Source: Antarctobacter heliothermus (GTDB lineage Bacteria; Pseudomonadota; Alphaproteobacteria; Rhodobacterales; Rhodobacteraceae). From it: a stretch of DNA of 64,000 bases. How positions within the stretch are numbered: the stretch's first letter is position 1; each line of letters begins with the position of its first letter. Shown here one piece after another: positions 1 to 64,000 of the stretch. The notes under the pieces were generated by a model. That model was not told the DNA's origin. It worked only from the letters and a program-made list of their open reading frames with translations, and made no database searches. The position numbers and the translations under genes were made by a program. The stretch is from contig NZ_CP022540.1 in the NCBI RefSeq assembly GCF_002237555.1, positions 806,001 to 870,000 on the forward strand, read 5' to 3'.

Positions 1-583
1 GACAGGTCCGCTCCACTGTAAAGAACCCCTGCGTGGCACGCACCTTACCCAGACCCGAACAAGTCGGACAGGTCGTCGGCTCTGCGCCCCCTTCGGCACC
101 CGATCCGTTGCATTCATCACATTGCACCGAGGTCGGCACCTTGATGGTCTTTTGCAGCCCGTTATAGGCATCCTCAAGCGTCACACGCAGGTTGTACCGC
201 AGGTCAGCCCCACGCGCCGCACGCTGACGGCCCCCCTGACGGCCCCCCATGAAGTCGCCGAACAGATCATCGAACACATCGGAAAAAGCGCTGGCGAAAT
301 CGCCGTTGCCGCCCATGCCACCGGGGCCGCCGGGACGCTGACCTCCGCCCATGCCGCCCTCGAACGCGGCATGACCAAACCGGTCATAGGCCGCCTTTTT
401 CTCAGCGTCCTTCAGAACCTCGTGCGCCTCATTGGCTTCCTTGAACTGCGCTTCGGCGTCGGGCTTGTCAGCATTGCGATCGGGGTGCAGCTCTTTCGCC
501 TTGGCGCGATAGGCTTTCTTGATCTCTTCCGCCGAGGCGCCGCGCTGGAGACCGAGCACCTCGTAATAATCACGTTTGGACAT
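1..583 (-). CDS. dnaJ: Chaperone protein DnaJ (N-terminal part, 3' end outside window)
   Basis: Co-chaperone that stimulates the ATPase of DnaK and delivers unfolded substrates to it in the cytoplasm. The reading frame starts at an ATG at 581-583 on the minus strand, behind a strong AGGAGG ribosome site, with [12 protein letters not shown] at the N-terminus. The J domain carries the HPD motif ([12 protein letters not shown], about residue 35). It is followed by a Gly/Phe-rich linker ([17 protein letters not shown]) and the first cysteine repeats of the zinc-binding region ([16 protein letters not shown]). The C-terminal substrate-binding half lies beyond base 1. It sits 80 bp downstream of dnaK on the same strand, the usual dnaK-dnaJ operon. 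Identification is secure; only completeness is lacking. Confidence 0.97.
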
Positions 584-603
584 GGCTGTCCTCCTCATTG
601 CGG

Positions 604-645
604 AACGTCAAGGGCCGGCCCGGTGTCCGGACCGGCCCCAGATTG
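604..645 (-). promoter_or_regulatory. Hairpin between dnaK and dnaJ
   Basis: An inverted repeat GGGCCGG (612-618) and CCGGCCC (632-638) lies in the 80-bp gap between dnaK and dnaJ. No T-run follows it on the minus strand, so it is unlikely to be a full terminator. A processing or attenuation hairpin that lowers dnaJ relative to dnaK is the likelier reading, which is inference. Confidence 0.4.
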
Positions 646-663
646 GTTCCGAGGGCGATGGCC

Positions 664-2586
<1,923 letters not shown>

Positions 2587-2700
2587 GTTTCGATCCCTTT
2601 CATTCTCAAGGCGATGTCACGAGGCGACGGACCCGTTACGGCATCCAGCCCCGTAGGATTGTCGCTGGGCACTCCGCAAAGGGCGTGCCCGGCGTTCGGA

Positions 2701-2733
2701 GGACATATAAGGAGGGGTCCGTGGGGCTGCAAG
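2701..2733 (-). promoter_or_regulatory. Candidate RpoH (sigma-32) promoter of dnaK
   Basis: On the minus strand, CTTG (2730-2733) is followed after 18 bases by CTTATAT (2705-2711). This matches the alphaproteobacterial heat-shock consensus CTTG-N17/18-CYTATnT. The start of dnaK is about 115 bases downstream. The match is seen directly; use by RpoH is inferred from the consensus and the gene. Confidence 0.65.
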
Positions 2734-2811
2734 CGTCGTGATAGCGGCAATTCTGCGGTTTTCCGTCTGTGGTTGCTTGGCATCTACAGGGCAATCCTTG
2801 ACAACAGGCTT

Positions 2812-3414
2812 ATGAGCGAACCGATCCGGCAAAAGGGCTTTGTCATTCACCCCGGCTTTCTGGACCGCGCGGCGCAGGTAAAACTGGTGGCTCGGCTGCG
2901 CGAGGTGCTGGCCATCGCCCCCCTGTTCACCCCGCGCACGCGACGCGGACCAATGTCAGTACGGATGAGCGCAGCAGGCAAATATGGCTGGATCAGCGAT
3001 ACACGCGGCTATCGATATGACACGCAACACCCCGACGGCATGACATGGCCCGCCATACCAGACGAAGTGACGGCAATCTGGGAGGCGGTATCAGACTGCC
3101 CCCGCGCGCCGGAATGCTGTTTGGTAAACTGGTACGGGGAGGGCGCGCGCATGGGCTTGCACCGCGATGAAGATGAGGCCGACCTGACCTGCCCGGTGGT
3201 ATCGGTGTCGCTGGGCGATGAGGGCCTTTTCCGCATGGGCAATGTCGAACGCGGTGGACGGACGAAATCAATCTGGCTGAAGTCCGGCGACGTGGTGGTA
3301 ATGGGCGGCGCGGCGCGACTGGCACATCACGGCGTTGATCGCATCCGGTTCGGATCATCGACATTGCTGCCGAACAGCGGGCGGATCAATCTGACCCTGC
3401 GGGTGGTGACATGA
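2812..3414 (+). CDS. alkB: AlkB-type alkylated DNA repair dioxygenase
   Basis: Fe(II)/2-oxoglutarate dioxygenase that directly reverses N-alkyl lesions such as 1-methyladenine and 3-methylcytosine in DNA. From the ATG at 2812 it has 200 residues. The iron ligands are the HxD pair H117-D119 (GLHRDED) and the distal H173 (ARLAHHGVDR). The 2-oxoglutarate and substrate arginines are in RINLTLR (R191, R197), matching E. coli AlkB. The frame is open further upstream to 2614, but that part overlaps the dnaK promoter region and has no family similarity, so the shorter start is chosen. It is divergent from dnaK, with no ada gene adjacent. Confidence 0.93.
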   Translation: MSEPIRQKGFVIHPGFLDRAAQVKLVARLREVLAIAPLFTPRTRRGPMSVRMSAAGKYGWISDTRGYRYDTQHPDGMTWPAIPDEVTAIWEAVSDCPRAPECCLVNWYGEGARMGLHRDEDEADLTCPVVSVSLGDEGLFRMGNVERGGRTKSIWLKSGDVVVMGGAARLAHHGVDRIRFGSSTLLPNSGRINLTLRVVT

Positions 3415-3419
3415 ATGGG

Positions 3420-3441
3420 CAAGCCGCTTTGACGCGGCTTG
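3420..3441 (+). terminator. Possible terminator hairpin downstream of alkB
   Basis: CAAGCCGC (3420-3427) and GCGGCTTG (3434-3441) form an 8-bp perfect stem with a 6-base loop, six bases after the alkB stop and between convergent genes. No T-run follows it, so termination strength is uncertain. Confidence 0.45.
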
Positions 3442-3461
3442 GACCCGGCCAGCCCCACGCG

Positions 3462-4082
3462 CTACTCTGACAACTCGCAACATCCTGACAGCACATAGCC
3501 GTCTGTCCCCGTCACAATCACCGTCGCGTCAAAGCCGAATTCATTGTCGGACATGCCGTTGTTGCAATAGGTCTTGGCCACCACCACCGACAGATTGCGT
3601 GCGCCGTATGCGCCCATTAGCACCCATTTTTCCAGTGGATTGTACGCCCGCCGCATCAGCCCGACGGAAAAGGTGTCACCGACCTCGTAATTGACCGGCG
3701 TCTTGATCGTGGCACTCTGTCCCGGGAGGATGTCTATGTTCCAGAACGGCTCTGTCCCTCCACAAGTCAGGCGCTGCACAGTGCTAATATCACCATCGGC
3801 CCGTGGCGCGAGAAACCGCAGCGCGGCCCAGCCCACGGCCTCGGGGACATTGACCATACCCCAGTTGCCTTCTGCCCGGATCACCTCGACCGCGCGGGCG
3901 TCGTATGCCAGTTCTCCGACAATCGGAAAACTGGCCCCCGGTCCCGCGCGCACGTTCAAAACATCGTTCGACGCCACGCCCACAACATCGTGCAGGCGCG
4001 GATAGTCGCTTTGCGCGGCGGCGGCGGTTCCAAGCAGCAGCAGACCGCACAACGCGCGCATCACACCGGCCATGCGCATCAT
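3462..4082 (-). CDS. Secreted SH3-domain protein with GTEPFW domain (paralogue 2)
   Basis: Protein of 206 residues exported by a signal peptide (hydrophobic MRALCGLLLLGTAAAAQ). A bacterial SH3-like domain follows (DVLNVRAGPGASFPIVGEL, about residues 40-95). The C-terminal domain contains the CGGTEPFW motif and a closing CC pair (LSGCCELSE), as in COG3650-like envelope proteins. I infer binding to the cell wall or another periplasmic ligand; no enzyme motif is seen. The start is placed at the ATG whose last bases form an ATGA overlap with the stop of the upstream gene. Motif order and content match the upstream gene throughout, so the two are tandem paralogues. Confidence 0.75.
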   Translation of the reverse strand: MMRMAGVMRALCGLLLLGTAAAAQSDYPRLHDVVGVASNDVLNVRAGPGASFPIVGELAYDARAVEVIRAEGNWGMVNVPEAVGWAALRFLAPRADGDISTVQRLTCGGTEPFWNIDILPGQSATIKTPVNYEVGDTFSVGLMRRAYNPLEKWVLMGAYGARNLSVVVAKTYCNNGMSDNEFGFDATVIVTGTDGYVLSGCCELSE

Positions 4083-4672
4083 TTCATGTCGAGCGAGCAG
4101 CACCCGGTGTAGACCTGCGTGTCATACCCGCCGATCACAACCGAGCCGGAAAAGCCAAAAACATAGTCCGACATGCCGTCTGTGCATTGCGTGTGGTTCA
4201 GCACAAGCGTCACGTTCTCTCCCAGTTTGCTGCCCAGCAGGGCGTGAGGGGCGTCGCGGCTGATCGCTGTCGACAACTCGCCGACCTTGAACGCCTTGTC
4301 GTCGTCATCGGGGCGGGTGAATGACAGGTTTTCGCCGACGACTGTCGCGCTCCAGAACGGTTCGGTTCCAAAACATTTGAACTGATACCCGGCGGGCAAT
4401 TCGGTGCCGTCCTGCCGCTCCATTGAGTCCAGCGGAACCCAGCCTGACAGCCCCTCGACGTTCACGCGGCCCCAGCCATCATCCTCTTCGACGACCTCGA
4501 TATGTTCGGCATCGAATCCCAGCGCGCCAATCACCGTGCCGTTTTCTGTCGGCCGTGTGCGCATGTTCAGCACATCGCCCTCTTCGACACCGGTGACATG
4601 ATAAAGCGCCGGAAACTCCTGCGCCGAGGCCGCCCCGGCAAGACAAATCAATAATACTGCAAATTTATTCAT
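4079..4672 (-). CDS. Secreted SH3-domain protein with GTEPFW domain (paralogue 1)
   Basis: Protein of 197 residues with a clear signal peptide (MNKFAVLLICLAGAASAQ). A bacterial SH3 domain follows (GDVLNMRTRPTENGTVIGAL, about residues 32-85, ending GWVPL). The C-terminal domain has CFGTEPFWSA near residue 100, CTDGMSDYVFGF, and a terminal CC pair (YTGCCSLD). The conserved cysteines suggest a disulfide-stabilised periplasmic fold. It is the first gene of a two-gene operon with its paralogue, overlapping it by four bases. The function is not known; the domain call is from motif reading. Confidence 0.77.
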   Translation of the reverse strand: MNKFAVLLICLAGAASAQEFPALYHVTGVEEGDVLNMRTRPTENGTVIGALGFDAEHIEVVEEDDGWGRVNVEGLSGWVPLDSMERQDGTELPAGYQFKCFGTEPFWSATVVGENLSFTRPDDDDKAFKVGELSTAISRDAPHALLGSKLGENVTLVLNHTQCTDGMSDYVFGFSGSVVIGGYDTQVYTGCCSLDMK

Positions 4673-4720
4673 TTCACTCTTCCCTAAATCCGCCGAAAAA
4701 CCGCGGGGAGAGCGGGCGCG

Positions 4721-5551
4721 TCAGCGGCGCGCGCTCCACGAGGCCGAGGCGTGTTTGCGGGTGTAGAACTCACCCATAAGACCAATCATCACCAGAATGA
4801 TACTCAGATAAAATGCATATTCCCAGTCAGAATTCCGGGGGTTGTAATCTACAAAAGCGTACCCGCGCGACTGGTCGATGGTATGGAACAGGGGATTCCA
4901 ATCGAACATGGCCAGCATGGAACTGGGCAGTGTATTGGCAACGAACATCTTGCCCGAGGCGATCATGTTGGCCCGTTGGTACACGGTCGAGATAATGCTG
5001 ACCGGAGTCGGAAACCACGGTTTGACCGCCAGAAAGACCAGCCCGATGGCGGCGCCGGAGAACCACGACAGGATGACCATGGCAAGGCACCCGATGGGGT
5101 CGTGAATGTCCTCCATCACAAAGGGGTTAAAGGCCACGTCGTAGACAAACAGGATCGCGAACAGCGACAGGATCTGGATATACAGGGTCGACACCATAGC
5201 AGAGATGATGGCAATGGCGGTGTTCATCGGCGCGTGCTGCATCATCGGGCTGGCGGGCCCCTCGGACGAGGACACTGCGCCCAGTGTCTTGGTATGGGTC
5301 ATGAACAGGAAGACACCTGTCATGATGTAGACCATGAAATCGCCCCGAAGGGCGGCGCTGCGCATCCCGAGAATCTGGAACATGAAGTAGAACGCCAAGA
5401 CGAAGATGATCGTCTGCAACATGTTCATAAAGATCGCCATGAAGGCGTTTCCATGCGTCTTGCGCACCGAACGGACCGAATTGTGATAAATCAGTTCGAG
5501 GATATAGACGAAGGATTCCAGCCGGGACCGGGGACGAGTAACCTGAAACAT
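4721..5551 (-). CDS. ABC-2 type polysaccharide export permease (KpsM-like)
   Basis: Inner-membrane permease of about 276 residues with roughly six hydrophobic segments (for example IFMNMLQTIIFVLAFYFMFQI, and IILVMIGLMGEFYTR near the end). It resembles the membrane subunit of capsule or O-antigen exporters, and the N-terminus (RPRSRLESFVYILELIYHNSVRS) is typical of such proteins. The start at 5551 has a GGAG site eight bases upstream. The frame extends to 5617 without a ribosome site, so the longer form is disfavoured. No ATP-binding partner is adjacent; the nearest ABC ATPase is 29 kb away. It is divergent from cysQ and the glycosyltransferase genes, which supports a role in glycan export. 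Confidence 0.82.
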   Translation of the reverse strand: MFQVTRPRSRLESFVYILELIYHNSVRSVRKTHGNAFMAIFMNMLQTIIFVLAFYFMFQILGMRSAALRGDFMVYIMTGVFLFMTHTKTLGAVSSSEGPASPMMQHAPMNTAIAIISAMVSTLYIQILSLFAILFVYDVAFNPFVMEDIHDPIGCLAMVILSWFSGAAIGLVFLAVKPWFPTPVSIISTVYQRANMIASGKMFVANTLPSSMLAMFDWNPLFHTIDQSRGYAFVDYNPRNSDWEYAFYLSIILVMIGLMGEFYTRKHASASWSARR

Positions 5552-5677
5552 GCTGCCTGCTCCGAATGCGTGCCCGCGACAGGCCGCACACTTGCCGTTC
5601 TTGTTGACCCGCACCATAAGGCGCGCGAGCTTTCAAATCAATAAATTCGCGCAGGCCGCGCGTCTTGGAGCCATGAA

Positions 5678-6475
5678 ATGAATTATTCCGAACTGACCAC
5701 CGTGATGCGCCGTCTGGCTCTGGAGGCCGGAGAGAAGATCATGGAGATCTACAACTCCGACGATTTTGAGGTCATGGTCAAATCCGACGACAGCCCCGTC
5801 ACCGTGGCCGATCAGGCCGCCGACGCGCTGATCTCGGACGGATTGCGCGCCGCTTTTCCGGACACCGCATTGGTGACAGAGGAACAGGCCGACAGCCATG
5901 ATGTCACCGCCAAGACCTTTCTGATCGTCGATCCGCTGGACGGCACCAAGGAATTCATCAAACGGCGCGGCGATTTCACCGTGAATATCGCGCTGGTCGA
6001 GGACGGAGTGCCGACGCGAGGTGTGGTTTATGCTCCCGCCAAGGGCCGCATGTTCTATACCGACAGCGTCGGCAACTCGGTCGAAGAGGCGGGACCTTTC
6101 GATCTGGAAACGCGCGGGGAAACCAAGCCGATCAAGGTCACGGCGCCCAAAAACGACTCGCTGATGGTTGTGGCGTCAAAATCGCACCGTGATCAGGCCA
6201 CCGACGACTATATCGCCAAATACGACGTCAAAGACATGACCAGCGCCGGGTCGTCGCTGAAATTCTGCCTTGTCGCCACGGGCGAGGCCGATCTCTACCC
6301 CCGGCTTGGCCGCACTATGGAATGGGATACGGCCGCCGGTCACGCTGTTCTGAACGGCGCGGGCGGGCGCGTGGTGCGCTTTGACGATCACACCGCGCTG
6401 GCCTACGGCAAGGAAGGCTTCGCCAACCCGTTCTTCATCGCCTACGCTCCGGGTGTGGATCTGAAAGAGGGCTGA
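5678..6475 (+). CDS. cysQ: 3'(2'),5'-bisphosphate nucleotidase CysQ
   Basis: Mg-dependent phosphatase of the inositol monophosphatase superfamily that hydrolyses 3'-phosphoadenosine 5'-phosphate (PAP) to AMP. It has 265 residues. The metal site shows EE (68-69), DPLDGT (85-90) and WDTAAG (216-221), the lithium-sensitive phosphatase signature. It opens a plus-strand run with a glycosyltransferase eight bases downstream. Because PAP is the by-product of PAPS-dependent sulfotransferases, and sulfotransferase-like genes lie at 13.7 and 37.9 kb, a role supporting glycan sulfation is plausible (inference). Its general role in sulfate assimilation is the alternative. Confidence 0.92.
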   Translation: MNYSELTTVMRRLALEAGEKIMEIYNSDDFEVMVKSDDSPVTVADQAADALISDGLRAAFPDTALVTEEQADSHDVTAKTFLIVDPLDGTKEFIKRRGDFTVNIALVEDGVPTRGVVYAPAKGRMFYTDSVGNSVEEAGPFDLETRGETKPIKVTAPKNDSLMVVASKSHRDQATDDYIAKYDVKDMTSAGSSLKFCLVATGEADLYPRLGRTMEWDTAAGHAVLNGAGGRVVRFDDHTALAYGKEGFANPFFIAYAPGVDLKEG

Positions 6476-6483
6476 GTCCCCAT

Positions 6484-7707
6484 ATGACCCTGCCGGTCAG
6501 CATCGTCATCGTCAGCCGGGGCCGACCGGCCGCGCTGATGCGCTGCCTGACCGGGGTCGGCCAACTGGACTACGCCCTGTTTGAAATCGTTGTCGTCGCC
6601 TGCCCCGCAGGCGCCGACGCCACGGCGGCCCGGCCTGACGCCAACCATATCAAGCTGATCCGTTTTGATGAACCCAACATCTCTGCCGCCCGCAATCTGG
6701 GAATTGCCGCCGCGTCCGGAGAGATTACGGCCTTTATCGACGACGACGCGGTGCCGGAACCGCTGTGGCTGCGGCACCTGACCGGCCCGTTCGACGATCC
6801 ACAGGTGGCCTGCGCCGGGGGCTATGTGATCGGGCGGAATGGCATTTCTTTTCAGTGGACATCGCGCAGTGTCGACAAAACAGGCGACGCGCACCCGCTG
6901 GCCTTGACCGGCGATGCCCCCGCAAAACCCACCCCGCCGCAAGGACAGGCGATCAAGACCGAAGGCACCAATATGGCAGTGCGCCGCGATGTGCTGTCCG
7001 CGCTTGGCGGCTTTGACCCGGCGTTCCGCTTTTATCTTGATGAAACCGATCTGAACCTGCGCCTGACTGCAGCGGGCCATCGGACTGCGCTGGTGCCAAT
7101 GGCGCAGGTCCATCACGGATACGCCGAAAGCGCCCGGCGCGCTCGCGACCGCAGCCCGCGCGACCTGACAGAGATCGGTGCGTCGCAGATGGTCTTTTTG
7201 CGCAAGCATTGTTCCGAAACCGACAGGGACGCAGCATGGCGCACCTTTGCGGACGGACAGCGCGCACGCCTGCTGCGCTTCATGCAGAGCGGCCAACTGG
7301 ACCCGTCAGATGTGGCGCGCCTGATGCGTGGCTTGAGGCGCGGCGCACAGGACGGCACCAGCCGCAAGTTTGGGGCGACCCCGGCCCTGCCCCCCCCCGA
7401 TCAGAGGTTTTTGCCCTATCCCGGACGTCCGGACGCCCCGCGTGTCTGCCTTGCCGGAAGACCGTGGCAGGCCGCGCGGCAGCGCGTCAAAGCGGCGCAG
7501 GCGGTCCGCGACGGCGCCATCGTCAGCCTGTTCTTGTTTTCGCCGACAGTCCGCCGCCACCGTGTCAGTTTTACCTCTGATGGGGTCTGGGAACAATCAG
7601 GCGGTCTTTTTGGGCAGAGTGATCGCGACAGTCCGGCAATCCGCTTGCAGCTCTTTTCTTCTCGCCTCTCATCAGAGATTATGCGAGTGCGGAAACAGCG
7701 CGGCTAG
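6484..7707 (+). CDS. Family 2 glycosyltransferase
   Basis: Cytoplasmic GT-A fold glycosyltransferase of 407 residues. The N-terminal nucleotide-sugar binding strand is VSIVIVSRGRP (about 5-15) and the metal-binding DDD is at 86-88 (AFIDDDAVPEP). A later FYLDETDLNLRL segment is the usual acceptor-side ED motif. The C-terminal 120 residues are Arg- and Pro-rich and show no domain I recognise. It starts eight bases after cysQ, so the two are probably co-transcribed. The sugar and linkage cannot be read from sequence. Confidence 0.85.
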   Translation: MTLPVSIVIVSRGRPAALMRCLTGVGQLDYALFEIVVVACPAGADATAARPDANHIKLIRFDEPNISAARNLGIAAASGEITAFIDDDAVPEPLWLRHLTGPFDDPQVACAGGYVIGRNGISFQWTSRSVDKTGDAHPLALTGDAPAKPTPPQGQAIKTEGTNMAVRRDVLSALGGFDPAFRFYLDETDLNLRLTAAGHRTALVPMAQVHHGYAESARRARDRSPRDLTEIGASQMVFLRKHCSETDRDAAWRTFADGQRARLLRFMQSGQLDPSDVARLMRGLRRGAQDGTSRKFGATPALPPPDQRFLPYPGRPDAPRVCLAGRPWQAARQRVKAAQAVRDGAIVSLFLFSPTVRRHRVSFTSDGVWEQSGGLFGQSDRDSPAIRLQLFSSRLSSEIMRVRKQRG

Positions 7708-7847
7708 CGCGGATTTTGCGGATCGATAGCCCGACATGACGACATATTGGGAACATATTTTTACCTAAGTTTTTTGCCATTCCGTGCGATAAGGCCCCGC
7801 GATTGGCGGCCAAAGGGACCGGGCGGCAAAAACAGACGGAGACTGAA

Positions 7848-8738
7848 ATGAAAAAGAAAGTCACCAAGGCGATCTTTCCTGTGGCGGGGCTAGGCACCCG
7901 TTTTCTTCCCGCCACCAAATCCGTTCCAAAGGAGATCATGACGCTGGTTGATCGCCCGCTGGTACAATACGCGATTGATGAGGCCCGCGCCGCCGGGATC
8001 GAGGAATTTATCTTTGTCACCTCGCGCGGCAAAGGCGCGCTAGAGGACTATTTCGACGTCGCCCCGCAGTTGGAAGAAGAACTGCGCCGCAAGGGCAAGG
8101 ATCAACTTCTGGACATTCTGTTGTCCACCAACATGGACAGCGGTGAGATCGCCTATATCCGCCAGCACAAGGCGCTGGGTCTGGGCCACGCCATCTGGTG
8201 CGCGCGCCGTCTGATTGGCGATCAGCCCTTTGCCGTCATGCTGCCCGACGATGTGATCGCCGCCGAAAAACCCTGCCTTCAGCAGATGGTCGAGGCCTAT
8301 GAACAGACCGGCGGCTGCATGGTCGCCGCGATGGAGGTTCCGCAAGATCGTGTCAGCGCCTATGGCGTTCTGGATATCTCCGAGGACATGGGTCAGATGG
8401 TCAAGGTCAAGGGAATGGTCGAAAAGCCGCCCGCCGATCAGGCACCATCAAACCTGGCCGTAATTGGCCGCTACATCCTGACACCAGACGTGTTCAAGCA
8501 TCTGGAAAATCCGCAGACCGGCGCCGGGGGCGAAATCCAGTTGACCGACGCGATCGACAAGGAAATCAACGGAAGCGGTGTTTACGGCTACCGCTTCAAC
8601 GGCCAACGGTTCGACTGTGGGTCCAAGGCCGGTTTCCTACAGGCCACCGTTGCCTTTGGTCTGGCGCGCAATGAATTGAAGGGCGATCTGGGGGCCTACC
8701 TGGACGAACTGGCGATTTCTCGCAAGGCGGCGGAATAA
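7848..8738 (+). CDS. galU: UTP--glucose-1-phosphate uridylyltransferase
   Basis: Makes UDP-glucose from UTP and glucose-1-phosphate, the activated donor for cell-surface glycans. It has 296 residues from the ATG at 7848. The nucleotidyltransferase signature GLGTRFLPATKSVPKEI is at 14-30, and the central region carries MLPDDVI and EKPPADQAPSN. The start is set by GGAG eight bases upstream; an in-frame TTG at 7803 has no ribosome site. Five bases separate it from galE, giving a two-step UDP-Glc to UDP-Gal route inside the glycan locus. Confidence 0.96.
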   Translation: MKKKVTKAIFPVAGLGTRFLPATKSVPKEIMTLVDRPLVQYAIDEARAAGIEEFIFVTSRGKGALEDYFDVAPQLEEELRRKGKDQLLDILLSTNMDSGEIAYIRQHKALGLGHAIWCARRLIGDQPFAVMLPDDVIAAEKPCLQQMVEAYEQTGGCMVAAMEVPQDRVSAYGVLDISEDMGQMVKVKGMVEKPPADQAPSNLAVIGRYILTPDVFKHLENPQTGAGGEIQLTDAIDKEINGSGVYGYRFNGQRFDCGSKAGFLQATVAFGLARNELKGDLGAYLDELAISRKAAE

Positions 8739-8743
8739 GCCAG

Positions 8744-9727
8744 ATGGCGCACGTTCTGGTCACCGGCGGAGCAGGATATATCGGCAGCCACGCTTGCAAG
8801 GCGCTGCGGGCGGCGGGCTATACGCCTGTCACCTATGACAACCTGTCGACCGGCTGGCAGGACGCGGTCAAATTTGGCCCGTTCGAACAGGGCGCGCTGT
8901 CAGACCGTGCCCGTCTGGATGAGGTCTTTGCCAAATGGCAGCCGGTGGCGGTGATGCATTTCGCGGCCCTCAGTCAGGTTGGTGAGGCGATGGCCAAACC
9001 CGGCCTCTACTGGCGCAACAACGTCGAAGGCTCGCTGACCCTGATCGAGGCCGCCTGCGCCGCTGGATGTCTTGATTTCGTGTTCTCCTCCACCTGCGCC
9101 ACCTATGGCGAGCATGACAACGTGGTGCTGGACGAAAACACGCCACAGGAGCCGTTGAACGCCTACGGCGCGTCCAAGCGCGCGGTTGAAAACATCCTGC
9201 GCGACTTCGGCGCGTCCCATGGCATGAAATCGGTGATCTTTCGCTATTTCAACGTGGCGGGCGCCGATCCCGAGGGCGAGGTGGGCGAATATCACCGCCC
9301 AGAAACACACCTGATCCCGGTCATGCTAGAGGCGGTTGACGGCAAACGCCCCGGCCTGACCGTACATGGCACTGATTACGACACGCCTGACGGCACCTGC
9401 ATCCGTGACTATGTACATGTGATGGATCTGGTGGATGCGCATATTCTGGGTCTGCGATGGCTACAGGACGGCAAAGGCAGCCGGGTTTTCAACCTTGGCA
9501 CCGGGCGCGGCTTTTCCGTGCGCGAGGTGATCGACGCGGCAGGTCATGTCACCAACATGGCCGTGCCCTGCACCGACGGTCCGCGCCGCGCTGGCGATGC
9601 GACAAAACTCGTCTCCGGCTCGACCCGCGCGGATGAAGAGTTGGGCTGGAGCCCGGCGCGCTCGACCATGCCGCAGATGATCGCCGATGCGTGGCGCTGG
9701 CACAAGAATGGTCACTACACAGCGTAA
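8744..9727 (+). CDS. galE: UDP-glucose 4-epimerase
   Basis: Short-chain dehydrogenase-type epimerase that interconverts UDP-glucose and UDP-galactose with bound NAD. It has 327 residues. The Rossmann motif is GGAGYIG (8-14), the catalytic Ser/Thr is in FSSTCATYG (about 114-122) and the YxxxK pair is Y141/K145 (NAYGASKRA). It sits directly behind galU and its end overlaps the following glycosyltransferase by 20 bases, so translation is probably coupled. It supplies galactose-type donors for the neighbouring transferases. Confidence 0.96.
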   Translation: MAHVLVTGGAGYIGSHACKALRAAGYTPVTYDNLSTGWQDAVKFGPFEQGALSDRARLDEVFAKWQPVAVMHFAALSQVGEAMAKPGLYWRNNVEGSLTLIEAACAAGCLDFVFSSTCATYGEHDNVVLDENTPQEPLNAYGASKRAVENILRDFGASHGMKSVIFRYFNVAGADPEGEVGEYHRPETHLIPVMLEAVDGKRPGLTVHGTDYDTPDGTCIRDYVHVMDLVDAHILGLRWLQDGKGSRVFNLGTGRGFSVREVIDAAGHVTNMAVPCTDGPRRAGDATKLVSGSTRADEELGWSPARSTMPQMIADAWRWHKNGHYTA

Positions 9728-10895
9728 CCGCCTGCTGGACCTGACCCGGCTGACCAGCCGGGCGGGCCGTCCCCTGACCGGGGTGGACCGTGTCGAATTT
9801 GCCTATCTGACCCACATGTTGCGACACGGCCCCCTCTGGGGGCTGGTGCGCACCTCACTGGGCTACGTCCTGCTGGACGCCGTTGGCTGCGCTGCCTTCC
9901 GGGACAAGGTGCTGTCAGGGGACTGGGGACCGGCGGACCGGCTGTCGCGGATCAAACGCGGGCTGGACCCGATGCGCGCGCACGCGGAATCCGATCTGCG
10001 CCGGATCTGCACCGCGCGATGCCTGCCGCTGCGCCTGTCGCCCATGTTGCGCCGACATTTGCCACCCGGCATCACCTATGTGAACACCGGCCACACCAAT
10101 CTGACGGACCGCGTCCTGTCAGCTTTGCGCAGCATCGGCGCGCGCGTGTCGGTCTTTGTGCATGACACCATCCCGCTGGACGTGCCGCAATACCAGCGCC
10201 TTGGCACCGTAGAGAAATTCCGCCACTTCCTGACACGGGCCGCAGAAAGCGCCGATCTGATCATCTGCAACTCACACCAGACAGAGACCGACCTTGGCCG
10301 TCATCTGGCGGAGGACCGCGTGCCCCCGACGATCTCTGCCCCCCTTGGTCTGGACCTGACACAGCCAACCGTGGCCCCGCAGGGACCATGGACCACCCCC
10401 TATTTTGTCACACTCGGGACGATCGAACCACGCAAGAACCATGCCCTGTTGCTGGATCTCTGGGACGACATCCCCGACGCCCACCTGCTGATCTGCGGAA
10501 GTCGTGGCTGGGAAAACCACGCCGTCTTTGACCGCCTCGACACCCGGCCGCCCCGCGTTCATGAATTGCCCGGGCTGGATGACGGACAGGTTGCGGCGCT
10601 CTTGCAAAGGTCCGCTGGATTGCTCTTTCCCAGCTTTGCAGAGGGGTATGGCCTGCCCCCGGTCGAGGCCGCAGCCCTTGGCGCACCCGTTCTGGTGAAC
10701 GATCTGCCCATTTATCGCGAGGTATTGGGCGACATTCCCGTTTACGCAAATGTTTCGGACCGTTATCTTTGGCGCAAAGAAATCAACCGGATGGCTGCGG
10801 ATCACCCGTCAGATCAGACCCGCGCAGAGCAGGCGCAACGTTTTGCCCCCCCGACATGGGAGGCGCATTTCAAGGCGGTCTTAACCCTGACCTGA
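9708..10895 (+). CDS. Family 4 (group 1) glycosyltransferase
   Basis: GT-B fold retaining glycosyltransferase of 395 residues. The C-terminal domain holds the typical features: LGTIEPRKNH (about 240), and the EX7E motif in FAEGYGLPPVEAAALG (about 322-337), followed by APVLVNDLPIYREVLGD. The N-terminal half binds the acceptor (FVHDTIPLDVPQYQ). I chose the ATG at 9708, which overlaps the end of galE by 20 bases; a start at 9687 would overlap more. The donor is unknown, but UDP- or GDP-hexoses are usual in this family. Confidence 0.88.
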   Translation: MVTTQRNRLLDLTRLTSRAGRPLTGVDRVEFAYLTHMLRHGPLWGLVRTSLGYVLLDAVGCAAFRDKVLSGDWGPADRLSRIKRGLDPMRAHAESDLRRICTARCLPLRLSPMLRRHLPPGITYVNTGHTNLTDRVLSALRSIGARVSVFVHDTIPLDVPQYQRLGTVEKFRHFLTRAAESADLIICNSHQTETDLGRHLAEDRVPPTISAPLGLDLTQPTVAPQGPWTTPYFVTLGTIEPRKNHALLLDLWDDIPDAHLLICGSRGWENHAVFDRLDTRPPRVHELPGLDDGQVAALLQRSAGLLFPSFAEGYGLPPVEAAALGAPVLVNDLPIYREVLGDIPVYANVSDRYLWRKEINRMAADHPSDQTRAEQAQRFAPPTWEAHFKAVLTLT

Positions 10896-10948
10896 TAGCC
10901 GACACCGGATAAAAGCGGCCCTAGGGGCGCAGGACAAGAGGCAAGGCT

Positions 10949-11959
10949 TTGGGCGCATGGCAGGCATACCGTCTGAGGTTGCAGCGGAAACGCTGGCTTA
11001 TCCGCGCCTTTCGCAAACGGCGTGAATTGCGCCCGGTCGCCAATCGCACCGACCAAATCCGCCCCTCTGGCATCCTGCTGTTTTCGACCCAGCGCAATGA
11101 GGGCATCCGCCTGCCTTATTTCCTGCGATACTACCGTGAAATGGGTGTCAGCCACTTCTTCTTTGTCGACAATGACAGCACCGACGGGTCGCTCAACTAC
11201 CTTGCTGAACAACCGGATGTCTCTGTCTGGACCACGCAAGCCAGCTATAAACGCGCGCGGTTTGGCGTCGACTGGCTCAACTGGTTGCAAAGGCAATACG
11301 CGCATGGCCACTGGGCGCTGACCGTCGACCCGGATGAGTTCTTTCTTTATCCATTCTGCGACACCCGCCCCCTTAGCGCACTGACCGACTGGCTGGATGC
11401 CTCTTCGATCAAATCGTTCTCGGCGATGCTGCTGGACATGTACCCCAAGGGGCGGATTGATCAGCAACCCTACCGGGCCGGACAGGATCCGCTGGAGATC
11501 GCCAGTTGGTTCGATGCGGGCAACTATTCGATCCAAAAGAACCCGCAATTCGGCAACCTGTGGATTCAGGGCGGCCCGCGTGCGCGCATGTTCTTTGCCG
11601 ACAAGCCGAAACTGGCCCCGGCCCTGAACAAGATCCCGCTGGTGAAATGGGACCGCCGCTATGCCTATGTGTCCTCCACCCACAACCTGCTGCCGCGCGG
11701 GCTGAATCAGGTCTATGACGAATGGGGCGGCGAAAAGGCCAGCGGCCTGCTGCTGCACACCAAATTCCTGTCGACCTTTTCCGAAAAAGCCGCAGAGGAA
11801 TTGGACCGTGGCCAGCACTACGGCGCCAGCCGCGAATACATCGCCTATGCCGAAGGAGTGCAAGACAATCCGGACCTGTGGTGCAAATGGTCAGAGAAAT
11901 ACATCAACTGGCGCCAGCTTGAGATTCTCGGCCTCATGTCAAAGGGCAACTGGGCATGA
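10949..11959 (+). CDS. Glycosyltransferase family 2-like protein (Glyco_tranf_2_4 type)
   Basis: Protein of 336 residues starting at a TTG with a purine-rich stretch (AGAGGCAAGG) upstream. The core resembles bacterial proteins of the Glyco_tranf_2_4/GT92 type: ILLFSTQRNEGIRLPYFLRY, then the metal-binding DNDSTDGS (FFVDNDSTDG, about 71-80) and a DPDEFF motif near 130 (ALTVDPDEFFLYP). No membrane segment or signal peptide is seen. It overlaps the following GT14 gene by four bases (ATGA), so it belongs to the same transcript. The acceptor and donor are unknown. Confidence 0.8.
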   Translation: MGAWQAYRLRLQRKRWLIRAFRKRRELRPVANRTDQIRPSGILLFSTQRNEGIRLPYFLRYYREMGVSHFFFVDNDSTDGSLNYLAEQPDVSVWTTQASYKRARFGVDWLNWLQRQYAHGHWALTVDPDEFFLYPFCDTRPLSALTDWLDASSIKSFSAMLLDMYPKGRIDQQPYRAGQDPLEIASWFDAGNYSIQKNPQFGNLWIQGGPRARMFFADKPKLAPALNKIPLVKWDRRYAYVSSTHNLLPRGLNQVYDEWGGEKASGLLLHTKFLSTFSEKAAEELDRGQHYGASREYIAYAEGVQDNPDLWCKWSEKYINWRQLEILGLMSKGNWA

Positions 11960-13656
11960 GCGTGGGTGTCATCCTGTTGGTCCACACCGCCTTTGACCGC
12001 GCCGAACAGGTCGCCCGGCACTGGTCGCAGGGCGGCTGTCCGGTGGTGATCCACGTCGACGCCAAGGTGCCCAAGGACCGTTTCCGGGCTTTCCAACAGG
12101 CGCTGGCCGATCTGCCCGCCGTGTTGTTTTCCAAACGCCATCGCTGTGAATGGGGCACTTGGGGACTGGTCGCCGCCAGTCAAGACGCGTCAGAGCTGAT
12201 GCTGGACCGCTTTGCCGATGTGCGGCACGTCTACCTGTCGTCCGGCTCCTGTCTGCCGCTGCGTCCGGTGGATGAACTGCGCGCCTACCTTGCCGACCGC
12301 CCGCGCACCGATTTCATCGAAAGCGCGACAACCGCAGATGTTCCATGGACCGTCGGCGGGCTGGACCATGAACGCTTTACCCTGCAATTCCCGTTCTCAT
12401 GGCGCAAACACCGCTATCTGTTCGACAAATTCGTGGACCTGCAACGCGCCACTGGCTACACGCGCCGCATCCCCGAGGGGTTGACGCCCCACATGGGCAG
12501 CCAATGGTGGTGCCTGACGCGCAAAACCCTGTCTGCCATCCTGAATGACCCCGAACGGCCGCGCCATGACCGCTATTTCCGCCGCGTCTGGATACCTGAC
12601 GAAAGCTATTTCCAGACCCTTGCGCGGCTCTTTTCCACCCAGATAGAAAGCCGGTCGCTGACGCTGTCGAAATTCGACTTTCAGGGCAAACCGCACATCT
12701 TTTATGATGATCACCTGCAACTGTTGCGGCGTTCCGACTGTTTCGTCGCGCGCAAGATCTGGCCGCGCGCCAATCGCCTGTATGAGGCGTTCCTGACCAA
12801 CCCGAACACCGCCCAGCAACGGCAAGAGCCAAATCCGGGCAAGATCGACCGCATTTTTGCCAAGGCAGTGGATCGCCGGACCCGTGGCCGCCCCGGCCTG
12901 TATATGCAAAGCCGGTTCCCGCGCATGGGCTGGGAAAACGGCGTCACAGCCGGCAAATACTCGGTGTTCCAAGGCTTCTCCGAGCTGTTTCTAGGGTTTG
13001 AGGGCTGGGTGGCCAAGTCCACCGGCGCGCAGGTGCATGGCCACCTCTATGCCCCCGACCGGGCCGAATTCGCAGGTGGCGAAACGGTTGTCGCCGGCGC
13101 TTTGTCCGACAATGCGCTGGCACGGGACGGCAACCCCAAGGCGTTTCTGACCAACCTGTTGTGGAACACGCGCGGTGAGCGGCAGTGTTTCCAATACGGG
13201 CCATCGGACAATCCCGACGTGCTTCGCCATATGGCACTGGACCCGAACGCGCAGATCAGCGTGATTTCGGGCGCGTGGGCGGTGCCGCTGTATCAGTCCA
13301 AATCCGACTTTGCCGAAATCCGGGCAGAGGCCGCGCGCCTGCAACGGATAGAGGCCAAGATGCTGGATGAGTTGCGCAAACCCGACGTCAAGGCACGCAT
13401 CCGAACATGGACCATGGCCGATTTCATCGAGGCCCCAATGGAACCCTTGCAGACCCTGATTGACGAGATCGGGCAAAAGAACGCCCGCCGTCTGGCAGAG
13501 GCACCGCGCCTTGTGGATCTATCCGGTTTCGGCCAGTTCCTGCAAAACCTCAAGAACCAGGGGATGCACCCCTATCTGATGGGCGATTTCCCGGTGGACC
13601 CGATCCCCCGCAACCGCCCCGGCACCTCCCGAAAACCCTATCTCGTCAGGAAATGA
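11956..13656 (+). CDS. Beta-1,6-N-acetylglucosaminyltransferase-like protein (GT14) with extra C-terminal domain
   Basis: Protein of 566 residues. The first 280 are a GT14 'Branch' domain: MSVGVILLVHTAFDR at the N-terminus, YLSSGSCLPLRPVDEL, MGSQWWCLTRKTL and IPDESYFQTLAR. The C-terminal 280 residues form a separate domain (HGHLYAPDRAEFAGGE, then WNTRGERQCFQYGPSDNPD) that I recall only from rhodobacterial GT14 proteins described as DUF5927/DUF5928. It overlaps its upstream neighbour by ATGA and sits six bases before the sulfotransferase gene. A paralogue of the catalytic half is at 36241-37815, also next to a sulfotransferase gene, which suggests the two activities modify the same glycan. Confidence 0.83.
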   Translation: MSVGVILLVHTAFDRAEQVARHWSQGGCPVVIHVDAKVPKDRFRAFQQALADLPAVLFSKRHRCEWGTWGLVAASQDASELMLDRFADVRHVYLSSGSCLPLRPVDELRAYLADRPRTDFIESATTADVPWTVGGLDHERFTLQFPFSWRKHRYLFDKFVDLQRATGYTRRIPEGLTPHMGSQWWCLTRKTLSAILNDPERPRHDRYFRRVWIPDESYFQTLARLFSTQIESRSLTLSKFDFQGKPHIFYDDHLQLLRRSDCFVARKIWPRANRLYEAFLTNPNTAQQRQEPNPGKIDRIFAKAVDRRTRGRPGLYMQSRFPRMGWENGVTAGKYSVFQGFSELFLGFEGWVAKSTGAQVHGHLYAPDRAEFAGGETVVAGALSDNALARDGNPKAFLTNLLWNTRGERQCFQYGPSDNPDVLRHMALDPNAQISVISGAWAVPLYQSKSDFAEIRAEAARLQRIEAKMLDELRKPDVKARIRTWTMADFIEAPMEPLQTLIDEIGQKNARRLAEAPRLVDLSGFGQFLQNLKNQGMHPYLMGDFPVDPIPRNRPGTSRKPYLVRK

Positions 13657-13662
13657 TCCCCC

Positions 13663-15093
13663 ATGTCCCAGCGTTTCGACTGTTTCGTGATCTTCGCCGA
13701 GATGCGGACAGGCTCGAACTTTCTAGAGGCGAACCTGAACGCCTTTGACGGGCTGACCTGCCACGGTGAGGCGTTCAATCCACATTTCATCGGCTACCCG
13801 AATGCCGAGCATATCCTTGACGTGACGCTGGAAGAGCGGGACCGCACGCCCGCCACCCTGCTGGATCGTATCCGCACCGCCACGCCAGAGGGGCTGGGCG
13901 GGTTTCGCTACTTTCACGACCACGATCCGCGCGTTCTGGAGCCGCTGCTGACGGACCCGCGCACCGCCAAGATCGTGCTGACCCGGAACCCGGTCGACAG
14001 CTATGTCAGCTGGAAGATCGCGCAGGCCACCGGCCAGTGGAAACTGACCAACGTCAAGCGCCGCAAGGACGCGCAGGCGCATTTCGATGCCGAAGAGTTC
14101 GAGACGCATCTCGCCGAATTGCAGGCGTTTCAGGTGACATTGCTGCGCGCGTTGCAGACCACCGGGCAGACCGCTTTTTATGTCGCCTACGAGGATCTGC
14201 AGGACGTCGAGGTCATGAACGGGCTGGCGCAATGGCTGGGCATTGAGGCGCGACTGGACAGCTTGAACACCGCCCTGAAGCGGCAAAATCCGCAACCCGC
14301 GGCGAAAAAGGTCGACAACTACGTCGAGATGTCGGCCTCATTGGCGCGGCTGGATCGGTTCAACCTGTCCCGCACGCCGAATTTCGAACCGCGTCGCGGC
14401 CCCGTGGTGCCCACCTATATCGCCGCACGCGATACCCCGCTGTTGTATATGCCGATCCGGTCTGGCCCGGAACGCGCAGTTCGGCAATGGCTGGCGGCGC
14501 TGGACGGTGTGCGACTGGGCAAGCTGGCCGACAAGTTCACCCAAGGGTCGCTGCGCGGCTGGAAGCGCGACCGCCCCGGGCACCGCAGCTTTACCGTGAT
14601 CCGCCATCCACTGGCGCGCGCGCATGATGCCTTTTGCTCCAAAATCCTGACCACCGAAAAGGGCAGCTTTCCCGGCATCCGCAAGGTTCTGCGCCGTGCG
14701 CATGGCTTTCCCATCCCCGAGGGGGAACCGGGGGCCGACTACGATGTGAACGCGCACCGCGAGGCATTCACCGCCTGGCTTTCGTGGGTCAGGGCCAACC
14801 TCAACGGCCAGACCGCGTTGCGCGTCGATGGACATTGGGCCACGCAGGCCCAGTGCCTTGAGGGGATGGCAGAGTTCACCTTGCCCGACATGATCGTCCG
14901 CGAGGATGAGATGGAGGCCTATCTGCCCGCGCTTGCCCTGCAGGTTGGTCATGAAAACCCGCCCGATCCGGTGGCCGTTGCCAACAGCGCCCCCTATTCG
15001 CTGGCAGAGATCTACGACAACCAGATTGAGACGCTGGCCCGTGATGCCTATCAGCGTGACTATGTCATGTTCGGTTTCGATGATTGGGCCTGA
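13663..15093 (+). CDS. Sulfotransferase-like protein with two sulfotransferase-type halves
   Basis: Protein of 476 residues. The N-terminal half (about 1-250) resembles Stf0/NodH-type sulfotransferases: the 5'-phosphosulfate loop region EMRTGSNFLEANL at about 11-23, and the 3'-phosphate motif VLTRNPVDSYVSWKIA near 105-120. The C-terminal half looks like a second, more divergent sulfotransferase: LLYMPIRSGPERAVRQWL as a possible PSB loop, and FTVIRHPLARAHDAFCSKI, the classical RHP..R..S 3'-PB motif. Each half has the length of a small sulfotransferase. The product would transfer sulfate from PAPS to a glycan made by the upstream enzymes (inference). It is the last gene of the run. Confidence 0.75.
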   Translation: MSQRFDCFVIFAEMRTGSNFLEANLNAFDGLTCHGEAFNPHFIGYPNAEHILDVTLEERDRTPATLLDRIRTATPEGLGGFRYFHDHDPRVLEPLLTDPRTAKIVLTRNPVDSYVSWKIAQATGQWKLTNVKRRKDAQAHFDAEEFETHLAELQAFQVTLLRALQTTGQTAFYVAYEDLQDVEVMNGLAQWLGIEARLDSLNTALKRQNPQPAAKKVDNYVEMSASLARLDRFNLSRTPNFEPRRGPVVPTYIAARDTPLLYMPIRSGPERAVRQWLAALDGVRLGKLADKFTQGSLRGWKRDRPGHRSFTVIRHPLARAHDAFCSKILTTEKGSFPGIRKVLRRAHGFPIPEGEPGADYDVNAHREAFTAWLSWVRANLNGQTALRVDGHWATQAQCLEGMAEFTLPDMIVREDEMEAYLPALALQVGHENPPDPVAVANSAPYSLAEIYDNQIETLARDAYQRDYVMFGFDDWA

Positions 15094-15111
15094 GACGGGT
15101 TGAGCACAAAA

Positions 15112-15139
15112 GCGGGGCACCTATCCAAGTGCGCCCCGC
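15112..15139. terminator. Bidirectional terminator between the sulfotransferase gene and prfH
   Basis: GCGGGGCAC (15112-15120) pairs with GTGCGCCCCGC (15129-15139) with a two-base bulge. On the minus strand the stem is followed by TTTTG; on the plus strand by CCTTTGG. It lies between convergent genes and could stop transcription from both. Confidence 0.6.
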
Positions 15140-15199
15140 CTGCCTTTGGCCCCGTCCTCTCGGGTGTTTAAGCAGCGACGAGCCCCGAAGGCGCCCCTG

Positions 15200-15817
15200 T
15201 TACCGCTGCCCCCTTTCGACAAAACCCGGACCGTCAAACACCCGCACCGGATCACCGCGCTGGACCTGATGATGCAGCCAATGCGCCTGTCCGTCCCGTG
15301 TGGCCTTCGCCTCTGCCGCGTCGGCATCGGCCAAGGCCTGCAGGCGGGCAAGTGCCAGACGTCGGTTCTGATGCTGTGAGCGTTCGGCGCGGACGACAAC
15401 GGCATACTCTCCCCAACGCGCGCGGATCGCGCTGGAGGTTTTGTTCTGGTGCTGCCCGCCCGGCCCTCCGGCGCGGATAGCCACCATCTCGACCGCGCGC
15501 GGGTCGATTGCGGCACCGCGCGCGGCATCAGGCAGGCGAAAGACCTGCACAAACCAAGTTTTGCGTTTGTGACGCGGGCGCAGCGCGCTGGGGCAACGCC
15601 ACAACAACGACCCGGTCCAGCGCGCGGCCAAATCGTCGGCGCGCGCCCCGGACAGCACGGCCACCGCAGATACCGGCCCATTACGACCGCCACGGCAAAC
15701 CAGATCCAGCGTGACGCCCATTTCCGCGGCCTCTTCTTTCATGCGCGTCAGCACATGGCCCGTGGCTTGCTGGCATTCGCCCGGTCCATTGCCGCTGGAG
15801 ATCAACAGACAGGTCAT
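15200..15817 (-). CDS. prfH: Peptide chain release factor H
   Basis: Homologue of class I release factors, 205 residues, lacking the N-terminal and codon-recognition domains of RF1/RF2. It has the peptidyl-tRNA hydrolysis loop GGPGGQHQNKTSSA, with GGQ at 120-122. PrfH is known to release nascent peptides from ribosomes whose 16S rRNA has been cut in the decoding centre, so that its partner RtcB can reseal the rRNA. The gene overlaps the rtcB stop by four bases (ATGA), so the two proteins are made together. A start inside the rtcB end and a complete C-terminus indicate an intact gene. Confidence 0.92.
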   Translation of the reverse strand: MTCLLISSGNGPGECQQATGHVLTRMKEEAAEMGVTLDLVCRGGRNGPVSAVAVLSGARADDLAARWTGSLLWRCPSALRPRHKRKTWFVQVFRLPDAARGAAIDPRAVEMVAIRAGGPGGQHQNKTSSAIRARWGEYAVVVRAERSQHQNRRLALARLQALADADAAEAKATRDGQAHWLHHQVQRGDPVRVFDGPGFVERGQR

Positions 15818-16941
15818 CGGCGGCCCTCCCTGCTGGTCTTGAAGGTGATCAGCGGTGCAAACGCGGCCACCTCTTCTGCGAGGCCAAAGGTTTCAAGGTC
15901 GCGCAACACCGCGCCTGTGTCCTTGTAGGCGCTGCCCGCCTCTTCGATCAGCAGATCACGGTCAGTACAGATCACCCGCCCGCCAAAGCGTGTCTGGCGC
16001 ATCGCCTCCAGTTCCGACTTTACCCGGGGAATCCGCCCGTGCATCGCCGCACGGTCATAGCGCCGCCCGGCCCCGTGTGAGACAGACCCCAATGCCTCTG
16101 GCGGGCCGTCCGGCACCGCCATGAGATAGCTGAGGCTGTCCCGCGATCCGGCCAGCGGGGCCAGCCCCCTGTCCGGCGCGGCCGCGCCTTTGCGGTGCAG
16201 CCAGCCATCAGCCCGCCGTTCAAGGTGGTTGTGCGGCGCATCACAGATCAGCCGCGCATCACAGCGCAGCGCCTCTGCCGCGCCTTCGGCGATCAACGCG
16301 CGGTTTGTCCGCGCCCAGACCTGCGCCGCATCGTGCAAGGCAACGTAGGTCTCTGCCGCGTCGCTGCCGGGCGCAAACCCGTCATTCCAGGTTTCCGCAA
16401 TGCCACTGAATACCGCCGCCCCCTGCCCGCGCGATCCGCTGTGGACCAGCAGGCATAGGTCACCTGCCTGCAGCCCCAACCGGGATGCCACTGTCGGATC
16501 GGCCAGCGCATCGACCACCTGAACCTCGCAAAAGTGGTTGCCGCCGCCCAGCGTGCCCAGTCCATAGGGGCCGAACCGCGCCGCATCGGTCCCGGCAATC
16601 GCCGCGGCACCGGTTGCGGGGTCTGCGCCCGTCTCCAGCGCCTGCAACCGGCGCGCGGCCTTGTCCAGCTTTAGCTTGCGGCGCGGCAGGTCCAGCCGGA
16701 ACAGCGCCATGCCACAGCCGATGTCCGGCCCGATCAGTTGTGGATAGATCCGGTCCGCCAGAAACGCGCCACCTACGGGGCCAAAGCGGCCCGGGTGCAG
16801 GTCCGGAAACGCGGCCACCGCCCGCATCCCGGCCCAATCCGCGACATCATGAAGTTGCTCGACCGCCCGGCCTTCGATCCAGGCACTGTCGGAATAGAAT
16901 TCACAGACACGCGCAGGTGTCCGAATGGGAGAATTGCCCAT
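15814..16941 (-). CDS. rtcB: RNA-splicing ligase RtcB (PrfH-associated RtcB2 type)
   Basis: GTP- and Mn-dependent ligase that joins RNA 2',3'-cyclic phosphate (or 3'-phosphate) ends to 5'-OH ends. It has 375 residues, shorter than archaeal RtcB but normal for the PrfH-linked subfamily. Metal and active-site motifs are FPDLHPGRFGPVG (45-57), GPDIGCGM (71-78, metal Cys76), LGGGNHFCEVQ (about 130), LVHSGSRGQG (about 165) and SVSHGAGRRYDR. Co-occurrence with prfH marks it as the repair enzyme for ribosomes cleaved by decoding-centre nucleases such as colicin E3-type toxins. No rtcA, rtcR or archease lies nearby. The upstream leader is described separately. Confidence 0.93.
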   Translation of the reverse strand: MGNSPIRTPARVCEFYSDSAWIEGRAVEQLHDVADWAGMRAVAAFPDLHPGRFGPVGGAFLADRIYPQLIGPDIGCGMALFRLDLPRRKLKLDKAARRLQALETGADPATGAAAIAGTDAARFGPYGLGTLGGGNHFCEVQVVDALADPTVASRLGLQAGDLCLLVHSGSRGQGAAVFSGIAETWNDGFAPGSDAAETYVALHDAAQVWARTNRALIAEGAAEALRCDARLICDAPHNHLERRADGWLHRKGAAAPDRGLAPLAGSRDSLSYLMAVPDGPPEALGSVSHGAGRRYDRAAMHGRIPRVKSELEAMRQTRFGGRVICTDRDLLIEEAGSAYKDTGAVLRDLETFGLAEEVAAFAPLITFKTSREGRR

Positions 16942-16944
16942 AGG

Positions 16945-17034
16945 TCCGTCTTTCTCAAAACAGAGGTACGGCCAGACTTGGCCGCAAGACGGATCGTCAG
17001 ATGGGCTGGAAACCTGCCCCGCAGGGCAAAACGG
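16945..17034 (-). promoter_or_regulatory. Structured leader of rtcB-prfH (nested hairpins covering the start region)
   Basis: In RNA sense, TGCCC-TGCG-GGGCA (17028 to 17015) is followed by a nested structure. TCCGTCTT (16993-16986) can pair with AAGACGGA (16952-16945), enclosing a perfect CGGCCA/TGGCCG hairpin (16984-16979 with 16974-16969). The distal arm AAGACGGA ends three bases before the rtcB ATG and contains the only Shine-Dalgarno-like bases (ACGGA), so the outer stem would hide the ribosome site. The pairings are seen in sequence; a regulatory role is inference. Confidence 0.5.
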
Positions 17035-17085
17035 TCAGCGGCCCCGACGATCCAAGGAAATGGCGTCAATGTGCATAGCGGTCAT
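17035..17085 (-). CDS. Putative 16-residue leader peptide upstream of rtcB
   Basis: A short frame, MTAMHIDAISLDRRGR then TGA, starts at the ATG at 17083-17085. It has a near-perfect ribosome site (AGGAGG at 17093-17098, seven bases upstream), far better than that of rtcB itself. It lies 94 bases before the rtcB start, between a candidate promoter and the hairpins at 16945-17028. It matches no peptide I know. A leader ORF whose translation controls the downstream hairpins would suit an operon that senses defective ribosomes, but this is inference. Confidence 0.45.
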   Translation of the reverse strand: MTAMHIDAISLDRRGR

Positions 17086-17126
17086 GTGCGGCCCTCCTTT
17101 TATATCGGGTGTGACGGTTCGACGGG

Positions 17127-17155
17127 CGTATACCCCGCTGCCGCCTTTGCGCCAA
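17127..17155 (-). promoter_or_regulatory. Candidate sigma-70 promoter of the rtcB-prfH operon
   Basis: On the minus strand TTGGCG (17150-17155), a 17-base spacer and TATACG (17127-17132) resemble a housekeeping promoter. The predicted transcript start near 17120 would place the whole leader ORF in the RNA. No sigma-54 (GG-N10-GC) element of the kind that drives E. coli rtcBA was found in the interval. Confidence 0.45.
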
Positions 17156-17197
17156 CGGGGGAATTCCGGACCATAGGGGCGCTGTGGCCCCTTTGCC

Positions 17198-17662
17198 TCA
17201 GGCGGCCTTTTCGGCCTCGGCTGCGGTCAGGATGGTATAGAGCGTCGCAGGCACCGGATTGGCCCGCAATTTGGCGCACAGCGCCGGGTTACGCAGGCTG
17301 CGCGACACCAGCGCCAACGCCTTGAGGTGCTCGACCCCGGCCTCTTCGGGGGCGAAGAGGCCAAAGATGATATCCACCGGCTGGCGATCGACAGAGTCAA
17401 AGTCGATCGGTTTCTCCAGCAGGATAAAGGCCCCCACCACGGAGTCGACTCCTTGAATCCGCGCATGCGGCAGGGCGACACCGTGGCCGACACCTGTCGG
17501 CCCCAGTGCCTCACGCTCCATCAGCGCCTCTAGGATATTCGGTGACCTCAGGCCATACGCGCTTTCGGCCAAGTCAGAGACATCATGCATCAGGCGCTTC
17601 TTGCTGGAGGTCGAAGTGATAACTTTCACAGCCGTCGGCTTGATGAGATCGACAAACTTCAT
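17198..17662 (-). CDS. ptsN: Nitrogen-regulatory phosphotransferase protein EIIA(Ntr)
   Basis: Fructose-type EIIA domain, 154 residues, that receives phosphate from the NPr/EI-Ntr system and controls potassium, nitrogen and stress responses by protein contacts. The phosphorylated histidine is H66 in GVALPHARI. The C-terminal part (DIIFGLFAPEEAGVEHLKALALVSRSLR) is typical. It is downstream of hpf on the same strand with a 62-base gap, matching the conserved hpf-ptsN order of proteobacteria, though rpoN, often next to hpf, is absent here. Confidence 0.94.
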   Translation of the reverse strand: MKFVDLIKPTAVKVITSTSSKKRLMHDVSDLAESAYGLRSPNILEALMEREALGPTGVGHGVALPHARIQGVDSVVGAFILLEKPIDFDSVDRQPVDIIFGLFAPEEAGVEHLKALALVSRSLRNPALCAKLRANPVPATLYTILTAAEAEKAA

Positions 17663-17724
17663 GGGTCTTGCCTGTGTCTGAGGCGCAGTTGTCGCGCGGA
17701 TCGGGCTCCGGTGGCGGTTGGACC

Positions 17725-18288
17725 TTATGGATCAATCCATCCGATGTTGCCATCGTCCCGCCGATACACGACGTTCACGCCGTCCTTTTTCTCGTTTCGA
17801 AACACAAGGACCGGCGCTCCCGCCAATTCCATCTGCATCACGGCCTCCCCAACCGACAACGACGGAATGCGCGTTTGCATCTCCGCCACGATTATCGGCT
17901 GTAGCGTCTCAGGTTCGTCATCGCCCGAATCCGCTTCGTTGGCGAGGATATACGAGGCTGCCCCAATATGTTCAACCGGGTCGGGGCGGTCCTTGTGATG
18001 ATCCTTCAGCCGGCGTTTGTAACGGCGCAGCTGCTTGTCCATCTTTTCGGCGCAGGACTCAAACGCCGCATAAATCTCGGTCGCACTTCCCTTTGCGGCC
18101 GCGTTCAGCCCGCTCGACAGGTGAACGTTCGCTTCGCAGTGGTATTCATGAGCCGCCTTCGAAAAAACCACCGTCGCGTCGGTCGGGCGCTGACCGTACT
18201 TGTCCAGCACGCTGCCCAGTTCGGTTGTGACGTGCTCCTGAAGGGCGTCGCCAATGTCGATGTGTTTTCCCGTGATCTGATAGCGCAT
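17725..18288 (-). CDS. hpf: Ribosome hibernation promoting factor, long form
   Basis: Binds the 30S subunit and promotes inactive 100S ribosome dimers in stationary or stress conditions. It has 187 residues, the long form: an N-terminal HPF/RaiA fold (MRYQITGKHIDIGDALQEHV, to about 105), a variable acidic linker, and a C-terminal dimerisation domain (PSLSVGEAVMQMELAGAPVLVFRN). It precedes ptsN. The 267-base gap to lptB contains a candidate promoter with a perfect TTGACA box, so hpf may be expressed separately from the lpt genes. Confidence 0.94.
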   Translation of the reverse strand: MRYQITGKHIDIGDALQEHVTTELGSVLDKYGQRPTDATVVFSKAAHEYHCEANVHLSSGLNAAAKGSATEIYAAFESCAEKMDKQLRRYKRRLKDHHKDRPDPVEHIGAASYILANEADSGDDEPETLQPIIVAEMQTRIPSLSVGEAVMQMELAGAPVLVFRNEKKDGVNVVYRRDDGNIGWIDP

Positions 18289-18456
18289 TATTTGTCCTTT
18301 TCTTATGCACCCGAACGCCGATTCGGGGAGCGGCCCCGCAGCGACGTCACAGGTTCAGGGAAGGCGCGATGTCGCGGAATGCGTGCAGCAAGCCTCGGAA
18401 ACGAGGAACCAGCAAAGTCGCCATGCCGCGATACAAAGCACCATAGGTTTATTTGA

Positions 18457-18480
18457 CTTGGAAACCCCCGGTGCTGTCAA
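18457..18480 (-). promoter_or_regulatory. Candidate promoter of hpf
   Basis: On the minus strand TTGACA (18475-18480) is followed after 18 bases by TCAAAT, a 4 of 6 match to a -10 box. It lies about 170 bases before the hpf start, in the only sizeable gap of this gene run. Confidence 0.35.
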
Positions 18481-18555
18481 TGGAAACCGCTCCGCGAAGC
18501 GGCAACATCTGGCGACAAACTGTTCCCGGATGCCTTTGTCTACGGATGCATGGAC

Positions 18556-19317
18556 TTAGCCAAAGCGAAAGTTCTCACCCAGATAAACGCGCCGGACGTT
18601 TTCGTTCTGCACAACTTCCTCTGGCGTGCCGGACATCAACACCTGCCCGTCGTGCAGGATATAGGCGCGGTCGACGATCTCCAGCGTTTCGCGGACGTTG
18701 TGATCGGTGATCAGCACGCCAATGCCCCGGGTCTTGAGATCGGCAACAAGGTGGCGAATATCGCCCACGCTGATCGGATCGACCCCGGCAAAAGGTTCGT
18801 CCAGCAGCAGATACCGGGGGTTGGCGGCCAGACAGCGCGCGATTTCGACCCGGCGACGCTCACCGCCCGACAGGGCCAGCGCGGGCGCGCGGCGCAGGTG
18901 TTCGATCGAAAATTCGCCCAGCAGTTCTTCCAGCCGTTCCCGGCGGCGGTGGACGCTCTTTTCGGCAATATCCAGCACCGCGCCGATGTTGTCCTCGACA
19001 CTCAACCCGCGAAAGATCGACATTTCTTGTGGCAAATAGCCGATGCCCAGCCGCGCGCGCCGATACATCGGCAAAAAGGTCGCGTCCCGTCCGTCAATCA
19101 GGACTTGTCCGCCTTCCGGGTTCACCAGCCCCGCAATCGCATAAAACGACGTCGTTTTGCCCGAACCGTTTGGACCCAGCAGCGCGGCCACCTCACCGCG
19201 ATCCACGCGCAAACTCACGTCGCGGATGACGACCCGCTTGCGATAGCTCTTGCGCAGATGAGAGACCCTCAGGCCGACGTCGCCTTCGGTTACGCTCAAT
19301 TCGGGGGGCGCGGTCAC
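18556..19317 (-). CDS. lptB: LPS export ABC transporter ATP-binding protein LptB
   Basis: Cytoplasmic ATPase that powers extraction of lipopolysaccharide from the inner membrane with LptFG. It has 253 residues. Walker A is GPNGSGKTT (about 49-57), the signature motif is [15 protein letters not shown] and Walker B is [13 protein letters not shown], all intact. DHNVRET is the switch histidine region. It overlaps lptA by four bases. The lptF/lptG permease genes are not in the window, as is usual. Confidence 0.96.
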
Positions 19318-19808
19318 GGCTGTTCCTCTGGCGCCTGCTGCAAAACGGTCCGCACGCGGCCGGTCAACTGTGCCGTGCCATCCTTGAGATCGACGACCAT
19401 CCGCTCCGACGTCAGCGCGCTGGGCCCCTGCGTCAACAGGACGTTGCCGGACATGATGACCTGTCCGCCTTCGATGTCATAGTCGGCGCGCTGCGCCTCT
19501 GCCGCCTCTGATCCGCTGACCAGGGTCACACCGCCAGACGCCTCCATCCGTTTGATCCGCCCGGCCTGTTCGGAATAGACCACCAGAACGCGCGGCGCGG
19601 CCAACCGCATCTGGCCCTGCGCGATCAGCACATTTCCAGTATATAGCGCCGTTCCGTCCGACTGATTGACCCGCAGCGCGTCTGCCGTCACCTCGACCGG
19701 GGCGCTGGTATCCTGCTGCAATCCGCCAAAAGCCACTTCGGCCCCTTGCGCGGAAAGTCCCACAGGTGCGAGGGACAGAATGAGGGCGACAGACAGAAAA
19801 CGGATCAT
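19314..19808 (-). CDS. lptA: Lipopolysaccharide transport periplasmic protein LptA
   Basis: Periplasmic bridge protein of 164 residues that shields lipid A during transport to the outer membrane. A signal peptide ([22 protein letters not shown]) precedes the beta-jellyroll OstA domain ([25 protein letters not shown], then [19 protein letters not shown]). It is sandwiched between lptC and lptB with four-base overlaps on both sides, so all three are translationally coupled. Confidence 0.93.
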
Positions 19809-20419
19809 TCGGCAACACTTTCTTGTTCTGGCGGTTGATATACCAGCTTTACGCCGCCGGAAAACATCAATTGCACGGCATCATCGTCTCCGGCGGGGGC
19901 GATCCGCAGGTGTCCGGCTTCAAAGCGGCCCACCGGCCCGTCCCCCTCTACCGGCCCGAGGCTCTCGGCCTCCACCCGGTCCAGACTGGACAACAGACCC
20001 TCGGTCCGCAGCACATATCCCTGCGAGCTTTCGATCCGCACCCCGCCCTGCATCAACGCCTGCCTGTCGGCATCGTTCAGATCGGCCGCAGCGGCATCCA
20101 CCGTGATCTCGCTGCCATCCGCAAGGCGCATCCGCGCCTCAAGCTGATCGGCGCGGATGAGACCATCCTCATGCGGACGCACGGATTTGGCGGTCACGCT
20201 CAGCACGTCGCCGCGTGGGGTCGTGCCGGCATAATAGGGGGCACTGACCCGTTCGTCGGCGGTGCTTTCTTTCAGGGCCTCAACAAAAGGCACGTTTTGC
20301 AGTGGCTCGGACGGCCGCGACAGCAAGAAAAGCGTCGACAGCATGGCCAATGCGGCAAGCGGCAGCAGGATCTTAAGCCAGGCGATCACCCGCGAATACA
20401 ATCCATTCCCCCGTCGCAT
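19805..20419 (-). CDS. lptC: LPS export protein LptC
   Basis: Bitopic inner-membrane protein of 204 residues. One N-terminal membrane segment (IAWLKILLPLAALAMLSTLFLLS, about 9-31) is followed by a periplasmic LptC/YrbK beta-jellyroll domain (ENPI-type turns are replaced by YYAGTTPRGDVLSVTAKSV). It hands LPS from LptBFG to LptA. It overlaps lptA by four bases and follows the RNase D-like gene by 13 bases. Sequence identity in this family is low, so the call relies mainly on topology, length and gene order. Confidence 0.9.
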   Translation of the reverse strand: MRRGNGLYSRVIAWLKILLPLAALAMLSTLFLLSRPSEPLQNVPFVEALKESTADERVSAPYYAGTTPRGDVLSVTAKSVRPHEDGLIRADQLEARMRLADGSEITVDAAAADLNDADRQALMQGGVRIESSQGYVLRTEGLLSSLDRVEAESLGPVEGDGPVGRFEAGHLRIAPAGDDDAVQLMFSGGVKLVYQPPEQESVAE

Positions 20420-20432
20420 CGCCTACCCCGGC

Positions 20433-21047
20433 TCAGGCGTGCGCAAAGATGTCGGTGTCCGGCCAGCCCTCTAGGTCAAGCATCGCCCGGGTCGGCAGAA
20501 AATCGAAACAGGACTGCGCAAGGTCGCGCCGCCCTTCACGCTCCAGCATGTCATTCAGCGCCGCGCGCAGGCGGTGTAGGTGCAACACGTCCGAGGCAGC
20601 ATAGTCCTGTTGCGCTGCGGTCAGTTCGGCAGCGCCCCAGTCACTAGACTGTTGCTGTTTGGAAATATCGACGCCCAGCAGTTCCTGGGTCAGCGCCTTC
20701 AGCCCGTGCCGGTCAGTATAGGTGCGGATCAGGCGACTGGCGATCTTGGTGCAATAGACGGGCGCCGCCAGCGCGCCAAAGGCATGATACATTGCCGCGA
20801 TGTCAAATCGGCCGAAATGAAACAGTTTGAGCACATCAGGATCAGTCAACAGCCGCGCAAGGTTTGGCGCCTCGGCCTGCCCTTTGGCGACCTGCACCAG
20901 ATGCGCGTTGCCGTCGCCCCCTGACAGCTGCACCACACACAGCCGGTCACGGTGCGGGTTCAGTCCCATGGTCTCGCAGTCGATGGCCACCACCGGCCCC
21001 AGATCCAGATCGTCCGGCAAATCGCCCTGATACAGATAATTGGTCAC
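20433..21047 (-). CDS. rnd: RNase D-like 3'-5' exoribonuclease
   Basis: DEDDy-family exonuclease of 204 residues, comprising the catalytic domain alone without the HRDC domains of E. coli RNase D. The metal-binding residues are in AIDCETMGL (Exo I), LFHFGRFDIAAMYHAFG (Exo II) and QQDYAASDVLHL (Exo III, Tyr and Asp). The GTG at 21047 is chosen because AAGGGG lies seven bases upstream; an ATG at 21068 has no ribosome site. Rhodobacterial genomes keep this short form just before lptC. It probably trims structured RNA 3' ends. Confidence 0.88.
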   Translation of the reverse strand: MTNYLYQGDLPDDLDLGPVVAIDCETMGLNPHRDRLCVVQLSGGDGNAHLVQVAKGQAEAPNLARLLTDPDVLKLFHFGRFDIAAMYHAFGALAAPVYCTKIASRLIRTYTDRHGLKALTQELLGVDISKQQQSSDWGAAELTAAQQDYAASDVLHLHRLRAALNDMLEREGRRDLAQSCFDFLPTRAMLDLEGWPDTDIFAHA

Positions 21048-22029
21048 GATCCGCCCCTTCTGCCGCATCCGTTTGCCGGCCCGACATATCCGCGCCCCCG
21101 CCTGCTTTCAACTCCGCCTCGCTGCCCGCCAGAGCCACAAATTGCGGGTTGATGGCAAAAGTGGGGCAAATCATGGGCACAATCGGGCGAATCAGAGACA
21201 TCATTCCGACCCGATTCGGGCGCGATCGAGGTAGTCACCTCACGCTCTCTTCACTTTTGAAACATTTCGTGAGCATCGGCATTCCCCCTAGGATTGTCAA
21301 GCGGCTCTGACTTGACCCTGCGTTACCCACTTTTGCCGATCTAAGGCGATCCGCCACCAAATACCGTGTCAATCGGCCCAACGTTGGGATTGGCCCTAAA
21401 CGGTATTGTTTCCCGCTCTCAATCCGGCATTTCGATGGGCGGCAATCCGCCGGTCAAGAGTACGGCGAAATTTAGGCGTTGTTATGCCGAAAAGTGGGGA
21501 CTGTTTCAGCAGGAACGACAATTCTCGCGGTCTATTTGGTAAACTGTTTCACGAAAACCACTCGTCCCCCAGCCCGCTTCTCGTGTCCATACGCCATCAA
21601 TTCGGGGGGCAAAACGGCGATTGATACACAACGCGAAGCATCGATTTCCAAAGGCCCCGTTGAGAGGACATCGCGCCGCGCAACCTGTGCGTGTCACGTG
21701 CCTTTCTCCTTTAGGTTGTGCCTCATTGAGCTCATTGACGCCCACACCCGAGGCAGGTCATAACAAATTTATCGAATGCGTTTGTCTTGTTTTTGCCGCA
21801 TTTCGTAAAACACAACACTTGGGGGTTGGTGCTTCCGCTATGGGAGTATCTGGTTAAGTTTGCGGCGGTATCTGCGAAATTAGATCCGAAGACATTGTTA
21901 GGGGCTTCGGCCCATCTGCCAAATGGGGGACGCGCGATTTGCGTGCCATGGCGCAGCTATGTCCGAATTTCGTGACGCCTTTGCGCACTTTGCCAATCTC
22001 TCGTCAACGCATGACGTCAGGAGGTCATC
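21048..22029. other. About 1 kb without a convincing gene, probable regulatory region
   Basis: This stretch separates the divergent rnd and sugar-transferase genes. Short open frames (for example 21406-21624 and 21621-21857) lack ribosome sites and family similarity. It is visibly richer in A and T than the flanking genes. The ten-base motif CAAAAGTGGG or a one-base variant occurs three times (21156-21166, inverted at 21326-21335, and 21489-21499), and CTGTTTCA twice near 21500 and 21541. A control region for the downstream glycan gene, or a decayed gene, are the two readings; I cannot separate them. Confidence 0.5.
21735..21764 (+). promoter_or_regulatory. Candidate promoter for the sugar transferase gene
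   Basis: TTGACG (21735-21740), an 18-base spacer and CATAAC (21759-21764) resemble a housekeeping promoter and would give a leader of about 260 bases before the GTG at 22030. Confidence 0.3.
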
Positions 22030-22719
22030 GTGACAATTCATCTGCGCCAGCCGCTGCCATCGGCTCGGATCGAAAAGTTGATTTCAGAGGTTCTCGCTGC
22101 CCAACAAGGGCCTACACTGTACCGCGACCTGTTCAAACGGGCGCTGGACATTGCAATTGTGTTGATAGTGGCGCTGCCCGCTCTGCTGATTGTCGGCCTT
22201 TTCTCGCTGATCGTGGCGCGCGACGGACATTCGCCTTTTTATACCCAAAAGCGGCTTGGTCGAAACGGCCGCTGCTTTGATATCTGGAAGCTGCGCAGCA
22301 TGGTGCCTGACGCGGACAGCCGGCTGAGCGACCATCTGGCCGCAAACCCGGCGGCCCGTGCGGAGTGGGACCGCTCTCAGAAACTGCGCAATGACCCCCG
22401 GATCACGCGTGTGGGCCGCCTGATCCGCAAGACGTCAATCGACGAGCTGCCGCAACTGTTCAACGTGCTCAAAGGCGACATGTCGCTGGTGGGCCCGCGC
22501 CCGATGATGCCCTGTCAGCAGGACATCTATCCCGGCTCCGCCTATTACGCCATGCGTCCGGGGATCACCGGCTATTGGCAAGTGTCGGTACGCAACGAAA
22601 GCTCATTCGCCCAGCGCGCCGGGTTCGACACCGCCTATCTGGAACAGCTGTCGCTGCTCAATGACTTGCGAGTGCTGTTCAAGACGGTGCGCGTGGTGCT
22701 GCGCGGCACTGGCTGCTAG
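22030..22719 (+). CDS. Undecaprenyl-phosphate sugar-1-phosphate transferase (ExoY type)
   Basis: Initiating enzyme for exopolysaccharide or capsule synthesis: it transfers a hexose-1-phosphate (galactose or glucose) from a UDP-sugar to undecaprenyl phosphate. It has 229 residues and is of the short form. One membrane segment (ALDIAIVLIVALPALLIVGLFS, about 37-58) precedes the bacterial sugar transferase domain with KLRSMVPDAD, KTSIDELPQLFNVLKGDMS and LVGPRPMMP. The start is a GTG with AGGAGG close upstream. It stands alone, but galU and galE 13 kb away supply likely substrates. Confidence 0.92.
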   Translation: MTIHLRQPLPSARIEKLISEVLAAQQGPTLYRDLFKRALDIAIVLIVALPALLIVGLFSLIVARDGHSPFYTQKRLGRNGRCFDIWKLRSMVPDADSRLSDHLAANPAARAEWDRSQKLRNDPRITRVGRLIRKTSIDELPQLFNVLKGDMSLVGPRPMMPCQQDIYPGSAYYAMRPGITGYWQVSVRNESSFAQRAGFDTAYLEQLSLLNDLRVLFKTVRVVLRGTGC

Positions 22720-22773
22720 GCCGCCGTCCCACACGCCCCGGCCCCCGCGCCGGGGCCTCGTGTCCAAACCCGC

Positions 22774-23586
22774 TCAGTGTTCGACGGTCGCAACCATACA
22801 TTGCCGCCCATCCGGTCCACGGACCCACATGTCGTCGCCTGACCGGCACAGCGTCGCCAACTCATCATGCATCAAAGGCGCGGTGGCGCGGAAGGTGAAC
22901 CCGCTCACCGGAGCCGCCTCTTCGGCCATCAGCAACAGCCCCTGCGCCAACAGCGGCCCATGCACCACCAGCCCGCCATAGCCTTCGACCGTGCGGGCAT
23001 AGTCGATGTCATAGTGAATGCGGTGCCCGTTGAAGGTCAGCGCCGAATAGCGAAACAGCAGCGTTGGGGAAAACCCCATCACGCGTTCGCTGTCGTGGTC
23101 GTCGCGCGCCATGGGTGACGTGGGCGGCGTGGGCCCGCCCGCCTCCGGCCCCGCCTCCTCGCGGTACACCAGATCCTGCCGTTCGGTCACGCAAAGCTGC
23201 CCGCCCTGCCAGATCTCATGCGCCAGCGTGACAAAGCCCAGTGGCCCGCTGCGGCCCGTCTTGCGCGTCACATCCGCCACCCAAGAGCGTTTCTCAGCCA
23301 TGTAGCCCGCCCGCAACGGGGCATGAAACTGCAACGCACCCCCGGCCCACATGCGCCGGGGCAGGCCAAGATCGGGGATCAGCCCCGTCCCCACGCGGGG
23401 ATGCCCGTCCCGACCCAGCAGGCCGGGCGGTTGGGCTTCCCAAAAATAGATCTGGTGAAAGAATGGCGGCAGCGGGTCGCCCACGTCGATCGCCCGGCCC
23501 CTGTCCAGCGCAACAGCCAGCGCTTGCGCGCGCTCCGGGTCCATCACGTCGGTTTGACGCCGCTCCGCCTGCGCTGCATTCTGCAT
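22774..23586 (-). CDS. HTD2/FAS1-like dehydratase domain protein (mesaconyl-C4-CoA hydratase-like)
   Basis: Double hot-dog protein of 270 residues. The N-terminal half (PPFFHQIYFWEAQPPGLLG, MWAGGALQFHAP) and C-terminal half (LTFNGHRIHYDIDYARTVEGY, VVHGPLLAQGLL) are characteristic of HTD2-type hydratases such as mesaconyl-C4-CoA or itaconyl-CoA hydratases. These add or remove water across the double bond of short dicarboxylic acyl-CoAs. The start at 23586 has GGGAGAGG just upstream; the frame extends to 23625 without one. The exact substrate is not readable. Confidence 0.78.
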   Translation of the reverse strand: MQNAAQAERRQTDVMDPERAQALAVALDRGRAIDVGDPLPPFFHQIYFWEAQPPGLLGRDGHPRVGTGLIPDLGLPRRMWAGGALQFHAPLRAGYMAEKRSWVADVTRKTGRSGPLGFVTLAHEIWQGGQLCVTERQDLVYREEAGPEAGGPTPPTSPMARDDHDSERVMGFSPTLLFRYSALTFNGHRIHYDIDYARTVEGYGGLVVHGPLLAQGLLLMAEEAAPVSGFTFRATAPLMHDELATLCRSGDDMWVRGPDGRQCMVATVEH

Positions 23587-23623
23587 CGGCCTCTCCCTGT
23601 ACCTTGCGCGAGTTATTCCAGCC

Positions 23624-24022
23624 ATGCCGCCCGCCGTCCAGTCGCTCGACCACCTTGTGCTGACCGTTGCCGATCTGGCGGTGACACGGGCCTTTTATGA
23701 AAACGTGCTTGGGATGCAGGCACAGTCCTTTTCGCCGCCAGATGGCAGCACCCGATGGGCGCTGAACTTTGGGTCGCAAAAGATCAACCTGCATGTCGCC
23801 GGGCAAGAGTTCGACCCAAAGGCCAAGCATCCCGCCCCCGGCTCGGCCGATCTGTGTTTTCTCAGTGTAACGCCACTGTCCGACTGGATGGTGCATCTGA
23901 CCGCGCTCGGCATCAGGATCGAAGACGGCCCCGTGGCCCGCACCGGCGCCACCGGGCCGATCCTGTCGATCTACCTCCGAGACCCGGATGGAACCCTGAT
24001 CGAGATTTCAAACCCCGCCTAG
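23624..24022 (+). CDS. VOC (glyoxalase/dioxygenase superfamily) protein
   Basis: Single-unit vicinal oxygen chelate protein of 132 residues. It has the usual beta-alpha-beta-beta-beta repeats and metal-ligand positions at H10 (LDHLVLTVADL) and E127 (LIEISNPA). LRDPDGTLIEI is the classical C-terminal signature. Families with this sequence type are often annotated as virulence or fosfomycin-related proteins, but no substrate can be assigned. It starts 37 bases from the divergent hydratase-like gene and ends two bases before the convergent FMN reductase gene. Confidence 0.85.
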   Translation: MPPAVQSLDHLVLTVADLAVTRAFYENVLGMQAQSFSPPDGSTRWALNFGSQKINLHVAGQEFDPKAKHPAPGSADLCFLSVTPLSDWMVHLTALGIRIEDGPVARTGATGPILSIYLRDPDGTLIEISNPA

Positions 24023-24024
24023 GG

Positions 24025-24576
24025 TCAGCCCCGCATCCGCTCTGCCTCGGTGCGCAGTTCCTCCATCAAAGACAGCAACAGCGCACGTCCGCGCGCATCG
24101 GACAGCCGCCCGTCATCGTCAAACTGCGTGCGGCTTTGCGCCAGCATCATCTCCGGTCCGGTCAACAGACGCGGTCGAAACGGCGTCAGGCAAAGCCGCG
24201 CCATGTTTTGCGCCCGCTCTCCACCCGCACGCCCTGCCGCCGAAGACAATAGCGCAACCGGCTTGTCCTTCCACGGTGCCCCTTCGGTCCGCGAGATCCA
24301 GTCCAGCGCGTTTTTCAGCACACCCGAGATGCCCTTGTTGTATTCCGGCGTCACCACCAGCACCGCATCCGCGGCAGCGATCTGGTCTGCGGCCTGCTGC
24401 ACAATGGCCGGGATGCCATCGGCGTTCTGGATGTCTTCGTCAAACAGCGGAAACCGCAGATCCAGCTCGGTGAACGCGCCGGGGGCAAACAGGCGCGCGG
24501 CCTCGAACATCAGCTTTCGGTTGCTTGACTCGGTGCGCAGCGAACCGCACAGGCCCACCAGTTTCATGTCACTCAT
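24025..24576 (-). CDS. NAD(P)H-dependent FMN reductase family protein
   Basis: Flavodoxin-like oxidoreductase of 183 residues. The phosphate loop for FMN is GLCGSLRTESSNRK near the N-terminus, and VTPEYNKGISGVLKNALDWIS is the family signature. ALLSSAAGRAGGERAQ forms the next flavin-contact loop. It probably reduces quinones, azo compounds or free FMN. The start at 24576 has GGAGAG seven bases upstream. A strong terminator between it and the upstream lipoprotein gene makes this a separate transcription unit. Confidence 0.87.
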   Translation of the reverse strand: MSDMKLVGLCGSLRTESSNRKLMFEAARLFAPGAFTELDLRFPLFDEDIQNADGIPAIVQQAADQIAAADAVLVVTPEYNKGISGVLKNALDWISRTEGAPWKDKPVALLSSAAGRAGGERAQNMARLCLTPFRPRLLTGPEMMLAQSRTQFDDDGRLSDARGRALLLSLMEELRTEAERMRG

Positions 24577-24612
24577 CGGTTCTCTCCAGACTGCTACCCC
24601 CGGACCTACAAT

Positions 24613-24643
24613 AAAAAAGCGCCGCGACAAGGCGCGGCGCTTT
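24613..24643 (-). terminator. Rho-independent terminator of the OmpA-lipoprotein gene
   Basis: GCGCCGCG (24619-24626) and CGCGGCGC (24633-24640) form a perfect 8-bp stem with a 6-base loop. It is flanked by A and T so that the minus-strand RNA ends in a run of six U (24613-24618). It lies 38 bases after the stop of the lipoprotein gene. Confidence 0.9.
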
Positions 24644-24680
24644 GCAGACTATACGCGATCGGGGCACAGCCCCTGTGCGC

Positions 24681-25349
24681 TTAGCCGTTCGGCAGGATCA
24701 CGATCTCGACCCGACGGTTCTGGGCCTTGCCCTCGGCGGTCAGGTTCGACGCGATCGGTTGATCCTCACCGCGACCAATGACAGAGACACGGCCGCGCGG
24801 CACACCTTCGGACAGCAGCACATTGGCCACCGCCTGCGCGCGACGCTGCGACAGGTCAAGGTTATAGGCAGCATCGCCGTCGCTGTCGGTATGGCCGATC
24901 ACCTGCGAGGTGGTGTTCGGATAGGCCAGCAGGGACTGACCCACATCGCGCAAGTCCGACACAAGGGTCGACCGCAGCTGTGCGCTGTCGGTGGCGAACA
25001 GGATGTCCTGCGGCATGGTGACAATCAGGCGGTCGCCGGTGTTGCGGATCGTCGCGCTGTCGCCCAGCTGCTGCCGCAGTTCGGCCTCTTGCTTGTCCAG
25101 CTGGTTGCCGATGGCGGCACCGGCGGCAGCACCAACCAGCGCCCCGGCCACGGTGGCACGGTTGCGTTCACCAACGTCGCTCCCGCCTGCAAGACGGCCG
25201 GCAACCGCACCACCCAAGGCACCGATCAATGCGCCCTGCTTGGCTTTCTTGTTGGGGTCGCTGTCGTCGATCATCGGGCCCGTGGTGCAGGCGCTAAGGC
25301 CAACAACGGCCACGACGGAGAGAAGAATGGGGGATTTCGCCCGGATCAT
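24681..25349 (-). CDS. OmpA-family lipoprotein with glycine-zipper region (YiaD/Pal-like)
   Basis: Outer-membrane lipoprotein of 222 residues. The lipobox is LSAC with the lipidated Cys at 21. A glycine-zipper segment (GALIGALGGAVAGRLAGG ... AGALVGAAAGAAIG, about 38-85) follows. The C-terminal OmpA domain (about 110-222) has the peptidoglycan-binding HTDSDGDAAYNLDLSQRRA and GRGEDQPIASN motifs. It tethers the outer membrane to the cell wall. The start at 25349 is chosen because it gives a clean lipoprotein signal; GAGG is seven bases upstream. Confidence 0.9.
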   Translation of the reverse strand: MIRAKSPILLSVVAVVGLSACTTGPMIDDSDPNKKAKQGALIGALGGAVAGRLAGGSDVGERNRATVAGALVGAAAGAAIGNQLDKQEAELRQQLGDSATIRNTGDRLIVTMPQDILFATDSAQLRSTLVSDLRDVGQSLLAYPNTTSQVIGHTDSDGDAAYNLDLSQRRAQAVANVLLSEGVPRGRVSVIGRGEDQPIASNLTAEGKAQNRRVEIVILPNG

Positions 25350-25526
25350 AAGGAGCCTCTTTTTGATGTTTGCCCCAGTTGATTGGGGTCTTTCACTGCC
25401 GATATGCAATAACATCTGCGAAACGCCCAGCCTTGTCATGGGGAAAATCGGCAAAGCTCCGCGCATGACCTCACAACGGCTTGGCGGCAGCAGTGAAACT
25501 CCCCCTGCGAACAGCGCGTTACCCGC

Positions 25527-26369
25527 TCAGGCCTCCAACCGGACCGCTTCCCATGCCAGGATCGCGCGCTTGACCGGAAGTCCCCAGTGATACCCGCCCA
25601 GACCGCCCGATTTGCGCAGCGCCCGGTGGCAAGGGATCAGGTAGCTGATCGGGTTGCGACCCACCGCCGTGCCCACGGCGCGCACCGCCTTTGGATGCTC
25701 GATGGCCTGCGCGATCTCCGAGTAGGTGGTGACATGGCCAGAGGGGATCTGCATCAACGCCTCCCAGACCTTGATCTGAAACGGCGCGCCGATCATGAAC
25801 AGCGGCACCGGTCCCTCTGCCTTGACGCCAAAGGCGCTCAACACCCAAGGCCGCAGGCGCATCGGGTCTTCGACGAAGTCAGCCTTGGGCCAGCGCCCCA
25901 CGAGATCCTCCATCGCCGCCTCTTCGGTGGTTTCAGCGGAAAAGCCGATACCGCACAGCCCCTTGTCCGTGCCCATGACCAGCGCCGGGCCAAAGGGGCT
26001 TTCGAACCAGCCCCAATAGATCGTCAGCCCCGCGCCCGCGCGGGCAAAGTCACCCGGGCTCATCGCCTCCCACCGCAGGAACAGATCGTGGAGGCGACCG
26101 CCCCCTGACAGACCGGTGGCAAGGGCCGTTTCCAGCGTGGTAAAGCGGTCCGCCAACAGCGTCTTGGCGTGGCCCAGCGTCAGATACTGCTGATAGCGCT
26201 TGGGCGAGACACCCGCCCACTGCGAAAACAGCCGCTGGAAATGCGCGGTGCTCATGCCCATTTCGCGGGCGATCTGCTCCAGCGTGGCCTGCGGCCCCAG
26301 CCGATCGACAACCTCGATGGCGCGGCCCATGACCTGATAATGATAGCTGTCGGTTTTTTCCTCAGGCAT
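25527..26369 (-). CDS. Ada-like methylated-DNA--protein-cysteine methyltransferase with AraC domain
   Basis: Protein of 280 residues: an AraC-type helix-turn-helix region (about 25-105, GRAIEVVDRLGPQATLEQIAREMGMS) fused to an O6-alkylguanine-DNA methyltransferase domain. The methyl-acceptor cysteine is C247 in the PCHR motif (LIPCHRALRKSGGLGGY). It lacks the N-terminal zinc-bearing phosphotriester repair domain of E. coli Ada, so it probably repairs O6-methylguanine and may act on transcription. It is divergent from nth. alkB, often an Ada target, is 23 kb away. Confidence 0.9.
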   Translation of the reverse strand: MPEEKTDSYHYQVMGRAIEVVDRLGPQATLEQIAREMGMSTAHFQRLFSQWAGVSPKRYQQYLTLGHAKTLLADRFTTLETALATGLSGGGRLHDLFLRWEAMSPGDFARAGAGLTIYWGWFESPFGPALVMGTDKGLCGIGFSAETTEEAAMEDLVGRWPKADFVEDPMRLRPWVLSAFGVKAEGPVPLFMIGAPFQIKVWEALMQIPSGHVTTYSEIAQAIEHPKAVRAVGTAVGRNPISYLIPCHRALRKSGGLGGYHWGLPVKRAILAWEAVRLEA

Positions 26370-26488
26370 GCTGGCCTCCTATGACCCTGTCATAACCTGA
26401 GCACAGCGCGCGGACGATCCGATTGTTGCGCATAGGCGCGCGCGCGGCAGGGGACGTCGTGCCAGACGCCTGCTTGCAACATGTCGCC

Positions 26489-26514
26489 AGGAGAATTTCA
26501 GCCAAGAAGAAGCC
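26489..26514 (+). repeat. Dispersed repeat, copy 1 (GAGAATTT..GCCAAGAAGAAG)
   Basis: One of five related short sequences in intergenic DNA, with the consensus GAGTATTT-N3/4-CCAAGAAGAAG. It lies about 50 bases upstream of nth. The other copies are at 35608, 50088, 56236 and 61453. Confidence 0.5.
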
Positions 26515-26562
26515 GGGGGCCGGGGCTTGCAGCAGGGGCGCGTTCTGGGCATAGGGATGCGC

Positions 26563-27207
26563 ATGGCCAAGCAGCTTGACTATCACACGATCCGCACGAT
26601 TTTCGATCGGTTTCACGCGTCAGAGCCGGAACCGAAGGGTGAGCTGAACCACACCAACGCCTATACGCTGGTCGTGGCGGTCGCCCTGTCTGCGCAGGCC
26701 ACCGATGCGGGCGTCAACAAGGCCACCGAAAAGCTGTTCCAGATCGCCGATACGCCGGAAAAGATGCTCGCCCTCGGCGAAGAAGGTGTCATCGAACACA
26801 TCAAGACCATCGGCCTGTTCCGCAACAAGGCCAAGAACGTCATCAAGATGGCGCAGATCCTTGTGGACGACTACGGCGGTGAGGTGCCTAACTCCCGCGC
26901 CGCGCTGGAAAGCCTGCCGGGCGTCGGACGCAAAACCGCCAACGTGGTGCTCAACATGTGGTGGCATTACCCGGCGCAGGCCGTCGACACCCACATCTTT
27001 CGCATCGGCAACCGCACCGGCATCTGTCCGGGCAAGGATGTCGTCGCTGTCGAACGCGCGATCGAGGACAACATCCCCGTCGATTACCAACAGCACGCCC
27101 ATCACTGGATGATCCTGCACGGCCGCTATATCTGCGTCGCGCGCAAACCCAAGTGCAAGGCCTGCATCATCAACGATCTCTGCCCATTCGAGGAAAAGAC
27201 AACATGA
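26563..27207 (+). CDS. nth: Endonuclease III
   Basis: Base-excision repair glycosylase/AP lyase for oxidised pyrimidines, 214 residues. The helix-hairpin-helix LPGVGRKTANVVL carries the catalytic Lys, and VDTHIFRIGNR the catalytic Asp. The C-terminal iron-sulfur cluster ligands show the family spacing C-x6-C-x2-C-x5-C (CVARKPKCKACIINDLC). The ATG at 26563 is preferred, with GGGAT just upstream; an ATG six bases earlier is possible. It overlaps the PfkB kinase by four bases. Confidence 0.95.
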   Translation: MAKQLDYHTIRTIFDRFHASEPEPKGELNHTNAYTLVVAVALSAQATDAGVNKATEKLFQIADTPEKMLALGEEGVIEHIKTIGLFRNKAKNVIKMAQILVDDYGGEVPNSRAALESLPGVGRKTANVVLNMWWHYPAQAVDTHIFRIGNRTGICPGKDVVAVERAIEDNIPVDYQQHAHHWMILHGRYICVARKPKCKACIINDLCPFEEKTT

Positions 27208-28193
27208 AGAAATTCCAGGTTGTCGGCATCGGCAACGCCGTCGTCGACGTGATCGCCCGCACCGAAGATGACTTTCTGGCAGACATGGGGATCGAGAAAG
27301 GCATCATGCAACTGATCGAGCGTGACCGCGCCGAACAGCTGTACGGTGCCATGGGCAACCGGGTGCAGACCCCCGGCGGATCGGTCGCCAACACCATCGC
27401 TGGTCTGGGCAACCTCAAGGCGCGCACCGCCTTTATCGGGCGCGTGGCGGATGACGATCTGGGCATCTTTTACGCCTCCGCCATGAGCAATGAGGGCATC
27501 GCCTTTGTGAATGATCCGGTGGCGGGCGGCGAACTGCCTAGCTCGCGCAGCATGATCTTTGTCTCGCCCGATGGCGAACGCTCGATGAACACCTACCTTG
27601 GCATCTCCGCCGAACTCGGCCCCGAAGACGTGTCCGAAGATGTCGCCGGTGAGGCGGAATACCTCTTTCTTGAGGGCTACCTGTTCGACAAGGACAAGGG
27701 CAAAGAGGCGTTCCTCAAGGCCGCGCGCGCCTGCAAGGCCGCTGGCGGCAAGCCCGGCATCGCCATCTCCGACCCGTTCTGCGTCGAACGTCACCGCGAC
27801 GATTTCCTGACCCTGATCGAGAACGAGATGGATTTCGTCATCGGCAATGAGGACGAGATCCGCTCTCTTTATCAAAACGACGATCTGGAGGCCGATCTGC
27901 GCGCCGTGGGTGCAATCTGCCCGCTGGTGGTCTGCACGCGGTCTGGTGACGGCGTAACCATCCTGCACGAGGGCACGCGCATCGACGTCGGCGTCGAAAA
28001 GATCGTGCCAGTCGATGCCACCGGCGCGGGTGACCAGTTCGCTGCCGGTTTCCTCTACGGTCTCGCCACTGGCGCGGACATGGAAAAGGCCGCACGCATG
28101 GGCAGCGCCGCCGCGCGTGAGGTCATCAGCCACATGGGCCCCCGCCCAGAGGCAAACCTGCAGGACCTGTTCCGCGCAGAGGGCCTGCTCTGA
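27204..28193 (+). CDS. PfkB-family carbohydrate kinase (adenosine kinase-like)
   Basis: Ribokinase-fold kinase of 329 residues. The substrate loop is GGSVANTIAGLGNL near residue 57, and the anion-hole and catalytic motif DATGAGDQFAAGFLYG (about 270-285) contains the catalytic Asp. Related rhodobacterial proteins are commonly annotated as adenosine kinase; sugar specificity is not certain. Its ATGA start overlaps the nth stop, and a strong terminator follows 34 bases after its stop. Confidence 0.88.
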   Translation: MKKFQVVGIGNAVVDVIARTEDDFLADMGIEKGIMQLIERDRAEQLYGAMGNRVQTPGGSVANTIAGLGNLKARTAFIGRVADDDLGIFYASAMSNEGIAFVNDPVAGGELPSSRSMIFVSPDGERSMNTYLGISAELGPEDVSEDVAGEAEYLFLEGYLFDKDKGKEAFLKAARACKAAGGKPGIAISDPFCVERHRDDFLTLIENEMDFVIGNEDEIRSLYQNDDLEADLRAVGAICPLVVCTRSGDGVTILHEGTRIDVGVEKIVPVDATGAGDQFAAGFLYGLATGADMEKAARMGSAAAREVISHMGPRPEANLQDLFRAEGLL

Positions 28194-28226
28194 CCCGGAT
28201 AGCAGCCTGATCTGACACCGCTTTTC

Positions 28227-28257
28227 ACCGACCGCCGCGCGGGCGGTCGGTTTTTAT
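28227..28257 (+). terminator. Rho-independent terminator after the nth-pfkB operon
   Basis: ACCGACCGCC (28227-28236) and GGCGGTCGGT (28242-28251) form a 10-bp perfect stem with a 5-base loop, followed by TTTTTATT. Confidence 0.92.
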
Positions 28258-28361
28258 TGTGACGTCATCGCGTTTTCACGCGGCATTCACGCTGTACCCG
28301 TTCCGCTGTTCCCATCCCGACGTTAACCTTTCAATGGGTGATGTCCGGTGTGGAGTGGCTC

Positions 28362-29549
28362 ATGACGCGGTACATCCTTCTTCGCGACCCGACCGGGAAC
28401 TGGCGGCGCTCGCCCGTGCCGCTGGCAGGGGGGATCGCGCCGCAGGACCCGGACGCCCCTGCCGCGCCGGTGGTCGAGACCGCCGATCTGTCGCCGCAAG
28501 AGGTGCGGGATACCATTGATGATCCCACCTTGCTGACGCTCCAGCCCGCGATGTGTACCCGTTTGATCGCGCCAGAGCCGATGGATGAACTGCGCTCTGC
28601 CGACGCCGTACCCGGCTGGGGTCTGCGCGCCATCGGCGCGGACTGGACACCGTCCAGCGGTGCGGGCGTGCGGGTTGCCCTGCTGGACACCGGCATTGAC
28701 GCGCACCACCCGGTTTTTTCCGGGATCGACGTCACGGCACAGGACTTTGCCGGGACCGGTATTGCCGATGCCAATGGCCACGGCACCCACGTCGCGGCCA
28801 CTGTGCTCGGCCGCGATCTGGGCGGCACGCGGGTCGGCGTCGCCCGCGGTGTCACCGACCTTTTGGTCGCCAAGGCGCTGGCCGACAATGGCCGTGGCCG
28901 GTCCGAGGATTTCTTTCAGGCGATGCTTTGGGCGCTCCGGTCCAAGGCCGACATCATCGGTTTTGCACTGGCTTTCGATGTGCCCGGCCAGATTGATGCA
29001 CTGACTGAAGAGGGCTATCCCACCGCGCTGGCCACATTGGCCGCCGTCCACGCCTATCGCGGCAACCTGCGGATCTGCGAAGTATTGTTGCAGATGATCG
29101 CGGGCGATCAGGCCCCCTTGCTGCTGGGCGCGGTGGGCAACGACTGCCTGCGCACCATCACGCCAGAGTTTGAAACCGGCCCGTCGGCCCCGGCGGCGGC
29201 GGCGGGTGTGCTGGCAATTGGCGCTTGTGGTCCGGATGAGGCCGGGTTGTCACCCGCCCCCTTTTCCAACGTTGGCGCGGCGCTACTGGCCCCCGGTGCG
29301 GGAATCATCTCCGCCGGTCTGGGCGGCGGTCTGCGCACCCTCAACGGCACCTCCATGGCGCTGGCCCATGCGGTGGGGATTGCCGCGCTCTGGGTCGAGC
29401 AGATGCGCAAGGAGGACACGCCTGTGACCGCACAGACGCTGGCCGCCAAACTGATCGGCACGGCCACCCGCGCGCCCCTTGGCCCGCGCGCATCCAGTGT
29501 CGAGTGCGGACACGGCTTGGTGCAGGCCCCGAAAGGGGCGCTGGAGTAA
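28362..29549 (+). CDS. Subtilisin-like (S8) serine protease without signal peptide
   Basis: Protein of 395 residues with a complete S8 triad: D109 (ALLDTGIDA), H140 (NGHGTHVA) and S331 (NGTSMALAH). The first 85 residues resemble no known inhibitor propeptide. The N-terminus (MTRYILLRDPTGNWRRSP) is not a signal sequence, so the enzyme is apparently cytoplasmic or exported by an unusual route. The ATG at 28362 has GGAG seven bases upstream; the frame also opens at GTG 28338. It ends three bases before the convergent polA stop. A partner gene that might be its substrate is not obvious nearby. Confidence 0.85.
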   Translation: MTRYILLRDPTGNWRRSPVPLAGGIAPQDPDAPAAPVVETADLSPQEVRDTIDDPTLLTLQPAMCTRLIAPEPMDELRSADAVPGWGLRAIGADWTPSSGAGVRVALLDTGIDAHHPVFSGIDVTAQDFAGTGIADANGHGTHVAATVLGRDLGGTRVGVARGVTDLLVAKALADNGRGRSEDFFQAMLWALRSKADIIGFALAFDVPGQIDALTEEGYPTALATLAAVHAYRGNLRICEVLLQMIAGDQAPLLLGAVGNDCLRTITPEFETGPSAPAAAAGVLAIGACGPDEAGLSPAPFSNVGAALLAPGAGIISAGLGGGLRTLNGTSMALAHAVGIAALWVEQMRKEDTPVTAQTLAAKLIGTATRAPLGPRASSVECGHGLVQAPKGALE

Positions 29550-29552
29550 CGC

Positions 29553-32360
29553 CTAGTGCGCCTCGGCCCAGTTGGCGCCCTGACCCGCATCCACCACCAA
29601 CGGCACGTCCAGCTTTAGCACCGGATCACAGGCGTTTTCCATGATCCCGCGCGCGACGCCGATCAGATCGTCCACCGCGCCTTCCTCGACCTCGAACAGC
29701 AGTTCGTCGTGGACCTGCAACAGCATCTTGGCGGGCAGCCCCTTGATGGCATCGGGCATCCGGATCATCGCGCGCCGGATGATATCCGCCGCCGTCCCCT
29801 GAATCGGCGCGTTGATCGCGGCCCGCTTGGCAAAGCCCGCACGCGGCCCCTTGGCGGCAATCTCGGGCGTGTGGATCTGCCGCCCGAACAGCGTCTCCAC
29901 CCGCTTGTGCTCCTTGGCGAATTCCACCGTGGCATCCATATAGGCGCGGATACCGGGGAAACGCTCAAAGTACCGGTCGATGAACCCTTGCGCCTCGGCC
30001 CGCGGAATCCGCAAATTCCGCGCCAGACCAAAGCCGGAAATCCCGTAAATCACGCCAAAGTTGATCGCCTTGGCCTGCCGCCGGATATCCGGCGTCATCT
30101 CGTCCAGCGGCACGTTGAACATCTCGGACGCTGTCATCGCGTGGATGTCCTGCCCCTCGCGGAACGCCTGTTTCAGCGCGTCAATCTCGGCCATCTGCGC
30201 CAGAATCCGCAACTCGATCTGGCTGTAGTCCAGCGACACCAGCACATGCCCCTCGGGCGCGATAAACGCCGTTCGGATGCGCCGCCCCTCCTCAGATCGC
30301 ACTGGGATGTTCTGCAAATTCGGATCGGTCGACGCCAGACGCCCGGTGTTGGCGCCGGTCTGGACATAGGACGTATGCACCCGCCCGGTGTCCGGGTTGA
30401 TGTGCTCCTGCAAGGCATCCGTGTAGGTCGATTTCAGCTTGGACAATTGCCGCCAGTCCAGCACCCGGCGCGGCAGTTCATGTTCCGTCGCCAGATCCTC
30501 AAGGATATCCGCGCCGGTGGAATACTTGCCGTTCTTGCCGCGCTTGCCGCCCTCTAGGCTCATCTTGTCGAACAGGATTTCGCCCAATTGCGCGGGCGAG
30601 CCGACGTTGAACTTTTCCCCCGCCAGCTCGTGAATCTCTTCCTCCAGCTGCACCATCTTCTGAGCGAAAGCGTTGGACATGCTGTTCAGCACATCGCGAT
30701 CCACCTTGATACCGGTCATTTCCATCTGCGCCAACACCGGCACCAGCGGGCGCTCCAGCCCCTCATACACCCGCGTCACGCGGGCGACATGCAGTTGCGG
30801 CTTGAACACCCGCGCCAGCCGCAGTGTCACATCCGCATCCTCGGCCGCATAGCGCGTCGCCTTGTCGATGGGCACCAGATCAAAGGTGATCTGGCTTTTG
30901 CCGCTGCCAATGATCTCTTTGATCGGGATCGGCGTGTGCGACAGATAGCGTTCTGCCAGCGCGTCCATCCCGTGATTGTGCAGGCCGGAATTCATCGCGT
31001 AGGACATCAGCATTGTGTCATCAATCGGCGCAATCTGAACCCCGTACCGCGCCATGACCTTGGCGTCGTACTTCATGTTCTGGCCGATTTTCATCACCGC
31101 CGGGTCTTCCAGCAGCGGCTTGAGCGCGGCAAGCGCCTGCTCCAGCGGAATCTGCCCCTCGGCCAGTTCATCCGACCCAAACAGCCCCTCACCGGATTCG
31201 GCCCGGTGGATCAGCGGGATGTAACAGGCGGAACCGGGATCAATACACAGCGAAATCCCCACCAGATCGCAGGTCATCTCATTCAGGCCCGTCGTTTCGG
31301 TGTCGAACGCCACGGTGCCGCGCTCATTGGCGCGGTCAATCCAGACCTGCAAAGCCGCCAGATCGCCAACCGTCTCATAGCGGTCGGGGTCGATGGCGGG
31401 CCAATCCGGGTCCTCAGACCGCGGATTTGCCCCCTCCGGCGTGGTGTCGGGCATCACCGGTGCCTCAACGCCCAGACCATCGGCAATCCGCTTGGTCAGG
31501 GTGCGGAACTCCATCTCTGACAGGAACCCCAGCAGGTTCTCCGGCACCGGGTCGCGCACCTCAAGGTCATCCAGCGTAAAGGGCAGGTCCATGCCCTCAT
31601 CCAGTTGCACCAGCTTTTTCGACAGCTCGATCTGTTCGCGCTTTTCGATCAGGGTCTGGCGACGCTTGGGCTGCTTGATCTCTTCGGCCCGGTCCAAGAG
31701 TTCCTCAAGCGATCCGAATTCATTGATCAACAACGCCGCCGTCTTGATCCCGATGCCCGGCGCGCCCGGCACGTTATCGACCGAATCCCCGGCCAAGGCC
31801 TGCACATCCACCACCCGTTCCGGGCCGACGCCAAACTTTTCCATCACCCCTTCGCGGTCGATGCGCTTGTTCTTCATCGGGTCAAGCATTTCCACGCCGT
31901 CGCCGACAAGCTGCATCAGATCCTTGTCCGACGACAGGATCGTCACCCGACCACCCGCCTCACGCGCGCGGCAGGCCAGCGTGGCCATGATGTCGTCGGC
32001 CTCAAAGCCTTCGATCTCTTTGCAGGCGATGTTGAATGCCTCTGTCGCGCGGCGGGTCAGCGGGATCTGCGGGCGCAGATCCTCTGGCATCGCCTCACGG
32101 TTGGCCTTGTACAAATCGTACATGTCGTTGCGAAAGGTGTGGCTGCCCTTGTCAAAGATCACCGCCACATGGGTCGGCGCATCCGGGCCGGTGTTGCCCT
32201 CAACATAGCGGTGCAGCATGTTGCAAAAGCCCGAAACCGCCCCGATGGGCAGCCCGTCGGATTTGCGCGTCAGCGGCGGCAGCGCGTGGAAGGCGCGAAA
32301 GATATAGGCCGATCCGTCGATCAGATGCAGGTGGCATCCCTTGCCGAAAGTGCTGGCCAT
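29553..32360 (-). CDS. polA: DNA polymerase I
   Basis: Repair and Okazaki-fragment polymerase of 935 residues with all three domains. The 5'-3' exonuclease (HLIDGSAYIFRAFHALP to about 290) is intact. The 3'-5' proofreading domain has the DxE motif (VAFDTETTGLNEM). The family A polymerase has motif A (LVSLDYSQIELRIL), motif B (RRQAKAINFGVIYGISGFGL) and motif C (LLQVHDELLFEV). It is convergent with the S8 protease gene, with a three-base gap. The large plus-strand open frames inside it are codon-bias shadows. Confidence 0.98.
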   Translation of the reverse strand: MASTFGKGCHLHLIDGSAYIFRAFHALPPLTRKSDGLPIGAVSGFCNMLHRYVEGNTGPDAPTHVAVIFDKGSHTFRNDMYDLYKANREAMPEDLRPQIPLTRRATEAFNIACKEIEGFEADDIMATLACRAREAGGRVTILSSDKDLMQLVGDGVEMLDPMKNKRIDREGVMEKFGVGPERVVDVQALAGDSVDNVPGAPGIGIKTAALLINEFGSLEELLDRAEEIKQPKRRQTLIEKREQIELSKKLVQLDEGMDLPFTLDDLEVRDPVPENLLGFLSEMEFRTLTKRIADGLGVEAPVMPDTTPEGANPRSEDPDWPAIDPDRYETVGDLAALQVWIDRANERGTVAFDTETTGLNEMTCDLVGISLCIDPGSACYIPLIHRAESGEGLFGSDELAEGQIPLEQALAALKPLLEDPAVMKIGQNMKYDAKVMARYGVQIAPIDDTMLMSYAMNSGLHNHGMDALAERYLSHTPIPIKEIIGSGKSQITFDLVPIDKATRYAAEDADVTLRLARVFKPQLHVARVTRVYEGLERPLVPVLAQMEMTGIKVDRDVLNSMSNAFAQKMVQLEEEIHELAGEKFNVGSPAQLGEILFDKMSLEGGKRGKNGKYSTGADILEDLATEHELPRRVLDWRQLSKLKSTYTDALQEHINPDTGRVHTSYVQTGANTGRLASTDPNLQNIPVRSEEGRRIRTAFIAPEGHVLVSLDYSQIELRILAQMAEIDALKQAFREGQDIHAMTASEMFNVPLDEMTPDIRRQAKAINFGVIYGISGFGLARNLRIPRAEAQGFIDRYFERFPGIRAYMDATVEFAKEHKRVETLFGRQIHTPEIAAKGPRAGFAKRAAINAPIQGTAADIIRRAMIRMPDAIKGLPAKMLLQVHDELLFEVEEGAVDDLIGVARGIMENACDPVLKLDVPLVVDAGQGANWAEAH

Positions 32361-32498
32361 CTCCGGCCCCCCTCATGTCGCGATGTTTTCCCAGATGTGC
32401 CATGAACAGCGACGGGGTGCCAGCCGCCGAATGTGCCGCCCGCAAGGATACCCGGCCAAAGCCGGTGCAAAGCGGTTTGCAAGCGCGCTTGCCCCCGG

Positions 32499-33200
32499 TC
32501 AGTTCGCCGCCACCACGACGCCCGGCATGGCAGCGCACAAAAACACCGCCACGAAAAAGACGATAGAGGCGGCAACCACCATGGAATGCCAGATCGTGTT
32601 GTGAAACCGCAGCCGCGAGGCCAGCAAAAAGGGCGTCCCGGCGGAATACAGCACCCCGCCCACCACCATCAGCACGATCACCGACAATGGCAGCGCCCCC
32701 ATCAGGTCGCGCCCCCCGATCACCACGGCCCATCCCGAGGCAAGGCACATGGCCACCGCCACCCCTGTCGGCAAACGCCGGTTGATCAAGGTGACCGCCG
32801 CAGCCCCCGCCGCCGCGCCCCAGATCGCCGTCAACAGGCCCCAACTGGTGCCGGTCAGCAGCGCAAAGGGTGTATAGGTGCCCGCGATTTTCAGATGAAT
32901 GGCCGACATGTCGATCCGCCGGAACAGGTCCGACAGATGCGGCCGCCCGACGTGATTATACAGCAGGGAGGCGGTCAGCATCGCGATCAGCGTCACGCCG
33001 TAGATGGTCACGCCGACAACCCCGGCGGCATCCCCGCGCCAGACCGCCGTCATGGTGATCAGCACCGGCACCGCGCCCAGCGCCAGAACCAGCGCCGCCA
33101 GATGCACGATCTTATCACTGGTCAGTTCCGCCGGGCTATAGTCGCGCGGCGAGGCGGTGATCGGTGCGGATGCGGATGCTGTCTGACTTGGGCTGTTCAT
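32499..33200 (-). CDS. Hemolysin III family (PAQR-like) membrane protein
   Basis: Seven-helix membrane protein of 233 residues. The zinc-site motifs of the HlyIII/PAQR superfamily are present: SLLYNHVGRPHLSDLFRRIDMSA, AGTYTPF, and the C-terminal HNTIWHSMVV. The first 25 residues are Ser/Ala-rich and cytoplasmic. Despite the name, most bacterial members are not known toxins; hydrolase or membrane-homeostasis roles are proposed for relatives. It stands between polA and pirin, all on the minus strand, and a conserved repeat and a hairpin lie in its upstream region. Confidence 0.87.
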   Translation of the reverse strand: MNSPSQTASASAPITASPRDYSPAELTSDKIVHLAALVLALGAVPVLITMTAVWRGDAAGVVGVTIYGVTLIAMLTASLLYNHVGRPHLSDLFRRIDMSAIHLKIAGTYTPFALLTGTSWGLLTAIWGAAAGAAAVTLINRRLPTGVAVAMCLASGWAVVIGGRDLMGALPLSVIVLMVVGGVLYSAGTPFLLASRLRFHNTIWHSMVVAASIVFFVAVFLCAAMPGVVVAAN

Positions 33201-33217
33201 GTCATCACGGTATAGTA

Positions 33218-33242
33218 GCAGGCTGCCATTTCAACAGCCTGC
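33218..33242. promoter_or_regulatory. Inverted repeat upstream of the hemolysin III gene
   Basis: GCAGGCTG (33218-33225) and CAGCCTGC (33235-33242) are perfect 8-base inverted arms separated by 9 bases, 18 bases before the hemolysin III start. It could be an operator or an mRNA hairpin; no regulator is assigned. Confidence 0.4.
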
Positions 33243-33306
33243 CACCGAAGGGTAAGCAAGTCGTGACCACCTGTGCAGAAATGCCGCAACCGGGGCCACA
33301 AAAGTT

Positions 33307-33378
33307 AACGGTAGGTAAAGCCGTCTCTGTAACCCCTTGATTTTGCGAACGTGGACTGCTGTCCACGCGTGGACACCT
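33307..33378 (+). repeat. 72-bp repeat element, copy A
   Basis: The element has four parts. First, a CtrA-like box TTAA-N7-TAAA starting at 33306. Second, the conserved core CGTCTCTGTAACCC, one variable base, then TTGATTTTGCG. Third, nine variable bases. Fourth, TGCTGTCCACGCGTGGACACC, which contains the 16-bp palindrome TGTCCACGCGTGGACA (33361-33376). Copy B at 46781-46852 is in the opposite orientation with 57 of 72 bases identical. Copy A abuts the stop of the pirin gene. Confidence 0.8.
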
Positions 33379-34290
33379 CTAATGGGCGGGCTGAATAAAG
33401 GTGCCGTTGCGCAGGTCTTTCATCGCCTGTTGCAGCTCTTTTTGCGTGTTCATCACGATCGGCCCACGCCATGCCACAGGCTCTTGAATGGGCTTGCCGG
33501 CCACCAAAAGGAACCGCACGCCCTCAGCCCCTGCCGTCACCTTGACCTCATCCCCGTTGCCGAATTTCACCAGCGTCCGGTTGCCGGAAAGGTCACGGAT
33601 GTTCACCTCCTGCCCGCCGAACTCTTTTTCAACACGCACCCCAACGGGGGCCGATGCCTCGGCAAAGCGACCCGCCCCGGCAAACACATAGGCAAAGGCA
33701 TTGGCCCGCGTATCCACCGGCAAAACCTTGGTCACACCGGGGGCCACCGACACGTCCAGATACAAAGGATCGGCGGCGATACCATCCACCGGCCCCCGCT
33801 TGCCCCAGAACCCGCCGGTGATGATCTTCACCCGCGTGCCGTCGTCGTCGATGATCTCAGGGATATCCGCGCCCTGAATGTCCTGATAACGCGGGCCCGT
33901 CATCTTCAACGAAGACGGCAGGTTCGCCCACAGTTGAAAGCCATGCATCTGCCCGGCAGCGTTTCCGCGCGGCATCTCTTGATGCAGGATGCCTGATCCG
34001 GCCGTCATCCACTGAACGGACCCGGCCCCCAACACACCCTCATTGCCCAGAGAGTCGCCGTGGGTAACCTCACCTTCCAGCACATAGGTGATCGTCTCGA
34101 TCCCACGATGCGGATGCCAGGGAAAACCGCGCGCATATTGGGCCGGATCGTCATTGCGGAAATCATCCAGCAACAGAAACGGATCGGTCTCAGCTGTATC
34201 GCCGAAACCAAAAACGCGGTGCAGATGCACACCTGCGCCCTCCATCGTGGGCTGCGCGTGGGACTGTGAAAGAACAGGTCGGAAGGTCAT
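33379..34290 (-). CDS. Pirin family protein
   Basis: Bicupin metalloprotein of 303 residues. The iron-binding residues are H59 and H61 (PWHPHRGIETITYVLEG) with H103 and E105 (GSGILHQEMPRG), as in pirins with quercetinase-type or redox-sensing roles. The C-terminal cupin domain ends FLLVAGKPIQEPVAWRGPIVMNT, a strongly conserved pirin segment. The stop codon lies directly beside repeat copy A. The physiological substrate is not known. Confidence 0.93.
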   Translation of the reverse strand: MTFRPVLSQSHAQPTMEGAGVHLHRVFGFGDTAETDPFLLLDDFRNDDPAQYARGFPWHPHRGIETITYVLEGEVTHGDSLGNEGVLGAGSVQWMTAGSGILHQEMPRGNAAGQMHGFQLWANLPSSLKMTGPRYQDIQGADIPEIIDDDGTRVKIITGGFWGKRGPVDGIAADPLYLDVSVAPGVTKVLPVDTRANAFAYVFAGAGRFAEASAPVGVRVEKEFGGQEVNIRDLSGNRTLVKFGNGDEVKVTAGAEGVRFLLVAGKPIQEPVAWRGPIVMNTQKELQQAMKDLRNGTFIQPAH

Positions 34291-34401
34291 GGCAAACTCC
34301 TGTTAAAGCTTGCCCAAAGATAAAGTGGCAAAGCCCGCCACCCAAGATCCATCCCCGCACAGACATGGTGCGCGCCGTCACAGGATCGACAGGACGGCCC
34401 C

Positions 34402-34581
34402 TCAGACCTTGCCTTCGAATCCCGCCTGAACGTATTTCGCGTCACAATACGGGCATTCGACAAAGCCGGTCTCCAGCGGGATCTGCAACCAGACCCGCGG
34501 ATGCCCAAGGGCCCCGTCGCCGCCGTCACAGGCGATGCGAAAGCTCTCGACAATCTTCGTCTCGGGCGCTTGGGTCGTCAT
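34402..34581 (-). CDS. Zinc-finger domain protein (zf-CHCC, NDUFS6-like)
   Basis: Small protein of 59 residues. The CHCC motif is seen as IACDGGDGALGHPRV (Cys18, His27) and VECPYCDAKYV (Cys43, Cys46), matching the zinc-binding segment of the NDUFS6 subunit family of complex I. It is cytoplasmic and without a signal peptide. The start ATG at 34581 is chosen because it gives the usual family length and beginning; the long upstream frame is spurious. It is divergent from the ABC ATPase by 67 bases. Confidence 0.85.
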   Translation of the reverse strand: MTTQAPETKIVESFRIACDGGDGALGHPRVWLQIPLETGFVECPYCDAKYVQAGFEGKV

Positions 34582-34648
34582 CTGGTTCCCTTTCGAGATG
34601 CACTGGCCTATCTGCCTTATGAACAATGCCGCGAGGGGGAGCAAGACG

Positions 34649-35584
34649 TTGGACAACAGACAGGGCGACGCAGCCATCCGCATCGACGGACTGACCAAGA
34701 CGTACGCAGGCGGCAAGCAGGCGCTGAAAGGCATCGACCTGACCGTGCCCGCGGGATCGGTCTTTGGCCTGCTCGGGCCAAACGGTGCCGGGAAATCCAC
34801 GTTGATCAACATTCTCGCCGGGCTGGTGATCAAGACCAGTGGCAAGGTGGACATCTGGGGCTGGGATCAGGACCGCAACCCACGGCAAAGCCGCGCGTCC
34901 ATCGGCGTCATGCCGCAGGAGCTGAACCTCGACCCGTTCTTTACCCCGCGCGACGCGCTGGAGGTGCAGGCCGGCCTGTATGGCGTGCCCAAGGCGCAGC
35001 GCCGCTCTGACGAGATCCTGGAAATGGTCGGCCTGACCGACAAGGCCGGGGCCTATGCCCGCACGCTGTCCGGCGGGATGCGGCGACGCCTGCTACTAGC
35101 CAAGGCGCTGGTACACAGCCCGCAGGTGCTGGTGCTGGACGAACCCACCGCCGGGGTTGACATCGAATTGCGCCAGATGTTGTGGCAGAACGTCCGCCGC
35201 CTGAACAAGGACCGCGGCATGACCATCATCCTGACCACCCACTACCTCGAAGAGGCCGAGGAAATGTGCGATGAAATCGCCATCATCAACCACGGCCAGA
35301 AAGTAGCGCAGGACAGCACCGTCAACCTGCTCGGTCGTCTTGACGCGCGCACCATGGTGATCAACCCTGAAACCGCACCTGACACCCTGCCAGACGCGCC
35401 GGGAATCGACGCCGAAGAACGCCCCGATGGCAGCCTCGCGCTGACCTATCGCTCAACCCGGACCAGCGCCCAGGATGTGCTTAATGCCGTACAGGCAGCA
35501 GACATCCGCATCCGCGACCTGCGCACAGAAGAACCCGATCTGGAGGATGTCTTTCTCGCGCTGACCCGCAGCACCGCCACCTGA
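34649..35584 (+). CDS. ABC-2 type transporter ATP-binding protein
   Basis: ATPase of 311 residues from the TTG at 34649 (GGGGGAG upstream); an ATG at 34619 would add ten residues. Walker A is GPNGAGKST, the signature is LSGGMRRRLLLAKAL and Walker B is VLVLDEPTAGVD, all intact, with the YadG/DrrA-type C-terminal extension (EEPDLEDVFLALT). Such proteins pair with a membrane permease, usually the next gene, but none follows here. The only ABC-2 permease in the window is at 4.7 kb and is of the KpsM type. Confidence 0.85.
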   Translation: MDNRQGDAAIRIDGLTKTYAGGKQALKGIDLTVPAGSVFGLLGPNGAGKSTLINILAGLVIKTSGKVDIWGWDQDRNPRQSRASIGVMPQELNLDPFFTPRDALEVQAGLYGVPKAQRRSDEILEMVGLTDKAGAYARTLSGGMRRRLLLAKALVHSPQVLVLDEPTAGVDIELRQMLWQNVRRLNKDRGMTIILTTHYLEEAEEMCDEIAIINHGQKVAQDSTVNLLGRLDARTMVINPETAPDTLPDAPGIDAEERPDGSLALTYRSTRTSAQDVLNAVQAADIRIRDLRTEEPDLEDVFLALTRSTAT

Positions 35585-35607
35585 TCGCGAAACACCGAGC
35601 AATCCGA

Positions 35608-35632
35608 TTTCTTCTTGGGTCAAATACCCAAG
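35608..35632 (-). repeat. Dispersed repeat, copy 2
   Basis: On the minus strand it reads GGGTATTTGACCCAAGAAGAAAT, directly after the ABC ATPase stop (26 bases). It is one of five related copies (see 26489). Confidence 0.5.
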
Positions 35633-35654
35633 TATGCCGCCAACCTACGGCACA

Positions 35655-35670
35655 CCCCACCTAAGTGGGG
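35655..35670 (+). terminator. Possible terminator hairpin after the ABC ATPase gene
   Basis: CCCCAC (35655-35660) and GTGGGG (35665-35670) form a tetraloop hairpin between convergent genes. The bases after it (CGTCGCCTTTCC) give only a weak T-run. Confidence 0.4.
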
Positions 35671-35753
35671 CGTCGCCTTTCCACACGCCCCGAACCCGTA
35701 GGCCGCAGGCCGAAGGGTAAGACACCCTGCGCGCCGCAAGGCGCTCTACCAGA

Positions 35754-36122
35754 TCACGCCTTGTCCAGCATCCGGCCCAGTGGGCGGCCCGACAGGATAT
35801 GCACATGCAAGTGCGGCACCTCCTGCACGCCGTTGACGCCGGCGTTGGCGATCAGACGGAAACCGTCCGCCTCCAACCCCTCCATCTTGCAGACCTCGCC
35901 CACGGTACGGGTAAAATCGAGGATCTCGGCGTCCGAGGCATCCTGTGCGAAATGGTCATAGCAGACATAAGGCCCCTTGGGGATCACCAGCACATGCACC
36001 GGCGCCTGCGGATAGATATCACGAAAGGCCAGCGTGTGCTCTGTCTCCAGCACCGTTTTGTTGGGGATATCCCCCGTCAGGATCTTCGCAAAAATGTTCT
36101 CGGGATCGTAGGTATAGGCCAT
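35754..36122 (-). CDS. Histidine triad (HIT) family nucleotide hydrolase
   Basis: HINT-type protein of 122 residues with the histidine triad HLHVHIL (H104, H106, H108). The N-terminal FAKILTGDIPNKTVLETEHTLAF is typical of this branch. These dimers hydrolyse nucleoside phosphoramidates such as AMP-lysine. It is followed 118 bases downstream by the end of the minus-strand GT14 gene. Confidence 0.92.
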   Translation of the reverse strand: MAYTYDPENIFAKILTGDIPNKTVLETEHTLAFRDIYPQAPVHVLVIPKGPYVCYDHFAQDASDAEILDFTRTVGEVCKMEGLEADGFRLIANAGVNGVQEVPHLHVHILSGRPLGRMLDKA

Positions 36123-36240
36123 GCTGCGCCTCTTCAGAGCGGAAAGGTGCCGCGCCCCGCGCGCCGGGGCGGGCTTCGCCCCGTGGCATAGCCGCTACAG
36201 CGCAAAACGCCACAGGATTCGTGCCCTCAGGCGCGGCATT

Positions 36241-37815
36241 TCAGTCCGCGAAAAGATGATCATGCGACACGATCTCTTCGGCGACGCTGGGCGGCACCGT
36301 CAGGAACGTTTCAATCGCCTGCGTATGGGCCACACGCGAATCCGTTTCACGCAAGCTGGAATGATTGTCGAACTTCGCATCCCGGATGCGATCGCTTTCG
36401 TGCAGCAGATCGTTACGAACCGTGGGCAACAACCGCGCCAGCGTGTCCGCTGGTGTCCGGTCCCCGGCAAGACCTGAGCGCATCGCATGACCAACAAGAT
36501 ACTCATCGGAAAAGTGGCACTCGATCTCCAACATCCGGGTCTGCGCCCGGTCGCGGGCGAAATCCTCCAGCAAGTCCAGACTGCCGGGATCCAGACAAAT
36601 CACCAGCCGGTCGGTTTCATAGTAATCATACAGCATCCGCATCAACGCGCGGCGGTGGCGATGCCGTTTGCCCATGGTCGACTGAATGCCCCCCAGATCG
36701 GGTAGCGGACAACTGTCTTCGTTGAACAGGTATTCGATGCAGGGGATGTTGGTCATCTGCTGGATACGGTCGGTCAGCCGTTTGGCCACATGCCATTTCT
36801 TGCAAATCACGATCAACAGCTCGCGCTCGCGCCCCAATGAGCTTTCGGTTTCCCAGAAGCGGGGCGAAAACCGCCGCCCGGTCCGGCCCCGTTCTGTCAA
36901 GAAATTGAACAGCGACCGCCCCTCGTTCGAAATGCGGAATTGCGCCTTTTCAGCCGCATACAGCACGCCGAGGCGGCGGCGCAATTCAGAGGCGTCGGTG
37001 CTGATCTTGCGGGCGAACAGATAGTCCTGACTCAACAGCAGGTCGTAGTGATCGTTGTAGAAACTGACCGGCATCCCGTAGTCGGTGAACAACAGAAAGG
37101 TCAGCGTGCGGCTTTCGATCTCCTGCCCGGGCACCAAATGGCGCACCAGCGTCTGGAAAAACGTCTCATCCGGAATCCATGTCGACGCAAAGAAACGGAC
37201 CACGTCTCGGCGTTTTTTGACGAATTCAAGAATCGCCTCAATGGTGCGCCGCCGCAGGCACCACCATTGGCTGCCGACCATAACCTCTATGTCCTCGGGG
37301 ATTTTCCGGGTCAGCCCCAGCCGCCTCTGCGCCTCGAACATTGCGTAAAACCGGCGCTTCTGCGTGCGTTCGTTGAACCAGTGACGGTAGACCAGCCGCT
37401 CTTCGCGCCAGCCCGTCTTGATCCAGTCCGACTCGAAGTAGTCAAAGCTTTCGACATAGTCGCACTCGCGTCGATCCAAAAAGCTGTGGGCGTATTCCGC
37501 CGATTTGATCGCCATGCAATCGCCGGACAGCATGTAGAAATGGGTGGCGCGCGGAAAGGCGTCCACCGCCGCCTCGACCGCGTTCAGGGTCGCCCGCACA
37601 AGGCTCCATTCGCCCCAACCGCACTTAATCCGCTTGGCAAAGGCGACATTCGGGTTGTCCTTCAACGCGGCGCGGATACGGCCAAAGGACCCCGCCCCTG
37701 AGCGGGCATCGAAATGGATCGAAATATAGTCGCCCACAGCGGTCAGGCTCTGCGCCTGTTTGATGATGGCGTCAGGATCTTTGTGGCACAGCAGGATGAA
37801 GGCAACTTTTGCCAT
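36241..37815 (-). CDS. GT14 (beta-1,6-N-acetylglucosaminyltransferase-like) protein, second paralogue
   Basis: Protein of 524 residues. The N-terminal GT14 domain (about 1-290) parallels that of the gene at 11956: MAKVAFILLCHKDP, YMLSGDCMAIKSAE, VGSQWWCLRRRTI, IPDETFFQTLVRHL, and IESRTLTF followed by FYNDHYDLLLSQDYLFARK. The C-terminal half (LLIVICKKWHVAKRLTDRI, DRLVICLDPGSLDLLEDFA) looks like a Rossmann-type domain unlike that of the first paralogue. The ATG at 37815 is chosen because the family's N-terminal strand starts there. It is divergent from a sulfotransferase gene. Confidence 0.82.
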   Translation of the reverse strand: MAKVAFILLCHKDPDAIIKQAQSLTAVGDYISIHFDARSGAGSFGRIRAALKDNPNVAFAKRIKCGWGEWSLVRATLNAVEAAVDAFPRATHFYMLSGDCMAIKSAEYAHSFLDRRECDYVESFDYFESDWIKTGWREERLVYRHWFNERTQKRRFYAMFEAQRRLGLTRKIPEDIEVMVGSQWWCLRRRTIEAILEFVKKRRDVVRFFASTWIPDETFFQTLVRHLVPGQEIESRTLTFLLFTDYGMPVSFYNDHYDLLLSQDYLFARKISTDASELRRRLGVLYAAEKAQFRISNEGRSLFNFLTERGRTGRRFSPRFWETESSLGRERELLIVICKKWHVAKRLTDRIQQMTNIPCIEYLFNEDSCPLPDLGGIQSTMGKRHRHRRALMRMLYDYYETDRLVICLDPGSLDLLEDFARDRAQTRMLEIECHFSDEYLVGHAMRSGLAGDRTPADTLARLLPTVRNDLLHESDRIRDAKFDNHSSLRETDSRVAHTQAIETFLTVPPSVAEEIVSHDHLFAD

Positions 37816-37945
37816 TTTGGTGATCAATCGCCCCAATTTAGCCCGATTGTTTATGTTGATAGTGATGAAGACCTGTTGAATAAACCTGCTTTGCCGGGAA
37901 TTTTTCCCCGTCATACCGGCAGCGGGGACCAAAGGGGTAATAAAT
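37816..37945. promoter_or_regulatory. Shared promoter interval of the GT14 and sulfotransferase genes
   Basis: These 130 bases separate divergent start codons and are clearly more A+T rich than the flanking genes, with many TTTA, ATAAA and TTAT tracts. No specific box stands out. A ribosome site AAGGGG lies before the sulfotransferase ATG. Confidence 0.45.
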
Positions 37946-38761
37946 ATGGGATTTCCGGGCACTTGGATGACCGAGAGCGAAAGCGTCGTGTACCGCGTCG
38001 TGCCGAAATGCGCCTGCTCGACGATCGGACAGATCCTGTATTATTCCGACCACGGCACTTTTTTTGACGGCGACATTCACGACGCGCAGAACGGCCTGCA
38101 CAAATGGGCGCTGGAGGCCAGCCAACCCATCATCACAGCCAATGTCAAGACACGCTCAGCCTATGCGTTTACCTGCGTGCGCAACCCCTACACCCGCATC
38201 CTGTCCAGCTTTTTTGACAAGATCTGCGGCATCCAGCGCAACGGCAAACGCTATCGCGGCAACCTTGTGCCGCTGCTGATCCAGAAGTACGGGATCGAGG
38301 TGGGCGACGCCCCAGATTTCGAGTTTGACCAGATCCGCAGCTTTCGCCGGTTTCTGCTGTTCGCCCGCGACACCATCCGCTGGCGCCGCCCGATGGAGCC
38401 GGACATTCACTGGTCCGGCATGTCCGGCCATGTGGGCACCTTTATCGTCAACGGTGGCCTCTACAACAAGATCGTCTGGACAGAGACGTTTGACGAGGGA
38501 ATGCAACAAGTGCTGGACAATATCCAAACGCGGCACCCAGTCGATCTATCGGCAATCCCCCGGTTCAACGAATCCGAAGGTCACGGACCGAAACGCGCAC
38601 ATCCGGTCGAAGATTATTTCGACGACATGTCGATGCACCTGATCAAGGAAATGTACGGCCGCGATTTCGATCTGTTCAAATACGACTTCGACAATCCGGG
38701 CAACAAGCTGCCCATCGGCGAGATCGATCTGGATGAGGTCCACGCCAAACTGGGCGACTGA
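37946..38761 (+). CDS. Sulfotransferase family 2 (HNK-1/chondroitin type) protein
   Basis: Protein of 271 residues. The 5'-phosphosulfate loop is VPKCACSTIGQIL (about 18-30) and the 3'-phosphate motif is CVRNPYTRILSSFFDKI (about 78-94), both features of PAPS-dependent carbohydrate sulfotransferases. There is no signal peptide or membrane segment, so action on cytoplasmic glycan intermediates is likely (inference). It is divergent from the GT14 gene, repeating the GT14 plus sulfotransferase association at 12-15 kb. Confidence 0.87.
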   Translation: MGFPGTWMTESESVVYRVVPKCACSTIGQILYYSDHGTFFDGDIHDAQNGLHKWALEASQPIITANVKTRSAYAFTCVRNPYTRILSSFFDKICGIQRNGKRYRGNLVPLLIQKYGIEVGDAPDFEFDQIRSFRRFLLFARDTIRWRRPMEPDIHWSGMSGHVGTFIVNGGLYNKIVWTETFDEGMQQVLDNIQTRHPVDLSAIPRFNESEGHGPKRAHPVEDYFDDMSMHLIKEMYGRDFDLFKYDFDNPGNKLPIGEIDLDEVHAKLGD

Positions 38762-38791
38762 TCGCCGCCCTGCCCGTTGCGGCGCGGCAGC

Positions 38792-39241
38792 TCAGCCTTC
38801 CAGTGCCGTGATCATATCGACGCGGGTGCCGTGGCGTCCGCCTTCAAAGGCGGTTTCCAGAAAGGCGTCGACGATTTCCAGCGCCAGCCCCTCACCGACA
38901 ACGCGCGCACCCAGCGACAGGATCTGCGCGTCATTGTGGGCACGGATCATGCGCGCCGAAAACGGGTCAGAGCAGACACCGCAGCGAACGCCAGCCACCT
39001 TGTTGGCGGCCATCATGATGCCCTGCCCAGTACCGCAAAGGATGATGCCCAGACTGCAATCGCCGGAGGCTACCCGACGCGCCGCCGCAGCGCCGTGTTC
39101 GGGGTAATGGGTGCTTTCGGGGGTGGTCGGCCCGATATCCACCGCCTCCCAGCCTTTGGCCTCGATGTGTTTTGCGATGGCCTGCCGCAGGTCAATGGCG
39201 GCATGGTCGCTGGACAGGACAATACGTTTTGTGTCGGTCAT
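38792..39241 (-). CDS. rpiB: Ribose-5-phosphate isomerase B
   Basis: LacAB/RpiB-family isomerase of 149 residues, interconverting ribose-5-phosphate and ribulose-5-phosphate in the pentose phosphate pathway. SSDHAAIDLRQ is the N-terminal signature and C69 in GIILCGTGQGIM is the catalytic cysteine. ADPFSAR-type SDPFSARMIRAHNDA carries phosphate-binding residues. The start at 39241 gives normal family length; the longer frame upstream is unsupported. Confidence 0.95.
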   Translation of the reverse strand: MTDTKRIVLSSDHAAIDLRQAIAKHIEAKGWEAVDIGPTTPESTHYPEHGAAAARRVASGDCSLGIILCGTGQGIMMAANKVAGVRCGVCSDPFSARMIRAHNDAQILSLGARVVGEGLALEIVDAFLETAFEGGRHGTRVDMITALEG

Positions 39242-39335
39242 GGTGGCTTGGTTCCGATTTCCGGGCTGTCTGGGGTTTGCGGCAGCCTCTATCATGGCCT
39301 TGGCCCGCATGCCCAGCCAAAGTGACCCGGCGCCC

Positions 39336-39926
39336 TTAGCCCAAGTCTGCAGACGGAATGATAGGAAAAAACTGGCCACCGGACCACACTCCAAACCAGC
39401 CGTCATGGTGAACCCCCAGATCGACCAACCGGTAAAAACTCTTGCGATCTATCAGCGCCTCAAGGTTGGCTCGGACCAGCACATAGGGGGACGGCTCTCC
39501 CGTTTCGGGGTCGCGCTCTACCCGGATCGGATGCTCTGGCCCCGCCGCCGCCAGATCGCCAACGTGGGTCTCAAAAGTCAGGATCTGCGACTCACCTTCG
39601 CCCTCCGACTCAAAGTCCACCGCCACAAACGGTGCATCATCGACGGTAATTCCGACCTTTTCGACCGGAGTGACCAGAAAATAATCATCGCCATCTTTAC
39701 GCAGGATCGATGAGAAAAGTCGCACCAGCCCGAATCTGCCGATTGGCGTGCCAAGGTAGAACCAGGTGCCATCCCGGGCGATCCGCATGTCCAGATCACC
39801 GCAAAAGGGCGGATTCCACTTGTGCACGGGCGGCAGTCCCCGGCCTTTCCCCGCCGCGCGCGCCGAGGCTGCAAGCCCCTCTGCCGATGGGGTCACGAGA
39901 TTTTGTCCACTCATAGTTTTTGCCAT
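39336..39926 (-). CDS. DUF1285 domain-containing protein
   Basis: Protein of about 196 residues without signal peptide or membrane segment. [26 protein letters not shown] and [17 protein letters not shown] match the DUF1285 family that is common in alpha- and gammaproteobacteria; the function is unknown. The start could be ATG 39926 or 39914; GAGAGGAGA lies immediately before the first. It is divergent from moxR by 57 bases. Confidence 0.83.
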
Positions 39927-39983
39927 TCTCCTCTCAGTAGATACATAGTTACCCAAAGAGATAGCATGAAGTGGAGAGTTATC

Positions 39984-41003
39984 ATGTCCGATCACGCCGG
40001 TTCGACCGAGGATCTCGTCGCCGAGATCGAGGCGCTTGAAGACAAGCTGGCCCGCGCCAAGCAGTCGATCACCGCGCGGTTCATCGGCCAGGAACGGGTC
40101 GTCGACCTGACGCTTTCCGCGCTGCTGTGTGGCGGTCACGCCCTGCTGATCGGCCTGCCCGGCCTTGGCAAGACGCGGCTTGTGGAAACGCTGTCGAAGG
40201 TCATGGGGTTAAATGGCAACCGCGTGCAGTTCACACCTGACCTGATGCCCGCCGATATTCTGGGCTCTGAGGTGTTGGAAACCGGCACCGACGGCACTCG
40301 CGCGTTCAAATTTATCGAAGGCCCGATTTTCTGCCAGCTGTTGATGGCGGATGAGATCAACCGCGCCTCCCCCCGAACCCAGTCGGCGCTGTTGCAGGCG
40401 ATGCAGGAAAAGCAGGTCACCGTCGCCGGGCAGACTCGCACGCTGGAAGCACCGTTTCATGTGCTGGCCACACAGAACCCGATCGAACAGGAAGGCACCT
40501 ACCCGCTGCCCGAGGCGCAGCTTGACCGCTTTTTGGTGCAGATCGACGTGGCCTATCCCGACCGCGCGACAGAGCGCGATATCCTGCTGGCCACCACCGG
40601 CACCGAAGAGGCGCAGTCACATGGCGTCTTTACCGGGCCGGAACTGATCGCCGCTCAGCACCTGTTGCGGCGGATGCCGGTGGGCGATGCCGTGGTCGAG
40701 ATGATCCTAGATCTGGTTCGCGCCTTTCGCCCCGATGATCCCTCTGCGCCTGAGCGGGTCAAGGACATCGTTGCTTGGGGTCCCGGTCCGCGCGCCGCGC
40801 AGGCGCTTATGCTGACCGTACGCGCCTGCGCGCTATTGCAAGGGCGGCTGGCCCCCTCTCCGGAGGACGTGTTGAACATGGCCAAACCCGTTCTGGTGCA
40901 CCGCATGGCGCTGTCCTTCTCGGCCCGTGCGCGGGGTGAAGATTTGGGCGCGTTGATTGACGAGGTTGCCGCAGGTCTGCGCCCCGCTGAGGCCGCAGCG
41001 TGA
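39984..41003 (+). CDS. MoxR-family AAA+ ATPase
   Basis: Hexameric chaperone-like ATPase of 339 residues. Walker A is GLPGLGKT (57-64), Walker B is [12 protein letters not shown] (about 122) and the sensor region is [26 protein letters not shown], all diagnostic of the MoxR RavA-like branch. It usually works with VWA- or DUF58-proteins to mature or insert metal-cofactor enzymes or envelope complexes. The start at 39984 has GGAGAG upstream. It overlaps the DUF58 gene by four bases and opens a four-gene operon. Confidence 0.93.
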
Positions 41004-41878
41004 CAGCCACCGTCGCCCACCTGCGCACCCGCGCGCAAGAAGAGGCCGGGCGCTTTCCCGCGCTGCTGGCCCGTGCTGAACATCTGGCGGGCACCGTCCT
41101 TTTGGGCGAACACGGGCGACGGCGCTCTGGTCTGGGCGATGATTTCTGGCAATATCGCCCGTTGCAGGCGGGCGATAGCTATCGATCCATCGACTGGCGG
41201 CGCTCGGCCCGTGGGGATGAGCAATTTGTGCGGGAACGCGAATGGCAGATCGCACAAAGTGTGCAAATCTGGGTCGATCCCGGCGCCTCTATGCGCTTTT
41301 CCAGCCACAAGAACCTGCCGACCAAGGCAGATCGCGCGCGTCTGGTGGCGCTGGCAGCCAGCATCCTGCTGATCCGTGGCGGTGAACGCGTTGGCCTGAC
41401 CGGTTGGCGACTGCCTCCCCGCCGCGGTGATTTGCAGACCCTGCGGCTGGCCGAGATGTTCGCCGAAGACGGCGAAGACGATTACGCCGCCCCTGAAGCG
41501 CGCGGTATGTTGCCCAACGCCAAGGCGCTGTTTGTCTCCGATTTCCTCAGCGATGTCGAACCCGTAGAGGCGGCGCTGACCAAGGCGGCAGACCGCGGTG
41601 TGCGCGGCGTGTTGTTACAGGTACTGGACCCTAGCGAAGAGGCGTTCCCCTTTGACGGGCGCACCATATTTGAAAGTGTAAACAAGACGATGCGCCACGA
41701 GACGCTCAAGGCCGGCGACCTGCGTGAAACCTATTTGCAACGGTTGGCAGAGCGCAAAGCGCGGCTGGACGCGATCTGTCGCGTAACCGGCTGGCAGCAT
41801 TTCACCCATCACACGGACCAGACCGCGCAATCCGCCCTTCTTTGGGTGTATCGCGCTCTGGACGGGAGCCAAGGATGA
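41000..41878 (+). CDS. DUF58 domain-containing protein
   Basis: Protein of 292 residues with the DUF58 (VWA-like) core: EHGRRRSGLGDDFWQYRPLQAGDSYR and IDWRRSARGDEQFVREREWQ are the family signatures. The rest resembles a VWA fold with a partly conserved metal-ion-dependent adhesion motif (WVDPGASMRF). It starts with GTG inside the moxR stop and is overlapped by the next gene's ATGA, so it is tightly coupled to both. It is the presumed client adaptor of the MoxR ATPase. Confidence 0.92.
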   Translation: MTATVAHLRTRAQEEAGRFPALLARAEHLAGTVLLGEHGRRRSGLGDDFWQYRPLQAGDSYRSIDWRRSARGDEQFVREREWQIAQSVQIWVDPGASMRFSSHKNLPTKADRARLVALAASILLIRGGERVGLTGWRLPPRRGDLQTLRLAEMFAEDGEDDYAAPEARGMLPNAKALFVSDFLSDVEPVEAALTKAADRGVRGVLLQVLDPSEEAFPFDGRTIFESVNKTMRHETLKAGDLRETYLQRLAERKARLDAICRVTGWQHFTHHTDQTAQSALLWVYRALDGSQG

Positions 41879-44637
41879 CCCTTTTCGGCCTGATCGGTTT
41901 CACGACCCCCTGGCTCTTGCTGGGGTTGCTTGCCCTGCCGATCCTCTGGATCATCCTGCGCGCCGTGCCACCCGCGCCAATCCGGCGGATGTTTCCCGGC
42001 GTGGTCCTACTGCTGGGCCTCAAGGATGAGGAACAGGTCACGGATCGCACGCCTTGGTGGCTGTTGCTGCTGCGGATGCTGGCGGTGGCGGCGGTGATTA
42101 TCGGGCTGGCGGGGCCTGTGCTGAACCCCGACAACGATGGAGAGGTCGCAGGCGATGCGCCGCTGCTGGTTGTGATGGATGCCAGTTGGGCCTCTGCCGC
42201 CGATTGGCGCGGGCGAATGATCGCGCTGGACGGGCTGTTGGCCGAGGCCGGGCGCGACACGCGCCCCGTGGCGCTGATGCGATTGACGGACCCCGAACCG
42301 GTGCAATTCCTCAGCGCCGATGTTTTGCGCACGCGCCTGTCGGGCATTCAGCCAGAGCCGTGGCAGCCCGACGCCGAAAGCACGGAACGCGCCATCGGCT
42401 TTCTGCCCGACACGCGGTTCGACACCTACTGGATGTCCGACGCGCTTGACCGCGAAGGCCGCACACCGCTGTTGGCCGCCTTGGAAGCCAAAGGCCGGGT
42501 GACAGTGTTCGAGGCCCCCCGCACGCTCTATGCGCTGGAACCGGCGCAGGTGTCCGAGGGCAATCTGCTGATCACCGCGCGCCGCCTACGCGAAGGCGGC
42601 GCCACCGAACTGACCTTGGCTGGCCACGGCAAAGACCCGGCAGGCAACCCGTCGGTCCTGACCCGCAACACGCTGAGTTTTGAGGCTGGGATGCTGGAAA
42701 CCACAACAGAGATTGCCCTGCCCGCCGAATTGCGCGCCCGCATCGAACGGTTTGAGATCGAAGGCACCCGCAGCGCCGGGGCCGTCACACTGCCCGACGA
42801 CAGCCTGCGCCGCCGCGAGGTCGCCCTGATCGCGGGCAGTACGGACCGTGAGGGGCTAGAGCTTCTGTCGCCGCTGCACTACCTGCAAAAGGCTCTGGTT
42901 CCTACCGCCGACCTGCTGGACGGGGCCTTGCTGGACATCCTGCCCGCCAATCCGGACGTGATCATCCTTGCCGATGTGGCGACCCTGTCGGCGGCAGAGG
43001 AAGACGCCGTTCTGGAATGGCTCGACAAGGGCGGGATGCTCTTGCGGTTTGCCGGGCCGCGCCTTGCTGCGTCGGACATCAGCCGCGACCGCGAAGACCC
43101 GTTGATGCCGGTGCGCCTGCGCGCCGGGGGCCGCACCGTGGGCGGCGCGATGAGCTGGGGAGAGCCCAAATCGCTGGCCCCCTTCCCCGCCGAAAGCCCG
43201 TTCTTCGGGCTGGCCGTACCCTCGGACGTCACCGTCAACAGTCAGGTCATGGCACAGCCTGACCCAACGCTGGCCGCGCGCGTAGCGGCGCAACTGTCGG
43301 ATGGCACCCCGCTGGTCACGCGCAAATCGGTGGGACAAGGCCAGATCGTCCTGTTCCACGTCACCGCCAACGCCGAATGGTCGACCCTGCCGCTGTCGGG
43401 CCTCTTTGTGCAGATGCTGGAACGGCTGGCGGTCTCCTCCGCTGCCGCACAGCCAGAGATTGAGGATATGGAAGGCACCGTCTGGCAGCCGATCCGCGTG
43501 CTGGACGCCTTTGGCCGCCCACGTGAGGCCGGCACCCTGCCCGGTGTCGATGGTCCCGCCCTGATCGAGGCCCCACTGGGCCCCGATCTGCGCCCTGGCG
43601 TGTATCAGGGCGAGGATCGCAGCCTTGCCCGCAACGTGGTGACAGCGGACACAGAACTGACGCCGATGATCTGGCCCGAACGCATCCCGGTGCAGGGCAT
43701 CACCCGTCCGCAGGAGAAACCCTTGGCCGGTTGGCTGCTGGCCGGGGCGATTGCGCTGCTGCTGGCCGATGTGATCGCCTCACTGATGCTGTCGGGCCGG
43801 TTGCGCGGCGCGGTGTCGGCGGGTGTCGTTTTGGCGGCGCTGATGCTGGTGCCGCAGGACGGACAGGCGCAAACCGCCGAGGAACGCGCCGCCATCGCCG
43901 CGACCTCGGAGGTGGTTCTGGCCTATGTGATCACCGGCGACGACACGGTCGACGACTTGTCCCTTGCCGGGCTGCGCGGCCTGTCGGAGACGCTGTATTT
44001 CCGCACCTCGGTCGAACCGAACACGCCTGTCGGTGTGAACCTTGAAATCGATGAACTGGCCTTTTACCCGATGATCTACTGGCCGATCACTGCCAGCCAG
44101 CCGACACCGTCCCGTGAGGCCTATGCCAAGCTGAACACCTATCTGCGCACCGGCGGCATGATCGTCTTCGACACCCGCGATGCGGACATCGCCGGGTTTG
44201 GTGCGGCCACCCCGGAAGGCCGCAAGCTGCAACAACTGGCCGCCCCGCTGGACATCCCCCCGCTGGAGCCGGTGCCAGAGGACCACGTCCTGACGCGCAC
44301 CTTTTACCTCTTGCAGGATTTCCCGGGCCGCTACGTCGGGCGCGAGGTCTGGGTAGAGGCCGCGCCGCCGGATGCCGAACTGATCGAGGGCATGCCGTTT
44401 CGCGATCTCAACGACAACGTGACGCCAGTGGTGATTGGTGGCAACGACTGGGCCTCGGCCTGGGCGATGGACGACCGGGGCAACCCGCTGGTCCCGCTAG
44501 GCAGCGGCTTTACCGGCGAACGCCAGCGTGAGATCGCCTACCGCTTTGGTGTAAACCTTGTGATGCATGTTCTGACCGGCAACTACAAATCCGACCAGGT
44601 CCATGTCCCCGCCCTTCTTGACCGTCTGGGTCAATAA
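41875..44637 (+). CDS. DUF4159 domain-containing membrane protein (BatA-like N-terminus)
   Basis: Large membrane-anchored protein of 920 residues. The N-terminus has two hydrophobic segments (TPWLLLGLLALPILWIIL and WLLLLRMLAVAAVIIGLAG), as in BatA-type proteins, followed by a VWA-like region (LLVVMDASWASAADWRGRM). A second pair of membrane segments lies near 615-670 (LAGWLLAGAIALLLADVIA). The C-terminal 210 residues are DUF4159 (ELAFYPMIYWPITASQPTPS ... GGMIVFDTRD). The middle is periplasmic in prediction. It overlaps the DUF58 gene by four bases. Confidence 0.88.
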   Translation: MTLFGLIGFTTPWLLLGLLALPILWIILRAVPPAPIRRMFPGVVLLLGLKDEEQVTDRTPWWLLLLRMLAVAAVIIGLAGPVLNPDNDGEVAGDAPLLVVMDASWASAADWRGRMIALDGLLAEAGRDTRPVALMRLTDPEPVQFLSADVLRTRLSGIQPEPWQPDAESTERAIGFLPDTRFDTYWMSDALDREGRTPLLAALEAKGRVTVFEAPRTLYALEPAQVSEGNLLITARRLREGGATELTLAGHGKDPAGNPSVLTRNTLSFEAGMLETTTEIALPAELRARIERFEIEGTRSAGAVTLPDDSLRRREVALIAGSTDREGLELLSPLHYLQKALVPTADLLDGALLDILPANPDVIILADVATLSAAEEDAVLEWLDKGGMLLRFAGPRLAASDISRDREDPLMPVRLRAGGRTVGGAMSWGEPKSLAPFPAESPFFGLAVPSDVTVNSQVMAQPDPTLAARVAAQLSDGTPLVTRKSVGQGQIVLFHVTANAEWSTLPLSGLFVQMLERLAVSSAAAQPEIEDMEGTVWQPIRVLDAFGRPREAGTLPGVDGPALIEAPLGPDLRPGVYQGEDRSLARNVVTADTELTPMIWPERIPVQGITRPQEKPLAGWLLAGAIALLLADVIASLMLSGRLRGAVSAGVVLAALMLVPQDGQAQTAEERAAIAATSEVVLAYVITGDDTVDDLSLAGLRGLSETLYFRTSVEPNTPVGVNLEIDELAFYPMIYWPITASQPTPSREAYAKLNTYLRTGGMIVFDTRDADIAGFGAATPEGRKLQQLAAPLDIPPLEPVPEDHVLTRTFYLLQDFPGRYVGREVWVEAAPPDAELIEGMPFRDLNDNVTPVVIGGNDWASAWAMDDRGNPLVPLGSGFTGERQREIAYRFGVNLVMHVLTGNYKSDQVHVPALLDRLGQ

Positions 44638-44663
44638 AACTGGGCCAATAAGCGAGAGCAGAG

Positions 44664-46703
44664 ATGAACGGACAGATCGTATTCGACCCGCTGCTGCCTT
44701 GGGCGGTGATCGCCGTACTGGCCGCGCTGGCGCTGATCGGCACCGGGCTGGCGCTGTGGCGCGGGCTATCAGGCTGGGCGCTGCGCTTTCTGGCAGGGGT
44801 CGTACTGGTCGGCGCGCTGGCACAGCCCTCCTACCAGGTTGAGGACCGCGCCCCGCTGGCCGATATCGTGTTGATGTTGGTGGATGAGACCGCCTCGCAG
44901 ATGCTGGCCGAACGGGCGCAGATCACGGCAGAGGCAGCCGACACGATGGAGGCGCGCCTGCTGGCCCGCCCCAACACAGAGGTGCGGCGCATTCCCGTAC
45001 CCGACGGCGAAGGGGACGCGGGGACGCTGTTGATGACCGCGCTGTCCAACGCCTTGGCAGAGGAACCGCGCGGACGGATCGCGGGTGTTGTTCTGTTGTC
45101 CGATGGCCGTCTGCATGACCTTGAACGTGCGCCCGACCTGCCCGCGCCGATGCACCTGCTGCTAACAGGACTAGAAGAGGACTGGGACCGGCGGCTGATC
45201 GTGCGCAACGCCCCCGCCTTTGCCATCCTTGGCGAAGAGGTCGAACTGACCCTGCGGATCGAGGATGATGGCGCGGCGCCGGGCGATCTCAGCACGCAGA
45301 TCCTGATCTCGATCGATGGCGCGGCGCCAGACACCTTTACCGTTCCTATAGGCGAGGATCTGACCCTGCCGATCACCCTGCCCCACGGCGGGCTGAACGT
45401 GATCGAATTCACGGTGCCCGAGGCCGAAGGCGAGTTGACCGACCGCAACAACAAGGCCTTGGTGCAGATCAATGGCGTGCGCGACCGGCTGCGGGTGCTG
45501 TTGGTATCGGGCGAGCCGCACGCCGGTGGGCGGACATGGCGGAACCTGCTGAAGTCTGACTCCAGCGTCGATCTGGTGCATTTCACCATCCTGCGCCCTC
45601 CGGAAAAGCAGGACGGCGTGCCGGTGAACGAACTGTCGCTGATCGCCTTCCCGACGCGAGAGCTGTTTCTGGAAAAGATCAACGACTTCGACCTGATCAT
45701 CTTTGACCGATACAAGCGGCGCGGCATCCTGCCTGCGATCTACCTCGACAACGTGCGCAACTATGTCGAGCAGGGCGGCGCGGTGCTGGTGGCTGCTGGA
45801 CCTGACTTTGCCTCGGCGGATTCGATCTATCGTTCACCTCTGGCGGATATCCTGCCAGCAGAGCCAACGGCGCGGGTGGTGGATCAGGGCTATCGCCCTG
45901 CCGTTACCGAGCTTGGCCTGCGTCATCCGGTAACCTCTGGCCTGCAGGGGGCGGACACATGGGGCCGCTGGCTGCGCCAGATCGAGGTGGAGCCGATCAA
46001 GGGCGATGTGGTCATGTCCGGCGTGGATGAGCGGCCCTTGCTGGTGCTGGACCGTGTGGGCGAGGGGCGCGTGGCGCTGCTGGCTTCGGATCAGGCGTGG
46101 CTGTGGAACCGTGGGTATGAGGGCGGCGGGCCGCAACTGGACCTGCTGCGGCGGCTGGCGCACTGGATGATGAAAGAGCCGGAGCTGGAGGAAGAGGCGC
46201 TGTGGGCGGAGCCTGCGGGGCAATCCATGCGGATCATCCGGCGGACGCTGAATGAATTTGTCGGCTCTGTGACGGTGATCACGCCCTCGGGCGATGAGGT
46301 TGAGGTGCCGTTGGAAGAGGTCAGCCCGGGGCGGTATGAGGCGATTTATGATGGCCCGGAGATCGGGCTGTATCGACTGGAAGAGAACGCTCTGTCTGCC
46401 GTTGTGGGCCTTGGCCCCTCGGCGCCGCGAGAGTTTATTCAGACCATCGCCAGCGGGGCTGCCTTGTCGCCGATGATCGAGGGCCTGCGGGGCGGGGTGA
46501 TGCGGCTGGAAGAGGGGTTGCCCTCAATCCGAGAGGTGCGGGCCGGGCGGCCTGCGGCGGGGCGGGGATGGATCGGTCTGACCCCGCGCGAGGCCTATCA
46601 GACGCTGGATGTGAGGCAGACGCCTTTGGCCCCGGAATGGTTGGTTCTGCTGCTGGCCGCAGGGTTGATCGTGGGGGCCTGGCTGCGTGAGGGGCGGAGC
46701 TGA
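44664..46703 (+). CDS. Membrane protein with class I glutamine amidotransferase-like domain (MoxR operon)
   Basis: Protein of 679 residues. Two N-terminal membrane segments (WAVIAVLAALALIGTGLALW and LRFLAGVVLVGALAQ) precede a VWA-like periplasmic part (DIVLMLVDETASQM). A central GATase1-like domain (LRVLLVSGEPHAGGRTW, FDLIIFDRYKRRGILPAIYL, VLVAAGPDFAS) lacks an evident catalytic Cys-His pair. One C-terminal membrane segment (EWLVLLLAAGLIVGAWLREG) closes it. It is the fourth gene of the MoxR operon, 26 bases after the DUF4159 gene. The likely role is assembly of, or scaffolding for, the MoxR/DUF58 complex (inference). Confidence 0.8.
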   Translation: MNGQIVFDPLLPWAVIAVLAALALIGTGLALWRGLSGWALRFLAGVVLVGALAQPSYQVEDRAPLADIVLMLVDETASQMLAERAQITAEAADTMEARLLARPNTEVRRIPVPDGEGDAGTLLMTALSNALAEEPRGRIAGVVLLSDGRLHDLERAPDLPAPMHLLLTGLEEDWDRRLIVRNAPAFAILGEEVELTLRIEDDGAAPGDLSTQILISIDGAAPDTFTVPIGEDLTLPITLPHGGLNVIEFTVPEAEGELTDRNNKALVQINGVRDRLRVLLVSGEPHAGGRTWRNLLKSDSSVDLVHFTILRPPEKQDGVPVNELSLIAFPTRELFLEKINDFDLIIFDRYKRRGILPAIYLDNVRNYVEQGGAVLVAAGPDFASADSIYRSPLADILPAEPTARVVDQGYRPAVTELGLRHPVTSGLQGADTWGRWLRQIEVEPIKGDVVMSGVDERPLLVLDRVGEGRVALLASDQAWLWNRGYEGGGPQLDLLRRLAHWMMKEPELEEEALWAEPAGQSMRIIRRTLNEFVGSVTVITPSGDEVEVPLEEVSPGRYEAIYDGPEIGLYRLEENALSAVVGLGPSAPREFIQTIASGAALSPMIEGLRGGVMRLEEGLPSIREVRAGRPAAGRGWIGLTPREAYQTLDVRQTPLAPEWLVLLLAAGLIVGAWLREGRS

Positions 46704-46725
46704 CGGCCTTGGGTTTGGGAGGTGT

Positions 46726-46743
46726 GCCGGGCTGAAGCCCGGC
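46726..46743 (+). repeat. REP-like hairpin or weak terminator after the MoxR operon
   Basis: GCCGGGC (46726-46732) and GCCCGGC (46737-46743) with the tetraloop TGAA form a compact GC-rich palindrome, followed by CTACC. There is no T-run. The form resembles short interspersed palindromes of bacteria and may also stop the upstream transcript. Confidence 0.5.
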
Positions 46744-46780
46744 CTACCGCTCGATAGGGATTTGGTCGTATGGGTTTTGC

Positions 46781-46852
46781 GGTGTCCACGCGTGGACAGC
46801 ATCACGCACACGCAAAATCAATGGGTTACAGAGACGATTTAACCATTGGTTA
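46781..46852 (-). repeat. 72-bp repeat element, copy B (inverted relative to copy A)
   Basis: Same elements as copy A on the opposite strand: TTAA-N7-TTAG (46839-46853, a CtrA-like site; TAACCA/TGGTTA is a palindrome here), the core CGTCTCTGTAACCC and TTGATTTTGCG, nine variable bases, and the palindrome TGTCCACGCGTGGACA (46783-46798). Identity with copy A is 57 of 72. It lies between convergent genes, so it is not simply a promoter. Confidence 0.8.
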
Positions 46853-46903
46853 GGAAACGACCCGCAGCAGATCCCGGTGAGACCCGGCGAGCGAGCGCCT
46901 AGA

Positions 46904-47251
46904 TCACGGCAGCGTCAGAACCTGCGTGTCCTCTGCCCATCCATCGACTGAACATCTGGCGCGGATCATCACCTGTTCCGTTCCTTCGGGGATGCGGATG
47001 CCCGATTGGGACCGGGTAAAGGGCTGTTCCGTTTCATGCGGATGCAGCAACACGCGGGTTGCCAGCACCCGGCCCTCGGGCAGTTCCACTCGCCAGCCAT
47101 CGGCGTAGTGGTCCCATCCGGTGTCCGGATGGCGCAGCGTGACGGAGACGGTCCAGACGTCGCCGCTGCGTTGGGCTGTGGCGCCTTCGATCTCGGGCGC
47201 TTCGGCAAAAAGCGGGGCCGCAAGAAGCAGCAGGGGAATCACATATCGCAT
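46904..47251 (-). CDS. Small periplasmic protein, unknown function
   Basis: Protein of 115 residues with a signal peptide (MRYVIPLLLLAAPLFAEA). The mature part is a predicted beta-rich domain (WTVSVTLRHPDTGWDHYADGWRVEL, then RVLLHPHETEQPFTRS) that may resemble copper-chaperone or fibronectin-like folds. No domain is recognised with confidence. It lies 12 bases downstream of the DUF599 gene on the same strand and is probably co-transcribed. Confidence 0.72.
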   Translation of the reverse strand: MRYVIPLLLLAAPLFAEAPEIEGATAQRSGDVWTVSVTLRHPDTGWDHYADGWRVELPEGRVLATRVLLHPHETEQPFTRSQSGIRIPEGTEQVMIRARCSVDGWAEDTQVLTLP

Positions 47252-47263
47252 GAAGTCAGCCTA

Positions 47264-48028
47264 TCAGAGGGTTCGGAGCCAAGGCGATCCCGAAGAGCCG
47301 CCCTCGGGGATGTTGTGGCAACACAGCGGATGGTCGCTGGCGTCCAGCAGCACGGCCCGCGAGTGTGATGCAAACTCTCGCCGCAGAACCACCGACAGCG
47401 TCACCAGCGTGGTCAGCATCAGAACCACCGGCCCCAACAACCAGCCCGCCGCCGCGATGCCGAAATAGACCGACCGCAAGCCACGATTGTAGCTGCGCCC
47501 GCCGGTCACGTTGATCTCACCTGCCTTGCGCGCGCGGGCCAAAGTCACCGGATTTTCGGGGTCTTCGGGAACCGCAGCCATCAGCACCGAGGTGTAGCCG
47601 AACAGCCGATGCGACCAGACGAATTTCAAAAAGGCATTGGCGACGAACATCAGCATCAACATCAGCTTGATCTCAAACACCACCACCGGGTCTACGTCGG
47701 TGCCGAAGTCCTGCGCCACGCCACGCAACTGGTCCGCGTTGCCCATCAGGGCAAACCCGCCCCCGATGGCAATCATGCTGGCCGAGGCGAAAAAGGCGGT
47801 GCCCTGCCGCAGGCTGGCGACGATCTGCGAATCAAAGATGCGCGGTTGGCGGGTGACAAAGACCGTCATCCACGCACGACGATAGTCGGCCATCAGGAAA
47901 GAGGTGGATGGGTAGTTTTTCGGCGGATTCTCGATCACGCGGGAGGCCCCGGCCCAAGACAGCACCAGAAACACCAGCGCGGCAACATCCCAGACGGTAA
48001 ATCCGGCGGTTAGAGTGTCCCAATCCAT
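47264..48028 (-). CDS. DUF599 family membrane protein
   Basis: Integral membrane protein of 254 residues with about four to five hydrophobic segments (VWDVAALVFLVLSWAGASRVI, GTAFFASASMIAIGGGFALMG, IKLMLMLMFVANAFLKFVW, LGPVVLMLTTLVTLSVV). These segments match the DUF599 family of unknown function. The start ATG at 48028 overlaps the upstream stop by one base. Nothing suggests a substrate. Confidence 0.83.
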   Translation of the reverse strand: MDWDTLTAGFTVWDVAALVFLVLSWAGASRVIENPPKNYPSTSFLMADYRRAWMTVFVTRQPRIFDSQIVASLRQGTAFFASASMIAIGGGFALMGNADQLRGVAQDFGTDVDPVVVFEIKLMLMLMFVANAFLKFVWSHRLFGYTSVLMAAVPEDPENPVTLARARKAGEINVTGGRSYNRGLRSVYFGIAAAGWLLGPVVLMLTTLVTLSVVLRREFASHSRAVLLDASDHPLCCHNIPEGGSSGSPWLRTL

Positions 48029-48438
48029 CAAAACGGTTTCACCACGACAACCCAGAGGATCGCAATCACGCCGACCACGCTGACCTCATTGAAGATACGC
48101 AGATACATGTCGCTTTCGCGGAATTCGCCGCGTTGGGCGCGGCGCACCAGACGCCCGGTCCACAGGTAGTGCCCCGCCAGCAGCAGCACGAGCGCAATCT
48201 TGACGTGGGACCAGACCGGAAAGCCCCAATCCCACGCCAGCCACAGCCCGGTGATCACCGCGATGGCCGCCAGACCAGCGGAAAAGCGGTACAGCCGATA
48301 GGTGAGATCGCCCAGCGGGCCGTTTTCGCCCAGCTTTGCGTGTTCCCGCTTCCAGTAGATCAGCGCGCGCGGTACGGCAAAGATGGAGGTCATCCAGCCC
48401 ATGACGCACAGAAGATGTATGATCTTGACCCAATTCAT
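48028..48438 (-). CDS. HemJ-like/CopD-family small membrane protein
   Basis: Protein of 136 residues with four predicted helices. MNWVKIIHLLCVMGWMTSIFAVPR at the N-terminus, HVKIALVLLLAGHYLWTGR in the middle and RIFNEVSVVGVI near the end recall the HemJ/UPF0093 (protoporphyrinogen oxidase) and CopD families. Histidines at positions typical of haem ligands are present in the first and third helices. I cannot choose between HemJ and a related membrane protein. The ATG at 48438 gives the family length. It is divergent from glcD and leads the DUF599 gene. Confidence 0.6.
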   Translation of the reverse strand: MNWVKIIHLLCVMGWMTSIFAVPRALIYWKREHAKLGENGPLGDLTYRLYRFSAGLAAIAVITGLWLAWDWGFPVWSHVKIALVLLLAGHYLWTGRLVRRAQRGEFRESDMYLRIFNEVSVVGVIAILWVVVVKPF

Positions 48439-48518
48439 GTCCGCACCTGACCCCTGCGACGCTAAAATGGCAAGATGCCGCGCCGCACTTGGCGGATTCG
48501 CTGTGGTGTAATGGCAGT

Positions 48519-48542
48519 TTTGGTTATATATTCTTACCAATC
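48519..48542 (+). promoter_or_regulatory. Possible operator upstream of glcD
   Basis: TTGGT (48520-48524) and ACCAA (48536-48540) are inverted arms separated by 11 bases (an A+T-rich core that includes TATATT). GntR/GlcC-type regulators often bind TTGGT..ACCAA with shorter spacing, so the fit is partial. It lies about 35 bases before the glcD ATG. Confidence 0.35.
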
Positions 48543-48574
48543 ACGCGATATCGCCGCGCGCAGAGGAGAGCCCC

Positions 48575-50023
48575 ATGCAGATGCCCGAGCCGAACAGATC
48601 CGTCCTTGCCCGAAAAGACCGGATTGTCGAGCGGTTGCGCAGCGTATTGCCCGCCGACCGGGTGATTTCCGATGAGGCAGAGACCCGCGCCTATGAATGC
48701 GATGCGCTGACCGCTTATCGCTGTCCACCTTTGGCCGCCGTATTGCCGTCCACGACCGAGGAAGTGTCGGCGGTGTTGAAGGTCTGCCATGAGGAGGGTG
48801 TGCCGGTGGTGCCGCGCGGGTCCGGCACATCGCTGGCGGGGGGCGCGCTGCCGACGGCGGATTCGGTGATCCTGGGCGTGGCGCGGATGAACGCGGTGCT
48901 GGAGGTCGATTACGCCGACCGCATCATCCGGGTGCAGACCGGGCGCACCAACCTGAGCGTGACCGGTGCGGTGGAAGAAGAGGATTTCTTTTACGCGCCC
49001 GATCCGTCGTCACAGCTTGCCTGCGCGATTGCGGGCAATATCGCGATGAACTCTGGCGGTGCGCATTGCCTGAAATACGGCGTGACAACCAACAACCTGC
49101 TGGGCGTGACCATGGTGCAGATGGACGGCACGGTGGTCGAGATCGGCGGCGCGCATCTGGATGCGGGCGGGCTGGACCTGCTGGGGCTGATCTGCGGATC
49201 AGAGGGCCAGTTGGGCGTAGTGACAGAGGCAACGCTGCGCATTCTGCGCAAGCCCGAGGGAGCGCGCCCGGTGCTGATGGGGTTCGATTCCAACGAGGTG
49301 GCGGGGGCTTGTGTGTCCGACATCATCAAGGCCGGTGTCCTGCCGGTGGCGATCGAGTTCATGGACCGCCCCTGTATCCGCGCGACAGAGGAATTTGCGC
49401 AGGCCGGATACCCCGATTGTGAGGCGCTGTTGATTGTCGAGGTCGAGGGCAGCCCGGAAGAGATCGACGAACAGCTGGGCAAGATCCTTGCCATTGCGCG
49501 GCGGCACGATCCGGTGGAACTGCGCGAGGCGAAAGACGCGGATGAGGCGGGGCGGATCTGGCTGGGCCGCAAGTCGGCCTTTGGCGCGATGGGAAATATC
49601 AACGATTACATGTGTCTGGACGGGACGATCCCGGTGAATGAGCTGCCGTTTGTGCTCAAGCGGATTGGCGAGATGTCCAAGGAGTTCGGGCTGGACGTGG
49701 CCAATGTGTTCCATGCGGGCGACGGCAATATGCACCCGCTGATCCTGTTCGACGCCAATAAGCCCGGCGATCTGGAACTGTGTGAGCAGTTCGGGGCGGA
49801 GATCCTGAAGCTGTGTGTCGAAGTGGGTGGCTGCCTGACCGGCGAGCACGGCGTGGGCATCGAAAAGCGCGATCTGATGCTGGATCAATATGCGCCGGCG
49901 GATCTGGAGGCGCAGATGGCCATGAAGGATGTGTTTGATCCCGATTGGCTGCTGAACCCGGCCAAGGTGTTCCCGCTGACCTCATCCGAGGCGCGGCGCG
50001 TGATGTGGATGGCGGCCGAATGA
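48575..50023 (+). CDS. glcD: Glycolate oxidase subunit GlcD (FAD-linked)
   Basis: FAD-binding oxidoreductase of 482 residues that oxidises glycolate (and possibly D-lactate) to glyoxylate, feeding electrons into the chain. The PCMH-type FAD fold has VPVVPRGSGTSLAGGALP, and the substrate-side motif NVFHAGDGNMHPLILFD and the C-terminal GCLTGEHGVGIEKRDLM are characteristic. It is the first of four consecutive plus-strand genes. The operator-like repeat upstream suggests substrate-controlled expression (inference). Confidence 0.95.
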   Translation: MQMPEPNRSVLARKDRIVERLRSVLPADRVISDEAETRAYECDALTAYRCPPLAAVLPSTTEEVSAVLKVCHEEGVPVVPRGSGTSLAGGALPTADSVILGVARMNAVLEVDYADRIIRVQTGRTNLSVTGAVEEEDFFYAPDPSSQLACAIAGNIAMNSGGAHCLKYGVTTNNLLGVTMVQMDGTVVEIGGAHLDAGGLDLLGLICGSEGQLGVVTEATLRILRKPEGARPVLMGFDSNEVAGACVSDIIKAGVLPVAIEFMDRPCIRATEEFAQAGYPDCEALLIVEVEGSPEEIDEQLGKILAIARRHDPVELREAKDADEAGRIWLGRKSAFGAMGNINDYMCLDGTIPVNELPFVLKRIGEMSKEFGLDVANVFHAGDGNMHPLILFDANKPGDLELCEQFGAEILKLCVEVGGCLTGEHGVGIEKRDLMLDQYAPADLEAQMAMKDVFDPDWLLNPAKVFPLTSSEARRVMWMAAE

Positions 50024-50087
50024 GGGGCGATTTTTCTACGAAACATCGGTGGGGGCGCTGCCCCCGTCGCCTGACGGCGACCCCCCC

Positions 50088-50112
50088 GGGGGTATTTGAA
50101 CAGAGAAGAAGC
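50088..50112 (+). repeat. Dispersed repeat, copy 3
   Basis: GGGGTATTTGAACAGAGAAG and the following AAG, just downstream of a small palindrome GGGGGC-GCT-GCCCCC (50051 region) and of GTCGCC/GGCGAC, in the gap between glcD and glcE. It is one of five related copies. Confidence 0.5.
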
Positions 50113-50126
50113 CAGGAGCGTGGCGC

Positions 50127-51257
50127 ATGAGACCTGAGAGCGAAGCGGAACTGGCGGAGATGATTGCCGGGGCGCGTGAGGCGTTTCACATTCGCGGTGG
50201 CGGGACGCGGGCGATTGGCGTGACCACCGCGCCACAGGTGTTGGAGACCGGCGGTTTGGCGGGAATCACCCTGTACGAGCCGGGGGCGCTGACGCTGGTG
50301 GCGCGGGCGGGGACGCCGCTGGTCGAGATCGAGGCGGCTTTGGCGGCGGAGGGGCAGCGGTTGGCGTTTGAGCCGATGGATCATCGCGGTTTGTTGGGGA
50401 CGCAGGGTGTGCCGACGATTGGCGGCGTTGTGGCCGCCAATGTCAGCGGGCCACGCCGGGTGCAGGCCGGGGCCTGTCGCGATTTCATGCTGGGGGTGCG
50501 GTTTGTCGACGGCACCGGGACGGTGGTGAAGAACGGCGGGCGGGTGATGAAGAATGTCACCGGCTATGATCTGGTCAAGTTGATGAGTGGTTCGTGGGGC
50601 ACTTTGGGTGTGTTGACCGAGGTCAGTCTGAAAGTGTTGCCGCAGCCGGAGACCGCCGCCTGTGTGATGATTGACGGATTGAGCGAGGCTGAGGCGCAGG
50701 AGGTCATGAGCCGGGCGATCACCTCACCGTTCGAGATCACCGGCGCGGCGCATGCGCCGGGGGATTCTGGGGACGTGCCCCTGACTCTGTTGCGGATCGA
50801 GGGATTTGCCGGATCGGTCAGCTATCGTCTGGGGCGCTTGCAGGAGATGTTTGCGGATCTGTCGGTGCGGGTGGAGACGGACCCGGACCGCGTGGCGGCG
50901 CTGTGGCGCGGGGTGCGCGATGTGGAGATGATGCAGGGCACTGGCGGCGATGTCTGGAAGCTGTCGCTGCGGCCCAGTGCTGCGCCGGGGCTGGTGGCCG
51001 AACTGCGGGCGCGGCATGAGGTGTCCCGTGTGCTGTATGACTGGGCCGGTGGGCTGGTCTGGATCGAATGCGTGCCGGGGACGGACCTGCGGCCCGAGGG
51101 CCTTGCGGGCCATGCCACGCTGATCCGCGCCTCAGAGGAGACACGACTGAGCCTGCCTGTGTTCCAGCCGGAGCCGCCTGCGGTGGCGGCGCTGACACGG
51201 GGTATCCGCGCAAGGTTTGACCCGAGGGGCATGCTGAACCCCGGGATCATGGCCTGA
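50127..51257 (+). CDS. glcE: Glycolate oxidase subunit GlcE
   Basis: FAD-binding subunit of 376 residues, a shortened relative of GlcD. FEPMDHRGLLGTQGVPTIGGVVAANVSGPR is the flavin-binding region and KNVTGYDLVKLMSGSWGTLGVLTEV the second signature. The start is ATG at 50127 after AGGAG upstream. Its stop overlaps the next ATG by one base (TGATG). Confidence 0.94.
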   Translation: MRPESEAELAEMIAGAREAFHIRGGGTRAIGVTTAPQVLETGGLAGITLYEPGALTLVARAGTPLVEIEAALAAEGQRLAFEPMDHRGLLGTQGVPTIGGVVAANVSGPRRVQAGACRDFMLGVRFVDGTGTVVKNGGRVMKNVTGYDLVKLMSGSWGTLGVLTEVSLKVLPQPETAACVMIDGLSEAEAQEVMSRAITSPFEITGAAHAPGDSGDVPLTLLRIEGFAGSVSYRLGRLQEMFADLSVRVETDPDRVAALWRGVRDVEMMQGTGGDVWKLSLRPSAAPGLVAELRARHEVSRVLYDWAGGLVWIECVPGTDLRPEGLAGHATLIRASEETRLSLPVFQPEPPAVAALTRGIRARFDPRGMLNPGIMA

Positions 51258-51601
51258 TGGGGCATCCCGCGCTTATCGCCTTTGTCGTGGCCTTTGTGGC
51301 CGGGCCGCTGGTGGTGGCGGCGTTATTGCGCCTGTCCGCCACACTGCCGGTGCTGGTGGCGCTGTCGTTGACGGTGATCGGCGCGGCGGCTCTGGCGGTG
51401 GTGTTTCAGGGCCGCAGCCCGCTAACTTCACTGATTTTCTTTTGGTTTGGCTGGGTTGTGGCCGTGGCCGTGGCCATGGTGGCACAGGCATTGCGCCGCC
51501 GCCTACCCGGTCGCACGACCCGCCGCCTGACCCTTTTGGGCGCGCTGCTGGCGGCCCCCCTCCCCTGGTTCGGCCTTGCCACGGCCCAAATGATGGACTG
51601 A
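51257..51601 (+). CDS. Small membrane protein inserted between glcE and glcF
   Basis: Protein of 114 residues with three to four hydrophobic stretches (LIAFVVAFVAGPLVVAALL, LPVLVALSLTVIGAAALAVVF, LIFFWFGWVVAVAVAMVA) and an Arg-rich C-terminal segment. I recognise no family. Its start overlaps the glcE stop by one base, and glcF begins one base after its stop, so it is made with the oxidase. A membrane anchor for GlcDEF is a plausible but untested role. Confidence 0.7.
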   Translation: MGHPALIAFVVAFVAGPLVVAALLRLSATLPVLVALSLTVIGAAALAVVFQGRSPLTSLIFFWFGWVVAVAVAMVAQALRRRLPGRTTRRLTLLGALLAAPLPWFGLATAQMMD

Positions 51602-51602
51602 C

Positions 51603-52886
51603 ATGCAGACGAATTTTACCGACGAGCAACTGAAAGACGCGGGCACCGCGCGCGCCAACCAGATCCTGCGCAGCTGTGTGCATTGCGGGTTCTGCACCGC
51701 GACCTGCCCCACCTATCAGGTGCTGGGTGACGAGTTGGATAGCCCGCGTGGGCGTATCTATCTGATCAAGGACATGCTGGAGAATGAGCGTGTCCCGGAC
51801 GAAAAGACGGTCAAGCATATCGACCGCTGCCTGTCCTGCCTTGCCTGCATGACCACCTGCCCGTCGGGGGTGCATTACATGCATCTGGTCGACCATGCGC
51901 GGGAGTATATCGAAAAGAACTATGACCGCCCGTGGCACGACAAGGCGCTGCGCTGGATGCTGGCCAAGATCCTGCCCTATCCGGGGCGGTTCCGGTTGGC
52001 GCTGCTGGGGGCCAAGATTGGCAAACCTTTGCGCCGCTTTGTCCCCGACGCGCGGCTGCGCGCGATGCTGGAAATGGCACCGGACACCATCCCCCCGGTC
52101 AGCCGCAACGACGACCCGCAAAGCTTTGCCCCCAAGACAGAGAAAAAGATGCGCGTGGCGTTGATGACGGGCTGTGCGCAAAAGGCGCTGAACACCGACA
52201 TCAACGATGCCACGATCCGCCTGCTGACGCGGCTTGGCTGTGAGGTGGTGGTGGCCAAGGGCGCGGGTTGTTGCGGAGCGCTGACCCATCACATGGGCAA
52301 AACCAATGAGAGCCATGCCAGCGCCGCCAAGAACATCCATGCCTGGACAGCAGAGATGGCGGGCGACGGGTTGGATGCCATCGTGATCAACACCAGCGGT
52401 TGTGGCACCACGGTCAAGGACTATGGCCACATGTTCGCCCAAGATCCGCTGGCCGAGGATGCCGCCAAGGTGGCGGGCAAGGCCATGGACATCAGCGAAT
52501 TGTTGTCACGGCTGGAGATCCCCGCAGGGGCGCCCAAGGGACTGCGCGTGGCCTATCATTCCGCCTGCTCATTGCAACACGGGCAAAAGGTCAAAACCGC
52601 CCCCAAGGATCTGCTGAAACGGGCGGGTTTTGAGGTGGTTGAACCTGCGGACAGCCATCTGTGCTGTGGCAGCGCGGGCACCTATAACCTTATGCAGCCA
52701 GAGATTTCCAAGCAGTTGAAGGCGCGCAAGGTGCAGACCTTGGAGGCGAAGGAGCCCGATGTGATTGCCGCCGGGAACATCGGCTGCATGATGCAGATCG
52801 GTGGCGGGACGCAGGTGCCGATTGTGCATACCGTCGAGCTGCTGGATTGGGCCACCGGCGGTCCCAAACCACGATCGTTGACATGA
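51603..52886 (+). CDS. glcF: Glycolate oxidase iron-sulfur subunit GlcF
   Basis: Protein of 427 residues carrying two [4Fe-4S] clusters: C25-x2-C28-x2-C31-x3-C35 (CVHCGFCTATCP) and a second set in CLSCLACMTTCPSG. Two CCG domains follow (GAGCCGALTHHMGK and LCCGSAGTYNLM). It transfers electrons from GlcD/GlcE to the quinone pool. It closes the glc operon. Confidence 0.96.
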   Translation: MQTNFTDEQLKDAGTARANQILRSCVHCGFCTATCPTYQVLGDELDSPRGRIYLIKDMLENERVPDEKTVKHIDRCLSCLACMTTCPSGVHYMHLVDHAREYIEKNYDRPWHDKALRWMLAKILPYPGRFRLALLGAKIGKPLRRFVPDARLRAMLEMAPDTIPPVSRNDDPQSFAPKTEKKMRVALMTGCAQKALNTDINDATIRLLTRLGCEVVVAKGAGCCGALTHHMGKTNESHASAAKNIHAWTAEMAGDGLDAIVINTSGCGTTVKDYGHMFAQDPLAEDAAKVAGKAMDISELLSRLEIPAGAPKGLRVAYHSACSLQHGQKVKTAPKDLLKRAGFEVVEPADSHLCCGSAGTYNLMQPEISKQLKARKVQTLEAKEPDVIAAGNIGCMMQIGGGTQVPIVHTVELLDWATGGPKPRSLT

Positions 52887-52972
52887 CAAGAACAGACTGT
52901 CTTTAAGGCAAGTTTGCCACATTTCTGCCTAGATGCCGTGCGTATTTACATGCAGCTTTTGAGGGAGTTTTC

Positions 52973-53764
52973 GTGCGATTTTTTCTAGTTTTGTCTCTCT
53001 GGCTCTTGGGCAGCGCCGCAAGCGCCCAGGGCCTGTTCAGCATGGATTCGGCACAGGACGGGCGCGGCTGGGAGGCTGTCGGGCGGATTGAAATCGCCGA
53101 CGCCGCCTTTTGCACCGGGGCGCTGATTGGGCCGCGTCTGGTTGTGACGGCGGCGCATTGCCTGTTTGACCCTGACACCGGACTGCGCGTGCCGGTGAAC
53201 GAAATGCAGTTCCTTGCCGGTTGGCGCAACGGGCGCGCGGCAGCCTATCGGCGGGTGCGCAAGGCGGTGCCGCATCCGGGGTTCGCCTATGGTCAGGAGG
53301 CAAACGCCGACAGGGTGCGCCACGATCTGGCCCTGATCGAGTTGCAACACCCGATCCGCAACACCACCATCACCCCGTTCAACACCGACATCGGCCCCGA
53401 GACGGGCGATACCGTCGGCGTGGTGTCCTATGCCCATGACCGGTCCGAAGCGCCGTCGTTGCAGGACACCTGCGCGGTGCTGGCGCATCAGGACGGGATG
53501 CTGGTGCTGTCGTGTTCGGTAGATTTTGGGGCCTCCGGGTCGCCAGTGTTCCGAATCGGGGCGGACGGGTTGGCGCGGATGGTGTCGATCGTCTCGTCCA
53601 AGGCAGAGGCCAACGGCGCGCCTGTTGCGCTGGCCACCCCGTTGCAGGGGCCGCTGGCGGATCTGCGCGATGCGCTGTCTGCGGACCGCGATCCGGGCGC
53701 CGGGCTGGACCGGCTGACCGCCGGGACGCGGCGTGAGACCGGCGCCAAGTTTGTGCGGCCTTGA
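52973..53764 (+). CDS. Secreted trypsin-like serine protease 1
   Basis: S1-family protease of 263 residues with a signal peptide (MRFFLVLSLWLLGSAASAQ). The triad is H62 (VVTAAHCLFD), D118 (RHDLALIEL) and S188 (FGASGSPVF). The Asp that precedes the catalytic Ser in classical trypsins (GDSGGP) is replaced by Ala, and the second Gly by Ser. The tail ends ETGAKFVRP. It begins at a GTG and its stop overlaps the TTG start of its paralogue. Confidence 0.86.
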   Translation: MRFFLVLSLWLLGSAASAQGLFSMDSAQDGRGWEAVGRIEIADAAFCTGALIGPRLVVTAAHCLFDPDTGLRVPVNEMQFLAGWRNGRAAAYRRVRKAVPHPGFAYGQEANADRVRHDLALIELQHPIRNTTITPFNTDIGPETGDTVGVVSYAHDRSEAPSLQDTCAVLAHQDGMLVLSCSVDFGASGSPVFRIGADGLARMVSIVSSKAEANGAPVALATPLQGPLADLRDALSADRDPGAGLDRLTAGTRRETGAKFVRP

Positions 53765-54567
53765 GGCGGCTGGCGGTCCTTCTGCTGTTGGGGCTTGCCG
53801 CCCCAGCTGCGGCACAGACCGCCTTTGATGTGATGGACCGGCGCGGCGAATTGCTGGGCTGGGAGGCGGTCGGGCGGATCGACACCGGACGTAGTTTTTG
53901 CACCGGGACGCTGATCGCGCGCGATCTGGTTCTGACAGCCGCGCATTGTGTGTTTGACCGCGACGGATCGCAGGTGCCTGCCGAGCGGATGCGGTTTCGC
54001 GCGGGCTATCATCTGGGCACTGAGATCGCGGCGCGGGGCGTGCGGCGCTATGCGGTGGCCGAGGGGTACAGGGACGGCGGCGGACAGAAATTGAGCGGGC
54101 GGATGATTGCAAGGGACCTGGCGCTGTTGCAACTGGACCGCGACATTCACGCCGCCGAGGCGGACCCGCTGATCGTTCATGACGCCCCGGTCGCCGACAG
54201 TGCCGTCAGCGTGGTGTCCTATGGCAAGGGGCGCGCCGATGTGATGTCGCGGCAGCGGCGCTGTGACCTGACAGAACGCTTTGCCGGCGGTGTGCTGGAG
54301 TTTGACTGCGACGTGACCTTTGGCTCTTCGGGGTCGCCGGTATTGGTCAAGGTGGACGGGCGGTTGCGCATCCTGTCGGTGATTTCGGCCATCGCGCCGA
54401 ACCCGTCAGGGGAAAAGCGGGCCTATGGCATGGAGCTGTCCGATCATGTGGCGCGCCTGCGCAGCCGTCTGCGACGCGAGGAGACCCAGCCGCAGGCCGG
54501 GACCGGCGCACGCCGGGTGCATGTCGGCGACCGCAGCGGAACCGGCGCGCGATTTGTCCGGCCCTGA
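53761..54567 (+). CDS. Secreted trypsin-like serine protease 2
   Basis: Paralogue of the upstream protease, 268 residues, signal peptide MRRLAVLLLLGLAAPAAAQ, TTG start overlapping the upstream stop (TTGA). The triad is H62 (VLTAAHCVFD), D119 (ARDLALLQL) and S190 (FGSSGSPVL). The GDSGGP motif is again altered (GSSGSP). It also ends with TGARFVRP, the same tail as the first, so the tail is likely functional. Both probably act in the periplasm or outside the cell. Confidence 0.86.
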   Translation: MRRLAVLLLLGLAAPAAAQTAFDVMDRRGELLGWEAVGRIDTGRSFCTGTLIARDLVLTAAHCVFDRDGSQVPAERMRFRAGYHLGTEIAARGVRRYAVAEGYRDGGGQKLSGRMIARDLALLQLDRDIHAAEADPLIVHDAPVADSAVSVVSYGKGRADVMSRQRRCDLTERFAGGVLEFDCDVTFGSSGSPVLVKVDGRLRILSVISAIAPNPSGEKRAYGMELSDHVARLRSRLRREETQPQAGTGARRVHVGDRSGTGARFVRP

Positions 54568-54571
54568 GGGT

Positions 54572-54600
54572 CTTGAAACCGCGCCTGCGCTTTCCAAATT
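54572..54600 (+). promoter_or_regulatory. Candidate heat-shock promoter of the small heat-shock gene
   Basis: CTTGAAA (54572-54578) is a perfect sigma-32 -35 box; 14 bases later TCCAAATT is a weaker -10 (about 4 of 7). It precedes a heat-shock gene, so use by RpoH is plausible. Confidence 0.45.
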
Positions 54601-54606
54601 CTAAGT

Positions 54607-54658
54607 CATCGGGACGCCTGCAACAGGGTCCCGGTTGATCAGGCGCCTGTCCCCGATG
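54607..54658 (+). promoter_or_regulatory. Structured 5' leader of hsp20 with mutually exclusive pairings
   Basis: CGGGAC (54610-54615) with CCTG (54617-54620) pairs with CAGG (54624-54627) and GTCCCG (54628-54633), giving a strong hairpin with a CAA loop. Alternatively CATCGGGAC (54607-54615) can pair with GTCCCCGATG (54649-54658), with one bulged base. The palindrome CAGGCGCCTG lies between. Competing pairings are typical of RNA switches or thermometers; function is inference. Confidence 0.4.
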
Positions 54659-54700
54659 GGAAGGCGCGCAGACCCAAGGTATCGCTCAACGGAGGATTCC

Positions 54701-55180
54701 ATGCGACATTTCGATTTTGCCCCGCTCTACCGTGCCACTGTCGGTTTCGACCAGATGGCTGACATGATGGACCGCGTTCTTGCCAATGAGACCGCACAGC
54801 CGGGCTATCCCCCCTACAACATAGAAAAAACCGCCGATGATGCGTATCGCATCTCTATCGCGGTGGCTGGCTTTGCCGAAGACGAGCTGTCCGTCGAGGT
54901 CAAGGAGCAGGCGCTGGTTGTCTCTGCCCGCAAGGCTGAGGCCAGCGAAGAGGCCAAGGCGTTCCTGCATCGCGGCATCGCCACGCGCGCGTTTGAACGC
55001 CGGTTCCACCTTGCCGATCATGTGCGGGTGCAGGGGGCCATTCATGAGAACGGCATGCTGCACATCGACCTCAAGCGCGAGATCCCCGAGGCGCTGAAGC
55101 CGCGCCAGATCGCCATTGCGCGGCCACAAAGCGCAGTGGCCGTCCAAAAGGATGTGGTGGACGCCGAAACCATCAACTGA
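54701..55180 (+). CDS. Small heat-shock protein (Hsp20/IbpA family)
   Basis: ATP-independent holdase of 159 residues. The alpha-crystallin domain runs from about 35 to 135: YNIEKTADDAYRISIAVAGF at its start, ENGMLHIDLKREIPE near its end. The N-terminus (MRHFDFAPLYRATVGFDQM) is that of class A rhizobial/IbpA-like proteins. The ATG at 54701 has GGAGGA six bases upstream; the frame extends upstream without a better start. A terminator and a structured leader flank it. Confidence 0.94.
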   Translation: MRHFDFAPLYRATVGFDQMADMMDRVLANETAQPGYPPYNIEKTADDAYRISIAVAGFAEDELSVEVKEQALVVSARKAEASEEAKAFLHRGIATRAFERRFHLADHVRVQGAIHENGMLHIDLKREIPEALKPRQIAIARPQSAVAVQKDVVDAETIN

Positions 55181-55217
55181 CGGCTATGCGCGGCGTTGGC
55201 TGCGCCACATCAGACGC

Positions 55218-55246
55218 AAGGCCCCGGATTTTCCGGGGCCTTTTTT
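55218..55246 (+). terminator. Rho-independent terminator of the small heat-shock gene
   Basis: AAGGCCCCGG (55218-55227) and CCGGGGCCTT (55233-55242) form a 10-bp perfect stem with a 5-base loop, followed by TTTTTT. Confidence 0.95.
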
Positions 55247-55291
55247 GCATGAGCGATTGACTTTGATCGCCGGGTGTCCATGCATTCCCGT

Positions 55292-56194
55292 ATGGATTGG
55301 CGCTCTGTTACCTTTGACTGGAACCGCGCGCGGGCCTTTTTGGTCACCGCCGAAGAGGGATCGCTGTCAGCGGCGGCCCGAGCCCTTGGCATGACGCAGC
55401 CGACACTGGGCCGGCAGGTGACCGCGCTGGAAGAGGAACTGGGCCTGATCCTGTTCGAACGCGTCGGGCGGGGTCTGGTGCTGACGCAGGCGGGCACCCA
55501 ATTGATGAGCCATGTGCGCGCCATGGGCGAGGCAGCGGTGGGCGTGTCGCTGGCCGCCTCCGGGCAGGCGCAGGCCGCGTCGGGGCATGTGGCAGTGACT
55601 GCCTCAGAGATCTATTCCAGCTGGCTGTTGCCACAGATCGCCCTCCGCCTGCGCAAGGTCGCCCCCGGCATCACGCTGGAGGTGGTTGCCTCAAACGAGA
55701 TCCGTGACCTGAAACGCCGCGAGGCGGATATCGCCATCCGCAATGCCCGCCCCGAGGAACCCGACCTGATTGCCAAGATGGTGGGCGAGGACGAAGGTGC
55801 CTTTTATGCCACCCCCGACTATCTGTCCCGGCTTGGTCCGGTGATCGACCCTGCGGATCTGGCCGGCGCAGAGTTCATTGGTTTCAAGGACAACGACAAT
55901 TTCATCGCCGCCCTGCAAAGGCGCGGGATCGCGGTGACACCCGCGCATTTCCCGGTGCTGGCCTCATCCCATGCGGTGCATTGGGAAATGGCCCGCGCCG
56001 GTGTTGCCATTGGCACCGCACCGTGCGGGTTGGGCGAAACGACCCCGGACATGCGGCGCGTGTTGCCCGATCTCGGCTTTCGCTTTCCCGTCTGGCTGGT
56101 GGCGCACCGCGAATTGCGCACCAGCCCAAGGGTCCGCATCGTTTGGGAGTTGCTGGCAGAAATGCTGCCCGCGCTCTTGCGGCGACCGGAGTAA
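55292..56194 (+). CDS. LysR-family transcriptional regulator
   Basis: Regulator of about 300 residues. The N-terminal winged helix-turn-helix has FLVTAEEGSLSAAARALGMTQPTLGRQVTALEEELG, and the C-terminal periplasmic-binding-like domain begins after about residue 90. The ATG at 55292 (MDWRSVTFDWNRARAF) is one of three close starts (GTG 55274 and ATG 55280 are alternatives). Its effector and targets are unknown; no adjacent gene is divergent within a short interval, so autoregulation cannot be judged. Confidence 0.9.
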   Translation: MDWRSVTFDWNRARAFLVTAEEGSLSAAARALGMTQPTLGRQVTALEEELGLILFERVGRGLVLTQAGTQLMSHVRAMGEAAVGVSLAASGQAQAASGHVAVTASEIYSSWLLPQIALRLRKVAPGITLEVVASNEIRDLKRREADIAIRNARPEEPDLIAKMVGEDEGAFYATPDYLSRLGPVIDPADLAGAEFIGFKDNDNFIAALQRRGIAVTPAHFPVLASSHAVHWEMARAGVAIGTAPCGLGETTPDMRRVLPDLGFRFPVWLVAHRELRTSPRVRIVWELLAEMLPALLRRPE

Positions 56195-56235
56195 AAGCAG
56201 GGGCGTCATGCCCTAGGCATGCATGCAGCATAACC

Positions 56236-56263
56236 CCCCGGGGATATTCTTGGACAGAAGAAA
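56236..56263 (+). repeat. Dispersed repeat, copy 4
   Basis: GGGGATATTCTTGGACAGAAG and the following AAAC, in the short gap after the LysR gene, is one of five related copies. Confidence 0.45.
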
Positions 56264-56280
56264 CTCGGGGGCCGGACGTG

Positions 56281-56312
56281 GAAAGACGCCCCGCGATTGG
56301 TCGCGGAGCGTC
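56281..56312 (-). terminator. Terminator of the phytase-like gene
   Basis: GACGCCCCGCGA (56285-56296) and TCGCGGAGCGTC (56301-56312) form a 12-bp stem (one mismatch here, a G-U pair in the RNA) with a 4-base loop. The minus-strand RNA then runs TTTCC. It lies 34 bases after the stop. Confidence 0.75.
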
Positions 56313-56345
56313 GATTGATGGTCGTCAGTTTTGGGCAAGCAGGAT

Positions 56346-58505
56346 TTACAGCTTGCCGAAGGACCAGAAGAACGTCTCACCCGAGCTGTCGTCGACACCG
56401 TCGTTGTCGGTGGAGACCCAGACGGTTCCGTCAGCGAAGATGGCCAGACCTTCGATCTTGTCCACGATGTAACCGCCATTGGCTGCCAGATCGGGGATCA
56501 GGTCACGCACCAGTTCCTTGGTGACAACCGGCAGGTCGCCGCCCAGTTCCGCCGGGACCATGTCAGAGGCGGGGATGCGGTAGATCTTTTTGGTCACGGC
56601 ATTGGCGCCGATCTGGTTGTCGCGTTCAACCACATAGACAAAGTCGCCGTGCGCGGTGATTTCCGACAGGCCGACCCAGCCAGTGGCGGGCTCTGCCTTG
56701 GCGTAGTGAACAGCCCCCCATGCACCAGTGGCGGTGTTGTAGGACACCAGTTTGACGTGGTTCTTGGGGTCGTCTTTCCACTCGCGCTGAATGGCCATCC
56801 ACAGAGTGTCGCCGATCTTGGTGACGCCCTCAAAACCGTAGCGGAGCTCATTGGCCAGCAGGGCTTCGGGCAGCATGACCTTTTGGGTGATCTCGCCGGA
56901 GGCGTCGACATGGTAGAGAGCGTGGGGAATGTCGTGGTCTGTGCGGCCCTCGGAGGCGATCCAGAAGCCGCCATTGCCGTCCAGCGTGATACCTTCCATG
57001 TCCAGCTTCATCGCCGGGGCACCATCGCGCAGGACCGGCAGCGCGGCGGTGATGCGGGCCGGGGTCTGCGTGGTGTCGACGGTGAAGATGGTGGGCTGGT
57101 TGCCATAAAAGCTGTCGTTGACGAAGTAGACGATGCCGTCCTCACCCGCGACCATGCCAGAGTTCGCACCCCAGCCGATCAGCGTATCGGCACCCGCCGA
57201 GGTCAGCTGCGGATAGGCCGCCGGGGCATCCTGATACGCATAGATCATGACGTGGGCGCGGACGCCGCCGTCTTCGATCAAATCCGCCTCATTGGCGGTG
57301 ACAAAGAGGTTGCGACCCGGGATGGCGATGGCCCCTTCGGGGGCGACGCCGGAGGGCAGCAGCTGTTTGAACACCGGGTTGGTCGGGTCGGTGGTGTCGT
57401 AGACCGATACGGTCGACGCGCGTTCGCCCAGCACAAAGGCGTAGGGCGTGCCGTCGAACACGGCAAATTCCATGCCTTCGGGTTCCACGCCTTTGGCGTC
57501 CGAGCGTTTATCCGGGTAGTGTCCGGCCTGAATGACGGCGGTTTCATAGTCAGAGCCGGATTCGAAAACCACGGTGCCGTCTTTCGAGAACACGGTGATG
57601 GAACGTGATCCGCCGTCCATGTCGCCCTCATTGGCGGTCATGAAATGGGTATCGTCGAGCCATTGCACGCCGTCAGGCTCACGCAGGCGGCCCATCTGTT
57701 CGCCGGTAAACATCAGCGAGGCGCGGTCGTCGTCAATGTCGATGCGGGTCAGATCAACGGCCCCGGCCGAGAAATGCGACATCACGGTGCCGTCGGTGCC
57801 GATCACAACCATGTGGTTGTTTTCCTGCATCGTGACGACGATTTCGCCCAGCGCGTTGACGTCGACAAATTCCGGTTCGGGATCGGTCGGGGCAACATCG
57901 GCAAGGCCGGTCACGTCGATTTTCTGGATCGTGTCGCAGGCCATGACGCCGTTGTCGACCATGACCTTGGACACATAGCCCGCAGGCATCTGCGGCACGC
58001 GGCCGTCACCCAGATCTTCGTCCCGTTCGTTTTCGATGGCGACAACCACAAAGGTGCCTGCGTCGTCATGCGCGGTCGAATCCGGCTGGCCGCCCAGATC
58101 GCAAGATCCGGTGATCTGGCGGGTGCCAAGGTCGATCGACAGCAGCTTGCCGCCGGGGGCGGTGTAGGAGGCAGAGGTGTTCACACCGACATAGGCGGTG
58201 GACCCGATCACGGTGACGGATGTCGGCTCTCCATCGAGGGCGATGTTGCCCAGCGGCTGCGGGTTGGCCGGGTCGGTGATGTCGATCAGGCCGACCACGC
58301 CCAGCGGGCTGTCGGTGTAGATCAGCGTCATGCCGTCGCCCGATGCGGCGATGATTTCGGCCGAGGTTTCGCGCGCGGTGTCCTCACCGGCCGCCATGTT
58401 CAGCGGCGTCGCGAAAGACGCGATACGGTTGAAATTCATGTCTGCGGCGGCGGAGGAGGCCGTCAGAGCCAATGCGCTAGTCAGGCATAGAGTGCGAAAT
58501 TGCAT
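56346..58505 (-). CDS. Secreted phytase-like (esterase-like) protein
   Basis: Protein of 719 residues with a signal peptide (MQFRTLCLTSALALTASSAAA). The first part is a beta-propeller-like repeat region (LIDITDPANPQPLGNIAL, GQPDSTAHDDAGTFVVVAIENERDEDLG). The last 300 residues match the esterase-like-activity-of-phytase family (LDMEGITLDGNGGFWIASEGR, ELRYGFEGVTKIGDTLWMA, VDKIEGLAIFADGTVWVSTDNDG). Such proteins may release phosphate from organic esters. The start at 58505 has GGGAC upstream; a probable Pho box lies 45 bases further up, which supports phosphate-starvation expression. Confidence 0.85.
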   Translation of the reverse strand: MQFRTLCLTSALALTASSAAADMNFNRIASFATPLNMAAGEDTARETSAEIIAASGDGMTLIYTDSPLGVVGLIDITDPANPQPLGNIALDGEPTSVTVIGSTAYVGVNTSASYTAPGGKLLSIDLGTRQITGSCDLGGQPDSTAHDDAGTFVVVAIENERDEDLGDGRVPQMPAGYVSKVMVDNGVMACDTIQKIDVTGLADVAPTDPEPEFVDVNALGEIVVTMQENNHMVVIGTDGTVMSHFSAGAVDLTRIDIDDDRASLMFTGEQMGRLREPDGVQWLDDTHFMTANEGDMDGGSRSITVFSKDGTVVFESGSDYETAVIQAGHYPDKRSDAKGVEPEGMEFAVFDGTPYAFVLGERASTVSVYDTTDPTNPVFKQLLPSGVAPEGAIAIPGRNLFVTANEADLIEDGGVRAHVMIYAYQDAPAAYPQLTSAGADTLIGWGANSGMVAGEDGIVYFVNDSFYGNQPTIFTVDTTQTPARITAALPVLRDGAPAMKLDMEGITLDGNGGFWIASEGRTDHDIPHALYHVDASGEITQKVMLPEALLANELRYGFEGVTKIGDTLWMAIQREWKDDPKNHVKLVSYNTATGAWGAVHYAKAEPATGWVGLSEITAHGDFVYVVERDNQIGANAVTKKIYRIPASDMVPAELGGDLPVVTKELVRDLIPDLAANGGYIVDKIEGLAIFADGTVWVSTDNDGVDDSSGETFFWSFGKL

Positions 58506-58547
58506 GGGGCGTCCCTCTTGTATGGTTGAGGGGGGAGTGACGTGGGG

Positions 58548-58590
58548 GCGTAACATCTGCGTGACGTTCTGGTGACGGTAATGTCAAACT
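58548..58590 (-). promoter_or_regulatory. Candidate Pho box upstream of the phytase-like gene
   Basis: On the minus strand TTGAC, GTCAC, GTCAC and GTTAC recur at exact 11-base spacing (58583, 58572, 58561, 58550), with CCGTCAC and ACGTCAC flanks. This matches the 11-bp repeated half-sites of PhoB boxes (CTGTCA-type). It is 45 bases before the start of a gene for a likely phosphatase-type secreted protein, so PhoB control is a sound inference. Confidence 0.6.
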
Positions 58591-58689
58591 GGCCACCGGA
58601 CCGGAAAAGAGCGCGCCATGTGTGCCGTGTTCTTGGTGATTGGGCAGGGGTAAAGCAAAGCCCCCCGCGCCGCACACGGAGGGCCATAG

Positions 58690-58710
58690 GCCCCGGGTCA
58701 GGCCCGGGGC
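58690..58710 (-). terminator. Hairpin after the VWA gene
   Basis: GCCCCGGG (58690-58697) and CCCGGGGC (58703-58710) form an 8-bp stem with a 5-base loop, seven bases after the stop of the VWA gene. It has no T-run. Confidence 0.5.
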
Positions 58711-58717
58711 GCGTGGG

Positions 58718-60820
58718 TCAGTTTTTCAGGCTCTCGGTCAGGCGCATCAGGGTGATCGCCTCTTGCCGATAGCCGAAGGGGTCATCGCCCTTGGAGGCCT
58801 GCGCCAATGCGATGGCGTCGCCCATGCTCCAGTCGCCGATCAGGTCGGACCCGCGCAGGATCTGGCCAAAACCGGCGATGGCCAGCGCCCAGTTGCCTTC
58901 GGCCAGCGGGGCAGCGTCGGCGTTGATCGGGGTTTCAATCAGCTTGCTGCTGTCCTCACCCGGCGTTTTGTAGCGCAGGCGCAGGAACCCCAATTCGCCG
59001 GTCTCATCGGCCACCGGCTGGGCGTCGCCAGCGGCATAGCGCAGCGGGTCCGTCATGCGGGCAGGAGAGCCGACGGGCGTAATCGCATAGATCGCCGTCA
59101 CCTGATGGCCCGCGCCGATCTCACCGGCGTCGACCTTGTCGTTGTTGAAGTCCTCACGTTTTAGCGCGCGGGTCTCATAGCCGATCAGGCGGTATTCGGC
59201 GACCAGCGCCGGGTTCCATTCGACCTGGATCTTGACGTCGTTGGCGATGGGCACCAGCGCGCCGGTCAACTGGTCCACCAGCACCTTTTGCGCCTCGGCC
59301 AGCGTGTCGATGTAGCTGGCAATCCCGTTGCCGGTCTGCGCCAGCGCCTGCATGGTCGCGTCGTCCAGATTGCCACGGCCAAAGCCGAGAACGGACAGGT
59401 AGGTGCCCTCATCCCGCTTGTCGGCGATGAACTCCTTGAGCGCGTCGGGGTCACTGATGCCGACGTTGAAATCGCCATCGGTGGCAAGGATCACGCGGCT
59501 GACGGCCCCCTCTTCGCCATCCTTGGCCATCTTGGCGGCGGTGGCATAGGCCTGTTGCAGACCGGCCTGCCCGGCGGTCGATCCACCTGCGTGCATCGAC
59601 TCTAGCGCGGCAAGGATGGTGTCACGCTCTGTCGCCTTGGTCGGCTCCAGCGCGAGGCCCGCGCTGCCCGCGTAGGTCACGATGGCGATGGTGTCGTTTT
59701 CACCCAGTTGTCCCAGCATCAGCCGAAAGCTCTGCTTCAAGAGCGGCAGCTTGGTCGGGTTGTTCATCGAGCCGGAGGTGTCGATCAGGAACACGAGGTT
59801 CATCGGCGGACGTTCGTCCGGCAACATGCCTTGCAGGCCAATGTGGACGATCTGTGTCCCGTCCACCCACGGGCTGTCCGACACCCCGACATGGGTGGCA
59901 AAAGGCGCGTCGCCCTCTGGCGCGGGGTAGTCGTAGGTGAAATAGTTCACCATCTCCTCGATCCGCACGGCACCCTCGGGCGGCAGCATGCCCCGGCTGA
60001 GAGAGTTGCGGATCATCGACCACGACGCGGTGTCCACGTCGATGGAAAAGGTCGACACCGGCGCCTCTGCCGTGACCTTGATCGGGTTGTCCTCTGCGTC
60101 GGGGAAGGCCTCTGTGTCGGGCTCGGGGCGGACGATTTGATCGGGGACGGGGATCGGCAAGGGACGGGTGGCGGGCGCGCCGCCCTCAAAGCTGAACACC
60201 CCGGTTTCAAGGCTGACCGACGGGGCCGCCCCCGGTGAGGCAGGCGCCGGTGCGCGCATCCGCGATGCCCCGGCTGGCGCCATGGGTTGCGGCGACGGCG
60301 CGACCATCGGACGCCCGACCTTGGCCGCACCGGCATCGGCGGCGCGTCTGTTCATCACAACCGGCGCGTCAAAGGCAAGGTCCAGCGTTTCCTCCAGCGC
60401 TTCGGGCTCCACCGGGGTCTGTGCTGGGGCAACGACAACACGGTCGTCAGCTTTGACATCAGGCTTGGCGACGGGTTCTGCGACGGGTTTGGCGTCCGGT
60501 TTGCTGGCCGGGATCAGGGTGACCTCTGGCGGCTGGCTGTTTTGCAATACGGGGATCAACGCCACCATGGCGACGGCGGCAATCGCCGTGGTTGCGGTCA
60601 GAAGTCCGCGATTTGAAATCTTGGCAAACATCAGTTTGGCTCCTCTGAAAATGCCCGCCTTTTCGGTGGGCTCAGAGGTCTGACGCGCCAGATCAGCCGT
60701 TTCTTGGGCGCGGTCGAAATTTTTCATCGCCAGCGCGATGGCGGCGGCACGCTTGTCCGGATCAGGCCCCGGCAGGCCCGCGTCGAATGCGCGCTTGAGA
60801 TCGTCCAGATCGTCGCTCAT
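58718..60820 (-). CDS. Membrane-anchored VWA-domain protein (YfbK-like)
   Basis: Protein of 700 residues. The first 70 are cytoplasmic and charged (MSDDLDDLKRAFDAGLPGPD, FDRAQETADLARQTSEP) and precede one membrane segment (LLTATTAIAAVAMVALIPVLQ, about 73-93). A Pro-rich linker follows, then a VWA domain with an intact metal site (FLIDTSGSMNNP, TYAGSAGLALEPT, ATDGDFNVG), and a DUF3520-type C-terminus (SKLIETPINADA, WALAIAGFGQILRGS). Its start overlaps the ECF sigma stop by four bases (ATGA). The cytoplasmic segment beside a sigma factor suggests an anti-sigma function (inference). Confidence 0.87.
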   Translation of the reverse strand: MSDDLDDLKRAFDAGLPGPDPDKRAAAIALAMKNFDRAQETADLARQTSEPTEKAGIFRGAKLMFAKISNRGLLTATTAIAAVAMVALIPVLQNSQPPEVTLIPASKPDAKPVAEPVAKPDVKADDRVVVAPAQTPVEPEALEETLDLAFDAPVVMNRRAADAGAAKVGRPMVAPSPQPMAPAGASRMRAPAPASPGAAPSVSLETGVFSFEGGAPATRPLPIPVPDQIVRPEPDTEAFPDAEDNPIKVTAEAPVSTFSIDVDTASWSMIRNSLSRGMLPPEGAVRIEEMVNYFTYDYPAPEGDAPFATHVGVSDSPWVDGTQIVHIGLQGMLPDERPPMNLVFLIDTSGSMNNPTKLPLLKQSFRLMLGQLGENDTIAIVTYAGSAGLALEPTKATERDTILAALESMHAGGSTAGQAGLQQAYATAAKMAKDGEEGAVSRVILATDGDFNVGISDPDALKEFIADKRDEGTYLSVLGFGRGNLDDATMQALAQTGNGIASYIDTLAEAQKVLVDQLTGALVPIANDVKIQVEWNPALVAEYRLIGYETRALKREDFNNDKVDAGEIGAGHQVTAIYAITPVGSPARMTDPLRYAAGDAQPVADETGELGFLRLRYKTPGEDSSKLIETPINADAAPLAEGNWALAIAGFGQILRGSDLIGDWSMGDAIALAQASKGDDPFGYRQEAITLMRLTESLKN

Positions 60821-61353
60821 GCCTCGGCCTCCTGCATCGCCTTCAGTTTCTTTTTGGCCTCCGAGATCCGCCAACTGACGGTCCCCTCGGACACCTCCAA
60901 AATCTGCGCCGCCTCTGCATGGGTCACCCCATCCAGAACCAGCGCAAGGGTTTCGCGCAGATCGACCGTGAGGCGTTTCATCGCCTCCATCAACCAGTCG
61001 ATCCGCTCTGCCGTCTCCGAGATTTCGGCCCGGCGCGCCAGTTCCCAGTCACCCCAGCCATCAGCGGCGCGGGTATGGGTACTGTGACGCCGGAACCTGT
61101 CCCGGGCGGCATTCACCGTGATGCGATACAGCCATGTGGTCAGCTTGGCCTCTCCCCGATAGCTTTGCAGCTTGGCGGGCAGGGCGGCGCAAATGTCTTG
61201 CGCCAGATCCTCGGCCTCTGTCCGGCTGCCGGTGAGTTTTACCGCATAACCATAGACACGGCCGTAAACCCGGCCCACCAACAGGGCAAAGGCCTGCCGG
61301 TCACCGTCTGCCGCCGCGCGGGCAAGGGATTCGTCGCTAACTTCCATGCGCAT
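60817..61353 (-). CDS. ECF-type RNA polymerase sigma factor
   Basis: Extracytoplasmic-function sigma factor of about 178 residues. Region 2 is LVGRVYGRVYGYAVKLTGSRTEAEDLAQDICAAL with the -10 motif KLTTWLYRITVNAARDRFRR, and region 4 is VTHAEAAQILEVSEGTVSWRISEAKKKLK for the -35 box. The start could be ATG 61353 or 61347; neither has a strong ribosome site. It is translationally coupled to the VWA protein. No separate anti-sigma gene with a zinc-finger (ZAS) motif is present, so the VWA protein is the candidate controller. Confidence 0.92.
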   Translation of the reverse strand: MRMEVSDESLARAAADGDRQAFALLVGRVYGRVYGYAVKLTGSRTEAEDLAQDICAALPAKLQSYRGEAKLTTWLYRITVNAARDRFRRHSTHTRAADGWGDWELARRAEISETAERIDWLMEAMKRLTVDLRETLALVLDGVTHAEAAQILEVSEGTVSWRISEAKKKLKAMQEAEA

Positions 61354-61452
61354 CACATGAGTGAGACGCAGCCCGATCCGCAATCCTTGGATACCTTACC
61401 TATTTTTTCGCGTTTTTTCCGCGCCGCCGAAATCTGCGCCCGTCTTTTGCGC

Positions 61453-61475
61453 TTTTTCTTGGTCCAAATACTCAA
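61453..61475 (-). repeat. Dispersed repeat, copy 5
   Basis: On the minus strand it reads GAGTATTTGGACCAAGAAAAAG, in the gap between the ECF sigma gene and the hydrolase gene. One of five related copies. Confidence 0.5.
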
Positions 61476-61496
61476 TCCAACCGCGCCACAGGCGGC

Positions 61497-62282
61497 TCAA
61501 TCCGACAATAGGCGGGCCACCATCGCACTGTCCGGATCTGCCAAGGCGTCGATCACGTCGAAATGGTGTTTGCCTGCGTCCTCCACCAGATCGCACTGCC
61601 AGACCTTGGACAGCTTGCGCGCCTGATCCAGAAAGGCGGGGCGCTCATCGCTGCCAACCCAGACCGTCACCGGGCAGGCCGGCGGCGGGGTGTAGATCGG
61701 GCTTTCGGCGCGCGCCTCGGCCTCATCAATGCGCAGGTCCGCATTCATCGAGGTCTGCATCAGGGGTCGCAGGTCCGACAGCGGTGAGATGGGCAGGATA
61801 TGCGCCAGCCGCGTCGCCACATCCGGGTCCAGCACCGCACCCATGCGCGCCGCCAGATGCCCGCCTGCAGAATGCCCCGCCAGCCGGATCGGTCCCGGTA
61901 TCTCTGTCGCTGCTACCGTCACCGCACTGGCGACCTGCCGGGTGATGTCGGAAATGCGCACCCTGGGGCAAAGATCATAAGACGGCATCGCCACCGCCCA
62001 GCCGCGCGCGCGCGCACCCTCTGCCAGATGCGACCAGCTCGAACGATCAAACCGCAGCCAATAGCCGCCGTGGACAAACACCACCAACCCCTTGGGTGCG
62101 GTATCGGGCAGGAACAAATCCAGCGCGGCCCGCGTTCCATGACCATACATCAGCCCAAGACGCGCCCGCCCCGCCACCGACAGCCTTTGGCGATAGGCCT
62201 CGGCAGCGGCGGTCCAACGCGGGGGATAGGCATCGCTATCGGGGATATGGGCAGCATTGGCGTAGGCGTCGTCAAGGTCCAT
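61497..62282 (-). CDS. Alpha/beta hydrolase (arylformamidase-like)
   Basis: Protein of 261 residues. The oxyanion-hole motif HGGYWLRFDRSSWSHLA (about 85-101) and nucleophile elbow GHSAGGHLAA (catalytic Ser) resemble kynurenine formamidase-type and related carboxylesterase hydrolases; the catalytic Asp and His are less clear (VGSDERPAFLDQA, GKHHFDVID). The start at 62282 is set by GGAGA seven bases upstream, itself inside an ATG-GAG alternative start at 62294. The substrate is not known. Confidence 0.8.
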   Translation of the reverse strand: MDLDDAYANAAHIPDSDAYPPRWTAAAEAYRQRLSVAGRARLGLMYGHGTRAALDLFLPDTAPKGLVVFVHGGYWLRFDRSSWSHLAEGARARGWAVAMPSYDLCPRVRISDITRQVASAVTVAATEIPGPIRLAGHSAGGHLAARMGAVLDPDVATRLAHILPISPLSDLRPLMQTSMNADLRIDEAEARAESPIYTPPPACPVTVWVGSDERPAFLDQARKLSKVWQCDLVEDAGKHHFDVIDALADPDSAMVARLLSD

Positions 62283-62362
62283 CGTTTTCTCCATTTTGGC
62301 CCTATACTTCCCCTGCAACGGGTGTTTTGCCTTGGGCAAGACCTGCACGGAGGATTTATCGA

Positions 62363-63829
62363 ATGCGCGACGATGCGACCAATCTCAAGAGCCTATTGAA
62401 AGACCCCAGCCTGCTGGAGCCGCGTGCCTACGTCAACGGCGTCTGGATGGACGGAGATGCCACTTTTGACGTCACAAACCCGGCGCGCGGCGACGTGATC
62501 GCCGAAGTCGCGGATCTGTCGCGTGCGGACGTGGCACGCGCGGTCGAGGCCGCCTATGCCGCGCAAAAGGACTGGGCCAAGTGGACCGGCAAGGAACGCG
62601 CCAGCGTGCTGCGCACATGGTTTGAACTGATGATGGAACATCAGGACGACCTTGCCACCATCATGACCGCCGAACAGGGCAAACCGCTGGCCGAAGCCAA
62701 GGGTGAGATCGCCTATGGTGCCGCCTTTATCGAGTTCTTCGGCGAAGAGGCCAAGCGCATCTACGGTGAAACGATCCCCGGCCACCAGCGCGACAAACGC
62801 ATCACCGTAATCAAACAGCCCATCGGTGTGGCCGCGTCGATCACCCCGTGGAACTTTCCAACCGCGATGATCACGCGCAAGGCCGCCCCTGCGCTGGCCG
62901 CTGGCTGCGCCTTTGTCGGGCGTCCGGCCGCCGAAACGCCGCTGTCGGCGACGGCCCTCGCCGTGCTTGCAGACCGTGCAGGCATCCCGGCAGGCGTGTT
63001 CAACGTCGTCACATCCTCGCGGTCCTCGGACGTGGGCAAGGAGTTCTGCGAGAACCCCAAGGTCCGCAAGCTGACCTTCACCGGCTCCACCGAGGTGGGG
63101 CGCATCCTGCTGAAACAGGCTGCTGATCAGGTGATGAAATGCTCGATGGAGCTGGGCGGCAACGCGCCATTCATCGTCTTTGACGACGCCGATCTGGATG
63201 CCGCGGTCGAAGGCGCGATTGCCTGCAAGTTTCGTAACAACGGCCAGACCTGCGTCTGCGCCAACCGGATTTACGTGCAGGACGGTGTCTATGACGCCTT
63301 CGCCGAAAAGCTCGCCGCCGCCGTGGGCAAGCTCAAGGTCGGTGACGGGCTGGAGGCGGGCACCGATCTGGGGCCACTCATCAACCAAAGCGCCGTCGAC
63401 AAGGTCAAGGAACACATTGCCGATGTGACCGCACATGGCGGCACGCTGCTCTGCGGGGGGGAGGCACAAGAGGGCACCTTCATCACACCCGCGATCCTGA
63501 CCGGCGTGACCCAGGACATGAAAGTCGCGCAAGAGGAAACCTTCGGCCCGATGGCACCACTCTTCCGGTTCAAGGATGAGGACGAGGTGATCGAGATGGC
63601 CAATGACACCATCTTTGGCCTTGCGTCCTATTTCTACGCCAAGGATCTCAGCCGCGTGTACAAGGTGGCCGAGGCGCTGGAATACGGCATCGTCGGCGTG
63701 AACACCGGCATCATCTCGACAGAACTCGCCCCCTTCGGCGGGGTCAAACAATCCGGCCTTGGCCGCGAAGGCAGCCACCACGGCATCGAGGACTACCTCG
63801 AGATGAAATACATCTGCATGAGCGTCTGA
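62363..63829 (+). CDS. gabD: NAD(P)-dependent succinate-semialdehyde dehydrogenase
   Basis: Aldehyde dehydrogenase of 488 residues that oxidises succinate semialdehyde to succinate in GABA catabolism. The catalytic residues are E263 (MELGGNAPF) and C297 (NNGQTCVCANR). The usual cofactor Lys of VKPAE is Arg here (GRPAAETP), as in part of the GabD family. The start ATG at 62363 has GGAGG 13 bases upstream. Its stop overlaps the start of the last, cut gene (TGATG). Confidence 0.92.
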   Translation: MRDDATNLKSLLKDPSLLEPRAYVNGVWMDGDATFDVTNPARGDVIAEVADLSRADVARAVEAAYAAQKDWAKWTGKERASVLRTWFELMMEHQDDLATIMTAEQGKPLAEAKGEIAYGAAFIEFFGEEAKRIYGETIPGHQRDKRITVIKQPIGVAASITPWNFPTAMITRKAAPALAAGCAFVGRPAAETPLSATALAVLADRAGIPAGVFNVVTSSRSSDVGKEFCENPKVRKLTFTGSTEVGRILLKQAADQVMKCSMELGGNAPFIVFDDADLDAAVEGAIACKFRNNGQTCVCANRIYVQDGVYDAFAEKLAAAVGKLKVGDGLEAGTDLGPLINQSAVDKVKEHIADVTAHGGTLLCGGEAQEGTFITPAILTGVTQDMKVAQEETFGPMAPLFRFKDEDEVIEMANDTIFGLASYFYAKDLSRVYKVAEALEYGIVGVNTGIISTELAPFGGVKQSGLGREGSHHGIEDYLEMKYICMSV

Positions 63830-64000
63830 TGACCGGCCTCCTCGCGCCCAATTCCGGCCCGTCGCAAAACGATCTTGCGGCTTGGCGCGAGGACGCCCGC
63901 CACGGCGAAGGATCGCCCTGGCTCAAGGCAGCCCAGGCCGATGCCCTGGCCCGCTACGCGCTGAAATACGGCGAGGGCGTCCACATGATGGAGGCCATCG
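63829..64000 (+). CDS. Unidentified protein (N-terminal 57 codons only; cut by window edge)
   Basis: The frame opens with ATG at 63829, overlapping the gabD stop by one base, and stays open to the window end. It begins MTGLLAPNSGPSQNDLAAW and continues with a basic, Ala-rich stretch (WLKAAQADALARYALKYG). I recognise no family from this fragment. Overlap with gabD implies co-translation with it. Confidence 0.65.
   Translation, partial: MTGLLAPNSGPSQNDLAAWREDARHGEGSPWLKAAQADALARYALKYGEGVHMMEAI

Follow-up and report, generated by a model that had tools for sequence, protein, structure and literature searches.

A short leader ORF with alternative RNA pairings before rtcB2–prfH in Antarctobacter heliothermus: a candidate translation sensor and counterpart of the Pseudomonas aeruginosa armZ leader PA5471.1

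In the trp and his attenuators, alternative pairings 1:2, 2:3 and 3:4 are set by the position of the ribosome. In translational attenuators of the erm type, the position of a ribosome on a short leader ORF alters the pairing of a downstream ribosome site, and this requires that a specific nascent peptide arrest the ribosome when the drug is present. A further leader of this kind, PA5471.1, precedes PA5471 (armZ) and PA5470 (prfH) in P. aeruginosa; PMC12057347 and PMC13041342, both of which cite Morita 2009 for it, present it as an attenuator answering to ribosome-targeting drugs, and the former describes ArmZ as the anti-repressor of MexZ. PMC13041342 reports that full translation of PA5471.1 gives the OFF state, and that the ON state follows when the ribosome stalls, when an amber codon is placed early or when the leader region is deleted. 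As PA5471 is RtcB-like, adjoins prfH and has a published leader, the statement of the sequence-only reading that no such leader had been described for this gene pair does not hold.

We analysed a 64,000 nt window of the A. heliothermus genome (GCF_002237555.1, contig NZ_CP022540.1, positions 806,001–870,000). The features discussed below are as follows (window coordinates).

15200..15817, minus strand: prfH, peptide chain release factor H, 205 aa (TIGR03072; PDB 7sa4, 9mor)
15814..16941, minus strand: rtcB2, RNA ligase of the RtcB family, PrfH-associated type, 375 aa (TIGR03073, PF01139)
16945..16952, minus strand: segment 4, AAGACGGA, rtcB ribosome-binding region (pairing test, folding)
16968..16985, minus strand: hairpin P5, GC-rich, with compensatory changes and a short T-rich stretch after it (covariation in alignment A3)
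16986..16998, minus strand: segment 3, GACGATCC (16998-16991) plus TCCGTCTT (16993-16986) (covariation, pairing, folding)
17016..17027, minus strand: small predicted hairpin directly past the leader stop, GCCCTGCGGGGC (sequence, folding)
17035..17085, minus strand: leader ORF, 16 codons plus TGA, MTAMHIDAISLDRRGR (equivalents in alphaproteobacterial and mostly gammaproteobacterial loci)
17043..17058, minus strand: segment 2, mid/late ORF, TCCTTGGATCGTCGGG, complementary to segments 1 and 3 (covariation, pairing, folding)
17092..17109, minus strand: segment 1, leader SD (Shine–Dalgarno) region (CCCGA...AAGGA), complementary to the mid/late ORF (pairing tests)
17093..17098, minus strand: leader SD, AGGAGG (unchanged across all 19 A3 sequences)
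17127..17155, minus strand: weak candidate promoter, TTGGCG, 17 nt, TATACG (by eye only)

The coordinates and translations bear out the gene organization claimed earlier: rtcB2 (16941–15814) and prfH (15817–15200) share an ATGA that contains the stop of the one and the start of the other, the translated RtcB carries GPDIGCGM, GGGNHF and SHGAGR, and the translated PrfH carries GGQ. The 16-codon ORF with AGGAGG that had been reported at 17085–17035 is present there as well. RtcB scored 307 bits against TIGR03073, above the cut-off of 271.8, and PrfH fell slightly below the curated cut-off of TIGR03072 (161.6 against 166.65 bits). The top matches of PrfH among solved structures were the PrfH chains 7sa4 and 9mor; with PrfH 7sa4 as the top PDB hit (residues 2–201, E = 8.3e-34) and an intact GGQ, PrfH stays the best name. 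No promoter-like site was found by a scan of the window leader; Mameliella leaders have bases similar to the TTGGCG/TATACG candidate. Rfam gave no leader match in 16800–17400 with E up to 1, nor at the gathering score in 10 related loci. The sole Rfam hit in 16800–17400 lies on the strand opposite ptsN and scores under the gathering threshold.

A rule for such ORFs was drawn up after the leaders had been inspected: an ATG, an SD match of 4 nt or more, 10–18 codons and an end at least 40 nt before rtcB. Of the 79 distinct alphaproteobacterial loci, 72 satisfied it before rtcB2, against 2.0 expected from dinucleotide shuffles, the seven failures being L053, L054, L071, L074, L091, L094 and L110. 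A second, mostly gammaproteobacterial set that includes E. coli satisfied it at 21 of its 30 loci (1.2 expected from shuffles; nine loci fail). The rule was also applied to the 43 ORFs of the window with 250 codons or more, a subset of its genes, and one passed, namely rtcB2 itself. For the leader, pN/pS was 0.82 over 155 alphaproteobacterial pairs against 0.18 for rtcB, with pS values of 0.19 and 0.51 respectively; gamma leaders gave 0.88 over 7 pairs, and their motif occurs in two reading frames (18 and 2 of 20). The low pS, high pN/pS and two-frame motif point to constraint on the RNA rather than on the peptide. A leader acting by peptide-specific arrest was rejected because the peptide is not conserved. 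The unconserved peptide and two-frame motif are also where these leaders differ from the erm type, which they would resemble in that ribosome position on the leader ORF sets the pairing state of a downstream ribosome site. With the trp and his attenuators they would share alternative 1:2, 2:3 and 3:4 pairings under ribosome position; they differ in that the listed peptides have, by eye, no run of regulatory codons, that the output is probably translation and that the sensed state may be a general failure of elongation. To PA5471.1 the likeness lies in a short ORF (about 13 codons in PA5471.1) that has a strong SD and is followed by an RtcB-family gene and then prfH, and in leader segments with alternative pairings tied to the ORF, which in the window come from comparison and folding. 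PA5471.1 is described as a leader that is made constitutively and reacts when translation is impaired, a trait that would be shared in the reading proposed below. The leader of locus L200 fits the PA5471.1 description (13 aa, Gln3, Phe4, 254 nt upstream), and the gamma covariance model R1 found it at E = 5e-9 from outside its training set.

An alignment-free test compared own-species pairing partners with partners from other species; its p values, like the covariation counts, ignore phylogenetic kinship. In the gamma set, it supported 1:2 (p = 0.0065), 2:3 (p < 5e-5) and 3:4 (p = 0.0069), and in window-type leaders (n = 14) the same three pairings (p = 0.0015, 0.012 and 0.0275 respectively). 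The 47 alphaproteobacterial representatives gave p = 5e-5 for 1:2 and p < 5e-5 for the 5′ UTR with the rtcB ribosome site; in the mixed alpha set, neither the ORF with the downstream segment (p = 0.088) nor the downstream segment with the ribosome site (p = 0.135) was significant. Cells changed on both sides exceeded the shuffled mean in alignments A1 (20 against 8.1), A2 (76 against 28.1) and A3 (16 against 6.3), each with 0/500 shuffles. Two of the A1 counts, those on which relatedness bears least, were not significant, namely pairs with changes on both sides (7 against 4.7, 41/500 shuffles) and further pair types (15 against 15.8, 407/500 shuffles), and the gamma 1:2 helix in the MAFFT register showed no covariation. 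In P5, 97.4% of cells were paired in A3, and A2 has a counterpart hairpin. In these comparisons, covariation links the SD region to the ORF, the end of the ORF to the downstream segment, and the rtcB ribosome site to either the downstream segment or the 5′ UTR. The comparisons support cover of the ribosome site by 3:4 in gamma and window-type leaders and by the 5′ UTR in Roseobacter-type leaders. The sequence-only reading was to be refuted if ORF and stems proved unconserved among close relatives; the comparison did not refute it, as the ORF, the SD and several helices are kept and compensatory changes are present. At the level of sequence, this shows that the arrangement of a short ORF and a folding leader before rtcB2–prfH is real and widespread.

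The same pairings bear on the idea that RtcB2 or PrfH binds the leader RNA through rRNA mimicry, as autogenous control with the ORF secondary, which we regard as highly improbable. The UCGUAAC of Roseobacter-type leaders also occurs in the 16S decoding centre, and together with the CCGUCACACC of the window it suggested mimicry. However, UCGUAAC is accounted for by a UUACGA partner near rtcB with which it changes together, so that it belongs to the covarying helix that includes the rtcB ribosome site, and CCGUCACACC is not conserved among the window's relatives; 16S mimicry was rejected for these two reasons. Most loci also keep the ORF and its SD.

The 298 nt leader of the window folded at −128.5 against a shuffle mean of −110.8 (z = −3.2), more stable than 200/200 shuffles. 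The partner of GACGATCC is the ORF and that of TCCGTCTT is the rtcB ribosome site, and the two overlap by 3 nt, so that the pairings are mutually exclusive. Folding of the free window RNA gave a probability of 0.93 for the inner 1:2 helix (AAGGA:TCCTT) and of 0.0 for the outer one (CCCGA:TCGGG); helix 2:3 clashes with the outer helix by two bases and is compatible with the inner one in the predicted fold. We then repeated the folding with ribosome footprints masked along the leader ORF, from early to late codons. With the ribosome moved to codons 11–16, the probability of 2:3 fell from 1.0 to 0 and that of 3:4 rose to 0.53–0.88; the rtcB ribosome site was unpaired at 0.30–0.31 for early positions, 0.33 at codon 9 and 0.18–0.25 at codons 11–16. 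As the free window RNA already prefers 2:3, a ribosome-free state would look ON.

Late ribosomes made the rtcB site harder to open in all 14 gamma representatives (mean 2.15 kcal/mol; 12/14 by stop minus start alone), and the sign was the same in 14/16 of the Hyphomicrobiales-and-others group. In the window's group, the late minus early difference was small (0.37 kcal/mol; 4/8), and over all 74 alphaproteobacterial leaders there was no net effect (stop minus start 0.04 kcal/mol, positive in 40/74). Roseobacter-type leaders had mostly the opposite sign (positive in 4/14 of C and 4/10 of C2), which flipped only when the initiating ribosome was allowed to cover up to −38. One switch direction for all lineages is unsupported with a single footprint, and only the longer 5′ footprint aligns most Roseobacter-type leaders; because that footprint was picked after the result of the shorter one was known, we do not claim a common direction. 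The C and C2 leaders, in which a ribosome near the stop mostly eases opening of the rtcB site relative to one at the start (footprint to −19), would suit plain translational coupling, in which leader translation melts the structure and raises rtcB2 and damage is not sensed. We consider this account improbable, as the gamma and Hyphomicrobiales-and-others leaders have the opposite sign, complete translation is reported to give OFF in P. aeruginosa (PMC13041342), and the leader stop lies about 50–150 nt from rtcB across loci (93 nt in the window), which is far for coupling.

Under transcription attenuation, the 3′ helix of the leader would act as a terminator, and the place of the ribosome would determine whether RNA polymerase goes on into rtcB2; this has been proposed in print for PA5471.1 (PMC12057347, PMC13041342). 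A terminator scan of the window gave a single candidate, P5 with its T-rich tail (16986–16967), and some relatives have T-rich bases past P5 by eye. However, this site is near chance (1 against 0.4 expected), the same simple scan, which is blind to Rho-dependent termination, gave no such site in E. coli L163, L134 or the PA5471.1-like L200, Roseobacter-type leaders in A2 mostly have no T-run after P5 by eye, and the rtcB ribosome site is itself part of a covarying pairing. We therefore consider attenuation unlikely for this operon, and an intrinsic terminator was rejected as a conserved part, with one weak site (that of the window) in four leaders scanned. The window differs from PA5471.1 in having no convincing terminator and in that the rtcB ribosome site is predicted to pair with segment 3, or with the 5′ UTR in Roseobacter-type leaders.

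On balance, we favour the reading that the leader is a cis-acting translation sensor for rtcB2–prfH and the alphaproteobacterial counterpart of PA5471.1, with rtcB translation as the probable output of the variant in the window. The translation-responsive leader of the sequence-only reading is retained as the best interpretation, and PA5471.1 is described in like manner; the claim to novelty is not retained. In the folding computed for the window, 2:3 would hold with a ribosome at the start or first codons, and with one near the stop it would yield to 3:4, shutting the rtcB ribosome site. The trigger and direction in alphaproteobacteria we infer as follows: healthy ribosomes would reach the stop and keep rtcB2–prfH low, and ribosomes that initiate without elongating (cut decoding centre, drugs, a shortage of charged tRNA) would remain near the start, so that 2:3 persists and rtcB2 is translated, with prfH coupled via ATGA. 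Ribosome position would count, and the peptide itself would be immaterial.

Covariance models were then used to relate the leaders. Model R2, with the window's group excluded from training, recovered the window leader at E = 3.5e-6, part of this score coming from the conserved rtcB start ATGGGCAAT included in the model; it also matched G093, the genome of the rule-failing L054. R1 placed the window leader correctly at 14.4 bits and E = 0.1, a score from the gamma model that does not establish a shared origin of the leaders in the two classes. R1 matched L136, L174, L177 and L178 from outside its training alignment (each E = 2.6e-6 or better), gave weak matches in L138 and L140 (E = 0.2 and 1) and none in L167–L170. 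In Nonomuraea L189, the one non-proteobacterial locus examined, relatives of RtcB and PrfH are present and R1 had no match with E up to 1. Whether the alpha and gamma rtcB2–prfH leaders form one undescribed ancient RNA family is in our judgement evenly poised. Such a family would sense ribosomes that start but cannot finish a short ORF, PA5471.1 would be a local instance and nearly every E. coli genome would have a member; in alphaproteobacteria the read-out would have shifted to the rtcB ribosome site via segment 3, via the 5′ UTR and, in Bradyrhizobium and Microvirga, perhaps via the leader SD.

As a sensor of failing elongation, the leader would be open to experiment, since its segments are defined. 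In E. coli K-12, the leader copy is intact and the rtcB2–prfH genes are remnants, so the sensor is separable from the genes. An antibiotic-responsive leader known from Pseudomonas is hereby linked to a ribosome rescue-and-repair operon of many bacteria, which suggests that the original job of the leader was to sense broken ribosomes and summon their repair.

On the minus strand of the window, hpf and ptsN are followed, after a gap of 256 nt, by rtcB2 and prfH, and the leader ORF lies in this gap:

18288-17725, minus strand, hpf (S30AE)
17662-17198, minus strand, ptsN (family assignment)
17085-17035, minus strand, leader ORF, peptide MTAMHIDAISLDRRGR, preceded by AGGAGG
16941-15814, minus strand, rtcB2 (family assignment)
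15817-15200, minus strand, prfH (family assignment)

The sequence-only reading had proposed an rtcB2-prfH operon with a 16-codon leader ORF, and this was borne out by the AGGAGG-preceded ORF and by the ATGA common to the rtcB stop and the prfH start. The leader fold was more stable than 200/200 shuffles. The genes immediately 5' of rtcB2 in the same orientation, hpf (ribosome hibernation) and ptsN, occupy 17198-18288, and a Core-2/I-branching glycosyltransferase with DUF5927 and a sulfotransferase-family protein are encoded convergently with prfH on the plus strand (11956-15093).

RtcB2 was present in 6/6 genomes of the window's genus and in 20/394 of its family (E 1e-40 or better). In the genome collection, 112 stretches encoding an RtcB2 relative were identified, of which the best 80 were retained (77 distinct loci). 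The alpha set comprised 79 distinct alphaproteobacterial upstream regions, with the five most distant loci excluded and duplicates with genome loci merged; the second set comprised 30 loci, mostly gammaproteobacterial, including one of the window's class (L138) and some of unchecked class. Under an ORF rule devised after the leaders had been viewed (ATG start, 10-18 codons, an SD match of 4 nt or more and a stop 40 nt or more upstream of rtcB), a leader ORF was found in 72/79 alpha loci and 21/30 loci of the second set, where dinucleotide shuffles predict 2.0 and 1.2, respectively. When the SD match was raised to 6 nt, the counts were 32/79 (0.1 expected) and 19/30 (0.0 expected) respectively.

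The leader peptide is not conserved: among 155 alpha pairs, matched in ORF length, 70-98.5% identical and sharing ancestry, pN/pS was 0.82 for the leader compared with 0.18 for rtcB codons 21-80 in a gap-free comparison of the same pairs, and synonymous divergence was 0.19 compared with 0.51. Seven gamma pairs, also sharing ancestry, gave pN/pS values of 0.88 and 0.13. In the gamma-set alignment A1 (20 leaders), the motif TTGCAG/TTGCGG stands in one reading frame in 18 leaders and in another in two, and the ORF ends 18-26 nt past the first base of TTTGC/TTGC (exactly 23 nt in 16/20). The high pN/pS relative to rtcB and the low synonymous divergence indicate that constraint on the leader acts at the RNA level.

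Four segments were distinguished, namely the leader SD region (1), the mid/late ORF (2), the downstream region (3) and the rtcB ribosome-binding region (4). In an alignment-free test, duplex energies of segment pairs were compared within and between species, using representatives with limited shared words. For 14 gamma-set representatives, pairing was supported for UTR:ORF (p=0.0065), ORF:downstream (p<5e-5) and downstream:rtcB ribosome site (p=0.0069), and not for three control combinations (p=0.37-0.83). Among 47 mixed alpha representatives, UTR:ORF (p=5e-5) and UTR:rtcB ribosome site (z -7.0, p<5e-5) were supported; neither ORF:downstream (p=0.088) nor downstream:ribosome site (p=0.135) was significant, and the controls gave p=0.79-0.81. 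The 14 window-type leaders gave p=0.0015 for UTR:ORF, 0.012 for ORF:downstream, 0.0275 for segment 3:ribosome site, 0.058 for 5' UTR:ribosome site and 0.56 for the control combination.

Covariation was analysed on structures drawn from the same sequences that were tested, with 500 shuffles each that leave relatedness in. In the Roseobacter-group alignment A2 (32 leaders), 85.5% of cells were paired; 21/34 pairs had changed on both sides (14.0 in shuffles; 0/500 shuffles), as had 76 cells (28.1; 0/500), with 49 further pair types (41.6; 2/500). The window-type alignment A3 (19 leaders including the window) had 16 such cells (6.3; 0/500), five such pairs (2.8; 8/500) and 16 further pair types (13.0; 14/500). 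The proposed check of the leader stems among relatives thus came out in their favour, as both-side changes exceeded shuffles in A2 and A3. In A1 there were 20 both-side-changed cells (8.1; 0/500), seven pairs (4.7; 41/500) and 15 further pair types (15.8; 407/500), so its apparent covariation support is weak on the latter two counts; for the gamma 1:2 helix, covariation was absent in the MAFFT register.

Covariance models R1 and R2 were derived from A1 and A2. R2, built without the window and its group, located the window leader at 17127-16933 (28.7 bits, E 3.5e-6 over 48 sources) and R1 matched the same place only at E 0.1, both scores being raised by the conserved rtcB start ATGGGCAAT that the models contain. 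Rfam had no family matching such a leader in the loci searched. Across 149 genomes of one family (that of G634), R1 matched 20, comprising 19/19 rtcB2 carriers (14 of them training members) and, weakly (4e-4), G1181. Across the 394 genomes of the window's family, R2 matched 17, of which 14 adjoin rtcB2 (11/14 being training members); under stricter filters it missed 6/20 rtcB2 genomes, the window's own among them. Since the matches mostly adjoin rtcB2, and those in G315 and G394 keep the leader before an rtcB2 stub and then a BCS1-like AAA ATPase, gene neighbourhood indicates that the leader belongs to the rtcB2-prfH operon. One weak R2 match (L195, G421:C178:14825-14900, E 0.0024) falls in a genome for which no rtcB2 is listed, and neither rtcB2 nor prfH was found in the surrounding 3.4 kb. 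On a conjugative Klebsiella plasmid (L164, IncC), rtcB2-prfH and the leader are present, and sul1 is the next annotated gene after prfH.

A relative of the BCS1-like ATPase lies 3' of prfH in 26 loci (22 after duplicate merging), the distance from the prfH match being 6-20 nt in 25/26 and 279 nt in L124. It forms a third gene, following rtcB2 and prfH, in Roseobacter relatives (e.g. L116, L121, L088 and L072), and is absent from the window. Two genomes have lost rtcB2-prfH save for an N-terminal stub and retain the leader and ATPase. The leader is also retained in Maliponia aquimaris (L059) and Tritonibacter mobilis (L126), where prfH was not found within 3 kb past the rtcB2 match, which in L126 is limited to residues 10-91. 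The prfH copies of G005 and G003, both from the window's genus, look damaged. Coordinates of the ATPase in two loci and of these prfH copies are as follows:

L193 1560-3181 and L194 1440-3019, BCS1-like AAA ATPase (PF08740, PF00004, PF25426)
G005:C16:198627-199238, prfH with one in-frame TGA
G003:C107:197042-197646, prfH in two overlapping pieces

In E. coli, 5305/5426 genomes contain at least 80% of a 271-nt leader query, lesser matches being uninformative because the query has a median of three matching places per genome. K-12 and P276M (L191, L192) have an intact leader with rtcB2 and prfH reduced to remnants; K-12 carries extra sequence between leader and rtcB2, placing the leader ATG at -240 compared with -112 in CFT073.

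The earlier claim that a leader of an rtcB-prfH pair had no precedent was wrong. As published, the 13-aa leader PA5471.1 of P. aeruginosa lies ~250 bp 5' of PA5471 (armZ, RtcB-like), which adjoins PA5470 (prfH), and ribosome-targeting drugs work via PA5471.1, the current model being transcriptional attenuation, which is said to need more study (PMC12057347, PMC3516279, PMC13041342). ArmZ is reported to be raised by an amber codon at PA5471.1 position 3 or by deleting positions 1-226, and full translation is said to yield a 3:4 terminator hairpin (PMC13041342); the K-12 homologue ykfJ is described as 4-azaleucine-inducible (PMC3516279). The leader peptide of L200, MIQFSTLCRLRLA at -254, is like PA5471.1 as described; R1 finds this locus, which is outside its training set, at E 5e-9, and in its genus 12/25 genomes carry rtcB2, with the leader in 12/12. 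In passages from open-literature papers, no such leader was described outside Pseudomonas (PMC1586002, PMC9223846, PMC12057347, PMC13159725, PMC13041342, PMC3884212, PMC3516279). Within this literature, we found no published description of the leader's spread, its covarying segments, a constraint on RNA rather than peptide, or pairing with the rtcB ribosome site in alphaproteobacteria.

The effect of ribosome position was calculated by masking ribosome footprints and folding the remaining RNA. In the window, the predicted probability of helix 2:3 was 0.98-1.0 in free RNA and with the ribosome at the start or codons 3 and 5; a ribosome at codon 7 lowered it to 0.68, and one at codon 9 or later to 0. 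Helix 3:4 had a probability of 0-0.01 early, reached 0.58 with the ribosome at codon 7, dipped to 0.14 for codon 9 and stood at 0.53-0.88 for codons 11-16. The rtcB ribosome site was unpaired at 0.30-0.31 early, 0.28 at codon 7, 0.33 at codon 9 and 0.18-0.25 at codons 11-16. Because in free RNA the inner 1:2 helix is compatible with 2:3 and the outer 1:2 helix is not predicted, the clear exclusion in the window is that of 2:3 and 3:4. Ribosome-site opening energy (stop minus start) was positive in 17/20 A1 leaders (mean 1.74) and 40/74 alpha leaders (mean 0.04). Late minus early means were positive in 14/14 gamma representatives (2.15 kcal/mol), 14/16 of Hyphomicrobiales and others, 8/11 of group B, 4/8 of the window's group (0.37 kcal/mol), 4/14 and 4/10 of the Roseobacter-type groups C and C2, and 3/7 of group E. 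With the starting ribosome extended to -38, stop exceeded start in 10/14 (C), 9/10 (C2) and 5/7 (E), the window's group being unchanged at 4/8. In these calculations, the gamma set gives good backing to 'parked at start = ON, finished = OFF', and the window shows it at the level of its helices; for Roseobacter-type leaders the direction depends on the footprint assumed.

Support for the proposed leader switch goes well beyond what a single window could have provided. The weak pair and pair-type counts in A1 slightly lower our confidence in the best explanation, which we regard as rather probable, namely that the leader serves as a cis-acting translation sensor of the rtcB2-prfH operon in which ribosome position would choose the helix, and on which cut ribosomes would initiate yet fail to elongate.
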